A stretch of 41,786 nt of DNA from Thermodesulfovibrionales bacterium (GCA_035686305.1 DASRZP010000075.1:1-41786); one strand, 5' to 3'. Positions 1-41,786 are shown, numbered from the stretch's first letter. Translations and numbers: made by a program. The notes: generated by a model from the sequence alone, not told the origin.

Positions 1-311
1 GAGTGATCTACCGTCGTTTATTGCTGCTGTTCTGTCCAAAGTGCACATTCTCCAAGGAGGTCATATAAGAGGTAAGTAAGAAAATACGCTCTTGACAGGT
101 TTAATACATATCAGTGTAGTGAGTCCAACGCTTCTTTACATATGTTTGACTGCATTTGGTGTCATTCCCGCGTAGGCGGGAATCCAGGCGCCCTTGTTTT
201 CCAAAGAAAATGGATTCCCGATTACTACTTCGGGAATGACGGGCAAGGAACTTTACGACGTTTCTTATGTAAAGGGACTTCTGAATCATTACACTAGATC
301 TTCGACTCATC
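1..311. other. gene-poor flank, no supported gene
   Basis: No convincing complete gene lies here. A short open frame runs from the window edge to a TAA at 77-79 (plus strand) and could be the last 25 codons of a gene starting outside the window; this is too short to judge. A sigma70-like pair TTGACA (92-97) and TGTAGT (115-120), 17 nt apart, points rightward but leads into nothing recognisable. The rest is the inverted repeat at 161-240, followed by AT-rich sequence and the terminator of the leftward cytochrome operon. Confidence 0.5.
161..240. repeat. REP-like paired inverted repeat, copy 1
   Basis: GTCATTCCCG opens the element and CGGGAATGAC closes it, with a second pair (CGGGAATCCA and TGGATTCCCG) inside. 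The element therefore folds as two short hairpins or as one long imperfect stem. A related copy with the same arms lies at 35146-35211. Elements of this look are scattered in the intergenic DNA of many proteobacterial and Nitrospirota-like genomes. No coding capacity is seen, and no transposase is nearby. Confidence 0.75.
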
Positions 312-346
312 AAAAGAGAAGGCCCCGGATCTTCCGGGGCCTTCTC
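312..346 (-). terminator. intrinsic terminator of the cytochrome operon
   Basis: A perfect 14-bp stem (316-329 with 333-346) with a 3-nt loop is followed on the minus strand by TTTT (complement of 312-315). It lies 20 bp after the stop codon of the haem lipoprotein gene, where the end of the leftward operon is expected. Confidence 0.85.
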
Positions 347-366
347 GCTCGACACAGAATGAGCAG

Positions 367-2514
367 TTACTGACCAGGGCCATAGACCGTTGCCGGTCTT
401 GTCCCCGCGGGCCTTGTTGCGCCGGCAAGGGGAGAGCCGTTCAGATCGGCGTAGGAATCGAGGAGCAGCTGGATGCAGTACTTGTAGTTGTGAACAGCTG
501 CCGAGGCGTTCGGTACAAGAAGCTGAGAGGTCGCAGCAGAGGGAAGCCCCTTGACAATGAACTGGAGATTAAAGGTTGCCTTGTAGGCAGGAGGGGTCCA
601 GGCCGTGAAGGCATTTGCAGATGTATGGGGCAGGCCGGCCTTGAAGGCATAGGGGTAATTGAGGTCATCGTACTCGATTCCCTTCGTCTTGAGCAGGGCG
701 ACGAGCTTGTTTTCGAGGGACTGGATGGATTGAGCGATGGAAAGCGTCTGTCCATTCGGATCTCCGGTATAGTTGTTGGTATCGAAATTCGCACGATAGG
801 TGTCAACGTCAGGAGAGGCCGTCCCTGATTCCGCAGCTACGGCATTGAAGCTGCCGTGACAGGATGAGGTATTGCAACTCACCACATTCGGGTTCCATGA
901 ATGGCCGCCGTTCTTGTTATCAGCGGTAGGATTACTCATATGGCAGGTTATGCAATTTGCGGTCTGATGGGCCTCATTGACGCTGTAAGACTTGCCGGTG
1001 TATTCGTAGGCGTTCGCGCCCCACAGCATCGCGCCGGTACCAAGATAATGGGGATTGAAAAAGCTTCCGGTGATGGTCTTGCCAGGAGCGAGTTTTGTCT
1101 TGTACAGCGTATAGCCGCTCTCCCTTCCCTGATGGCAGTAAACGCAGATAGTCGCATTCTTCGTCTTGTCGAGGGGAACGGGCTGAGTGTCGAGGAATAC
1201 ATTCCCTGTGATCGTGACGCTGCTTGTAGAATAGTTCGTCATGATTACCGGCTGACGGGTATTCTTGCTCTGCGTCCCGACATTGGTATGGGGATCGTGG
1301 CAGGTCACACAGGTTACCGGCTCATCACCAAAGACCACTGGCGCAGAAGACGTACCTTGAACATTATCCTGGTATGCTATCGAAGTGAGGCCGTTATGGC
1401 ATTTGTAGCAAGGGAAATTGTCATTGCTGCCGACACCGACGGGTACCGCTGCGTTCTGCTTCGTGCTTGCAGTGGCTCCCTTTTGCCCGCCTCCACCGGT
1501 ATTGCTCCCCAGCGCCATATCATAGGGCCAGAGGCTCTGGTGACCGGCATCTGCAGTCGTGTAGTTTTTCCCCGTATTCGGATTCACATACGCCGTCGGA
1601 TTGGCTGAGAATTCGGCAAAGGCAGGGGCATTGCGTTCGCCATGGGCCGAACCTCGCCACTGGGTATAGATGTCCTGCTGATGAGTCGGGCCTCCACTGT
1701 TCAGATAGTTCCCCCTGGTATGACATGGGGAACAGACCCGTTCGGCGCCCAGTTCGTTATTCGTTCCGACGACCCTTGTGATGTCGACGGTGCCGTCAGC
1801 CTGGACTGCCCCGTTTGGCTGAAAGATGAAGCCGGCAAAGGGAGACCCGGTCTTGCTCTGTGCGCCCGTAGAATCTACGACGTAGTTGCGAAAGACAGGG
1901 TATCCTACCGGTGCGCTTCTCTGGGGAACAGACACCTTAAACTCCGGCTCATGGGCATTATGGCAGGACGCACAGGAGACTGTCGGGTTCGGCAGGTTGT
2001 TCGGATCCGGTTTGGCAAGAGAGCCGTCACTGTTGAAAACGAAACGCTGGCTCGAGTTGTGGCAGACAGAACATTCCTGGATATGCTGGGGTGTGCTGAC
2101 AGGAGTAGGAATCTGCGAGAAGGTGCTGTCCGGTATCTTGTTCGCATTGGCATGCGCTGTCGCATTGAATCCGGTGAAGCCGTGACAGGCATTGCACTGG
2201 TCAGCCTGAGGGTTGGGGAAAGGTATGGGACCGACTCCCCAGTGCAGGCTCGCGGGACCGTGGCAGTTCTCGCACTGAACGTTGCCGTCAGTGGTGTGGG
2301 TGGTCGCTGCCCAAGCAGGCGCGATCTGCGTTCCCGTGACATCTACGGTCGTCGCATGACAGGTATTGGTACAGCTTTCCGAGCCGACTTTTGTTGCGGT
2401 CTCGAGGGGCGGCTGCGGGCCTGCTTCCTTTGTGCCGCTCCCGCAACCAGCGAGGAAAAACAATGCCACGAGTAACAATGCTGAACAGACTAGGACCCGA
2501 GATCTCTTGGTCAT
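367..2514 (-). CDS. outer-membrane multihaem c-type cytochrome lipoprotein
   Basis: Protein of 715 residues. The start at 2514 is chosen over an in-frame ATG 21 codons earlier because AAAGGAGGT sits just before it and the product then begins with a clean lipoprotein signal (basic n-region, hydrophobic core, LAGC lipobox with Cys24). Nine canonical CXXCH haem sites are visible. In addition there is CX3CH (Cys48-Cys52-His53) near the N-terminus and CX4CH near residue 550, so up to eleven haems are possible. Many extra His residues could be distal ligands. It is the last gene of a barrel, periplasmic cytochrome, lipoprotein cytochrome operon. This architecture matches porin-cytochrome conduits, in which the lipoprotein sits on the outer face and passes electrons to external acceptors. 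The acceptor cannot be read from the sequence. The multihaem lipoprotein call is firm; surface exposure is inferred. Confidence 0.9.
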   Translation of the reverse strand: MTKRSRVLVCSALLLVALFFLAGCGSGTKEAGPQPPLETATKVGSESCTNTCHATTVDVTGTQIAPAWAATTHTTDGNVQCENCHGPASLHWGVGPIPFPNPQADQCNACHGFTGFNATAHANANKIPDSTFSQIPTPVSTPQHIQECSVCHNSSQRFVFNSDGSLAKPDPNNLPNPTVSCASCHNAHEPEFKVSVPQRSAPVGYPVFRNYVVDSTGAQSKTGSPFAGFIFQPNGAVQADGTVDITRVVGTNNELGAERVCSPCHTRGNYLNSGGPTHQQDIYTQWRGSAHGERNAPAFAEFSANPTAYVNPNTGKNYTTADAGHQSLWPYDMALGSNTGGGGQKGATASTKQNAAVPVGVGSNDNFPCYKCHNGLTSIAYQDNVQGTSSAPVVFGDEPVTCVTCHDPHTNVGTQSKNTRQPVIMTNYSTSSVTITGNVFLDTQPVPLDKTKNATICVYCHQGRESGYTLYKTKLAPGKTITGSFFNPHYLGTGAMLWGANAYEYTGKSYSVNEAHQTANCITCHMSNPTADNKNGGHSWNPNVVSCNTSSCHGSFNAVAAESGTASPDVDTYRANFDTNNYTGDPNGQTLSIAQSIQSLENKLVALLKTKGIEYDDLNYPYAFKAGLPHTSANAFTAWTPPAYKATFNLQFIVKGLPSAATSQLLVPNASAAVHNYKYCIQLLLDSYADLNGSPLAGATRPAGTRPATVYGPGQ

Positions 2515-2577
2515 TCCTACCTCCTTTTGTAACATTGGCAGCATAGTATCTTTACCTCCTTCAGAAGTTATTATCAT

Positions 2578-3354
2578 TTAAGGCACCGTCAGATGACATT
2601 TGAGGCATGTCTGGTTCTCGTTGGCACTCCCGAGCCTCCCTTTGCTCCGGTACCAATTTCTCGGGTGAGGGTTGACCCTGAGGCCGCTCACGGCGCTGTG
2701 GCACTTCAGGCATACCTGCCCGTCGGAATGGCAGGACTGACAAGAAGTGAGGTTTTTTCTCGCTTCCCTTGCATGTTCTGCAGACCACCGATTCACAGGC
2801 ACGAGGCTGTTGGGGTGACATGTCGGACACTGGGCAGTGTTGAAAACAGAATGGTTCGGGCCACCCTGCTTGACATCGATGTCGGAAAAGCCCCTTCTAT
2901 GAGACAAAACCATCAAATCATTGGGATTGAATTTGTTGTGGCATGCCTGACAGAAGGCCTTTGCATCGTGGCAGCGATAGCAGCCCCTGCCGGGGTCATC
3001 AGCAGCTTTTATCGGATGGATTTCTTTCCAGTCGGTGCGGTGGGATTTCGGCATGTAATCGGCTCCAAATGTGGAGACATGGAGATCAGCGTCTATGCCT
3101 CCTCCCTGGTGACAGTCGAGACAGAAAGACTGCTGGTGGCAGTCCTTGCAGTTGTTCGGATATTTCTCGGCATACAGCCGGTGCTCCTTCACCCATAACG
3201 GGCCATGGTTGGGAGTGACGTTGTTGAGCGTATGGCACTCGTTGCAGGCCTTGATCTCCATCCCTGTTGAGTAATCGGTATGCCTGGTGACCGACCAGGC
3301 GAGAGAACTGTACAGGAGAGAGAGAGCTATGAAGATGAATATCTTTTTTGTCAC
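2578..3354 (-). CDS. periplasmic nonahaem c-type cytochrome
   Basis: 258 residues with a GTG start; AAAGGAGG lies 5-6 nt before it. An N-terminal signal peptide (about residues 1-21, ending near AWS) sends it to the periplasm, and there is no lipobox. Nine CXXCH motifs are present, several in close pairs (CKDCH/CLDCH, CYRCH/CQACH, CQSCH/CLKCH), about one haem per 28 residues. Such packing is typical of wire-like periplasmic electron carriers. It lies 15 bp after the barrel gene and 63 bp before the lipoprotein cytochrome gene, so the three are almost certainly cotranscribed. By position it would be the component that plugs the barrel from the periplasmic side, like MtrA or the Geobacter Oma proteins. 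No specific orthologue is claimed. Confidence 0.9.
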   Translation of the reverse strand: MTKKIFIFIALSLLYSSLAWSVTRHTDYSTGMEIKACNECHTLNNVTPNHGPLWVKEHRLYAEKYPNNCKDCHQQSFCLDCHQGGGIDADLHVSTFGADYMPKSHRTDWKEIHPIKAADDPGRGCYRCHDAKAFCQACHNKFNPNDLMVLSHRRGFSDIDVKQGGPNHSVFNTAQCPTCHPNSLVPVNRWSAEHAREARKNLTSCQSCHSDGQVCLKCHSAVSGLRVNPHPRNWYRSKGRLGSANENQTCLKCHLTVP

Positions 3355-3369
3355 ACTTTCCTCCTTTCT

Positions 3370-4596
3370 CTACAGGTTCCAGTTCAGACTGACCCGTCCC
3401 AGCGTTCTGTTGTTAAAGCTCTCATTGACATCGTCCTCGATCCTGGCGACGAGCGAGAGGTTCTTGTTCAGAATCCACTGGCCGCCTGCCCAGTACCGCC
3501 GGGCGTAACTGTTTCCATCCTGGTCGGGTCTCATGTAGGCGTCATACTGGACACCCGCGGCGAGGAGGAACTTTTTGTTGATCTTATAATCTGCAGTAAC
3601 CTCGAAACCCCACGTTTTTCCGCCGTACCCATCCCGGCGGTCGAAAGAGGCATTAACCGTAAGATTCTTCATCGGGAGGATTTTGGTTCCCACGATAAAG
3701 TTGTTAGCGGTCTCGCTGCCTTCATACGTCTGGCGGGCATAGGAAGCAAAGGGTGTTAACGGCACGTTGTCGAAACTGTATTCGGCACGCACGAGGTATT
3801 CACGGTATTGGTCGACGGCGAAGACACTGTAAATCGACGTGGAATCAAAGGTCGGGAATGACTGATAGAATTCTCCCTTGATCATGAGATTGCTCATGGG
3901 GAAGATGTCGACCCCTACCGTTGCCTCATCGAAGACCTTTGAGAGTCTGTCGTATCTCACTTCCGCGTATGGACTGAGATACCGGTAAGAGTATCTGAAG
4001 TTCAAACCGAATTCTTCCCGGGCGACGTACCAGTCATCGTATTTCCTCACGTAGCTGATTCCGAGCTGCGTTGCCTTGATACCTTCCAGGTGAACGTCGA
4101 CCCCGACAAAGTAATTTCCGAGGCGGGACTGCTCCGAGTCGAGGCTGAACACGACGTCTCTGCCGCCGGCCAGGGTGATTCCAACAGGGCCGAGCTTATG
4201 GACTGAGAGTGTTGCCCCGTCCATGAGCGATGAGCCCGCAGAGAAGTTCACATACTGTCTCCCGAGCCGCAACGAAGTGTTTTCAATAGGGAGGACGACG
4301 TCGAGGTAAAGGTAGTAAAGTCTCCCCTGGAGACCATTCTCCCGGATCGCCCCGCTGTCAAAGGCATCGGTGAGCCTTCCGTATCCCGCGAGTGCGATCT
4401 TTGAATTTTCGGGATTGTAGCTCAACCTCAGGTACTGAGCGAGAATAGCCTGGCTCCTGTCCAAGTCATCAACACCCCACAAAAACTGTGTCGATGAAGT
4501 CATCTTGAACGGTTCTGCCGACGCTGCCGTGGCGACGATGAAACAGAGGAGCATGCTACAGGCAAACAAAAGGGACCATCGAAGAACTTCCCTCAT
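3370..4596 (-). CDS. outer-membrane beta-barrel (porin-like) of the cytochrome conduit
   Basis: 408 residues; ATG preceded by AAAGGAGG. A signal peptide (about 1-27, ending ATAASA) precedes a mature part made of alternating hydrophobic and polar residues with many aromatic girdle residues (runs such as RLYYLYLDV, NFRYSYRYLSPYAEVRY, YWAGGQWIL), typical of transmembrane beta-strands. The protein ends in NWNL rather than the usual terminal Phe, a mild oddity. No enzyme motif is seen. It is first in the operon, directly ahead of two multihaem cytochromes, the layout of Geobacter-type porin-cytochrome clusters. The barrel call is strong; that it sheathes the nonahaem protein is inferred from gene context. 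It could alternatively be an ordinary porin cotranscribed with cytochromes. Confidence 0.85.
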   Translation of the reverse strand: MREVLRWSLLFACSMLLCFIVATAASAEPFKMTSSTQFLWGVDDLDRSQAILAQYLRLSYNPENSKIALAGYGRLTDAFDSGAIRENGLQGRLYYLYLDVVLPIENTSLRLGRQYVNFSAGSSLMDGATLSVHKLGPVGITLAGGRDVVFSLDSEQSRLGNYFVGVDVHLEGIKATQLGISYVRKYDDWYVAREEFGLNFRYSYRYLSPYAEVRYDRLSKVFDEATVGVDIFPMSNLMIKGEFYQSFPTFDSTSIYSVFAVDQYREYLVRAEYSFDNVPLTPFASYARQTYEGSETANNFIVGTKILPMKNLTVNASFDRRDGYGGKTWGFEVTADYKINKKFLLAAGVQYDAYMRPDQDGNSYARRYWAGGQWILNKNLSLVARIEDDVNESFNNRTLGRVSLNWNL

Positions 4597-4635
4597 CTAC
4601 GACCTCCTTTCGTGGCTTCGTTTGTCTTATCTAAT

Positions 4636-4749
4636 CTAAGCGTCCGCCAATATGCGTCTTGCCTCCTTTATGTCTCCGTAGACTCCGTGCGTCACTTTCA
4701 GATGACCACTCAGTCTTGAAATATCTGCTTCAACCAGCCGGGTGGCCAT
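4636..4749 (-). CDS. possible 37-residue small ORF in the conduit operon leader
   Basis: An ATG at 4749 opens 37 codons ending in TAG, entirely inside the leader between the operon promoter and the barrel start. The product is amphipathic (MATRLVEADISRLS, then GDIKEARRILADA near the end) and its codons resemble those of the neighbouring genes. Against it: no Shine-Dalgarno sequence is visible, and the predicted transcription start is only about 10 nt upstream. The frame stays open eight codons further upstream without an ATG, so it could also be a remnant of an older gene. No family is recognised. Confidence 0.3.
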   Translation of the reverse strand: MATRLVEADISRLSGHLKVTHGVYGDIKEARRILADA

Positions 4750-4765
4750 TTTTAGAATTCTTTGG

Positions 4766-4794
4766 ATAATATCTTAGAGAACATCATCTGTCAA
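4766..4794 (-). promoter_or_regulatory. sigma70-type promoter of the porin-cytochrome operon
   Basis: On the minus strand TTGACA (4794-4789) and TATTAT (4771-4766) are separated by 17 nt, one mismatch from consensus overall. Transcription would start near 4759, giving a leader of about 160 nt before the barrel start. No GEMM (c-di-GMP or cAMP-GMP) riboswitch core such as CGCAAAGC is present in this leader. The rest of the 4597-4942 gap shows nothing else recognisable. Confidence 0.65.
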
Positions 4795-4942
4795 CACTTT
4801 TTTCTGAAATCTATCGCATCTCTCTATTTGCCGTCCCGAATCTGAGGAACTTTATGAGGGTCGGTCAGGCGGGGCGTTGTTACGTGGAGGCGCTCATCGG
4901 TGCAGGGGCATTTGTCCCGCAGTTATGGTAATATGCCTGCAT

Positions 4943-5563
4943 ATGGATGAGCTTTCGAAGGAGTACGTGATCTCCTTTTTTGAAAAGACCTTGGCCATGC
5001 ATGGCGACAGGCCTGAGAGCGTGGGATGGAATGCAAGGGGACAGCCACTCCATTACGAGGCGCTTCTTGATATCGGAAACATCGAAGGTGCAAAGATTCT
5101 CGACTTCGGATGCGGCAGGGGAGATTTTTACCGGTTTCTTAAGGACAGGAATATCTCGGTAGATTATACGGGTCTTGACATCAACGAGAGAATGATCTCT
5201 CTGGCGAGAGAAAAATTCCCTGAATGCAGGTTTGGTGTTCTTGACAGTGAAAAGAACGAGCTCACTGAAGAGTTTGACTACATCTTTCTCTGCGGCGTAT
5301 TCAATCTCAAGGTCCAGGGACTTGACGAGACGATCAAGGAGACCATCGAAAGACTTTTTCGCCGGACCAGAATAGCCCTGGCCTTCAATGCGCTCTCAGC
5401 TCATAATCCGAGAAAGGATTGTGCCCTGCACTATATCTTTCCCGAGGAGATTTTTCAATTTGCCGTGAAAAACCTTTCCCCGACCGTTTCGCTCAGACAT
5501 GACAGAATGGCCTATGATTTTGTGATCTTTGTTTACAGGGAGATCAACGGCTTTTCCGTCTGA
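4943..5563 (+). CDS. class I SAM-dependent methyltransferase, substrate unknown
   Basis: 206 residues from the ATG at 4943 (MDELSKEY). Alternatives at 4925 (ATG) and 4877 (TTG) exist and none has a clear ribosome site; 4943 gives the most natural N-terminus. A Rossmann fold is shown by motif I ILDFGCGRGDF (SAM-binding glycines), an acidic residue at the end of the next strand (TGLDIN), and a later strand FDYIFLCGVFNL in the motif IV position. This resembles methyltransferase_11/25-type small-molecule enzymes. It stands alone, divergent from the cytochrome operon and convergent with the lipoprotein gene, so context gives no substrate. Confidence 0.8.
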   Translation: MDELSKEYVISFFEKTLAMHGDRPESVGWNARGQPLHYEALLDIGNIEGAKILDFGCGRGDFYRFLKDRNISVDYTGLDINERMISLAREKFPECRFGVLDSEKNELTEEFDYIFLCGVFNLKVQGLDETIKETIERLFRRTRIALAFNALSAHNPRKDCALHYIFPEEIFQFAVKNLSPTVSLRHDRMAYDFVIFVYREINGFSV

Positions 5564-5584
5564 GCATGATTCGTTCAGTTCAGA

Positions 5585-6178
5585 TCACTTGACCTGTTTC
5601 CTTTTCTCCTCCATCTGAACGTCAAGGGCCTTCAGTTGATCGACCGTCTCTCTCAGTTCTCTGTTCTCTTTTTCTTTCTTCTTCTCGGCTTCTCGCAGCT
5701 CTTTTTCTGACTCTCTTAGTTCTCTATTCTCTTTTTCTCTCTTCTTCTCCGCTTCCTTCAGTTCCTTCTCAGACCTGACGAGGTGATCGATTCTCTGCTT
5801 CAGTCCGTCCATTTCATTCTCCAATTTCCTCAGTTCCCGCAGCAGGGCGAGCCAGTTCGCTATCTCATAATCCTTGACCTTTTCGGGTTTCAGAGAGACA
5901 TAGGTCTCAAGCTCTCTCAGTGCAAGAGAATAATCGGGGGAGGGGTTATTATACGAAGAATAGAGCACGGCAAGCTGAAGGTGTGCCGCGGCGCGTGTCG
6001 AAGGATCGCCGTGGCCTTGCGCTATCCCGTCCAGCCGTCGAATCTCTCCCGCGAATTCGCCTGGCTTTATTGTGGCTTTGAGACTCGTACTTTCTCTCGT
6101 TACGGGGGCACAATGAGAGAGAGCGAGCACTGCGAATGAGATGGCAAATACCACTGTCCTTTTTCTCTTTTCAGTCAC
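5585..6178 (-). CDS. putative lipoprotein with TPR-like segment and repeated coiled coil
   Basis: 197 residues, GTG start; the nearest purine-rich sequence (AAAGG) is about 12 nt upstream. The N-terminus is basic then hydrophobic, with Cys23 in LSHC; His before the Cys is unusual for a lipobox, so lipidation is likely but not certain. Residues about 64-105 look like a tetratricopeptide helical pair. Residues 112-195 are a highly charged coiled coil containing a 21-residue unit repeated almost exactly (136-156 and 157-177). The gene lies 24 bp downstream of the HAMP-GGDEF gene on the same strand, so the two probably form an operon. Such pairs recall envelope lipoproteins that work with a membrane sensor (for example QseG with QseE), but no homology is claimed. 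Confidence 0.75.
   Translation of the reverse strand: MTEKRKRTVVFAISFAVLALSHCAPVTRESTSLKATIKPGEFAGEIRRLDGIAQGHGDPSTRAAAHLQLAVLYSSYNNPSPDYSLALRELETYVSLKPEKVKDYEIANWLALLRELRKLENEMDGLKQRIDHLVRSEKELKEAEKKREKENRELRESEKELREAEKKKEKENRELRETVDQLKALDVQMEEKRKQVK
5648..5773 (-). repeat. 63-bp in-frame tandem duplication
   Basis: Two consecutive 63-bp units encode nearly identical 21-residue coiled-coil segments beginning SEKEL and ending NRELRE. Differences are mostly Lys/Arg swaps. Being a multiple of three, the unit can expand or contract without breaking the frame, changing the length of the coiled-coil stalk. Confidence 0.85.
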
Positions 6179-6202
6179 GACGAAGAATACCTTTCACGTC
6201 TC

Positions 6203-7642
6203 TCAATGCTCCTTCCTCCTCTTGTTGACAACGTAAACACTTCCCGGAAGGTCCTTTGCATATTCCTTCAGCTCGGCAGCGAGTTCGCCCACCTGGATGT
6301 GGCTTGTGAGCTCGAAATCCCTGTTCGTGACTACAGCGATTGAGATCGTCATAAAGGGAAAGCGCGCCTCCTGTCCCTGCCGGGTCTTTCCGTTGATATA
6401 TCCCCTCTCCCTGTCTTCAGGGTCATAAAACTCCGGTATCGTTTTGTCAAAGAGGCCGATGATTGCAGTACATATATCCCGGTACCGGTCAGGGGTCGTG
6501 ATGACGACAAAATCATCTCCGCCGATATGGCCCACAAAGTCATCGCCGGTCCCGCAATCGGCAACTGACTTCTCCACAATCCGTGCGGTCGTTTTCAGGA
6601 CCTCGCTGCCCCTGGCGTATCCGTAGCGATCGTTGAACGCCTTGAAGTCGTCAATATCCAAATGACAAAATGCCAGGGGATCACCCGCTTCAACCCGCTC
6701 GCTGAGCACATTCTCTATCGCGATGTTTCCTGGAAGTCTTGTGAGGGGACTCGCGTCGAGGCACTTCACCTCCATTTGTTTCAGCCTTTTCGCCATATCC
6801 CGAAAGGCATGAAAAAGCTCTCCCAATTCGTCCTGGTTCTTTATCTCAGGAACGGAGTCGAATCTTCCTTCCGAGATTTCCTTTGTAGCGTTCTTCAGAC
6901 TGGACAGAGGGTCCGCAATACTCTTCGTTATCAGAAACGACGCAATTATGCCGGCGAGAATACTGACAACACAGAGTATTGCCGTGACCCTGAAGGCCGT
7001 TGCGCCGATCTGTGAGGTGAGGAGGGTTTTTTCACGCTGGGCACTACGGGCCTTAAGAGAAATCTCTTTGATCAGGCTTATGAGCTCTTCCTGGCGATTT
7101 CTGATTTCCCTGTCGTACCTCACTCCCTGAGGGGAGGAAGGAGGCGCCAAGGAAAGCATGCTCTCCGTAAAGAGATCGCTGTATTCAGCGTGGAGGGTCG
7201 CCAGGCGGTCCAGGGGGACCTCCTGAAGGTCCGGCAGACCGCGTATCCCATTATAGAGATTCTCGAACTCCCTGCTCTTTTCCTTGAAGAGGGCCATGGT
7301 CTCCGGGCTCTTGAGGATGCTGTATCGTCGTGCGTAAAGCTCCTGGGAGAGAAGGACATCGATCATCTTTTCCGACGTTTCTATCAGGGATATATCCGTC
7401 CTTATGACACTTCGGTTAATATCGTTTAGCCGTTCAAGACTCCAGAGGCTGAAGACGGCGACAGCGAGGAGCAGAACATAGAGCGTGAGGTAACCGAGGA
7501 AGAGTTTTCTTGCGATCGTGAGACGGAGAAAGGGGAGAAAGACTCTTGCGAAGGGAGAGCCATCTTCGTCCGATGCGGCGTCAGCATACGGCATCTTCGT
7601 AAGTGTTCTCTTTCCTGAGAAAGGTTCGGCCAAGGGAGTCAC
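6203..7642 (-). CDS. membrane sensor with HAMP and GGDEF domain (possible Hypr-type cyclic dinucleotide synthase)
   Basis: 479 residues from a GTG that directly follows the stop of the isomerase gene; an ATG at 7594 is an alternative start. Order: TM1 about 48-68, helical periplasmic sensor about 70-215, TM2 about 217-238, HAMP about 239-292, GGDEF domain about 295-470. The signature is GGDDF (374-378), with DIDDFKAFND at 329-338. The guanine-contacting Asn is present (Asn337), but the partner nine residues on, Asp in PleD-type enzymes, is Ser346 (GYARGSEVL). Asp-to-Ser at this position is the known marker of Hypr GGDEF enzymes that make cAMP-GMP. The RxxD inhibitory site is missing (TGDD occupies its place). 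It belongs to a GGDEF branch with a LPGN motif at the domain start and a GYINGK insertion. It is cotranscribed with the lipoprotein downstream. Product specificity is untested, and catalytic weakness is also possible. Confidence 0.85.
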   Translation of the reverse strand: MTPLAEPFSGKRTLTKMPYADAASDEDGSPFARVFLPFLRLTIARKLFLGYLTLYVLLLAVAVFSLWSLERLNDINRSVIRTDISLIETSEKMIDVLLSQELYARRYSILKSPETMALFKEKSREFENLYNGIRGLPDLQEVPLDRLATLHAEYSDLFTESMLSLAPPSSPQGVRYDREIRNRQEELISLIKEISLKARSAQREKTLLTSQIGATAFRVTAILCVVSILAGIIASFLITKSIADPLSSLKNATKEISEGRFDSVPEIKNQDELGELFHAFRDMAKRLKQMEVKCLDASPLTRLPGNIAIENVLSERVEAGDPLAFCHLDIDDFKAFNDRYGYARGSEVLKTTARIVEKSVADCGTGDDFVGHIGGDDFVVITTPDRYRDICTAIIGLFDKTIPEFYDPEDRERGYINGKTRQGQEARFPFMTISIAVVTNRDFELTSHIQVGELAAELKEYAKDLPGSVYVVNKRRKEH

Positions 7643-8071
7643 TCACAGGATCTCGAGAAGTGTCGTATCGAATATCAGGGTCTTTCCGGCGAGGGGATGG
7701 TTGTAATCCATGGTAAAGGAGGTTTCTGATATTTTGATCACCGTTCCCATAACAGGAAGGCCGTCAGCACGATACAATTGCAACTGCTTGCCGACCTCGG
7801 GGTGAAAACCTTCCGGCACCCTCTTCTTATCGAGTTCGCAAACGCGTTCCTTTCTGTGAGGGCCATAGGCCTGCTCCATCCCTATCCTGATGGACCGTGA
7901 TTCACCGGTGGTCATGCCGATCACTCCCTTTTCGAGTCCGGCGACTACCTCTCCTTCCCCGACGGTAAACTCGAGAGGCCTGTCGGCTGCCGAGGAATCG
8001 AAGATGGTGCCGTCCTCGAGTTTTCCTATGTATTCGATTCTGATCGTGTCTCCTTCTTTCACTGCAGTCAT
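7643..8071 (-). CDS. FKBP-type peptidyl-prolyl isomerase, SlyD-like
   Basis: 142 residues. The start at 8071 (MTAVKEGDTIRIEY) has GGAGG 8 nt upstream and replaces a longer open frame without ribosome site. The FKBP core shows KLEDGTIFDSS, PLEFTVGEGEVVAGLEKGVIGM and a C-terminal HPLAGKTLIFD. The central insertion (about residues 70-120) is the insert-in-flap of SlyD-type proteins, which adds chaperone activity. The His/Cys-rich metal-binding tail of E. coli SlyD is absent. It probably acts in the cytoplasm, as there is no signal peptide. Its stop codon abuts the GTG of the GGDEF gene, so those genes may be one transcript. Confidence 0.9.
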   Translation of the reverse strand: MTAVKEGDTIRIEYIGKLEDGTIFDSSAADRPLEFTVGEGEVVAGLEKGVIGMTTGESRSIRIGMEQAYGPHRKERVCELDKKRVPEGFHPEVGKQLQLYRADGLPVMGTVIKISETSFTMDYNHPLAGKTLIFDTTLLEIL

Positions 8072-8191
8072 TGATCGCTCCTCCGTTACCTGTACAACTG
8101 TTAGTGTTATTGTATCATATCCATTCGGAAGGGATTTTCTTCGTGCCCATGACATGCTATGATAGACCTCATGACGCGGTAATGCTGCGCT

Positions 8192-9085
8192 ATGTCAACG
8201 ACAGAAGAGAGAAACCCCAAATCAGGGAACATCGATGTCCTCGCTGTAGAGCGGGTGCTTGAGCTGATGAACGAGGAGGACGCTGCCGTCATTCATGCGG
8301 TCAGGGCCGCCATCCCTTCTCTTGCGAAGGCCGTGGAAGAGGCTGTATCGGCGATCAGAAGGGGCGGGAGAATATTCTATGTCGGGGCCGGGACGAGCGG
8401 AAGGATCGGTCTGATCGATGCAGCGGAAATGCCACCGACCTTCGGCGTGTCTCACGATCTTTTTCGTGCTGTGATCGCGGGAGGAGATGCTTCGATAAGG
8501 AAGTCCGTTGAAGGCGCTGAAGATGACGTAGATGCCGGAAGGGATAGTGCATTTTCTGTCACGAGTAAGGACATGGTCATCGGGATATCGGCAAGCGGGA
8601 GGGCTCCCTTTGTCCTGGCCTTCCTCGATACGGCAAGAAAACGCGGTGCAAGGACATGGTTGATGACCTGCAACAGGACGGAGATGCCACTCTTCCTTGA
8701 CGACTCTACGATGGTTATGCCTGACGGAATCGTCGAGGTCGTCACCGGACCTGAGGTGATCGCCGGATCCACACGGCTGAAGGCGGGGACCGCCGCAAAG
8801 CTCGTTCTCAATATGTTCTCCAGCGCAACTATGATCAGGATCGGAAAGGTTTACAGGGGATTGATGGTTGACGTTGTCCCCTCGAACAAGAAGCTTGTTC
8901 AGAGGGCTGAGGGAATCATCATGGAAATAACAGGCTGCACCAGGGAAGAGGCCGGCCGATACCTCAGGCTGGCCGAGATGAGGCCGAAGGTGGCAATCGT
9001 TATGAAAGCGAGGGGGGTGTCAAAGGAAGAAGCCTGGGATCTCCTCAGAAATTCCGGCGATTCCCTCAGGGAGATTCTCGGATAA
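8192..9085 (+). CDS. murQ: N-acetylmuramic acid 6-phosphate etherase
   Basis: 297 residues. It cleaves the lactyl ether of MurNAc-6-phosphate to give GlcNAc-6-phosphate and D-lactate in cell-wall recycling. A SIS domain carries YVGAGTSGRIGLIDAAEMPPTFG and the later GISASGRAPF sugar-phosphate loop. TEERNPKSGNID at the N-terminus and the C-terminal helices (CTREEAGRYL) match the family over its full length. No clear Shine-Dalgarno precedes the ATG. It is monocistronic, divergent from the isomerase gene across 120 bp. Its last 20 bp overlap the 3' end of folP on the other strand. Confidence 0.95.
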   Translation: MSTTEERNPKSGNIDVLAVERVLELMNEEDAAVIHAVRAAIPSLAKAVEEAVSAIRRGGRIFYVGAGTSGRIGLIDAAEMPPTFGVSHDLFRAVIAGGDASIRKSVEGAEDDVDAGRDSAFSVTSKDMVIGISASGRAPFVLAFLDTARKRGARTWLMTCNRTEMPLFLDDSTMVMPDGIVEVVTGPEVIAGSTRLKAGTAAKLVLNMFSSATMIRIGKVYRGLMVDVVPSNKKLVQRAEGIIMEITGCTREEAGRYLRLAEMRPKVAIVMKARGVSKEEAWDLLRNSGDSLREILG

Positions 9086-9920
9086 TCCCGCTCTTGATCG
9101 CGTCTGCAACCTTTGCCACCCTGGCCATCTCTTTCACGTCGTGAACACGGACGATATGGGCTCCGTTAAGAATCGCGATAGCCACTGCCGCAGCAGTGCC
9201 TTCAACGCGGTCGGAGGGTGGGGCGCCTGCCAGTACCTTCCCTATGAAGGCCTTTCGTGAAGGGCCCACGAGAAGAGGTTTCCCGAGGCGTGAAAATTCG
9301 CCGAGGTTCCCGAGAATCTCGAGATTGTGTTCGAAGGTCTTGCCGAAACCAATGCCCGGATCAAGAATTATGCTCTCTTCCCGAACCCCAGCTTCCACAG
9401 CAAGCCTGATGCCCTCCCTGAGATAATCCATAATCTCCGGTATCAAGGCATCATAGACCGGATTGACCTGCATGTTTTTCGGCGTTCCCCGGATGTGCAT
9501 GATCACGAGCGGCACGTTATAGTCGGCAACGATCTTCGGCATTTCCGGATCAAAGCGCAGGCCGCTGATGTCATTGACGATTGACGCCCCGGCATCGAGC
9601 GCCCTTCTTGCTATAGCCGACTTATAAGTGTCTATGGATATCGGTATCGGTAATTTCTTTGCCAGGGCCTCGATAACAGGGATGGTCCTCCTCAATTCTT
9701 CCTCAATCGGCGGCGCTTCAGAGCCAGGCCGTGTAGATTCCCCGCCGATATCGATGATGTCCGCACCGTCTTCGACAAGCCTGAACCCGCGCTCGATCGC
9801 GGCGTCTCTGTCGAAAAAAGCGCCGCCATCGGAAAATGAATCGGGCGTCACATTCAGGATGCCCATGATGTGGGTCTTCCTTGAGAGATCAAGCTTGTAC
9901 TTGGACCATTCGAGTATCAT
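9066..9920 (-). CDS. folP: dihydropteroate synthase
   Basis: 284 residues. It condenses p-aminobenzoate with hydroxymethyl-dihydropterin diphosphate in folate synthesis and is the sulfonamide target. Family signatures are plain: GILNVTPDSFSDGG near the N-terminus, DIGGESTRPGS, IDTYKSAIARRAL, NDISGLR, DPGIGFGKT, GPSRKAFIG and a C-terminal RVHDVKEM. The length is normal. The start lacks a strong ribosome site (weak GAAG). In many bacteria folP directly follows ftsH; here both are on the minus strand but 3.3 kb apart, separated by the M48 protease gene and an opposite-strand insert that looks foreign. Confidence 0.96.
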   Translation of the reverse strand: MILEWSKYKLDLSRKTHIMGILNVTPDSFSDGGAFFDRDAAIERGFRLVEDGADIIDIGGESTRPGSEAPPIEEELRRTIPVIEALAKKLPIPISIDTYKSAIARRALDAGASIVNDISGLRFDPEMPKIVADYNVPLVIMHIRGTPKNMQVNPVYDALIPEIMDYLREGIRLAVEAGVREESIILDPGIGFGKTFEHNLEILGNLGEFSRLGKPLLVGPSRKAFIGKVLAGAPPSDRVEGTAAAVAIAILNGAHIVRVHDVKEMARVAKVADAIKSGIIRESP

Positions 9921-10024
9921 GTGTCTTCGTTATTAGTCAATCTTCCGACCTTCCGTTATGTGTCGGTAGAAAGCAAATTTGGAACATACTAACCCATTAA
10001 ATAGGGTGGTTTCAAGGGCCGGAC

Positions 10025-10357
10025 TTGTTGGATCAAAAGCAATTTGACACAAGGTTGCATTGCTTCTATAATGCAATCAAATGCAGAAGAAATTCAATAA
10101 TAGCTGTTCCCGTCGCGCTGGCGCGCTTGATTCGCGCGACTGAACAATCCGTTCGAGCACGGCACAGCACCTACATTGAGTCCTTCGGCCTCCAGCAAGC
10201 TCGCGCTAACGTCATAGTCATAGGCGGCTTTATTGAAAGGCGGTATACCTTCACAGGGGAAGATGGCAAACAATACGAAATTGAGATTTCTGACAGTACA
10301 GTAAATACAGCAAAATCGATAATCCAAAATATCATAGATTCATACCAATGGATGTGA
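10025..10357 (+). CDS. hypothetical protein, possible integron cassette gene
   Basis: Up to 110 residues from a TTG; the true start is uncertain and no strong ribosome site is seen. No family is recognised. The N-terminal half is basic; the C-terminal half (RYTFTGEDGKQYEIEIS, then a helix ending DSYQWM) reads like a real small folded protein. Codon choice is mixed, with many A/T-ending codons unlike the genes on either side. The TGA lies 19 bp before an attC-like site, exactly where the gene of an integron cassette would end. It may be a genuine cassette gene or a decayed remnant. Confidence 0.45.
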   Translation: MLDQKQFDTRLHCFYNAIKCRRNSIIAVPVALARLIRATEQSVRARHSTYIESFGLQQARANVIVIGGFIERRYTFTGEDGKQYEIEISDSTVNTAKSIIQNIIDSYQWM

Positions 10358-10376
10358 AAGAAAAGAACTCAATCGG

Positions 10377-10451
10377 GGTTAACAATTTACTCTAGGCGAC
10401 GCTGGGGATTGGCTGCTTTGAGCCCCGCGTCCTTGAGCATTGTCGTTAGGC
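10377..10451 (+). other. attC-like integron recombination site
   Basis: A 75-bp element ends in the canonical core GTTAGGC (10445-10451) and begins with GGTTAAC (10377-10383), one mismatch from RYYYAAC. Between them lies an imperfect palindrome: CTCTAG (10390-10395) with CTTGAG (10432-10437), GACGC (10398-10402) with GCGTC (10427-10431), GGGG with CCCC, and unpaired GC (10396-10397) and T (10403) on one arm only. One-sided extrahelical bases of this kind are what integrase reads in folded attC sites. Beginning AACAATT and ending TTGAGC plus the core, it resembles attC sites of aadA-type cassettes. No integrase gene is in the window. Confidence 0.7.
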
Positions 10452-10495
10452 GCCGCACTGATCTCAAACAAACCACCATAAAGGGGAGGTTCATG

Positions 10496-11920
10496 ATGGC
10501 AGACATACGAATTATCACGACAAGTCGCTCGGAAAAGGTGATTAAGGAAGTCGCCGTCGAAGCCTTCAGAGCCGGTCTTCGAGGCGAACTCCTCACGCCT
10601 GACTCTGCAGGCTATCACGAGGCGCGGAGGATCTGGAACGCCATGATCGACCGCAGGCCAGCGCTGATCGCCCGATGCACGTCGCCTGAAGATGTTGTCC
10701 AGGCCGTAAAGTTCGCGCGCAAGCACGACCTCCTTGTCTCGATTCGAGGGGGCGGCCATAACATCGCGGGCAATGCCGTCTGCGACGACGGCCTCATGAT
10801 CGACCTCTCGCTGATGAAGCGCGTCCAAATTGACCTGAACGCGCGCCGGGCGACCGTCGAGCCCGGCTGCACCCTTGCCGACTTCGACGCGGCCGCGCAG
10901 GCGCACGGTCTCGCCACGCCGTTGGGCATCAACTCGACCACGGGCATGGCCGGCCTGACGCTCGGCGGCGGCTTCGGGTGGCTGAGCCGGAAGTACGGCA
11001 TGACCATCGACAACCTGCTCTCTGCCGATGTCGTCACGGCGGATGGCAATCAAGTGCATGCCAGCGAAACGGAAAACGATGACCTCTTCTGGGGGCTCCG
11101 TGGTGGAGGCGGGAACTTCGGTATTGTCACCAGCTTCGAGTTCCAGCTCCATCACGTTGGGCCGGGAGTGCTGAGCGGGTTCATCGTCTTCCCCTTCGAC
11201 CAGGCAAAGTCAGTGCTCAGGCAGTTCGCCCGTTTCACCGAGACGATGCCGGACGAGCTCAACGTCTGGATGATCACCCGGAAGGCTCCCCCGCTGCCCT
11301 TCCTGCAGAAGGACGTCCACGGGAAAGAGATCGTCGTGCTCGCACTGTGCTATGCGGGTGAACCGACTGAGGGCGAAAAGCTGATCGAGCCGCTGCGCGG
11401 GTTCGGCACAGCGCACGGCGAACACATCGGTGTTCAGCCGTACACCGCGTGGCAGCAGGCCTTCGATCCGCCCTTGACACCGGGCGCTCGCAACTACTGG
11501 AAGTCGCACAACTTCTCGAAGCTCAGCGACGGCGCGATCGACGTCATCATCGAATACGCCGGCACGCTGCCGTCACCGCAGTGCGAGATCTTCGTCGGCA
11601 CGATCGGAGGCCAGACGGCCCGCATAGCGCCCGAGGCGATGGCCTACTCAAGTCGGGATGCCAATTATGTGATGAACGTGCACGGCCGCTGGGAGTCGGC
11701 CGCCGAGGATGAGCGCTGTATCGCCTGGGCGCGCGAGTTCTTCGCCAAGGCACAACCTTTTGCCAGCAGCGGAGCGTACATCAACTTCCTGACCCAGGAA
11801 GAGACCAACCGCATCGCCTTCGCCTACGGTGCGGCGTACAATCGGCTGGTGGCGCTCAAGAAGAAATACGACCCGACGAACATCTTCCGGATGAACCAGA
11901 ACATCAAGCCTTCGGTCTGA
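10496..11920 (+). CDS. FAD-dependent oxidoreductase, PCMH/berberine-bridge type
   Basis: 474 residues. Of two adjacent ATGs (10493, 10496) the second has the better spacing (6 nt) from GGGGAGG. The N-terminal PCMH FAD-binding domain shows VSIRGGGHN, whose His is the usual covalent FAD attachment, then GCTLADFDAAA and LTLGGGFGWLSRKYG. The second covalent site (Cys) of bicovalent enzymes is replaced by INSTTG, so flavin attachment is probably single. A C-terminal BBE segment (YNRLVALKKKYDPTNIFRMNQNI) is complete. Relatives oxidise sugars, alkaloids or other alcohols; the substrate here is unknown. The gene is markedly richer in G/C-ending codons and CGC arginine than all neighbours and starts 45 bp after the attC-like site, which suggests horizontal transfer. 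Confidence 0.9.
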   Translation: MADIRIITTSRSEKVIKEVAVEAFRAGLRGELLTPDSAGYHEARRIWNAMIDRRPALIARCTSPEDVVQAVKFARKHDLLVSIRGGGHNIAGNAVCDDGLMIDLSLMKRVQIDLNARRATVEPGCTLADFDAAAQAHGLATPLGINSTTGMAGLTLGGGFGWLSRKYGMTIDNLLSADVVTADGNQVHASETENDDLFWGLRGGGGNFGIVTSFEFQLHHVGPGVLSGFIVFPFDQAKSVLRQFARFTETMPDELNVWMITRKAPPLPFLQKDVHGKEIVVLALCYAGEPTEGEKLIEPLRGFGTAHGEHIGVQPYTAWQQAFDPPLTPGARNYWKSHNFSKLSDGAIDVIIEYAGTLPSPQCEIFVGTIGGQTARIAPEAMAYSSRDANYVMNVHGRWESAAEDERCIAWAREFFAKAQPFASSGAYINFLTQEETNRIAFAYGAAYNRLVALKKKYDPTNIFRMNQNIKPSV

Positions 11921-11954
11921 GGACAGAAAGGGGCTCTGACACCCCGCCGGGATT

Positions 11955-13247
11955 TTATTCCTGTGTCACCATGCTGTGTATCTCCCTCACCCGTTGTACC
12001 ACCGGCGGATGGGAGTAATAGAATGCTGCATACAGGGGATGGGGATGGAGGTTCGAGAGGTTGTCCTTCGAAAGTTTTATGAGCGATGTTGCCATCGCCC
12101 CGGGATTCCCCGTTATTACGGCTGCAAACCCGTCGGCCTCCCTTTCATGCTTCCGTGAGAGATAACTCATGAGGGGCGTGAAGGGAAACGCGACGATGCC
12201 TCCGATAAAGCCGAGGATGAGGAGGCTCGCAAAGATGGTGTTGTGCCGAAGTGCGAAAAGATCGTTCAGGAAACCGGTCCCGATTATTCGGAAGGAGAGG
12301 TACAGGCCGATGAATGAAAGGGCCTCTACCATCACGATGTGCTTCAGGATATGTCTCTTCTTCCAGTGGCCCGCTTCGTGGGCCAGGACCGAAAGGATCT
12401 CTTCCCTGTCCAATTTCTCGAGGAGCGTATCAAAGAGGATGATGCGCTTTACCCTGCCGATGCCGGTAAAATAGGCATTGGTGTGGCGGCTCCTCTTCGA
12501 CGCGTCGATGCGAAAAATCCTGCTGACCATGATCCCGGCCTTTTTCATGAGCTCCTTGATCGGACCTTCCAGGGTCTCGTCATCGAGGGGAGTGAATTTG
12601 TTGAAGAGGGGTTCGATAACATAGGGCGAGATATACATGATGAGGAGACTGAAGACGAGGAAAAAGAGCCACACAATAAACCACCAATGTTCCGGGCTCA
12701 TGGTGATGATAAAGAATGCCGATGCCGTCATGGTGCCGAGAAGTATGGTGGTAAGGCCTATGGATTTCAGAAAATCGCTGACCCACAATCTCCCTGTCAT
12801 GGTGTTGAAGCCGTACTTGTTCTCTATCCTGAAGTCGCTGTAAAGGTCAAAGGGAATCGAGAGTATGGTCTTTGCATAGGTCAGGAAGAGGAAGAAGAGC
12901 GTTCCCGAGACAACGGAGTTCTGATTGAGGGAGACGATCCACGAGTTATAGGTATTGAAGAGCCCCCCGAAGAAGAAGAAGAGGATGACAATACTATCCA
13001 AAGCAATCGACTCGATGATGCTGAAACGGCTGTGCTCGACGGTATAATCCCTCGTCTTCTTCAGCACGTCCCTGTCGATGTAATCCGAGAATTCCAGGGG
13101 AACAACATCACCGTATTGTTTCAGGTGTCTCAGATTAAGGATCTGGAGCCAGTAACCAAAGGATGCGACGAAGAGGTAGGCGAGAAGAAGAATGATCAGC
13201 ATAGGCGAAAGGGAAAGATCGACCGGAATAAACCCTTTATACCGCAA
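11955..13247 (-). CDS. M48 family membrane metalloprotease, STE24/CAAX-protease type
   Basis: 430 residues from a TTG that overlaps the end of ftsH by 11 bp; an ATG at 13202 is an alternative but has no ribosome site. Several transmembrane helices (about 17-37, 80-100, 112-132, 165-185, 188-210, 310-355) frame a cytoplasmic or in-membrane zinc site HEAGH (290-294), with the downstream third ligand in HEREADGFA. The N-terminal PF16491-like half is present, so it resembles the eukaryotic Ste24 prenyl protease family rather than short HtpX. Its bacterial role is probably membrane-protein quality control, consistent with translational coupling to FtsH. A second M48 protein (HtpX) is encoded at 28.3 kb. 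Confidence 0.9.
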
Positions 13248-15072
13248 CCTCTTCGCTGCTGCCGGCCTTCGTCTGCTCCTTCCCGTTCACCTGAGCAATG
13301 AGGGCATCAATTTCGGAAGCATCGAGGGTCTCCTTATCGAGCAGGGCTCTTGCAAAGGCTTCGAGGATGTTGTAGTTCGATACGAGGAGTTTCTTCGATT
13401 CGTCGTATGCATCGGTAACAATGCCCCTCACCTCTTCATCGATCTCTTCGGCAATCTTCTCGCTGTAATCCTTGTGCTTTGCTATCTCCCTGCCGAGAAA
13501 GATCTGTTCGTCCTTCTTGCCGAAGGTGAGGGGCCCCAGTTTCTCGCTCATCCCCCATTCCGTGACCATTCTCCTTGCGAGGTCAGTCGCGCGCTCTATG
13601 TCGTTCCCCGCGCCCGTTGTCATATGGTGGAGGGCGATCTCCTCAGCCGCTCTTCCGCCCATGAGAACCTTTATCGTCTTGAGGAGATGGTCCTTGGAGT
13701 ACGTATACTTGTCATCAATGGGAAGTTGCTGCGTCACTCCCAGCGCCCTGCCGCGCGGTATGATGCTCACCTTGTGGATTGGGTCTGTCCCCGGGGTCAG
13801 CCTTGCCACAAGTGCGTGACCGGCCTCGTGATAAGCCGTATTGGTCTTTTCTGCTTCGCTGATGATCATGCTCTTACGCTCGACTCCCATGAGGACCTTG
13901 TCCTTTGCGGACTCAAAGTCCAACATCTCGACCTTGCTCTTTGACTGCCTTGCTGCAAGGAGGGCAGCCTCATTTACGAGGTTTGCGAGATCTGCCCCGG
14001 AAAAGCCCGGTGTCCCCCTCGCTATAAGATCGAGATTCACCTTCTCGTCAAGGGGGATCTTCTTGGTGTGGACCTTGAGGATTTCCAGCCTTCCCTTTAC
14101 GTCAGGCGCTGGAACAACCACCTGCCTGTCAAACCTTCCGGGCCTCAAAAGGGCAGGATCGAGGACGTCGGGCCTGTTCGTCGCAGCGATAATGATCACG
14201 CCTTCAGTACCTTCGAACCCGTCCATCTCAACGAGGAGCTGGTTAAGGGTCTGTTCCCGTTCATCGTGCCCGCCTCCGAGACCGGCGCCTCTGTGCCGTC
14301 CCACAGCGTCGATCTCGTCTATGAACACAATGCAGGGCGCGCTCTTCTTGGCCTGCTCAAAGAGGTCCCTCACCCTCGAAGCACCGACTCCCACGAACAT
14401 CTCGACAAAATCCGATCCTGAAATACTGAAAAAGGGGACACCCGCTTCGCCTGCAATAGCCTTGGCAAGGAGGGTCTTTCCCGTACCGGGAGAGCCGACG
14501 AGCAAAACCCCCTTCGGGATCTTCCCTCCGAGTTTCGAGAACTTCTGCGGGTCTTTGAGAAAGTCGATGATCTCCTGGACCTCTGCCTTTGCCTCCTCCA
14601 CACCGGCAACGTCGGCAAACGTAAGCTTTACAGCCTTGTTCGATATAAGGCGTGCCTTGCTCTTTCCAAAGGATAGCGCCCTGTTACCGCCGGTCTGCAT
14701 CTGGCGCATGAAAAAGATCCAGATGAGGGCTATGAAGATGATGGGGCCCCAGGAGATCAGGAAGTTGATGTACCAGGGATTCTGGTCGGGCGGCCTTGCC
14801 GAGATCTTGACACCCTTTGCCCTCAGGTCTTTGACAAGGTCAGGATATTCGGCAGAATAGGTCTTGAATTTCTTGCCGTCTTTCAACCGTCCTGTGATGT
14901 GGTTTTCCTTTATGACAACCTCTTCTACCTCGCCTTGGTCAACTTTTGCCATGAAATCAGAGAAGATCATCTCGTCTTCCATCTTCTGGGGCGTACTGAC
15001 GAGGTTAAAGAGGAGTATCATCATCAGGCCTATCAGCAACCAGATAAAGAGACTCCTGTAAACACCGCTCAA
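13237..15072 (-). CDS. ftsH: ATP-dependent zinc metalloprotease FtsH
   Basis: 611 residues. A membrane-anchored AAA+ protease degrading misassembled membrane proteins and regulatory substrates. The start is TTG with GGAGG 10 nt upstream, and the product [11 protein letters not shown] aligns with the normal FtsH N-terminus. TM1 about 8-25, a small periplasmic domain, TM2 about 104-122, Walker A GSPGTGKT (193-200, Ser instead of the common Pro), Walker [10 protein letters not shown], second region of homology [20 protein letters not shown], zinc motif HEAGH and a C-terminal peptidase helix bundle. Complete length. It is followed by the overlapping M48 protease gene and preceded by rph 51 bp away on the same strand. 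Confidence 0.97.
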
Positions 15073-15123
15073 TGCTCAGCTACCTCCAAACGTATTATTT
15101 TGATTTTACCACACTCCCCATCC

Positions 15124-15861
15124 TTAAGCAAAGCCGATGGCCCCGGTTGAGCTGAGGGCCTCTTTCTGGATGGCGATCAGGTTCCTGATACCGCTCTCTG
15201 CAAGATCTATGAGGGCTTCAAGGTCCCTCTTAGAAAAAGGCGAGCCTTCAGCAGTCCCCTGAACCTCAACGAAATTGCCATTCCCTGTCATAACAACATT
15301 CATATCCACCTCTGCCGCGGAATCTTCCGAATAGCAGAGGTCAAGGAGGAGTTCACCATGGATGATCCCGACGCTGACGGCCGCGAGGTAGTCCCTGATA
15401 GGTGTCTTCAGGATCATCCCCTTGTCAAGGGCATAGTTCAGGGAATCGGCCATGCATATGAAGGCGCCGGTGATCGAAGCTGTCCGTGTTCCTCCATCCG
15501 CCTGAATGACGTCGCAGTCGATCCAGACCGTCCGCTCTCCAAGGGCCTCAAGGTCTACAACGGACCTGAGCGCCCTGCCGATGAGCCTTTGGATTTCATG
15601 GGTCCTCCCGCCTATCCTGCCCGAGACGGATTCCCTCATCATCCTCGTATGGGTCGACCTAGGGATCATCCCGTATTCCGCTGTGATCCAGCCCTTCTTC
15701 TGGTCTTTCAGGAACGGGGGGACCTTTTCCTCGATGGAAGATGCGCAGATGACTTTGGTATCCCCCATCTCGATAAGGACGGAGCCCTCCGCAGTCCTCA
15801 GGAAGTTCCGCGTTATCTTAACCTTCCTCAGTTCGTCGTTCTTTCTGCCGTCCTGCCTCAT
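15124..15861 (-). CDS. rph: ribonuclease PH
   Basis: 245 residues. A phosphorolytic 3'-5' exoribonuclease that trims tRNA 3' ends. Start [12 protein letters not shown], then the phosphate-binding region with [13 protein letters not shown] and [19 protein letters not shown], and the C-terminal [13 protein letters not shown], all typical of the family at normal length. ATG overlaps the murI TGA by one base (TGATG), and ATCGGAGGT inside the end of murI is its ribosome site, so translation is coupled. Confidence 0.97.
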
Positions 15862-16667
15862 CAGCGACCTCCGATATCGATTTTTGCGATCTTCTCTATC
15901 CTTTGACCGAGGAACCTCTCGCCGACGCGCCTGAACCGCTCAGGGGCGTCGGTCAGGTAAAAGAGCCTTGAGGGTTCGGCCGCCGAATCGGCCTCGATGC
16001 CGTCCCTGAGCAGTGTCTTTCTGATCTCTCGTACCGTCTCAATGGCAGAGTCTATGAGTACGATGGAGCTTCCCATCACCTTCCCAATAACGTTCTTCAG
16101 GAGAGGATAATGGGTGCAGCCGAGGACGAGGGTATCTATGCCCTTATCTTTCACATTCTTCAGATAGCGTTCGGCGACAATCTCCGCTATCTCCCCTTCT
16201 GTCAATCCTTCTTCGACAAGGGGTACGAAGAGGGGGCAGGGGAGGCCGAAGACATCGATGGAATCATCAAAGCCCTTGATGATCCGCGTATAAGCGTTAC
16301 TTCCGATAGTAGCCTCCGTGCCGATAACGCCGACCTTTCTGTTTCTCGTAGTCTTTGCCGCTGCCCGCGATCCCGGTTCGATAACGCCGATCACGGGCAT
16401 AGATACCCGCTTTCGTATCTCCTCAAGGCTGACTGCCGAGACCGTATTACAGGCCACCACGAGAAGTTTAATGCCCTCCGAGACGAGAAAACCGGTGTTT
16501 TCGAAAGAATAACGCGTCACTGTTTCTGCCGACCGAATGCCGTAGGGCACACGGGCCGTATCCCCGAGGTAGAGGGTGCTCTCCTTCGGGAGTACCCTGA
16601 AGAGCTCCTTGAGAACGGTCAGTCCGCCTATTCCTGAATCGAAGACACCGATGGGCTTATTGTTCAT
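15861..16667 (-). CDS. murI: glutamate racemase
   Basis: 268 residues. It makes D-glutamate for peptidoglycan. [16 protein letters not shown] opens the protein; the two catalytic cysteines lie in VACNTVSA and LGCTHYPLL, and the active-site Asp is in FDSGIGG. Full length. It starts 2 bp after the stop of the GerM-domain gene and overlaps rph, within a compact amidase, GerM, murI, rph unit that couples cell-wall functions to an RNase. Confidence 0.96.
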
Positions 16668-16669
16668 CG

Positions 16670-17248
16670 CTACTTGGCCTCGGCCAGGGTATTCTTCAGG
16701 GGATAGAGGCTGAAGATGTGACCACCGATACTCTCTATCTCCTTGCCTTCGACAATGATCTTCACATCGTCTATGCCCTTGACATTCGATATGACAGTTT
16801 CGTAAAGCCCCTTGAGGAGAAGGAATTCTGCCGGAGCGTCGCCCTGAAAGTTTCTCCTGAAATCATCAGAGAGGTTAACATAGAGAATGCCGTCGCTGCC
16901 GCGGTACGATCCAAGGACCTTTGCACCGGAAGGGATAATGCGCTTTTCGGTGTTCGGAAAACTCGTCGGACCCTTGAGGAACTCTTCGATCGTCTCTTCT
17001 GCAATCGTCAGGTCCGTCCCCCTCCGGACCCGTCTTTCTTCCATAGCAAGCCTTCCCCCTGACGGATAGTAGATCCTCACAGATATCAAATCATCAATCT
17101 GCTGCTGTGCTGCCGGCTGAGGCTCCTGAGGTTCCGGCTTCTGAAGGGGAAATTTCTTTGACACGAAGAGATATCCTCCTGCTATGCCGATGCCGAAGAG
17201 GAGCAGAAACACGAAGACCCAGAGAAGTTTTATTCTATCGATTCGCAT
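16670..17248 (-). CDS. membrane-anchored GerMN-domain protein
   Basis: 192 residues. One N-terminal transmembrane helix (about 8-29), a Pro/Gln-rich linker (about 33-50) and a C-terminal GerMN domain (about 55-180; RVRRGTDLTIAEETIEEFLKGP and GILYVNLSDDFRRN are characteristic). GerMN is named after a Bacillus spore protein but is common in non-sporulating bacteria beside amidases, where it probably acts in the envelope; nothing here implies sporulation. It overlaps the end of the amidase gene by 14 bp. Confidence 0.85.
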   Translation of the reverse strand: MRIDRIKLLWVFVFLLLFGIGIAGGYLFVSKKFPLQKPEPQEPQPAAQQQIDDLISVRIYYPSGGRLAMEERRVRRGTDLTIAEETIEEFLKGPTSFPNTEKRIIPSGAKVLGSYRGSDGILYVNLSDDFRRNFQGDAPAEFLLLKGLYETVISNVKGIDDVKIIVEGKEIESIGGHIFSLYPLKNTLAEAK

Positions 17249-18266
17249 AGGCAGAGAGTCCCCTCACAAGGGCTTCAACGAGCTTGGTCCTCAAGGGTTT
17301 ATCATAGGCGAGGTTCACCGGGAGTTCAATAAGGACGGCGGGCGCGTTCATGGAGCTCAGGAGCGGCAGATTCATCTCCCGATAGATGATGTCGTTCTTG
17401 AATTCTGCACCGAGCGTCTTCCCCAGACCCTCGGAAAGGGCCTTGCTCTTTTCGATGAACCTCTTCTGTCTCGATATCAGACTGTACAGTTCTGTCGGTT
17501 GGGCCTCAGTAGTCGACGGTTCAGTGAAACAGGTGAAGATGACAAAGGCGGACGAAAGCGAGAGGTGTATGCTGATGAAGGCGTCAAGGGGTTTCTGATT
17601 TGCTGCGAAGGCCCTGTCGGTGATCGACAGGAACTGGTCGGACTTCCTCGTCAGCGTCGCATGCCTGTTCTTTCTCGTGAGGACAGCCTCCAAATCGCGC
17701 GCAATAGAAAGCGTTATGTCCTTTTCCCTGAGATCTCCTGAGATGATGCCCAGGTCGTATCCGCCGTGACCGGGGTCGAGGACTACGTGGAACCCGGGAG
17801 ACATATCGGGAAGCCCGCTTTCTTTGGTCGCCGGCCGGCGGCCTTCGTCTCCGGACACCGGTATGACATCAAGTGAGAGTCGCGGGGGTGAGGACAGCTG
17901 CAAGACCTTTATCTTGAAAGGGGTACTCTGGTTTATGAGATAGACGTTTCCCTTCAACAATGTCTCAACGTCCGGAATGTTCTTCGTCGTGAGTCTGACA
18001 GGCACAGGAAACCGTACCTTTATCTGGTCCCGTGCGGGTGTAACGACTATGGCCCTGATGAAAAGATCATCTGCTGCTTCAAAGACAAAGCGGCTGAACC
18101 CCTCATTCCTGCTGAATCTGATCGATACGTCAACAGGAGAGGGAAGGGGACTTCCGCCTCCCTTTACCTGCGCAAGGGCTGTCTCAAGGCCCGTTCCGAG
18201 GAAGAGTGCCAGGAGGAGGGCCCCGAATCCTTTCATCAGCCTTTTCATTGCAGTATAATTTCTCAT
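17235..18266 (-). CDS. N-acetylmuramoyl-L-alanine amidase (Amidase_3), exported
   Basis: 343 residues; ATG at 18248 (MKRLMKGFG) is an equally good start and neither has a ribosome site. Signal peptide about 1-32. An AMIN-like beta domain (about 45-135) precedes a zinc amidase domain (about 155-340): VVLDPGHGGYDLG with the first zinc His, EKDITLSIA with the Glu ligand, FISIHLS with the last His, and VLIELPVN with the catalytic Glu. The usual SIHANA stretch is replaced by SIHLSLSSAF and the following substrate loop differs, so the enzyme is divergent although the metal residues remain. It would cleave the amide between MurNAc and the stem peptide in the periplasm. It heads the GerM-murI-rph unit. 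The 262 bp upstream show no gene. Confidence 0.88.
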   Translation of the reverse strand: MRNYTAMKRLMKGFGALLLALFLGTGLETALAQVKGGGSPLPSPVDVSIRFSRNEGFSRFVFEAADDLFIRAIVVTPARDQIKVRFPVPVRLTTKNIPDVETLLKGNVYLINQSTPFKIKVLQLSSPPRLSLDVIPVSGDEGRRPATKESGLPDMSPGFHVVLDPGHGGYDLGIISGDLREKDITLSIARDLEAVLTRKNRHATLTRKSDQFLSITDRAFAANQKPLDAFISIHLSLSSAFVIFTCFTEPSTTEAQPTELYSLISRQKRFIEKSKALSEGLGKTLGAEFKNDIIYREMNLPLLSSMNAPAVLIELPVNLAYDKPLRTKLVEALVRGLSAYANR

Positions 18267-18528
18267 ATCTCAGTGAAGTTTTGCAACAGACCGTTGTCTT
18301 CCTTGATCAGCGAAAACCCCTGCTGAAGCGGTTAAGAGTCGACATAATCGGGCAATTGCTGCTTCCCACCATCGGTTGCCGGACGACGGCGAGCGACATC
18401 TCTGAAGTGCGGAGGGCCGAGGGAAAAAGCGATCTTTTCACGCCAATTATTGCGCAGCCTTGCGAGCACCTGCAGACGGTGAGAGAAGATGAGAGGATGA
18501 GCAGCGGTGGAAAGAGAGAAAGCTCTCT

Positions 18529-20943
18529 CTAGATGACCTCGACCATCTCCCATACTCCGCAGGGACAGACGCCCGCACAGAATCCGCATCCGATGCATTT
18601 CTCGTCATCAACGACATACTCATAGGAGCCGTCTTTGTATTCGACCCTGCTGATTGCACCCCAGTAACAGGTCGCCTCGCAGATGTGGCAATCACGGCAG
18701 GTTGCGCACGACATGCATCGGTTGGCCGAGGCCTCTGGGGAGACATCATCGCCGATGCACATGTCGTAATATTCGGTCTTGACCTTCTCATAGGCTATCA
18801 CCTGCTTGATCTCGGGCTGGCGGGGCGCATGCATCAATTCGTAATGGATGATGTCTGCAGTGATCCTCCCATGACCAATGGCATGGGTAACGAGACCGAG
18901 GCCCGTAACGTCGCCGATGGCATAGACTTTGACGTCAGATGTCTGGAATTTGTCGTTGACCGGTATCCATCCGCGTTCCGTGTGGATTCCCGGGGGGAGG
19001 AAGTCGAGTTGGGGAACATCGCCGATGGACATGACGACGAAGTCTGCGTCGAGGGATGTGCCATCCTTGAAGAAGATTCTCCTCTCAGTCTTATCATAAC
19101 GATCAGTAACCTTCGGCCAGATTATTTCAGTGCCCTTTGCCTTGGCGATCTCCATCTCAGCACCGAAGGCAGCGGGCTTCTGAATATCAACGGCCACGAC
19201 CGATTCTGCACCGTTGTTGTACGCCTCTGAGGCGACATCCATTCCGACATTTCCCGCACCGATGACGACGACCTTCTTGCCGGCAAGGTCTGGCTTATTG
19301 CCCAGGTTAACGTCCCTCAGAAAATCATAGGCGGACACGATCTCCTCAGAACCGGGGAAGGATACCTTTCTCGGCTGGTGGGCGCCGCATGCCAGGATGA
19401 CGACTTCATGACTCTTGTATATCGCATCGAATTCCTGTCGCGTCACCGTCGTGTTCAGATAGAGGTTGACGCCGAGTTCCTTAAAGCGCTGAACCTCTTT
19501 TTCGAGGATCTGATGGGGGAGCCGTTCCCTCGGGATGCAGAGTTCTATCTTGCCACCAAGCTTGCCCGTAGATTCGTAGATGTCAACGGCATGCCCCTTC
19601 AGGGCCAGTTGCCATGCAGCGCTCATGCCTGCCGGTCCGCCGCCGATAACGGCTATGGTATGTCCCGTTGCAGGCTCTTTCTTCGGTGCAGGAAGGTCAA
19701 GGGCAAGCTTCCCCATCATGTCTATTTCGAGGGGCTTGTCGAGATGCGCCCTTGTGCAGCTCTGCATGCAGAGGTTCGGACAGATCTCCCCGCAGACCGT
19801 CGCGGGTAGGGGGCTGTACTTCAGCACCAGTTCCAGGGCGTCATTCAGCCTACCCTGCCTGATGAGCGATGCCCTCTTGTGCGACGGGATCTGTGTCGGA
19901 CAGGCATACGCGCAGGGCGGCGCAAATTTCTCATTTGACCAAAGGGGCTTGTTCCTCCTGTCTTTGCCCGTCGTGATATACGGCAGCAAGGTGAGGTCAT
20001 GGTTCAGATATGCTGCGAATATGCCGCCCTGGCCTACCTCTTTGTCCCACAGGTTCTTCCTGAAATCGGAGGTAGACATCCTGAACCATTTTTTCCCCCT
20101 CTTTTCCTGAGGCGTATACGCCATGAGCTTCTTCCAGTCTTCGGCAGAGCGCGTCAGCTCAGGATAATACGATGACCTGTCAACGGCATCAAGGAAGGGC
20201 ATCATGTTTGTCTTGAGCCATTCCCAGTCCTGCTGAGTGAGGTCAAGGAGTTTAACATCCCTTTCGCTGTATCCCTGGATCGGGCCCCTGAAGTAGATGG
20301 TCCCTCCCACCATGCCGACGCAGGGACGGTAGCCAAGAATGTTTTCCGGGTTTCTCGGGTTTACGCCGCAGACCACCGCGATTCCCCCTGCCTTAAATTC
20401 TGCGAAGGAGTCCCCAACATCCCTGAAGTACCAGGACTGAGGGGGGTCGAAGCGCGGGTTCTGCTTTGTCATGGTATCGCAACGGGCGCCTCCGCTTCCC
20501 TGGACATAGAGGATACCCTGCGCTGCCGCATTAAAGGCGCCGTTCGTCACATCCCCCAGGACGGTTATCTTCGCCCCGCAGTCAAGCCATCCGATATCAT
20601 CGGATGAACTCCCCCGCACCAGTATTTCAGTCCCCGGCATTCCCATACCGCCGGTCCTCTGTCCGACAGGGCCGTCGATCGTTATCGTCACCCACTCACC
20701 CCTCGGCCAGATGCGACCGCCGATACCATGCTGGCCATCGGCAAGGATATGGAGTTCCCGCGCACCATCACGTACGGCATTCTGTATCTGCTCTTCAAGA
20801 ATCCTCGAAGGGACGCGGTTGCCCTTTACATTCCCCGGTATGGTGGCCACACTCTTGCTGACCTCTTGTCCGCCGGCCCTTGCCTTCCGGCCCTTGCCTC
20901 CGGGTGACGGTTTCTTGACCTCTAAACCCTTCTTAGCACGCAT
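18529..20943 (-). CDS. glutamate synthase: GXGXG domain fused to GltD-type oxidoreductase and ferredoxin
   Basis: 804 residues combining parts that are separate in most bacteria. Residues about 35-290 form the GXGXG beta-helix of the glutamate synthase large subunit (GQRTGGMGMPGTEILVRG, GAKITVLGDVTNGAFNAAAQG). Then comes the GltD-like part: N-terminal cysteine cluster (CAYACPTQIP to CGEICPNLCMQSC), FAD site IAVIGGGPAGMSAAWQL, NAD(P)H site VVVIGAGNVGMDVA and the second FAD motif VYAIGDVTG. The C-terminus adds two Fe-S motifs (CMSCATCRDCHICEATC and CIGCGFCAGVCPCG). It is the last gene of a three-gene unit and overlaps the FMN subunit gene by 11 bp. It probably brings electrons from NAD(P)H or ferredoxin to the FMN subunit. 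Confidence 0.92.
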   Translation of the reverse strand: MRAKKGLEVKKPSPGGKGRKARAGGQEVSKSVATIPGNVKGNRVPSRILEEQIQNAVRDGARELHILADGQHGIGGRIWPRGEWVTITIDGPVGQRTGGMGMPGTEILVRGSSSDDIGWLDCGAKITVLGDVTNGAFNAAAQGILYVQGSGGARCDTMTKQNPRFDPPQSWYFRDVGDSFAEFKAGGIAVVCGVNPRNPENILGYRPCVGMVGGTIYFRGPIQGYSERDVKLLDLTQQDWEWLKTNMMPFLDAVDRSSYYPELTRSAEDWKKLMAYTPQEKRGKKWFRMSTSDFRKNLWDKEVGQGGIFAAYLNHDLTLLPYITTGKDRRNKPLWSNEKFAPPCAYACPTQIPSHKRASLIRQGRLNDALELVLKYSPLPATVCGEICPNLCMQSCTRAHLDKPLEIDMMGKLALDLPAPKKEPATGHTIAVIGGGPAGMSAAWQLALKGHAVDIYESTGKLGGKIELCIPRERLPHQILEKEVQRFKELGVNLYLNTTVTRQEFDAIYKSHEVVILACGAHQPRKVSFPGSEEIVSAYDFLRDVNLGNKPDLAGKKVVVIGAGNVGMDVASEAYNNGAESVVAVDIQKPAAFGAEMEIAKAKGTEIIWPKVTDRYDKTERRIFFKDGTSLDADFVVMSIGDVPQLDFLPPGIHTERGWIPVNDKFQTSDVKVYAIGDVTGLGLVTHAIGHGRITADIIHYELMHAPRQPEIKQVIAYEKVKTEYYDMCIGDDVSPEASANRCMSCATCRDCHICEATCYWGAISRVEYKDGSYEYVVDDEKCIGCGFCAGVCPCGVWEMVEVI

Positions 20944-22594
20944 AGCTGATCTCTAACCTCTCTGCCATCGCCTTGTCTTCGATGCTCAACCCGTCGGACA
21001 TGCCGATCGGGAGTTCCGTGCTCCTGCCCATGGGCGCGAATATCTTTCTCAGTTCCACATCGGCGGCCTTAAATGTCTCTACCACGCGCTCGGCCACCTT
21101 GTCGGTGTCGAGTCTCCTGTAAAGCTTCGGGTCCTGCGTGGTTATCCCCCTCGGACACTTGCCGGTGTTGCAGAGGTTACAGCGGTTGTATTCGTCACCA
21201 AAGCAGTCTGCCGCAGCCTGCATGATGTATTTGCCGATCGAGACTGCCGAAGCCCCGAGCATGATGAGGGCCGCGGCATTAGCGGCAAGATTCCCTTTCT
21301 TCCCGACGCCGCCGGCCGCTATAAGGGGAAGCTCGTTCTGTTTGCCCTGTTTCACAAGGTCGAGATAACAGTCTCTTATATTTGACGCAATCGGATGGCC
21401 CATTTTATCTAGGGACACATTATACGCTGCGCCCGTCCCACCGTCCTCACCGTCAATAGAAAGGGCAGCGGCATAGGGGTTTCTCGCCAGATTGTTCAGC
21501 ACGGCCCGGGCAGTCTTCGTGCCTGATATCTTGGGATAGACGGGCACCCTGAAGCCCCAGGCCATGGACATGGACTGGATCATCTTAGCGACAGCTTCTT
21601 CAATGGAGTACTTCGTCTGGTGAGTGGGAGGCGAGGCAAGGTCGACAAACTGCGGTACACCACGAATGCTCGCTATGAGCTTGAGTACCTTCTGGGCCAT
21701 GAGCAATCCGCCGTCACCGGGCTTCGCTCCCTGACCGTACTTGATCTCTATGGCAGCCGGGTCTTCCACCATGTGGGGCAGGGCATGGATGATCTCGTCC
21801 CATCCGAAATAGCCGGAGGCGATCTGGATGATAAAGTATTTCAGATACCTTGACTTCAGGAGTCTTGGCGGCATTCCGCCTTCGCCCGAGCACATAACAA
21901 CGGGCAGTCCCTCAACCTCGTTGAGATAGGCCACGCCCATGGCAAGTCCTTCCCACATGGGAGGAGAGAGGGCGCCGACAGACATGCTGCCGATCATGAT
22001 AGGGAATATCTCGCGCACGGGAGGGATAAAGGTTCCGCTCTCCCTGTCAACAACCAAGGTGCCATCAGTGATCCTCAACGGTAATTCCTCCGGGGACAAG
22101 ATTCTTCCGAGGAGGGACCTGACCCGGAATTCATGCCTTCCGGCATCGAGCGCAGGATCGGTAAGCATCGAGATCCTCGTGAATTTGAGTTTGTCCAGGG
22201 TCGATGTTGCCGGATCGTTTCTCCTGCCGCCCCTCTTATAGGGTTCCCCGCCTTTATTCTTGTAATGATAGAACTTGTTCTGGAAATTGTACTCGGGCTC
22301 GATTGCCTCATTCGGGCACACGAGGGTGCAGGTCCCGCAGCCTGTGCAGTACCGTTCCATATCAAGCACCTGCTCAACAATCTGGGTAACCTTTCTTACG
22401 GCCACGGGCTTCGGAATGGGACCTTCTGACTGGACCGTCCTCAGGACCTTGACCGTTGGCTCGATGGCTTTGACAGGGCAGACGGCAGTGCATCTTCCGC
22501 ACCTTTTGCACCGGTCATCTCTCCAGCGGATGATATAGGGAAACTCCCTCAGGGAGAGTTGATGGTTATGGTCTAACCGTGAAGCTGGTTCCAT
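20933..22594 (-). CDS. glutamate synthase FMN subunit with N-terminal ferredoxin domain
   Basis: 553 residues; AGGAGGT six nt before the ATG. Two 4Fe-4S motifs lie near the N-terminus (CKRCGRCTAVCP and CTGCGTCTLVCP). The large domain is the FMN-binding glutamate synthase barrel: PIMIGSMSVGALS, EIKYGQGAKPGDGG, GGTGAAYNVSLD, and the cysteine cluster CNLCNTGKCPRGITTQDP that holds the Fe-S centre. It converts 2-oxoglutarate plus ammonia from the amidotransferase subunit to glutamate. This is the archaeal-type arrangement in which amidotransferase, FMN and GXGXG parts are separate genes. It overlaps both neighbours. Confidence 0.94.
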   Translation of the reverse strand: MEPASRLDHNHQLSLREFPYIIRWRDDRCKRCGRCTAVCPVKAIEPTVKVLRTVQSEGPIPKPVAVRKVTQIVEQVLDMERYCTGCGTCTLVCPNEAIEPEYNFQNKFYHYKNKGGEPYKRGGRRNDPATSTLDKLKFTRISMLTDPALDAGRHEFRVRSLLGRILSPEELPLRITDGTLVVDRESGTFIPPVREIFPIMIGSMSVGALSPPMWEGLAMGVAYLNEVEGLPVVMCSGEGGMPPRLLKSRYLKYFIIQIASGYFGWDEIIHALPHMVEDPAAIEIKYGQGAKPGDGGLLMAQKVLKLIASIRGVPQFVDLASPPTHQTKYSIEEAVAKMIQSMSMAWGFRVPVYPKISGTKTARAVLNNLARNPYAAALSIDGEDGGTGAAYNVSLDKMGHPIASNIRDCYLDLVKQGKQNELPLIAAGGVGKKGNLAANAAALIMLGASAVSIGKYIMQAAADCFGDEYNRCNLCNTGKCPRGITTQDPKLYRRLDTDKVAERVVETFKAADVELRKIFAPMGRSTELPIGMSDGLSIEDKAMAERLEISYAC

Positions 22595-23682
22595 ACTGTT
22601 ACCTCCTGCGCCTGAGGCGAGATCATGACCATATCATATTTCATGGGGAAGATGTCCTTGGCCCTGTCCCGTTTCGGGACGGCCTTGTCAATACCGCATT
22701 CCTCAGACATTAACGCGTATTTGCCTTTAACCCCACCGACTGCACCGGGCCTCAGTTTTTTCGAGTCCTGCACCATAAAGCAGGTGCCGTCAGGAGTAAA
22801 ACCGATGACCATGTTCGGACCGTCGATACAGAGCGGTCTCAATGATTGCTTCATGAGTCTCAGCGATTCCCTGTCTTCCCTTTGCTCTATCTCCGATGTC
22901 TTGAGAGGGGTAATGACGTCCTTATAGTACCTGAGGGGAAGACCCAGTTGCCTGGCAGAGTAATGGAGGATGTGCGTGAAGACCTCGCTGTCGCTGTTGT
23001 ATCCCGCGTAGCCCGGAACGCCTCTGCCCATGAGGAACTCCCGGATAGGCACAAAGGCAGTATTCTCGCCGTTGGTCATGGAGCAATACCCCTGAATAAA
23101 GAACGGATGGCAGGCGTAAAGATAGATGGCATAGTTTGTATTCTGTCTTCCCTGAGCAAGGATGATCTTCGCTTTCAACCCGTCCCTGTCAAGGCCGAAG
23201 AACTCCCCCACCTCGAGCGGGTCTCCAACCTCCTTCAGGGTAATCACATCGGGATAGAAGGAAAAAGCGAAGATCGACCCATCAGGCTCGCCTGCCCTCC
23301 TCAGGGCGAGGCGTGTGTTCACCAGGAGGTCTTCCTTCTCACTCATCGGCCTGCTCCGGTACTCAGCCGGATAGTCGTAGGCCCGTGCGAAGTAGCAGTC
23401 GCGGCGCGTGATTCCCTTGACCGGCTTTATTCTCGGGGTCCATTCGTGCTTGAGCTTAAACCCTTGCTTCTTCATGAAGTCATCAAGGGCCTTCTTCCCG
23501 CTGTTTGAACAGATACCGGACAGCACCGGATACTTCTTCAGGCCCTCGAATTCTCCGCCGAGATCCTTAAGGGTGAGGCCGAGACCTGAACCATCGTGAC
23601 CTTCCTTCATGGTTTCGAGGGCAAGGATATTCTCCATGGGTGAAAAAAAGTTCCGTGATGTTATCGCAGCAAGTCTGCACAT
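22573..23682 (-). CDS. glutamate synthase glutaminase subunit (class II amidotransferase)
   Basis: 369 residues. Cys2 directly after the initiator Met (MCRLAAIT) is the N-terminal nucleophile of class II glutamine amidotransferases; EGHDGSGLGL, RDCYFARAY, GYAGYNSDSEVF and the terminal region match the GlxB/GltB-type glutaminase. It releases ammonia from glutamine for the FMN subunit. GAGGTG about 8 nt upstream sets the start. First gene of the three-gene synthase unit; transcription would pass a terminator hairpin 42 bp before the ATG, see the attenuator entries. Confidence 0.92.
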   Translation of the reverse strand: MCRLAAITSRNFFSPMENILALETMKEGHDGSGLGLTLKDLGGEFEGLKKYPVLSGICSNSGKKALDDFMKKQGFKLKHEWTPRIKPVKGITRRDCYFARAYDYPAEYRSRPMSEKEDLLVNTRLALRRAGEPDGSIFAFSFYPDVITLKEVGDPLEVGEFFGLDRDGLKAKIILAQGRQNTNYAIYLYACHPFFIQGYCSMTNGENTAFVPIREFLMGRGVPGYAGYNSDSEVFTHILHYSARQLGLPLRYYKDVITPLKTSEIEQREDRESLRLMKQSLRPLCIDGPNMVIGFTPDGTCFMVQDSKKLRPGAVGGVKGKYALMSEECGIDKAVPKRDRAKDIFPMKYDMVMISPQAQEVTVWNQLHG

Positions 23683-23723
23683 TATCTGTCACCTCATCAT
23701 GGAATGAAAACCCTTTTTACAGT

Positions 23724-23764
23724 CAAAAAAAGCGTCTGGAGCCGGGGCATCGGCGTCAGACGCT
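23724..23764 (-). terminator. intrinsic terminator or attenuator ahead of glutamate synthase
   Basis: AGCGTCTG (23731-23738) pairs perfectly with CAGACGCT (23757-23764); inside, GCCG pairs with CGGC around a 6-nt loop. On the minus strand the stem is followed by seven T residues. It lies 108 bp after the response-regulator gene and 42 bp before the glutaminase start, but also downstream of a good promoter, so it can act both as end of the upstream operon and as a leader terminator. Confidence 0.88.
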
Positions 23765-23792
23765 GGAGAACGTCAACAACTCCAATCGATTT

Positions 23793-23822
23793 ATAATAAG
23801 AATTGAGCCTGGAGTTTGTCAA
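23793..23822 (-). promoter_or_regulatory. sigma70-type promoter for glutamate synthase leader
   Basis: Minus-strand TTGACA (23822-23817) and TATTAT (23798-23793) with an 18-nt spacer (TTATTA one base earlier gives 17). The predicted start near 23786 gives a leader of about 20 nt before the terminator stem. A second hairpin, GGAG with CTCC, and a GACG/CGTC pairing that would invade the terminator stem lie in that leader. Confidence 0.6.
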
Positions 23823-23871
23823 CTTTCGGCCTGAGCTCACTCAGCCCTTCGAATGCCTGCCGCCCCTGCGA

Positions 23872-24552
23872 TCACTCCCTGAACCTGTACCCGGCGCCGG
23901 AGACGGTGAAGATATATTCCGGTTTGGAGGGGTTCATTTCTATTTTCTGCCTGAGGTGCTGAATGTGGACGTCTATTACCCTGCTCCAAGAATAGATCTG
24001 TGAATCCTTCCATATCTGCCTGCGGATAACATCCCTGCTCAGGAGTTCTCCCTTCCTTGAGATGAGGAAACAGAGAAGCTCGTACTCCTTCTGGGTCAGA
24101 GTTATCTCCTTCCCGCCGACCGAGACGGTCCTCTTCTTGAAGTCGACGGCAAGATCGCCTATGACGACCCTCTCGGCCGAGAGGGGCTGGGACCTTCTCA
24201 GGCAGGCCTTGACCCGCGCAATGAGCTCGAGGGTTTCGAAGGGTTTAACCATGTAGTCATCGGCTCCGCTCTCGAGGCCTATGACCTTATCGGATACCTT
24301 GTCCCTTGCCGTGAGCATGAGTATCGGCATGGAAGGATAGCGGGTCCCCAGGTTCCTGCAGAGCTCGATACCATTGCCGTCGGGCAGCATGACGTCAAGG
24401 ATGATCAGGTCAGGAGTTTGATGAGAGAGGATCTTCTCAGCCTCCGACCATCTCTCCGCAGTAAGCGCAAGAAAGCCATGGAGTTCAAGATTTGCCTTCA
24501 GTACCTTGAGGATATCGGCATCGTCATCGACAAGGAGTATCGTGTGCTTCAT
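23872..24552 (-). CDS. OmpR-family response regulator
   Basis: 226 residues. Receiver domain 1-120 with acidic pocket VDDDAD, phosphoacceptor Asp in LIILDVMLPDGNG, the conserved Thr in MLTARDK and Lys in MVKPFE. A winged-helix DNA-binding domain follows (about 130-225; ITLTQKEYELLCFLISRKGELLSRD and VIDVHIQHLRQKI). Its ATG overlaps the stop of the kinase gene (ATGA), a typical cognate pair. Targets are unknown; glutamate synthase directly downstream and nrdJ upstream are candidates. Confidence 0.95.
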   Translation of the reverse strand: MKHTILLVDDDADILKVLKANLELHGFLALTAERWSEAEKILSHQTPDLIILDVMLPDGNGIELCRNLGTRYPSMPILMLTARDKVSDKVIGLESGADDYMVKPFETLELIARVKACLRRSQPLSAERVVIGDLAVDFKKRTVSVGGKEITLTQKEYELLCFLISRKGELLSRDVIRRQIWKDSQIYSWSRVIDVHIQHLRQKIEMNPSKPEYIFTVSGAGYRFRE

Positions 24553-26222
24553 TCCTGACCCCCATTGAAAAGCGGTAGCATGAAGAAGAAGGAGCTTCCC
24601 TCCAGGCCGTCGCTCACGACGCCTATCGTGCCGTGGTGGGCCTCTATGATGCCTTTCGATATAGCAAGTCCGAGTCCCGTTCCCGTCTTGTCACTCTTCG
24701 TATAGAAACGGTCGAAGATCCTCTCCTGTTCTTCCAGGGGAATCCCTGGGCCCCTGTCGGTAACGGTTACGACAACCCTTCCCCCCTTGTCCACTGCCCG
24801 AACTAAGACATCCGATCCGTCAGGGCTGTATTTAAGCGAGTTGGACAGAAGATTGATGAGCACCTGACGGAGCCTGTCTCCGTCTGCGATTGCGGGAAGA
24901 TTGTCCGGCGTCTCCACTCGGACGGAGATATTCCGTGTGACGGCAGAGGACGTGAAGCCTGCTACCACCTCACGGATGAGGAGCGACATATCCACTTCAG
25001 TGAAATGCAGCTCGGCTTTACCCTGCTCGATGCGTTCGAGGTCAAGGAGATCATTCACCATCCTGATGAGCCTTTCTGCATTCTTCTTTATGATATCAAA
25101 GAAGGTCAGGAGGTCAGCAAGTCTTGAAGGGCTTGCGGCGTCGCTGGTTCCGTCCGCTGCCAGGGCTATGGACTGAAGGCGCACCGATATGTAATCCATT
25201 GCTCCTTTGATCGAGGTCAGGGGCGTCCTCAGCTCATGGGACGCCTTTGCAACAAAATCTGATTTCTTCCTGTTCATCTCCGTAAGCTGTTCATTGGCAA
25301 CAGTCAATTTTCTGTTCGTCTCTTCGAGGTCTCTGACGGCATTTGCGATTCTCTCCTCAAGGGTAGTATGGTATTTTGTAAGCGATTGGGCCATGTCTGA
25401 GAAAGAATTGCCCAGGTCCTCGAGCTCGTCGCCGGTCCTGATGGCGTTTTCGGGCGAATGGACCCCTTCGGCAAAGGCCTTGATTGAAGCCTTGAGGCGG
25501 TGAACAGGGGAGATGACCATCCTCATCATCATGAGGTAGAGCGAAGAGAGGAGGAAGGCTGTTGTGATGAAACCGACCAGGAACATCGTCACCCGATTCT
25601 TCTTCAGCTGGGTAAAGGTATCTTCCATGGGGATGGTTATGCTTATGGCGCCTCTCACATCTCCCACGATGTAACCCTGCCTGTCATGGCAATGCAGACA
25701 GGCCGGTTCCACGTAAAGAGGGGCGGCGTATCTGAAGTATCGGGCGTTCCCTATGGTTTCGATTTTTGAGCGCTCTGTCGCGGCCTTTTCTTCGAAATCG
25801 GTGAGGGACCGTCGTTCGAAGGCATCGGGGGCATTCTCGGGATTCGTCAGCTTCAGGCTCGTAAGGTGAAACCAGTAGAGCCCTTTTTCTCTTGCATACT
25901 GGGAGAGGTCTTTTGTTACCGTAGCAGGGGTTTTCTTTATGAACTTCCTCCCTGTTGCGTCGGCCATTTCATCTCCCGTTCCGTCAGACTTGACCCAGGG
26001 GAGTTTTTCTACGAAGACGCCTCCGTGATCAGCGATCCATTGCCTTGTCAGGACGATCTGTTTGAAGATGACCGTTGCCTCATTCGCCACCTGTTTGCGG
26101 ATGAGCTCTTCCTGAAGCTGGACGAGAACAGAGAAGAGTATGCCGAGCGTCGTTGCCAGGACAGCACCTGTCCAGATGAGGAATTTCAGGGTAAGGTTGA
26201 TTCGTATATTTTTCTTGAACAT
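24549..26222 (-). CDS. sensor histidine kinase with c-type haem (Tll0287-like) sensor domain
   Basis: 557 residues. TM1 about 12-35, periplasmic domain about 40-208, TM2 about 211-234, HAMP about 235-290, coiled coil, HisKA with His329 in FVAKASHELRTPL, then HATPase with N box (INLLSNSLKYS), G1 (VTDRGPGIP) and G2 (GTGLGLAIS). The sensor matches the Tll0287-like (DUF3365) family: TRQWIADHGGVFV, LKLTNPENAPDAFE, and a haem site CLHCH (175-179) preceded by YRYAAPLYVEPA-like sequence. A covalently bound haem suggests that it senses redox state or a small gas outside the inner membrane. The gene starts immediately after the nrdJ stop (TAGATG) with a weak ribosome site, so it is probably coupled to nrdJ. 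Confidence 0.93.
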   Translation of the reverse strand: MFKKNIRINLTLKFLIWTGAVLATTLGILFSVLVQLQEELIRKQVANEATVIFKQIVLTRQWIADHGGVFVEKLPWVKSDGTGDEMADATGRKFIKKTPATVTKDLSQYAREKGLYWFHLTSLKLTNPENAPDAFERRSLTDFEEKAATERSKIETIGNARYFRYAAPLYVEPACLHCHDRQGYIVGDVRGAISITIPMEDTFTQLKKNRVTMFLVGFITTAFLLSSLYLMMMRMVISPVHRLKASIKAFAEGVHSPENAIRTGDELEDLGNSFSDMAQSLTKYHTTLEERIANAVRDLEETNRKLTVANEQLTEMNRKKSDFVAKASHELRTPLTSIKGAMDYISVRLQSIALAADGTSDAASPSRLADLLTFFDIIKKNAERLIRMVNDLLDLERIEQGKAELHFTEVDMSLLIREVVAGFTSSAVTRNISVRVETPDNLPAIADGDRLRQVLINLLSNSLKYSPDGSDVLVRAVDKGGRVVVTVTDRGPGIPLEEQERIFDRFYTKSDKTGTGLGLAISKGIIEAHHGTIGVVSDGLEGSSFFFMLPLFNGGQE

Positions 26223-27962
26223 CTAGTCGGATTCGGTGAATCTGACAAGGGTGCCCCGTTTTGTCGTTCCGTATCTGAAGACCGTTATCCCCTTGAGTCC
26301 TTTTTCGTACGCGAGCAGGAAGGCCCCCTTCACGGCTTCCTTTTTCGAGCGGCGGGGAAGGTTTATCGTCTTTGATACGGCATTATCGGTGTATTCCTGA
26401 AATGCAGCCTGCATCTCGATATGGTCCTCAGGCGGTATATCGTGGGCCGTCTTAAAGATACGTCTTATGTCTGGCGGAACCTCCGGTATCGCTTTCGCAC
26501 TCCCCCGTGCAAGGATCATGTCCTCAAGTTCTTTACTGTAGAAACCTCGCTCTTTTGCCAGGCTGAAAAAGTACCTGTTCATTTCAGAGAGTTCGGTATC
26601 GAGGACCAGCCTTTTATACGCAAGGGCAAAGAGGGGCTCAATGCCGCTCGAACAATTTGCTATGAGCGAAAGGGTCCCTGTCGGCGCGATAGTCGTGGTC
26701 GTAGCATTTCTCGGATGGGACATGTGAGGCGCATCGTAAATAGAATTCTTGAAATTGGGAAAGAGTCCCTTTTCTTCACCGAGCTTGACAGAGGCTGAAC
26801 GTGACGTATCCCTGACGAATCTCATAAGCTCCCTTGCAAAAGAGAAGGCCTTCTTGCTGTTGTAGGGGATGCCGAGGAGTACCAGCATGTCGGCCCAGCC
26901 CATGACCCCGAGGCCGATCTTCCGGTTCCCCTTGTGCATTCTCTCGATATCAGGCAAGGGATACCGGTTCACATCGATTGCATCGTCGAGAAAGCGGACG
27001 GCTGTCCCTATGTCCTGCGAAAGAGAGGCGAAATCGACAAAGTCCCTGACGTCCTTCGCAGGCGCGCCCGAAAGGGGAGCAGGTTCCCTCACGTATTTCG
27101 AGAGGTTCAGGGATCCCAGTACGCAGGCTTCATAAGAGAGGAGTGGCTGCTCACCGCAGGGGTTCGTACTTTCCATATTGCCGAGTTGGGGCGTGGGATT
27201 GGCGGCATTGATCCTGTCGATAAAAACGAGACCGGGGTCTCCTGTCTCCCAGGCACTCGCCACGATCTCCTCAAAAACGGCCCGGGCCTTCAGTTTACCG
27301 ACGGCTGTCTTTGTCCGGGGATTGATCAAATCATATTCTCCGTCCGTCTTTACGGCGTTCATGAAGGCATCCGTGACTGTTACGGAGATATTGAAATTCG
27401 TCAGCTCCTTTTCGTCCCTCTTGATCCTGATGAAGTCGAGGATATCCGGATGGTTCACACGGAGGATCCCCATATTCGCGCCCCGCCTGGCTCCCCCCTG
27501 CTTGATCACCTCTGTTGCAGTGTTGTATATCTTCATGAAAGAGACGGGACCGCTCGCGATGCCGCCCGTGGAGCGCACGACGTCGGTCTTTGGCCTGAGG
27601 CGTGAAAAGGAAAACCCCGTTCCTCCACCGCTTTGGAGTATGAGCGCCGCGTTTTTCAGGGTATCGAAGATGCTCTGCATGGAATCATCGACAGGCAGGA
27701 CGAAGCAGGCAGCCAGCTGACCGAAATCCTTTCCCGCATTCATTAATGTGGGAGAGTTCGGAAGAAACTTAAGATCACGCATGAGCTCGTAAAATCGCTC
27801 TTCCCACTGAGAGGGGTCCGCGCCATACCGTTTTTCCGCAGAGGCTAAGGTGGAGGCCACTCTCCTGAAAAGTCCTTCTGGAGTCTCGATCGCCGTTCCC
27901 TGTTCGTCCCTCCGGAGGTAGCGAGCCTTCAGGACCCTGAGCGCATTCTCTGTGAGCTCCAT
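26223..27962 (-). CDS. nrdJ: adenosylcobalamin-dependent (class II) ribonucleotide reductase
   Basis: 579 residues from the ATG at 27962 (MELTENALRVL); longer in-frame upstream codons lack support. It reduces ribonucleotides to deoxyribonucleotides with a B12-derived thiyl radical. Visible signatures: SPTLMNAG, ACFVLPVDDSMQSIF (first redox Cys), QSGGGTGFSFSRLRP, NPCGEQPLL (radical Cys), ACVLGSLNLS (second redox Cys), GNRKIGLGVMGWADML and PTGTLSLIANCSSG. The C-terminus stops after KGITVFRYG and has no Cys in the last 140 residues, so the usual Cys-pair tail used for re-reduction is missing. TATAAT (27974-27969) lies 6 nt before the ATG, so a leaderless transcript is possible. The kinase gene follows without a gap. 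Confidence 0.94.
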   Translation of the reverse strand: MELTENALRVLKARYLRRDEQGTAIETPEGLFRRVASTLASAEKRYGADPSQWEERFYELMRDLKFLPNSPTLMNAGKDFGQLAACFVLPVDDSMQSIFDTLKNAALILQSGGGTGFSFSRLRPKTDVVRSTGGIASGPVSFMKIYNTATEVIKQGGARRGANMGILRVNHPDILDFIRIKRDEKELTNFNISVTVTDAFMNAVKTDGEYDLINPRTKTAVGKLKARAVFEEIVASAWETGDPGLVFIDRINAANPTPQLGNMESTNPCGEQPLLSYEACVLGSLNLSKYVREPAPLSGAPAKDVRDFVDFASLSQDIGTAVRFLDDAIDVNRYPLPDIERMHKGNRKIGLGVMGWADMLVLLGIPYNSKKAFSFARELMRFVRDTSRSASVKLGEEKGLFPNFKNSIYDAPHMSHPRNATTTTIAPTGTLSLIANCSSGIEPLFALAYKRLVLDTELSEMNRYFFSLAKERGFYSKELEDMILARGSAKAIPEVPPDIRRIFKTAHDIPPEDHIEMQAAFQEYTDNAVSKTINLPRRSKKEAVKGAFLLAYEKGLKGITVFRYGTTKRGTLVRFTESD

Positions 27963-28055
27963 GCTTCCATTATACAGGATTTTGTTGGGAAGAGATGAGC
28001 CGTTATGGTATCGGAGTATTGCGGGACTGCATGTTCGACAGCACGACATCGCGGC

Positions 28056-28085
28056 TTGACATAACCCGTGAGCTTTAGGTAGGCT
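28056..28085 (+). promoter_or_regulatory. probable promoter of the Mn2+ riboswitch transcript
   Basis: TTGACA (28056-28061) is followed after 18 nt by TAGGCT (28080-28085), a perfect -35 and a weak -10. The start would fall at about 28092, right at the first aptamer helix, which supports the assignment. Confidence 0.5.
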
Positions 28086-28090
28086 AAAAA

Positions 28091-28194
28091 GTAGAGGGGA
28101 TTAGCTGAGTCGGTGGACATCGTCAGCACGCCGATCCGCCACGGGTGGATAGGCCGGTACCATCGGTTAGGGAACTAACGAGCGAGACCTTTAC
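28091..28194 (+). promoter_or_regulatory. Mn2+ riboswitch (yybP-ykoY family)
   Basis: The two conserved loops and the closing segment are present: AGGGGATTAGC (28095-28105; consensus AGGGGAGUAGC), TCGTCAGCACG (28120-28130) and AGCGAGACCTTT (28181-28192; AGCAAGACCUUU in the Lactococcus aptamer). Helices are supported by pairing: GTAGAGG (28091-28097) with CCTTTAC (28188-28194), CGGTGG (28111-28116) with CCATCG (28160-28165), ATCCGCC (28134-28140) with GGTGGAT (28144-28150), and GTTAG with CTAAC in the last hairpin. The closing-helix 3' strand is also the 5' strand of the following terminator, so ligand binding should prevent termination (an ON switch). It controls htpX, a P2-type ATPase and an HD protein. 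Confidence 0.9.
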
Positions 28195-28228
28195 CACGAT
28201 TCATGCCGTTGTGGTAAGGGTCTTTTTA
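28185..28228 (+). terminator. riboswitch-controlled terminator before htpX
   Basis: AGACCTTTACCAC (28185-28197) pairs with GTGGTAAGGGTCT (28211-28223), 13 bp with one G-T pair and a 13-nt loop, followed by a T-rich tail. Its 5' arm shares CCTTTAC with the closing helix of the Mn2+ aptamer, so terminator and aptamer exclude each other. The htpX ribosome site follows 12 nt later. Confidence 0.92.
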
Positions 28229-28252
28229 TTTGAGAGGATAAGGAGGCTAAGA

Positions 28253-29110
28253 ATGAACGGAATGAACGGACTGAAAACGATGGTTCTCATGGTTACGCTC
28301 ACACTCATGTTAGTCTTTATCGGAGGACTACTGGGCGGGAAGACGGGTATGACCTTTGCCCTTGTCATGGCCTTTGGCATGAACTTTGTTTCATACTGGT
28401 TCAGCGACAAGATCGTCCTCAGGATGTACGGCGCGAGGGAGGTGGGCGAGGCAGAGGCGCCTGAACTTTATGGGATCGTCAGGAGACTGGTCCAGAGGGC
28501 AGGGCTTCCGATGCCGAAGGTCTACGTCATGGATGAGGATCAGCCGAATGCCTTTGCGACCGGGAGAAATCCTGAGCACGGAGCGGTTGCGGTCACAACA
28601 GGGATTATGCGTATCCTGTCAAGGGAAGAGCTAGAAGGGGTCATCGCTCATGAACTCTCCCATATCAAACACAGGGACATTCTCGTGGGTACCGTTGCGG
28701 CGACCATTGCGGGTGCCATAAGTTACCTTGCCCAGATGGCGCAGTGGGCGATGATCTTCGGGGGGAGAAGGGACGACGAGGGCGAGGGAGAAAACCCCAT
28801 CGCTGCCCTTGTCATGATGATTGTCGGTCCTATTGCAGCCATGATGGTACAGATGGCGATATCACGGTCAAGGGAGTATGGGGCTGATGAAGGAGGAGCA
28901 AGGATCGGGGGCAATCCGTTATCACTGGCGAACGCTCTCAAAAAGCTTTCCATGGCCTCACAGCGTATTCCGATGGAGGCGAATCCCGCGACATCTCACC
29001 TGTTTATCGTGAATCCTTTAAGGGGTGGAGGTCTTCTGAAGCTCTTCAGTACCCATCCTCCGATAGAGGAAAGAATCGCGAGGCTGGAGCAGATGGCCTT
29101 CAGGAGATAG
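28253..29110 (+). CDS. htpX: HtpX-like M48 membrane metalloprotease
   Basis: 285 residues; AAGGAGG six nt before the ATG. Two N-terminal transmembrane helices (about 9-27 and 31-50), zinc motif HELSH (133-137) with the third ligand in [11 protein letters not shown], and a second hydrophobic pair (about 143-200). HtpX degrades damaged inner-membrane proteins together with FtsH. Here it is the first gene behind a Mn2+ riboswitch, an unusual partner for that riboswitch, whose targets are mostly metal transporters. The 125-bp gap to the ATPase gene contains no terminator. Confidence 0.93.
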
Positions 29111-29235
29111 GCCCGCAGTTACTCAGCTTTTCGCTGCTCGTCCGTCGGCAAGGACTGATTCCGGGTTTGCGGGTGCTTGTCTGAGGAAGGGCCGAGTCAT
29201 CATTGTCCCCGGAAGCGGCCGAGTCAGGAGAGATC

Positions 29236-31965
29236 ATGAACTGGCATCAAAGGGACGTAACGGAGGTTCTGCAAGAGCTGGAGTCGTCAAGCCGCGGTCT
29301 TTCTTCAGGGGAGGCTGAAAAACGCCTCGCAAGGTACGGTCTGAACGAACTGAAGGAGAAGAGAAGGAAATCACCCTTCGTAATGTTCCTTGACCAGTTC
29401 AAGGACTTCATGATTTTTGTCCTCGCTGTTGCTGCCGTTGTCTCAGGGTTTATCGGTGAACTGTCAGACAGCATAGCCATAATCGTCATCCTTCTTCTCA
29501 ATGCCGTTATCGGATTTGCTCAGGAATACCGTGCTGAGAAGGCCATGGCTGCACTCAAGAAGATGGCCGCGCTATCGGCAACGGTCATACGAAATGGAAC
29601 GCTCGAACAGGTGTCTGCGGCCCTCCTCGTTCCCGGCGATGTAGTGGTCCTTGAAGCCGGCAAGGTCATACCCTCTGATATGAGACTGATGGAGGCTGCT
29701 CAGCTGAAGACAGAAGAGGCTGCCCTTACAGGCGAGTCCGTGCCCGTTGAGAAGCAGGTAGGTCTTTTCCATGATGAGCACCTTCCGATAGGCGACAGGA
29801 GGAACATGGCCTATAAAGGAACCGTCGTGACCTACGGCCGGGGAACGGGCGTTGTTGTCGCGACAGGGATGAACACGGAACTGGGGAAGATTGCCGCTAT
29901 GCTCCAGGAGGAAGAGGAGGTAAAGACGCCTCTCCAGAAGAGACTCGCTTCTTTTGGCCGGAAACTTGCCATCGCAGTCCTTGCGGTATGCGCCTCTATT
30001 TTCGGGCTCGGCATTGTGAGAGGTGAACCGCTCTTCTTGATGCTTCTTACCGCTATTTCCCTCGCCGTCGCAGCGATACCCGAAGCCCTTCCTGCTGTAA
30101 TTACTATCTCTCTTGCTCTTGGAGCAAGGAAGCTCGTCAGGCAGAATGTCCTCATACGAAAGCTCCCGGCAGTCGAAACCCTCGGCTCCGTTACCTACAT
30201 CTGCTCCGACAAAACGGGCACTCTCACGCAGAACACCATGACCGTTCAGGAGATCTATGCCGATGGGAAATTGCTCAAGAGCGAGGAGGGCGGTACAGCG
30301 TTCCCTCTCATCCGGCGGGACTCAAGGAGAGGGGAGAAGGAGGCCATTGATTATGGGTGGACGGCGGGCGACTATCTTCTGGCTGCCCTGGCTGTCAGCA
30401 ATGACGCAGAGACTGATGCATCAGGCATGGTAATCGGCGACCCTACAGAGGTCGCTCTTTACATCTTTGCGGAGAGGGAGGGCTTCCCTAAGAAGGCTGT
30501 TGAAGAGGGTTTTCCGCGAGTGGCTGAAATTCCCTTTGATGCCGAGAGAAAATGCATGACGACCTTTCACAAGATGCGTCAGCCTTCCATCGCCCTTCCG
30601 AAAAACGGGGGAGGAGAGAGGGTGGCGGGTGAATACATCTCTTTCACCAAAGGTGCTGTCGATGCCTTGCTCGATAAAGCCGGGACCGTCATGAAATCAG
30701 GCGGAATCGAAGCCGCCGATAAGAGCGGGATACTCATGATGAATGAGGAGATGGCTGCCGACGGACTGAGGGTATTGGGGATAGCGATGAAAAGCTGGAA
30801 AGAGATGCCCGGTGACCTCTCTCCTGACAACGCGGAATCAGGCCTGACCTTCCTGGGGCTTGTGGGCATGATAGACCCGCCGAGGGAAGAAGCACGGGAG
30901 GCTGTGGAATTATGTAAGAGTGCGGGAATACAACCTGTGATGATAACCGGTGATCACCCGCTTACGGCAAAGACGATAGCCTTAAGGCTTGGGATGCTCG
31001 GGGATGATCCCATGGCGATCATGACGGGGAGAAAACTTGAGACCTTGACCGCCGAGGAATTGAGAGGCCGGGTCGAGCACGTTAGGGTATACGCACGGGT
31101 TGCGCCTGACCAGAAGCTTAAGATTGTGAAGGCGCTTCAGGAAAAAGGTCAGTTTGTTGCCATGACAGGAGACGGTGTTAATGACGCGCCCGCACTGAAG
31201 AGGGCCGACATCGGCATTGCCATGGGCATTACAGGGACCGATGTCTCAAAAGAAGCGTCTCACATGATCCTCCTAGATGACAATTTCGCCACCATTGTCA
31301 AGGCAGCGGAGGAAGGAAGAAAGATTTATGACAATATCAGAAAATTCATAAAGTATCTTCTTACAACAAATTCAGGAGAGATATGGACGCTCTTCCTTGC
31401 CCCCCTGATCGGACTGCCGATGCCTCTTCTCCCGATCCATATACTCTGGATAAATCTTGTGACGGACAGCCTCCCCGCCCTCGCCCTCTCTCTCGAACCT
31501 GCGGAGGGGAATGTTATGAAGAGACCCCCGAGACATCCACAGGAGAGCATCTTTGCCCACGGACTCGGTGTCCATGCAATCTGGGTCGGCCTTCTTATGG
31601 CTGCGGTCGTTCTCTTTGTTCAGGCCTGGTCGATCAGGACCGGCCATGGGCACTGGCAGACAATGGTCTTCACGGTCCTCTGTCTGACACAACTCGGCCA
31701 TGTCATGGCTATCAGGTCTGAAAGGGAGTCTCTCTTCAGAATAGGGCTCTTCTCCAACGAGTATCTCCTGGGAGCGGTGGCGCTCACCTTTCTCCTTCAG
31801 ATGGCAACGGTCTATCTGCCCTTCCTTACGCCGGTGTTCAGGACCGAACCATTGACCCTTGAAGAACTTTTCTTCACCCTGGCATTATCTTCAGTCATAT
31901 TCTTTGCAGTTGAAGCGGAAAAACTGGTAAAGAGGATGAAAGGGACGTGGACCCCCTCGATATAA
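29236..31965 (+). CDS. P2-type cation-transporting ATPase, probable Mn2+ (or Ca2+) exporter
   Basis: 909 residues; GGAG seven nt before the ATG. Complete P2 layout: N-terminal cation ATPase domain, TM1-2 (about 55-95), actuator with TGES (165-168), TM3-4 with PEALP (282-286), phosphorylation site DKTGTLT (Asp325), nucleotide domain with FTKGAVDALL, hinge TGDGVNDAP, and six C-terminal helices including TTNSGEIW and NLVTDSLPALA. Ion-site residues Glu in PEALP, Asn/Glu in NSGE and Asn/Asp in NLVTD match SERCA/PMR1-type pumps. Sequence alone does not separate Ca2+ from Mn2+; the Mn2+ riboswitch upstream favours Mn2+ efflux, as for other riboswitch-linked ATPases. The HD gene overlaps its end. Confidence 0.93.
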   Translation: MNWHQRDVTEVLQELESSSRGLSSGEAEKRLARYGLNELKEKRRKSPFVMFLDQFKDFMIFVLAVAAVVSGFIGELSDSIAIIVILLLNAVIGFAQEYRAEKAMAALKKMAALSATVIRNGTLEQVSAALLVPGDVVVLEAGKVIPSDMRLMEAAQLKTEEAALTGESVPVEKQVGLFHDEHLPIGDRRNMAYKGTVVTYGRGTGVVVATGMNTELGKIAAMLQEEEEVKTPLQKRLASFGRKLAIAVLAVCASIFGLGIVRGEPLFLMLLTAISLAVAAIPEALPAVITISLALGARKLVRQNVLIRKLPAVETLGSVTYICSDKTGTLTQNTMTVQEIYADGKLLKSEEGGTAFPLIRRDSRRGEKEAIDYGWTAGDYLLAALAVSNDAETDASGMVIGDPTEVALYIFAEREGFPKKAVEEGFPRVAEIPFDAERKCMTTFHKMRQPSIALPKNGGGERVAGEYISFTKGAVDALLDKAGTVMKSGGIEAADKSGILMMNEEMAADGLRVLGIAMKSWKEMPGDLSPDNAESGLTFLGLVGMIDPPREEAREAVELCKSAGIQPVMITGDHPLTAKTIALRLGMLGDDPMAIMTGRKLETLTAEELRGRVEHVRVYARVAPDQKLKIVKALQEKGQFVAMTGDGVNDAPALKRADIGIAMGITGTDVSKEASHMILLDDNFATIVKAAEEGRKIYDNIRKFIKYLLTTNSGEIWTLFLAPLIGLPMPLLPIHILWINLVTDSLPALALSLEPAEGNVMKRPPRHPQESIFAHGLGVHAIWVGLLMAAVVLFVQAWSIRTGHGHWQTMVFTVLCLTQLGHVMAIRSERESLFRIGLFSNEYLLGAVALTFLLQMATVYLPFLTPVFRTEPLTLEELFFTLALSSVIFFAVEAEKLVKRMKGTWTPSI

Positions 31966-32504
31966 TCCGCTCATACTGCGACGACGATTCAAAGGCTTAC
32001 TACTTTCTTATCCACCATAGCAGGCTCGTCATGAGGAAAGCCCTGGAAGTGGCTCAGAGGGTACGGCATCTCAAGCCTGATCTGAAGTTCATAGAGGAGG
32101 CCGCAATGCTCCATGACATCGGTATCGTCTTTACGAATGCCCCCCAAATTGGGTGTTTTGGCTACAGGCACTATCTCTGTCACGGTTATCTGGGCCGCGA
32201 ATTGCTCGAGAGAGAGGGTTTTCCGCGACATGCCCTGGTTTGCGAAAGGCACGTGGGCGTCGGCATCTCTGCGGCAGAGGTGAGGAGCAACAGACTGCCC
32301 CTGCCTGAGAGAGATATGATGCCCCTTACCCTCGAGGAGAAGATTGTCTCCTTCGCCGATAAGTTCTTCTCAAAGAGTGAATATGATCTGATGCACGAGA
32401 AACCCCTCGAAACGGTACGTCAGATCGTGGCAAGCTATGGGGAGGGCAAGCTCGAGGTCTTTGATTCCTGGACAGAGATCTTCTTGGAGGGCCGTCACCA
32501 CTAA
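31947..32504 (+). CDS. HD-domain metal-dependent phosphohydrolase
   Basis: 185 residues from a GTG inside the end of the ATPase gene (19-bp overlap; AAAGGGA just upstream). HD motifs: His in HHSRLVMRKAL, the central HD pair in AAMLHDIG, another His in CERHVGVG and Asp in KIVSFADKFF. This is a compact HDIG-type single-domain protein like the YedJ/uncharacterised hydrolases. The substrate is unknown. HD enzymes need divalent metals, so cotranscription with a Mn2+-controlled pump is suggestive. It ends 21 bp from thiC, convergent, with no obvious terminator. Confidence 0.87.
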   Translation: MDPLDIIRSYCDDDSKAYYFLIHHSRLVMRKALEVAQRVRHLKPDLKFIEEAAMLHDIGIVFTNAPQIGCFGYRHYLCHGYLGRELLEREGFPRHALVCERHVGVGISAAEVRSNRLPLPERDMMPLTLEEKIVSFADKFFSKSEYDLMHEKPLETVRQIVASYGEGKLEVFDSWTEIFLEGRHH

Positions 32505-32525
32505 AGAAAAGCATCCTTGCCGGGC

Positions 32526-33809
32526 CTACACGTTGTGCAACGCCTTCTCGACGGTTCGTATTGCGCAGAACTCTCCACACATGCTGCAGACTTCGTCCTC
32601 AGAAGGTGGTACTTCCGCGCGCCACTGTCGGACCTTGTCAGGGTTGAGACTGCAGGCTATCTGGCCGTTCCAGTCAAGCCTTTTTCTGCATTCAGCCATC
32701 TTCCTATCCCTCTCGATTGCGCCGGGGACACCCTTTGCAATGTCAGCTGCATGGGCTGCAATCTTTAACGCTATGACGCCTTCGACCACGTCTTCTCGCT
32801 TCGGAAGCCGGATATGCTCAGCAGGCGTGACATAACAGAGAAAGTCGGCACCCGCAGCGCCTGCTATTGCGCCTCCAATGGATGCCGCGATGTGGTCGTA
32901 GCCCATCGCGATGTCCGTCACGAGCGGGCCAAGAACATAGAAGGGTGCCCCCTTGCAGATCTCCTTCTGGATCCTGATGTTCAGCTCCACCTGGTTCAGA
33001 GGCACGTGTCCGGGGCCTTCTATGATGGTCTGGACGCCCTCCTTCAGAGCGGCGTCGTGCTGTTCCCCGATCGTCAGGAGTTCCTCGATCTGGCACCGGT
33101 CGGTTGCGTCGGCGAGGCACCCCGGTCTCAGACCGTCTCCGAGGCTCAGCGTAAGGTCATGCTTCTTTGCAATTTCGAGCAGTCTGTCGAAGTGTTCGTA
33201 AAGGGGATTTTCCCTGTCATTGAAGATCATCCACTCAAGGAGGAAGGAGCCTCCCCTGCTCACGATGTCCAAAACCCTTCCTTCTGCCTTAAGCCGCTCG
33301 ACAGCCTTTCTCGTGAGACCTGAGTGGACGGTCACAAAGTCAACTCCCTCTTCTGCCTGTCTCTCGATGACCTGGAAGAGTTCGTCGGCCGTCATCTTAG
33401 CTATGCTGCCATATCGTTCCGCTGCCATCACAACGGCCTCGTAAATCGGGACTGTTCCGACGGCAATCGGCGATTCTTCGAGGAGAACTCTTCTGATCTC
33501 ACGAATGGGACCGCCTGTGGAGAGGTCCATGACGGCATCTGCGCCGTGCTTCACGAGGGCTCTCAGTTTGTCCATCTCTTCGTCTACTGAGACCTTGTCC
33601 TTCGAGGTGCCGATATTTGCATTCACCTTCACCCTGAGCCCTCTCCCGACGCCGATCGGTTGTATTGCGCGGAGCATATTGACCGGTATGACCGTTCTGC
33701 CGTCTGCTATGTCGGATATCAGTTCTTCTAAAGGAATCTCTTCCGAGACGGCCACTCTCCTGAATTCCTCTGTGACCAACCCTTTTCTTGCCGCTTCAAT
33801 TCTTGTCAT
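32526..33809 (-). CDS. thiC: phosphomethylpyrimidine synthase
   Basis: 427 residues. Radical SAM enzyme turning aminoimidazole ribotide into the thiamine pyrimidine HMP-P. KVNANIGTS, MDLSTGGPIREIR, VTVHSGLT, SRGGSFLLEWM, LGDGLRPGC, EGPGHVPL and the C-terminal cluster CSMCGEFC (CX2CX4C) that binds the 4Fe-4S centre are all present. Short bacterial form without the N-terminal plant/enteric extension. ATG lies inside the end of thiE (14-bp overlap) with AAGGTG upstream. Last gene of the TPP-regulated operon. Confidence 0.97.
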   Translation of the reverse strand: MTRIEAARKGLVTEEFRRVAVSEEIPLEELISDIADGRTVIPVNMLRAIQPIGVGRGLRVKVNANIGTSKDKVSVDEEMDKLRALVKHGADAVMDLSTGGPIREIRRVLLEESPIAVGTVPIYEAVVMAAERYGSIAKMTADELFQVIERQAEEGVDFVTVHSGLTRKAVERLKAEGRVLDIVSRGGSFLLEWMIFNDRENPLYEHFDRLLEIAKKHDLTLSLGDGLRPGCLADATDRCQIEELLTIGEQHDAALKEGVQTIIEGPGHVPLNQVELNIRIQKEICKGAPFYVLGPLVTDIAMGYDHIAASIGGAIAGAAGADFLCYVTPAEHIRLPKREDVVEGVIALKIAAHAADIAKGVPGAIERDRKMAECRKRLDWNGQIACSLNPDKVRQWRAEVPPSEDEVCSMCGEFCAIRTVEKALHNV

Positions 33810-34431
33810 GGAGACACCTTAAAAACCTTTCTGTAGTCTGTTTTATCATCGGCGAGCCCAGGACAGCCGATATGACTGCAACGCCGTCAGCACGAGAGGA
33901 GCGTACTTCTCTGATCCTTTCGGCTGTGACACCGCCTATTGCGAGGACAGGAAGGGATACTCCCGAGCAGACCCTTCTGAGAGCCTCGATGCCGACCGGC
34001 TCTCCATACTGTATCTTGGAGGGCGTAGGATAGACGGGACCGAAGGTGACAAAGTCTGCTCCCTCTTTCTCCGCATCCATGGCCTCTTCAAGGGAATGGG
34101 TCGAGACCCCCACGAGAAGTTCTCTCGAGACTTTTTTTGCGGCTGATGCAGGCATGCTGCCTTGACCGAGGTGAACACCGTCAGCCCATACCGCTACCGC
34201 CACATCAACCCTGTCATTGATGAACAGTCTCGCTGAGTATCTGTCGGTTAGCTCTCTCACATGGTATGCCATGGACAGCAATTCACGTATTGGCAAATCT
34301 TTTTCCCTCAATTGAATCGCCTTCACTCCTCCTTCCAGCGCCTCTTCGATGGCCGAGAACAAGAGAGAACTGTCGGCAAAGATCCTCCTGTCCGTTATCA
34401 GATAGAGCTCAATGTCTGCGAACTTCTTCAT
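33796..34431 (-). CDS. thiE: thiamine-phosphate synthase
   Basis: 211 residues from the ATG at 34431 (MKKFADIELYLITDRR), with AGGA five nt upstream; the frame extends further without support. It joins HMP diphosphate and thiazole phosphate. TIM-barrel signatures: LYLITDRR, AIQLREKDLP, LFINDRVDVA, GVHLGQGSMP, GVSTHSLEEA, FVTFGPVYPTPSK and LAIGGVTAERI. It overlaps thiC by 14 bp. Confidence 0.95.
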   Translation of the reverse strand: MKKFADIELYLITDRRIFADSSLLFSAIEEALEGGVKAIQLREKDLPIRELLSMAYHVRELTDRYSARLFINDRVDVAVAVWADGVHLGQGSMPASAAKKVSRELLVGVSTHSLEEAMDAEKEGADFVTFGPVYPTPSKIQYGEPVGIEALRRVCSGVSLPVLAIGGVTAERIREVRSSRADGVAVISAVLGSPMIKQTTERFLRCLHDKN

Positions 34432-34445
34432 ACATTCCTGCACCT

Positions 34446-35021
34446 CTATACGATGCTGTCGAGCCAGATCCACAGGATGTTCTCCACAATGAACGTCGTG
34501 ATCGCCAGGAACCACATCGTCCGTTCTATCGTTCTCGGCTTAGCCTTGATGATGTTCAGTAAGCCGAAGATACCCAAAAACCATATCGCCGAGATCCACT
34601 TGAGGTTGAAGGGCGAGACCCAGAGGACGAGAAGCGAGATAAAAACGCCAAGAATGAGGAAGGGTATCCAGAGGAACCATTTCCCGGACTCTCTCTTTCT
34701 CATGGTTCTTGCCCGTAACGCCCCGAAGAGATAGATCTGCCACCATGCTCCCATAAAAAGGAAGAGGATTCCATAGCGGTCAAGCCTCGCAAGGGCGATG
34801 TTCTGCGAAGAGAAGGTCTTTGACTCTACTCCCCATATCGTGAATGCAAAGACGGCAGGAACAAGTGCCATAAAAATGAATCCGAAAAAGTCCAGTGCGT
34901 ATGATCCGAGAGCCATTCCTTCCTTTTCTCTCTTCTCCTCTTTGGCACACCTGAAAAATTCGATCCCGAGCATTACGGGGACGACCAAATAGATGAGCTC
35001 CTGATACCGGTATGCATCCAT
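34446..35021 (-). CDS. integral membrane protein within the thiamine operon, function unknown
   Basis: 191 residues; GGAGG eight nt before the ATG. Five or six hydrophobic helices (about 8-22, 45-65, 84-104, 118-135, 140-157, 168-186) with short charged loops (RCAKEEKREKE, RARTMRKRES). No transporter or enzyme motif is recognised and it does not resemble ThiT, ThiW, YkoE or PnuT as far as I can see. It sits between thiG and thiE, 14 bp before thiE, on the same strand and under the same TPP riboswitch, so a role in uptake or handling of thiamine or a precursor is a reasonable guess, not a finding. The gap to thiG (35022-35253) holds a REP-like element. Confidence 0.8.
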   Translation of the reverse strand: MDAYRYQELIYLVVPVMLGIEFFRCAKEEKREKEGMALGSYALDFFGFIFMALVPAVFAFTIWGVESKTFSSQNIALARLDRYGILFLFMGAWWQIYLFGALRARTMRKRESGKWFLWIPFLILGVFISLLVLWVSPFNLKWISAIWFLGIFGLLNIIKAKPRTIERTMWFLAITTFIVENILWIWLDSIV

Positions 35022-35145
35022 CTGTCTCTCCTCCCGATGAGAAACAAACAGCGAGTAAGTATGTCTTTTTCCCGTTCCCTGCCGGTATTGATTCCCGAAA
35101 TCAACGTCCTATGTATTTTTTTTCGAAATTCTGTCCTTTTTTGCC

Positions 35146-35211
35146 GTCATGCCCGAAGTTCTTAGTCGGGCATCCATCCTTAAACTGGATTCCCGCCTCC
35201 GCGGGAATGAC
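35146..35211. repeat. REP-like paired inverted repeat, copy 2
   Basis: Begins GTCATGCCCG and ends CGGGAATGAC, with inner arms GGGCATCCA and TGGATTCCCG; the inner CCCGCCTCCGCGGG is a tight hairpin. Same family as 161-240. It lies inside the thi operon between thiG and the membrane-protein gene, where its hairpins could protect or attenuate the mRNA. Confidence 0.75.
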
Positions 35212-35253
35212 GCACGAGGACATTATTATGCAGTTCTCAATCACGGCTGCCCT

Positions 35254-36024
35254 CTACAGCATTCCTTCTATCGGACTGCTCGCGGTTGCGTATAATTTTT
35301 TTGGGATCCTGCCGGCCCTGCAGGCGAGTCTCCCTGCGAGGACCGCATGCTTCATCGCAGATGCCATGACAACAGGGTCCTTTGCGCCGGCAATCCCGGT
35401 ATTAATCAGCACGGCATCGCATCCGAGTTCCATTGCTATCGCTGCGTCCGATGCTGTTCCCACGCCTGCGTCGACAACAACAGGGACCTTTACTGTTTCG
35501 AGAATGATCCTGATATTGTAAGGATTTCTGATACCGAGCCCTGAACCGATGGGTGCGCCCAGGGGCATGACGGCCGCCGCTCCTGCGTCTTCCAGCCTCT
35601 TCGCCATGACGGGATCGTCATTCGTATAGGGCAGCACGACAAAACCCTCCTTTGCAAGGACCTCTGTCGCTTTCAGCAATCCGATGGTATCAGGGAAAAG
35701 GGTCCTCTCGTCTCCGATCACCTCTAACTTTATCAGATCAGAGATCCCGGCCTCCCGCGCCAACCTTGAATACCGAAGGGCATCTTCCACGGTGTAGCAT
35801 CCGGCAGTGTTGGGGAGTATCTTGTATTTCTTCGGGTCTATATAGTCGAGGAGGTTTTCGCTCTTTCTGTCGATGATGTTTACTCGCCTAACGGCGACCG
35901 TCACAACGTCACTTCCCGACGCCTCTATGACCTTCCTTGTCTCTTCAAAGTCCTTATACTTCCCGGTGCCGACCCAGAGTCGTGACCGGAATGCTATCCC
36001 CCTGATCATCAAAGTATCTTCCAT
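35254..36024 (-). CDS. thiG: thiazole synthase
   Basis: 256 residues; AGGAG six nt before ATG. It forms the thiazole phosphate from deoxyxylulose phosphate, dehydroglycine and ThiS thiocarboxylate. Family motifs: [18 protein letters not shown] (the Lys-forming region follows), [54 protein letters not shown] and [13 protein letters not shown]. Full length. Cotranscribed with thiS 82 bp upstream. Confidence 0.97.
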
Positions 36025-36034
36025 GGATTCTCCT

Positions 36035-36085
36035 AACTTCTCAGAAGTTCATGCCTGCACTCTGCGGTTTCGCGAACGAACTTCT
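36035..36085 (-). other. mutually exclusive hairpins before thiG
   Basis: In RNA order, AGAAGTTC (36085-36078), GAACTTCT (36050-36043) and AGAAGTT (36041-36035) occur in the thiS-thiG gap. The middle segment can pair with either neighbour. The last copy is directly followed by the thiG ribosome site AGGAG, so the choice of partner could change access to it. Sequence pattern only; function is not shown. Confidence 0.4.
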
Positions 36086-36106
36086 TGCGATAAGGAATAA
36101 CGCATA

Positions 36107-36304
36107 TTATCCCCCGCCCACAAAGTTGACGATCTCTATCCTGTCCTCTTCGTTTAGGGGGAACGTCGCATATTCCGACTTCCTGACTACCGAGAGATTG
36201 ACTTCCACGGCAACGCGCTCAGCCTGAACTCGCAACTCATCGAGGAGTCCCTTCAGGGTCTGTGCCGAAGTCTCCAGGGTCTCGCCGTTTACAATGAGCT
36301 TCAT
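36107..36304 (-). CDS. thiS: sulfur carrier protein ThiS
   Basis: 65 residues with the ubiquitin-like fold pattern MKLIVNGE, a central LLDELRV helix and the required C-terminal Gly-Gly (VNFVGGG) that is adenylated and then thiocarboxylated. No thiF is in the window. The ATG abuts the T-tract of the riboswitch terminator and no Shine-Dalgarno sequence is visible, which is unusual. First gene of the TPP-controlled operon. Confidence 0.93.
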   Translation of the reverse strand: MKLIVNGETLETSAQTLKGLLDELRVQAERVAVEVNLSVVRKSEYATFPLNEEDRIEIVNFVGGG

Positions 36305-36338
36305 AAAAAAACCGTATCCCGGGGATGAGAGATACGGT
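36305..36338 (-). terminator. TPP-riboswitch terminator abutting thiS
   Basis: On the minus strand ACCGTATC (36338-36331) pairs with GATACGGT (36318-36311), then T residues run directly into the thiS ATG. It lies 33 nt after the aptamer, the usual place for a transcriptional OFF switch. Confidence 0.85.
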
Positions 36339-36370
36339 CAACCTTGATCGTCACGTTATGGGTTCCCATT

Positions 36371-36459
36371 CCCTACGCCAGCATTATCCGGATCAGGTTA
36401 GCAGGGTCTCTCCCGCAGTCATTGCGGAAGACTCTCAGGCTCTGAAGCCTCCCCCAGGG
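36371..36459 (-). promoter_or_regulatory. TPP riboswitch (THI element)
   Basis: Minus-strand sequence carries the conserved pyrimidine-sensor CTGAGAG and the diphosphate side ACCTGATCCGGATAATGC followed by GGCGTAGGGA; CCCT at the start pairs with AGGG at the end (P1). An extra hairpin (CCGCAATGACTGCGG) forms the variable P3a arm. TPP binding should favour the terminator just before thiS. Confidence 0.96.
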
Positions 36460-36466
36460 TAATTTG

Positions 36467-36496
36467 AGTATAAAAGATGCTTAGGGATAATGTCAA
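36467..36496 (-). promoter_or_regulatory. sigma70-type promoter of the thi operon, overlapping the proS stop
   Basis: Minus-strand TTGACA (36496-36491) and TATACT (36472-36467) with 18 nt between. The TGA stop of proS lies inside the -35 box. Transcription would start near 36460, exactly at the first base of the TPP aptamer. Confidence 0.7.
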
Positions 36497-38178
36497 ACGG
36501 GACAGACCACCCGTTTTACTCCTTCGATGACCTCATCAACACGCATCGTCACCGCTTCTTTCGTCCTTCTGTCCTTGATCTCGACAAGCTCTTCTTTGAG
36601 GTTCTTCTCCCCGAGGATGATCTGCGTCGGGATTCCGATGAGGTCGGCGTCCTTGAATTTAACGCCGGCACGCTCACTGCGGTCGTCCATGAGAACATCA
36701 ATGCACTCTTCTTCGAGCGCACGATAGAGCCTCTCAGCAACTTCGAGGGTCTTATCGTCGTTCATATTGAGGGGCAGGAGTTCCACATCGAAGGGGGCGA
36801 GGCTCCTGGGCCAGATGATGCCGTCCTTGTCGTTGTTCTGTTCGACGGCAGCTGCTGCTATCCGGGCAGGCCCTATCCCGTAACTTCCCATGATAATCGG
36901 TCTTTCCTGACCATTTTCGTCAAGGAAGAAGGCCTTTAAGGGGATCGAATATTTCGTTCCGAGCTTAAAGATATTGCCGATCTCTATGACCTGCTCAATC
37001 TTCAGAGCGCTGCCGCAGGTTACACAGGAGTCTCCTGCCCTTGCACGATGGATATCATGCCACGATGCCGAGAAATCCCTCTCAGCCCTGATCCCTTTGA
37101 CATGATAATGTTGCCTGTTGGCGCCGCTGACATAGAGGCCTTCTCTCAGGCAAGTGTCAGCGACGGTCCTGATCTTATGTCCCATGGGACCGATAAAGCC
37201 CGCCTCCACCCCAAGGAATTCTTTTACCTCTGTTTTCTGCGCAGGCCTGTGATTTCCGATGATCGTTGCGAGTTTTTTCTCATGAAGTTCCTGGTCCCCT
37301 CTTACGAGTGCGAGCACGGGGCCGCTTTCGCTGATGATGAGGATGCTCTTTATAAAATAGGCCTGGGGCAGTTTGAGAAACGCAGAGACTTCCTGAACCG
37401 TCCTCTTTTCAGGGGTATGGACCTCCTCAAAATCCCACTCCTTTTCTTCAATCCTCGGAGGGACCGACAGGGCGAGCTCAACATTCGCAGCATATCCGCA
37501 TCTCCCGCAGAGGGCGACCTCATCCTCTCCAGCCTGACTCGGAGCCATGAACTCATGGGCCGTGGCCCCGCCCATCATGCCCGGGTCTGATTCGACCTGA
37601 TAGAACGTTAACCCGCAACGGTTGAAAATCCTATGGTATGCCTCTGCGTGGAGCCGGTAACATGCATCGAGTCCGTCTGTTGAGGCATCAAAGCTGTAAC
37701 TGTCTTTCATGATGAACTCTCTCGTGCGCAGGATACCGCTTTTCGGTCGTGCCTCATCTCTCAGTTTCGTCTGGATCTGATACCATATCTGGGGAAGATC
37801 GCGGTAGGAGCGGATCTCTTTCGACGCGAGCCATGTCATGATCTCTTCATGGGTCATGCCGAGGCACATATCGCGGCCTGAGCGGTCTCTCAGCCTGAAC
37901 ATCTCGTCTCCGATGGTGTCCCACCGCCCTGTCTGCTGCCAGATCTCTGCCGGGTGGAGCACAGGCATCAAGATCTCCTGGCCGCCGATCGACTCCATCT
38001 CTTCCTTGAGAATAGTGTTGATCTTATTGAGGACTCTCCAGCCCAGGGGAAGGAAGATGTAGAGGCCTGCGGCAAGCTGCCTCACGTAGCCGGCCCTGAG
38101 CATCAGTTTATGACTTATCGCCTCGGCATCGGCAGGTGTCTCTCTCAATGTCGGGACAAACATCTTGGAAAAGCGCAT
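36493..38178 (-). CDS. proS: prolyl-tRNA synthetase (bacterial type)
   Basis: 561 residues. It charges tRNA-Pro. Class II motifs: motif 1 around GWRVLNKINTILKEEM, motif 2 with DEARPKSGILRTREFIMKDSYSF, motif 3 IIMGSYGIGPARI. The editing insertion (about 225-400), including the HYHVKGIRAERDF region, identifies the bacterial ProRS form that clears Ala-tRNA. The C-terminal anticodon-binding domain follows (about 455-561). Complete; an upstream gap of 180 bp separates it from divergent greA. Confidence 0.97.
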   Translation of the reverse strand: MRFSKMFVPTLRETPADAEAISHKLMLRAGYVRQLAAGLYIFLPLGWRVLNKINTILKEEMESIGGQEILMPVLHPAEIWQQTGRWDTIGDEMFRLRDRSGRDMCLGMTHEEIMTWLASKEIRSYRDLPQIWYQIQTKLRDEARPKSGILRTREFIMKDSYSFDASTDGLDACYRLHAEAYHRIFNRCGLTFYQVESDPGMMGGATAHEFMAPSQAGEDEVALCGRCGYAANVELALSVPPRIEEKEWDFEEVHTPEKRTVQEVSAFLKLPQAYFIKSILIISESGPVLALVRGDQELHEKKLATIIGNHRPAQKTEVKEFLGVEAGFIGPMGHKIRTVADTCLREGLYVSGANRQHYHVKGIRAERDFSASWHDIHRARAGDSCVTCGSALKIEQVIEIGNIFKLGTKYSIPLKAFFLDENGQERPIIMGSYGIGPARIAAAAVEQNNDKDGIIWPRSLAPFDVELLPLNMNDDKTLEVAERLYRALEEECIDVLMDDRSERAGVKFKDADLIGIPTQIILGEKNLKEELVEIKDRRTKEAVTMRVDEVIEGVKRVVCPV

Positions 38179-38358
38179 GGCATATCCTCCTCGAACAATT
38201 ACCCCATCCTTATACGGAGAGCGAGGCTTTCTTGCCCTTCATTTCAGTTAGAGTAATGAATGCGAATCCTTTAGTCAAGAGAAATTCCGGAATGTTTTGA
38301 AAAAATGCGCAGGACATGTTAGAGTATCACATTGACGAGGACGAGGGAGAGAGAAGTC

Positions 38359-38832
38359 GTGCAGAGAGTTCCCGTAACCCCCGAGGGATACAGAAAGATC
38401 CAGGAAGAGCTTGACAGGTTTCTGAAGGTTGAGAGGCCGAAGAACATCCAGGCTATAGCGGAAGCCCGTTCCCATGGAGACCTTTCTGAGAATGCGGAAT
38501 ACCACGCCGCGAAGGAGAGACAGTCCTTTATTGAAGGAAGGATACAGGAACTTCAGGCAAAGCTGGCCCTCGCTGAAATTATCGATCCGTCGAAGATAAA
38601 CCAGTCGAGCGTCGCCTTTGGTGCAACGGTGAAGGTCCTTGATGTGGAAGCAGACGAGGAATATATCTTTGTCCTCGTTGGGACCGAAGAGGCAGACGTC
38701 AAGCAAGGCAAGATTTCAATAAGCTCGCCTGTAGGCAGGGCCCTCCTCGGCAAAGAGGTCGGCGATTCGGCCGTGATTAAGGCCCCTGCAAGGACCATCG
38801 AATACGAGATCTTAGAGATACGTTTTGAGTAG
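38359..38832 (+). CDS. greA: transcription elongation factor GreA
   Basis: 157 residues from a GTG at 38359 ([11 protein letters not shown]), the standard GreA start; an in-frame TTG at 38332 would add nine atypical residues. Purine-rich GAGGGAGAGAGAAG precedes it. The N-terminal coiled coil ([22 protein letters not shown] with the acidic tip D/E residues) rescues stalled RNA polymerase; the C-terminal FKBP-like domain ends [16 protein letters not shown] weak promoter pair TTGAAA (38297-38302) and TAGAGT (38320-38325) lies upstream. Confidence 0.96.
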
Positions 38833-38881
38833 GGTGACATCTCCTGAAACCTCCGCCATCCAGGTCTAGCACTTCAGGCTT

Positions 38882-39661
38882 ATGCAATTGACAGGAAGAT
38901 CCTTTAAGGCACGGATAACAGAGAACAGGCCGCTGCATAAGGACTATAATCTCCTTACTCTCCTGCCGCTGTCACCAATGAAGGAACCCTCGCCGGGACA
39001 ATTCTACATGCTCGGTATGGAAGGCGAGTATGATCCTCTCCTGAAGAGGCCCTTCAGCCTGCTGAGGAAAAAGGGGGACGGCTTTCAGATCCTCTATCGG
39101 ATCAAGGGCAGGGGCACAGCCATCCTGAGGAATATGGGAACGGGTTCGACTCTTGATGTGCTTGGTCCCCTCGGGAATTCTTACCCTCCTCCCGAAGAAG
39201 GACACACACCCCTCATTATAGCCGGCGGCATCGGCATGGCATCACTGTTTTTGCTTGCCCAGGAGCTCACAGGAAGGTCTTATATCTTTTATGGGGCGCG
39301 GAACGCCGAAGAGCTCTTTTTCACCGAAGACCTTGAAAGCTTTGCCAAAGGGCTCTCTCTCAGCACCGATGACGGCTCCCGTGGAGAGAAGGGTACTGTC
39401 GTCGATGTCCTCAGGAGATTCATGAAAGATCGAACACCATCAGGCTCTCAATTCGTGCTGTACGCATGCGGACCGAGGATCATGCTTGAGGCCCTATCAA
39501 GGATTCCGAGAGATAAGGGCGCTGCGGCCTATGTAACCATGGAGGAGAACATGGCCTGTGGTATTGGCGCCTGTCTTGGATGTGCCGTGAAGACCGTGGG
39601 CGGCCACAAGAGGGTCTGTAAAGAGGGTCCCGTCTTCCCGATGGATGAGATTGTTTGGTGA
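38882..39661 (+). CDS. pyrK: dihydroorotate dehydrogenase electron transfer subunit
   Basis: 259 residues. FAD domain with KRPFSLLRKKG, NAD-binding part with PLIIAGGIGMASLF, and a C-terminal 2Fe-2S site CGIGACLGC plus a fourth Cys in RVCKEGPVF. It moves electrons from PyrD flavin to NAD+. It lies 12 bp before pyrD on the same strand, as in class 1B dihydroorotate dehydrogenases. The ribosome site is weak (AGG). Confidence 0.95.
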   Translation: MQLTGRSFKARITENRPLHKDYNLLTLLPLSPMKEPSPGQFYMLGMEGEYDPLLKRPFSLLRKKGDGFQILYRIKGRGTAILRNMGTGSTLDVLGPLGNSYPPPEEGHTPLIIAGGIGMASLFLLAQELTGRSYIFYGARNAEELFFTEDLESFAKGLSLSTDDGSRGEKGTVVDVLRRFMKDRTPSGSQFVLYACGPRIMLEALSRIPRDKGAAAYVTMEENMACGIGACLGCAVKTVGGHKRVCKEGPVFPMDEIVW

Positions 39662-39673
39662 GGGATACGTAGG

Positions 39674-40582
39674 ATGGATCTCACCGTGGATATCGGCAGA
39701 TTGAGACTGAAGAACCCAGTCATGACCGCGTCCGGAACCTTTGGTTATGGTCTTGAGTACTCTGAATTCATGGACCTCGGCAGGCTGGGGGCGATTGTCG
39801 TCAAAGGGCTCTCACTGTCGCCGAAAGAGGGAAACCCGCCTCCCCGACTCGTTGAGACCGCGGCCGGAATGCTCAATTCCATCGGTCTCCAGAATATCGG
39901 CATCGAAAGATTCGCAGAAGAGAAGCTTCCCTTTTTGAGAAAATTTTCAACGCCCGTCATCGTAAACTTTTTTGGCGATTCCATCCGGGAGTATGGAGAG
40001 GCTGCGAGAAGGCTGAGCGCTGTCGAAGGCATTGACGGACTCGAGATGAACATATCATGCCCGAACAAACAGGCAGGCTGGTGCATATTCGGGACGGACC
40101 CGAAGGTGACCTCTGAAGTGGTCCAGGAAGTGCGGAAGAATACGAACCTCCCCCTCGTCGTAAAACTCTCACCCAACGTAACGGATATTGGATTGATGGC
40201 GAAAGCGGCTGAGGAGTCAGGGGCAGACGCCGTTTCGCTGATCAATACCCTCACGGGGATGGCTGTTGATATAAAGACGAGAAAGCCGAAGCTGGCAAAT
40301 GTTGTGGGCGGACTCTCGGGACCTGCTGTGAAGCCTGTGGCCCTGAGAATGGTATGGGAAGTATCGAAGACGGTCAGGGTACCAATCATAGCGATGGGTG
40401 GTATCATGAGCGCCGAGGACGCCATCGAGTTTTTGGTCGTGGGCGCCACGGCAGTCGCCGTCGGAACCGCGAACTTTGTGAATCCGAGGGCGCCTCTTGA
40501 TATTATAGAAGGCATAGAGACCTTTATGCGTGAGGAGGGGATAGAAAATGTTAAGGAGCTGTCGGGCTCATTGGAGCTCTAG
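39674..40582 (+). CDS. pyrD: dihydroorotate dehydrogenase, class 1B catalytic subunit
   Basis: 302 residues. FMN barrel oxidising dihydroorotate in pyrimidine synthesis. NPVMTASGTFGYG, VVKGLSLSPKEGNPPPRL, MLNSIGLQN, the catalytic Cys in MNISCPN, VKLSPNV, SLINTLTGMAVD and GGLSGPAVKP are all standard for class 1B. Paired with pyrK, so NAD-linked. Confidence 0.97.
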   Translation: MDLTVDIGRLRLKNPVMTASGTFGYGLEYSEFMDLGRLGAIVVKGLSLSPKEGNPPPRLVETAAGMLNSIGLQNIGIERFAEEKLPFLRKFSTPVIVNFFGDSIREYGEAARRLSAVEGIDGLEMNISCPNKQAGWCIFGTDPKVTSEVVQEVRKNTNLPLVVKLSPNVTDIGLMAKAAEESGADAVSLINTLTGMAVDIKTRKPKLANVVGGLSGPAVKPVALRMVWEVSKTVRVPIIAMGGIMSAEDAIEFLVVGATAVAVGTANFVNPRAPLDIIEGIETFMREEGIENVKELSGSLEL

Positions 40583-40603
40583 GGAGGTTGCCGGGAAGAG
40601 CGT

Positions 40604-41407
40604 GTGAAACAATTTCCGATTATTACACTGACAACGGATTTCGGATACAGAGACCCCCTGACCGGGATCATGAAGGGGATTATCCTTGGGTTAAACCCTG
40701 GAGTGAGGATTGTTGACATTACCCACGGCATACAGAAATATGACGTTCGTGAGGCGGCGCTCATTATCGGGATGGGTTTCAGAGATTTTCCCCTGGGGAG
40801 TATTCATGTCGTCATTACCGACCCGGGTGTCGGATCGTCGAGGAGACCCATCCTTGTGGCAGCCGAAGACCATTACTTCGTCGGACCCGACAACGGTCTT
40901 TTTTCGGTCATATACCACGAGACTGAACGGTTGAGGGTTTTTCACATAACGGCAGAGCACTACCTGAGGCGTGAGAGGAGTACCACGTTCCACGGCAGGG
41001 ATATCTTTGCCCCTGTGGCTGCCTGGCTCTCGAGGGGCATTGATCCGGCGAACTTCGGCGAGGAGATAACGGACTATGTGAAGCTCCGCTTTCCCAGCCC
41101 TTCGATGCCGACGGGGTCGACGCTTGAAGGCGAGGTCATCTATATAGACACCTTCGGCAATGCCATGACAAACATCAGGCGAAAGGACATCGATGCCCTC
41201 CGTTCTCTTAAACCGGCCGGAAAGATGAGGATTGTGTCGAAGGGGAAGGAGATAGCCTTCAAGGAGTATTATAGTCAGGCAGAGGACAAAGAACTCTACG
41301 CCCTGATCAACAGCATGGATTATCTGGAATTGTTCGTCTTTCGTGGTGATTCGTCAAGAGACTTTGGTATGAGGATCGGAGACACGATCGGGATCATGCT
41401 CATGTAA
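40604..41407 (+). CDS. SAM hydrolase / SAM-dependent halogenase-fold protein (DUF62)
   Basis: 267 residues from a GTG, 21 bp after pyrD. TLTTDFGYRDPLTGIMKG, DITHGIQKYDVREAA, VITDPGVGSSRRPI, VGPDNGLFS and TFHGRDIFAPVAA define the family, and the Asp/Arg/His set of SAM hydroxide adenosyltransferases is present. These enzymes split SAM into adenosine and methionine; the fluorinase-specific 23-residue loop is not apparent. The physiological role is poorly known. Likely cotranscribed with pyrKD. Confidence 0.92.
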   Translation: MKQFPIITLTTDFGYRDPLTGIMKGIILGLNPGVRIVDITHGIQKYDVREAALIIGMGFRDFPLGSIHVVITDPGVGSSRRPILVAAEDHYFVGPDNGLFSVIYHETERLRVFHITAEHYLRRERSTTFHGRDIFAPVAAWLSRGIDPANFGEEITDYVKLRFPSPSMPTGSTLEGEVIYIDTFGNAMTNIRRKDIDALRSLKPAGKMRIVSKGKEIAFKEYYSQAEDKELYALINSMDYLELFVFRGDSSRDFGMRIGDTIGIMLM

Positions 41408-41425
41408 CAAGGGTTGTTTTGACCT

Positions 41426-41455
41426 TTGACCTTCTTGCGAGGATTATACTATACT
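41426..41455 (+). promoter_or_regulatory. probable promoter of the FmdB-like gene
   Basis: TTGACC (41426-41431) and TATACT (41450-41455) with an 18-nt spacer, followed 40 nt later by the ATG. AT-rich surroundings support it. Confidence 0.6.
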
Positions 41456-41495
41456 AAAGAAGTTTAGAAAAACGGAAACAGTATGGAGGTCCATC

Positions 41496-41696
41496 ATGCC
41501 GATTTATGAATATGTCTGTGATAGATGCAGGGAGACCTTTTCCCTCTTGCAGAGGGTGGGTTCAGAAAAGGGAAGCTGTTGCCCGAAGTGTGGTTCAAAG
41601 AACGTTACGAAGAAGGTCTCGGCTTTCAGTTGCTCATGCTCGGGCAGTGATTTTTCTCCCTCCGTACCGTCTTCCCGTTTCTCGGGAGGAGGTTGA
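41496..41696 (+). CDS. FmdB-family zinc ribbon protein
   Basis: 66 residues; GGAGG seven nt upstream. MPIYEYVCDRC with Cys8/Cys11 and CPKC with Cys29/Cys32 form the zinc ribbon of the FmdB_1 family, followed by a short Ser/Cys-rich tail (SCSCSGSD, ending SGGG). Members are called putative regulators, but their function is not established. Confidence 0.9.
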   Translation: MPIYEYVCDRCRETFSLLQRVGSEKGSCCPKCGSKNVTKKVSAFSCSCSGSDFSPSVPSSRFSGGG

Positions 41697-41710
41697 GGCG
41701 TTTCATCCTG

Positions 41711-41738
41711 CTGAGCCGTGGGCTCAGTCACCCCTCTT
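41711..41738 (+). terminator. probable terminator after the FmdB-like gene
   Basis: CTGAGCC (41711-41717) and GGCTCAG (41721-41727) form a 7-bp stem with a 3-nt loop; CTCTTTT follows about 8 nt later. The T-run is displaced, so efficiency is doubtful. Confidence 0.45.
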
Positions 41739-41786
41739 TTGATTTATTGACGAGAACGATCGGGCATTCGTCGTAGTCTCTGTTAG
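41728..41786 (-). CDS. possible 3' end of a gene entering from the right edge
   Basis: On the minus strand an open frame runs from the window edge to TGA at 41730-41728, reading NRDYDECPIVLVNKSKEG. The composition is protein-like and the position is convergent to the FmdB-like gene. Too short to identify; a chance open frame is possible. Confidence 0.3.
   Translation of the reverse strand, partial: NRDYDECPIVLVNKSKEG

Follow-up and report, generated by a model that had tools for sequence, protein, structure and literature searches.

The three-gene operon at one end of the window, the 41,786-nucleotide stretch of Thermodesulfovibrionales DNA analysed here (GCA_035686305.1, DASRZP010000075.1:1-41786), very probably encodes a conduit of the porin-cytochrome kind that crosses the outer membrane. 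Its predicted products are a beta-barrel that would act as a sheath, a soluble nonahaem cytochrome (the wire) and a multihaem lipoprotein (the head). We favour this interpretation because the gene order is conserved, barrel and wire co-vary, the haem ligands of the wire form a complete set, the third genes encode lipoproteins, and OmcA/MtrC-family heads are present in three related loci. The short outer loops of the modelled 22-strand barrel and the fusion, in one locus (L099), of a wire-like part to c7-like repeats were also counted in its favour. Together these results support the extracellular electron conduit that had been proposed in a sequence-only reading of the same DNA.

In the literature found by a limited open-access search, marker profiles were the main basis for inferring that this part of Nitrospirota carries out extracellular electron transfer. 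The operon supplies a concrete and recurrent candidate conduit in a sulfur-metabolising lineage.

Table 1. Features of the candidate conduit operon, in window coordinates
Feature	Position	Strand	Details
Beta-barrel gene (conduit sheath)	3370..4596	-	408 aa; signal peptide about 1-27
Barrel loop, residues 247-263 (FPTFDSTSIYSVFAVDQ)	3808..3858	-	conservation 0.91; low pLDDT
Soluble nonahaem cytochrome gene (wire)	2578..3354	-	258 aa; GTG start
Predicted multihaem surface lipoprotein gene (head, family I)	367..2577	-	9 CXXCH + CX3CH + CX4CH
Predicted sigma-70-like promoter, TTGACA-17-TATTAT	4766..4794	-	11/12 consensus positions; best in region
Predicted intrinsic terminator	316..346	-	14-pair stem, then T-rich tail; strongest found

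The operon, its genome and its relatives

The three genes were all found on the minus strand in the order described from the sequence alone, and the near-consensus promoter and strong terminator of that description were recovered as well (Table 1). Neither promoter-like nor terminator-like sites were commoner in total than in shuffles (5 vs 3.9 and 5 vs 4.9, respectively); the two sites that flank the operon each stood at the top of their own list. The gap between barrel and wire genes is 15 bases, and the wire and lipoprotein reading frames abut. A 37-codon ORF in the leader, between promoter and barrel gene (4749-4636, minus strand; MATRLVEADISRLSGHLKVTHGVYGDIKEARRILADA), was rejected as a candidate, as it is not conserved upstream of relatives.

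Judged by eye, a divergent methyltransferase-like ORF lies upstream and the remaining genes of the window are mostly housekeeping in appearance; the conduit operon stands alone, and no OrfR-like regulator was seen adjacent to it. Elsewhere in the window we observed two copies of a palindromic repeat, GTCATTCCCG-N5-GCGGGAATCC (161-185, plus strand, and 35187-35211, minus strand; 0.01 expected in shuffles), a TPP riboswitch (36353-36465, minus strand; 61 bits) upstream of thiamine-biosynthesis-like genes, and, amid housekeeping genes, a FAD-dependent oxidase-like ORF of 503 codons (10409-11920, plus strand).

The source genome, a member of Nitrospirota, is 97.7% complete in 147 contigs, and contains a single copy each of barrel and wire. 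It also encodes c7-type trihaem proteins (TIGR04257 at 82 and 86 bits, cut-off 40) and a dsrA matched at 530.7 bits. A second dsrA-like match, at 334 bits and below the cut-off, was located at G000:C73:8481-10597 with a weaker dsr-like match adjoining; the main dsrA is on C5. Among 296 genomes chosen to sample the phylum, 23 had a barrel homologue, and a profile detected one in 36 of 199 relatives. The distribution of these barrels in the phylum is patchy and extends over several families, with a Thermodesulfovibrio MAG as a close barrel relative among named genomes. No relative was found in the plasmid sequences searched.

With few exceptions, the barrel relatives were followed immediately downstream, on the same strand, by a homologous multihaem wire and then usually by another multihaem protein; a few of the compared loci end at contig edges. 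In a search of 396 genomes, a full-length wire was always beside a barrel in the cases examined. Nearly every relative examined has the same order of barrel and wire, which puts this unit far beyond chance. Relatives of the nonahaem class are about 35-66% identical. The departures from the usual order include a truncated duplicate barrel (L085), two barely related barrels (L100, L101) and L099, where the barrel is followed by a single 500-aa, 19-haem protein (6013-7515, minus strand) with no separate head nearby. In the latter protein, c7-like haem repeats are joined to a C-terminal part that resembles the wire.

The barrel and the wire

The barrel is predicted to carry a cleavable signal peptide (MREVLRWSLLFACSMLLCFIVATAASA, followed by EP). 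An AlphaFold2 model built with 25 relatives had 22 strands (pLDDT 82.9, pTM 0.71), and its inward-facing positions were more conserved than its outward-facing ones (0.70 vs 0.59). The outer loops reach 17 residues at most, and therefore no porin-type constriction loop is evident in the model; a barrel of this size would be a large hole if it were left without a plug. Loop 247-263 is much more conserved than barrel loops overall (mean 0.91 vs 0.60). By strand count it would lie on the outer side, possibly folded inward, and it probably touches the wire, because heads are exchanged among these loci while the wire stays constant.

Searches with known families gave little for the barrel. The window barrel scored 17.0 bits against a cut-off of 240.05 with the MtrB/PioB profile TIGR03509 and fell below the cut-off for DUF2490. 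PF11854 (MtrB/PioB) was matched by 3 of 25 barrel relatives, with a best E of 7.5e-4. The profile search of the source genome found no MtrB/PioB, and the NCBIfam search of the barrels returned no relevant match. Foldseek with the barrel model returned generic barrels only (TM up to about 0.5), and MtrB was absent among the best 50 matches. PDB profile searches gave nothing useful for the barrel, the wire or the pentahaem module described below.

The barrel might instead be an ordinary nutrient porin, and the two cytochromes respiratory proteins of the periplasm or cell surface, linked to it only by the operon. Such an arrangement would be consistent with the presence of OprD/Occ porins among the Foldseek matches and with the Porin_4 results. 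The window barrel scored 21.0 bits with this profile (below the cut-off of 27), and 9 of 25 relatives were matched, the best value, E 5e-8, coming from a single one; of the relatives scored individually, two gave 21.3 and 18.1 bits and eight others had no match. However, the modelled barrel has 22 strands rather than 16-18 and lacks a long constriction loop, and it adjoins and co-varies with the wire in nearly every relative, which makes a nutrient porin very improbable. Assignment of the barrel to a nutrient porin family, an outcome that would have counted against the sequence-only reading, did not occur.

The wire has nine CXXCH motifs, a cleavable signal peptide and no lipobox. Its motif count agrees with the nine haems previously read from the sequence. 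Alignment of 19 wires revealed, besides the nine CXXCH motifs, exactly nine further conserved histidines (25, 50, 58, 105, 113, 152, 168, 194 and 230), matching the need of nine bis-histidine haems. In three 8-haem wires (L033, the first copy in L038 and L045), the motif at 176-180 and His168 were lost together. These joint counts and losses point to a purely electron-carrying chain. The wire had no match to the DmsE/MtrA decahaem family (TIGR03508) at E up to 1, and has nine motifs rather than ten.

Cousin barrels, about 20% identical, have as their partner a separate pentahaem protein of about 150 aa, which frequently starts with a lipobox-like sequence. Because these pentahaem proteins align with the wire profile over about residues 1-140 (E 1e-16 to 1e-22), the nonahaem wire is, as judged from the alignments, modular, with a pentahaem module at about residues 25-140 and a tetrahaem module at about 145-258. 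In both the pentahaem- and the nonahaem-paired class, most barrels are about 400-450 residues long. When barrel and wire were modelled as one chain with AlphaFold2, reading through the TAG stop of the barrel, the barrel was modelled well and the wire had a low pLDDT of about 35-65 by block. A confident model that keeps the cytochrome out of the barrel, the other outcome that would have counted against the sequence-only reading, was thus not obtained.

Distances among barrels were strongly correlated with those among wires (r 0.83, Mantel p 0.0002), whereas the barrel-head correlation was close to zero (r 0.08, p 0.17). Shared vertical descent could partly account for the barrel-wire co-variation, although the head, encoded in the same operon, does not co-vary in this way. 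The barrel at first seemed to follow the part of the wire that holds haems 1-5 (0.83) more closely than the part with haems 6-9 (0.51), but this difference disappeared when the 8-haem variants and distant members were omitted, and the claim was rejected.

Putative surface cytochromes and their exchange

The likelier start of the lipoprotein is the ATG at about 2514, which follows AGGAGG and gives 715 aa, rather than 2577. From this start the N-terminus reads MTKRSRVLVCSALLLVALFFLAG and then CGSGTKEA, with the lipobox LAGC. The atypical haem motifs are CTNTCH and CNTSSCH. All eleven motifs are conserved in four orthologues except for one CXXCH that is lost in L036 (CYKYH), and thirteen further histidines are conserved in all five orthologues.

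Comparison of the third genes revealed three unrelated cytochrome families, all lipoproteins, with 8-13 CXXCH motifs. Family I, which includes the window head, has the motif set given in Table 1; family II has 8-13 CXXCH motifs. Family III (L032, L050 and L083) belongs to OmcA/MtrC, with TIGR03507 scores of 464-490 bits against a cut-off of 209, and a PDB search with one member found similarity to MtrF and OmcA. L083 comes from the same taxonomic family as the window, whose own head had no match to TIGR03507. In L038 two complete conduits lie in tandem (6498-15761); the first has an 8-haem wire and a family II head, and the second a 9-haem wire and a family I head. Orthologous clusters swap unrelated heads, OmcA/MtrC among them, which suggests a modular design where the base that crosses the membrane can be separated from the head that faces the substrate. 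This separability is directly testable and would be useful for engineering electroactive bacteria.

The unrelated head families, including those of the window, L032, L050 and L083, have a common lipid-anchored N-terminal tether of the CGSxx[KR] type. In every mature head compared the first residues are CGS, and the pattern CGSxx[KR][EDG] holds except in L042 and L043, where CGSG[YH]KAG is found instead. An additional head, that of L150, starts with CRSSTRE. A scan of the fetched DNA for the tether motif gave 16 other matches, all from loci with truncated copies of the same heads, and the motif was absent from the about 39 remaining lipoprotein-like N-termini. We hypothesise that the tether serves as a surface-export or docking signal, which makes it a candidate signal for lipoprotein surface display in Nitrospirota.

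These observations can be combined in a model of a head-exchange platform, to which we give somewhat less than an even chance. In this model, one barrel-wire base, unrelated to MtrAB by profile, takes three unrelated surface cytochromes including OmcA/MtrC; the shared tether acts in export or docking; and the wire has grown from five to nine haems by addition of the tetrahaem module without much change in barrel length.

Alternatively, the lipoprotein could work outside the cell as a reductase, e.g. of nitrogen or sulfur oxyanions, which the conduit would serve in place of a mineral-facing surface. The Shewanella DmsEF base, which serves an extracellular DMSO reductase, provides a precedent, and precedent only (PMC7198977). 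In the window head, however, the eleven motifs and thirteen further conserved histidines would suffice to give each haem two His ligands, no NCBIfam enzyme model matched over its cut-off, and OmcA/MtrC fills the same slot in relatives. We consider a reductase head improbable.

In the conduit that we propose, the 22-strand barrel would form an insulating sheath plugged by the nonahaem protein as a bis-histidine multihaem wire. The N-terminal pentahaem module would probably span the membrane, because it is the part shared with the stand-alone partners of cousin barrels, and the C-terminal tetrahaem module may lengthen the chain. The lipoprotein on the outer face would provide an exchange surface, swappable for unrelated heads. 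Electrons could thus pass between periplasmic carriers, such as the c7-type trihaem proteins of this genome, and an extracellular partner, e.g. an Fe(III) or Mn(IV) mineral, another cell or an electrode.

The same conduit might run inward and supply sulfate reduction with electrons taken up from Fe(II), a cathode or another cell. Surface cytochromes of the OmcA/MtrC family are best known from mineral reduction, and their presence in the head slot of three orthologous clusters argues against this direction, although the genomic evidence does not separate inward from outward flow. No feature of the operon fixes the direction, the genome has dsrA, and the OetABI conduit of sulfate-reducing ANME partners is thought to take up electrons (PMC10553843). 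We regard inward flow as possible but unlikely.

Comparison with known conduits

A close architectural parallel is with the porin-cytochrome (Pcc) complexes. According to a 2014 survey, Pcc barrels have 18-22 strands and their periplasmic cytochromes 5-14 haems; barrel and periplasmic cytochrome co-evolve, and the outer cytochromes are variable, unrelated and have atypical haem motifs (PMC4245776). Nitrospirota are not named among the species in the portion of that survey consulted here. The 22 strands and 9 haems found here fall inside both ranges, a likeness of architecture. As in Geobacter OmbB-OmaB-OmcB, the genes are ordered barrel, periplasmic multihaem cytochrome and multihaem lipoprotein (locations here being predicted from signals), the 8-9 haem wire stands beside the 8-haem OmaB, CX3-4CH motifs are confined to the outer cytochrome, and barrel and wire co-vary while heads vary. 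Unlike the Geobacter clusters as described there, most members here have nine haems rather than eight in the wire and no OrfR-like regulator lies adjacent to the operon.

With Shewanella MtrCAB the operon shares the principle of a barrel, a soluble wire and a surface cytochrome, and three relatives have an OmcA/MtrC head. It differs in the barrel, which does not match MtrB/PioB and has 22 strands in the AlphaFold2 model compared with 26 in MtrB (PMC7198977), in the 9-haem wire without a DmsE/MtrA match, and in the window head, which is not OmcA/MtrC. The earlier suggestion that the operon may not match the described types thus holds for Mtr, where barrel, wire, head and strand count all differ, but in architecture the operon falls inside the range published for Pcc.

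In Geobacter conduits the surface cytochrome is often replaced by a non-orthologous one, and in Ext a small pentahaem partner is encoded beside the barrel (PMC6148476). Judged from that description, the cousin conduits found here, with a barrel, a pentahaem protein often bearing a lipobox and a variable head, look like ExtABCD and ExtEFG, whereas the window wire is nonahaem and lipobox-free. Also likened by description are OetABI and OmcKL of the sulfate-reducing ANME partners, which combine a porin, a periplasmic cytochrome and an extracellular lipoprotein; these were described in Desulfobacterota, and Nitrospirota are unmentioned in that report (PMC10553843). Members of Thermodesulfovibrionia have been reported with DFE-type, OmcS and OmcZ markers (PMC8478452). 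As far as the literature from our limited open-access search shows, which leaves priority uncertain, the elements that set this conduit apart from the known systems are its occurrence in this Nitrospirota lineage, the modular wire of five to nine haems, the tether that the heads have in common and the combination of OmcA/MtrC heads with a base that is not Mtr.
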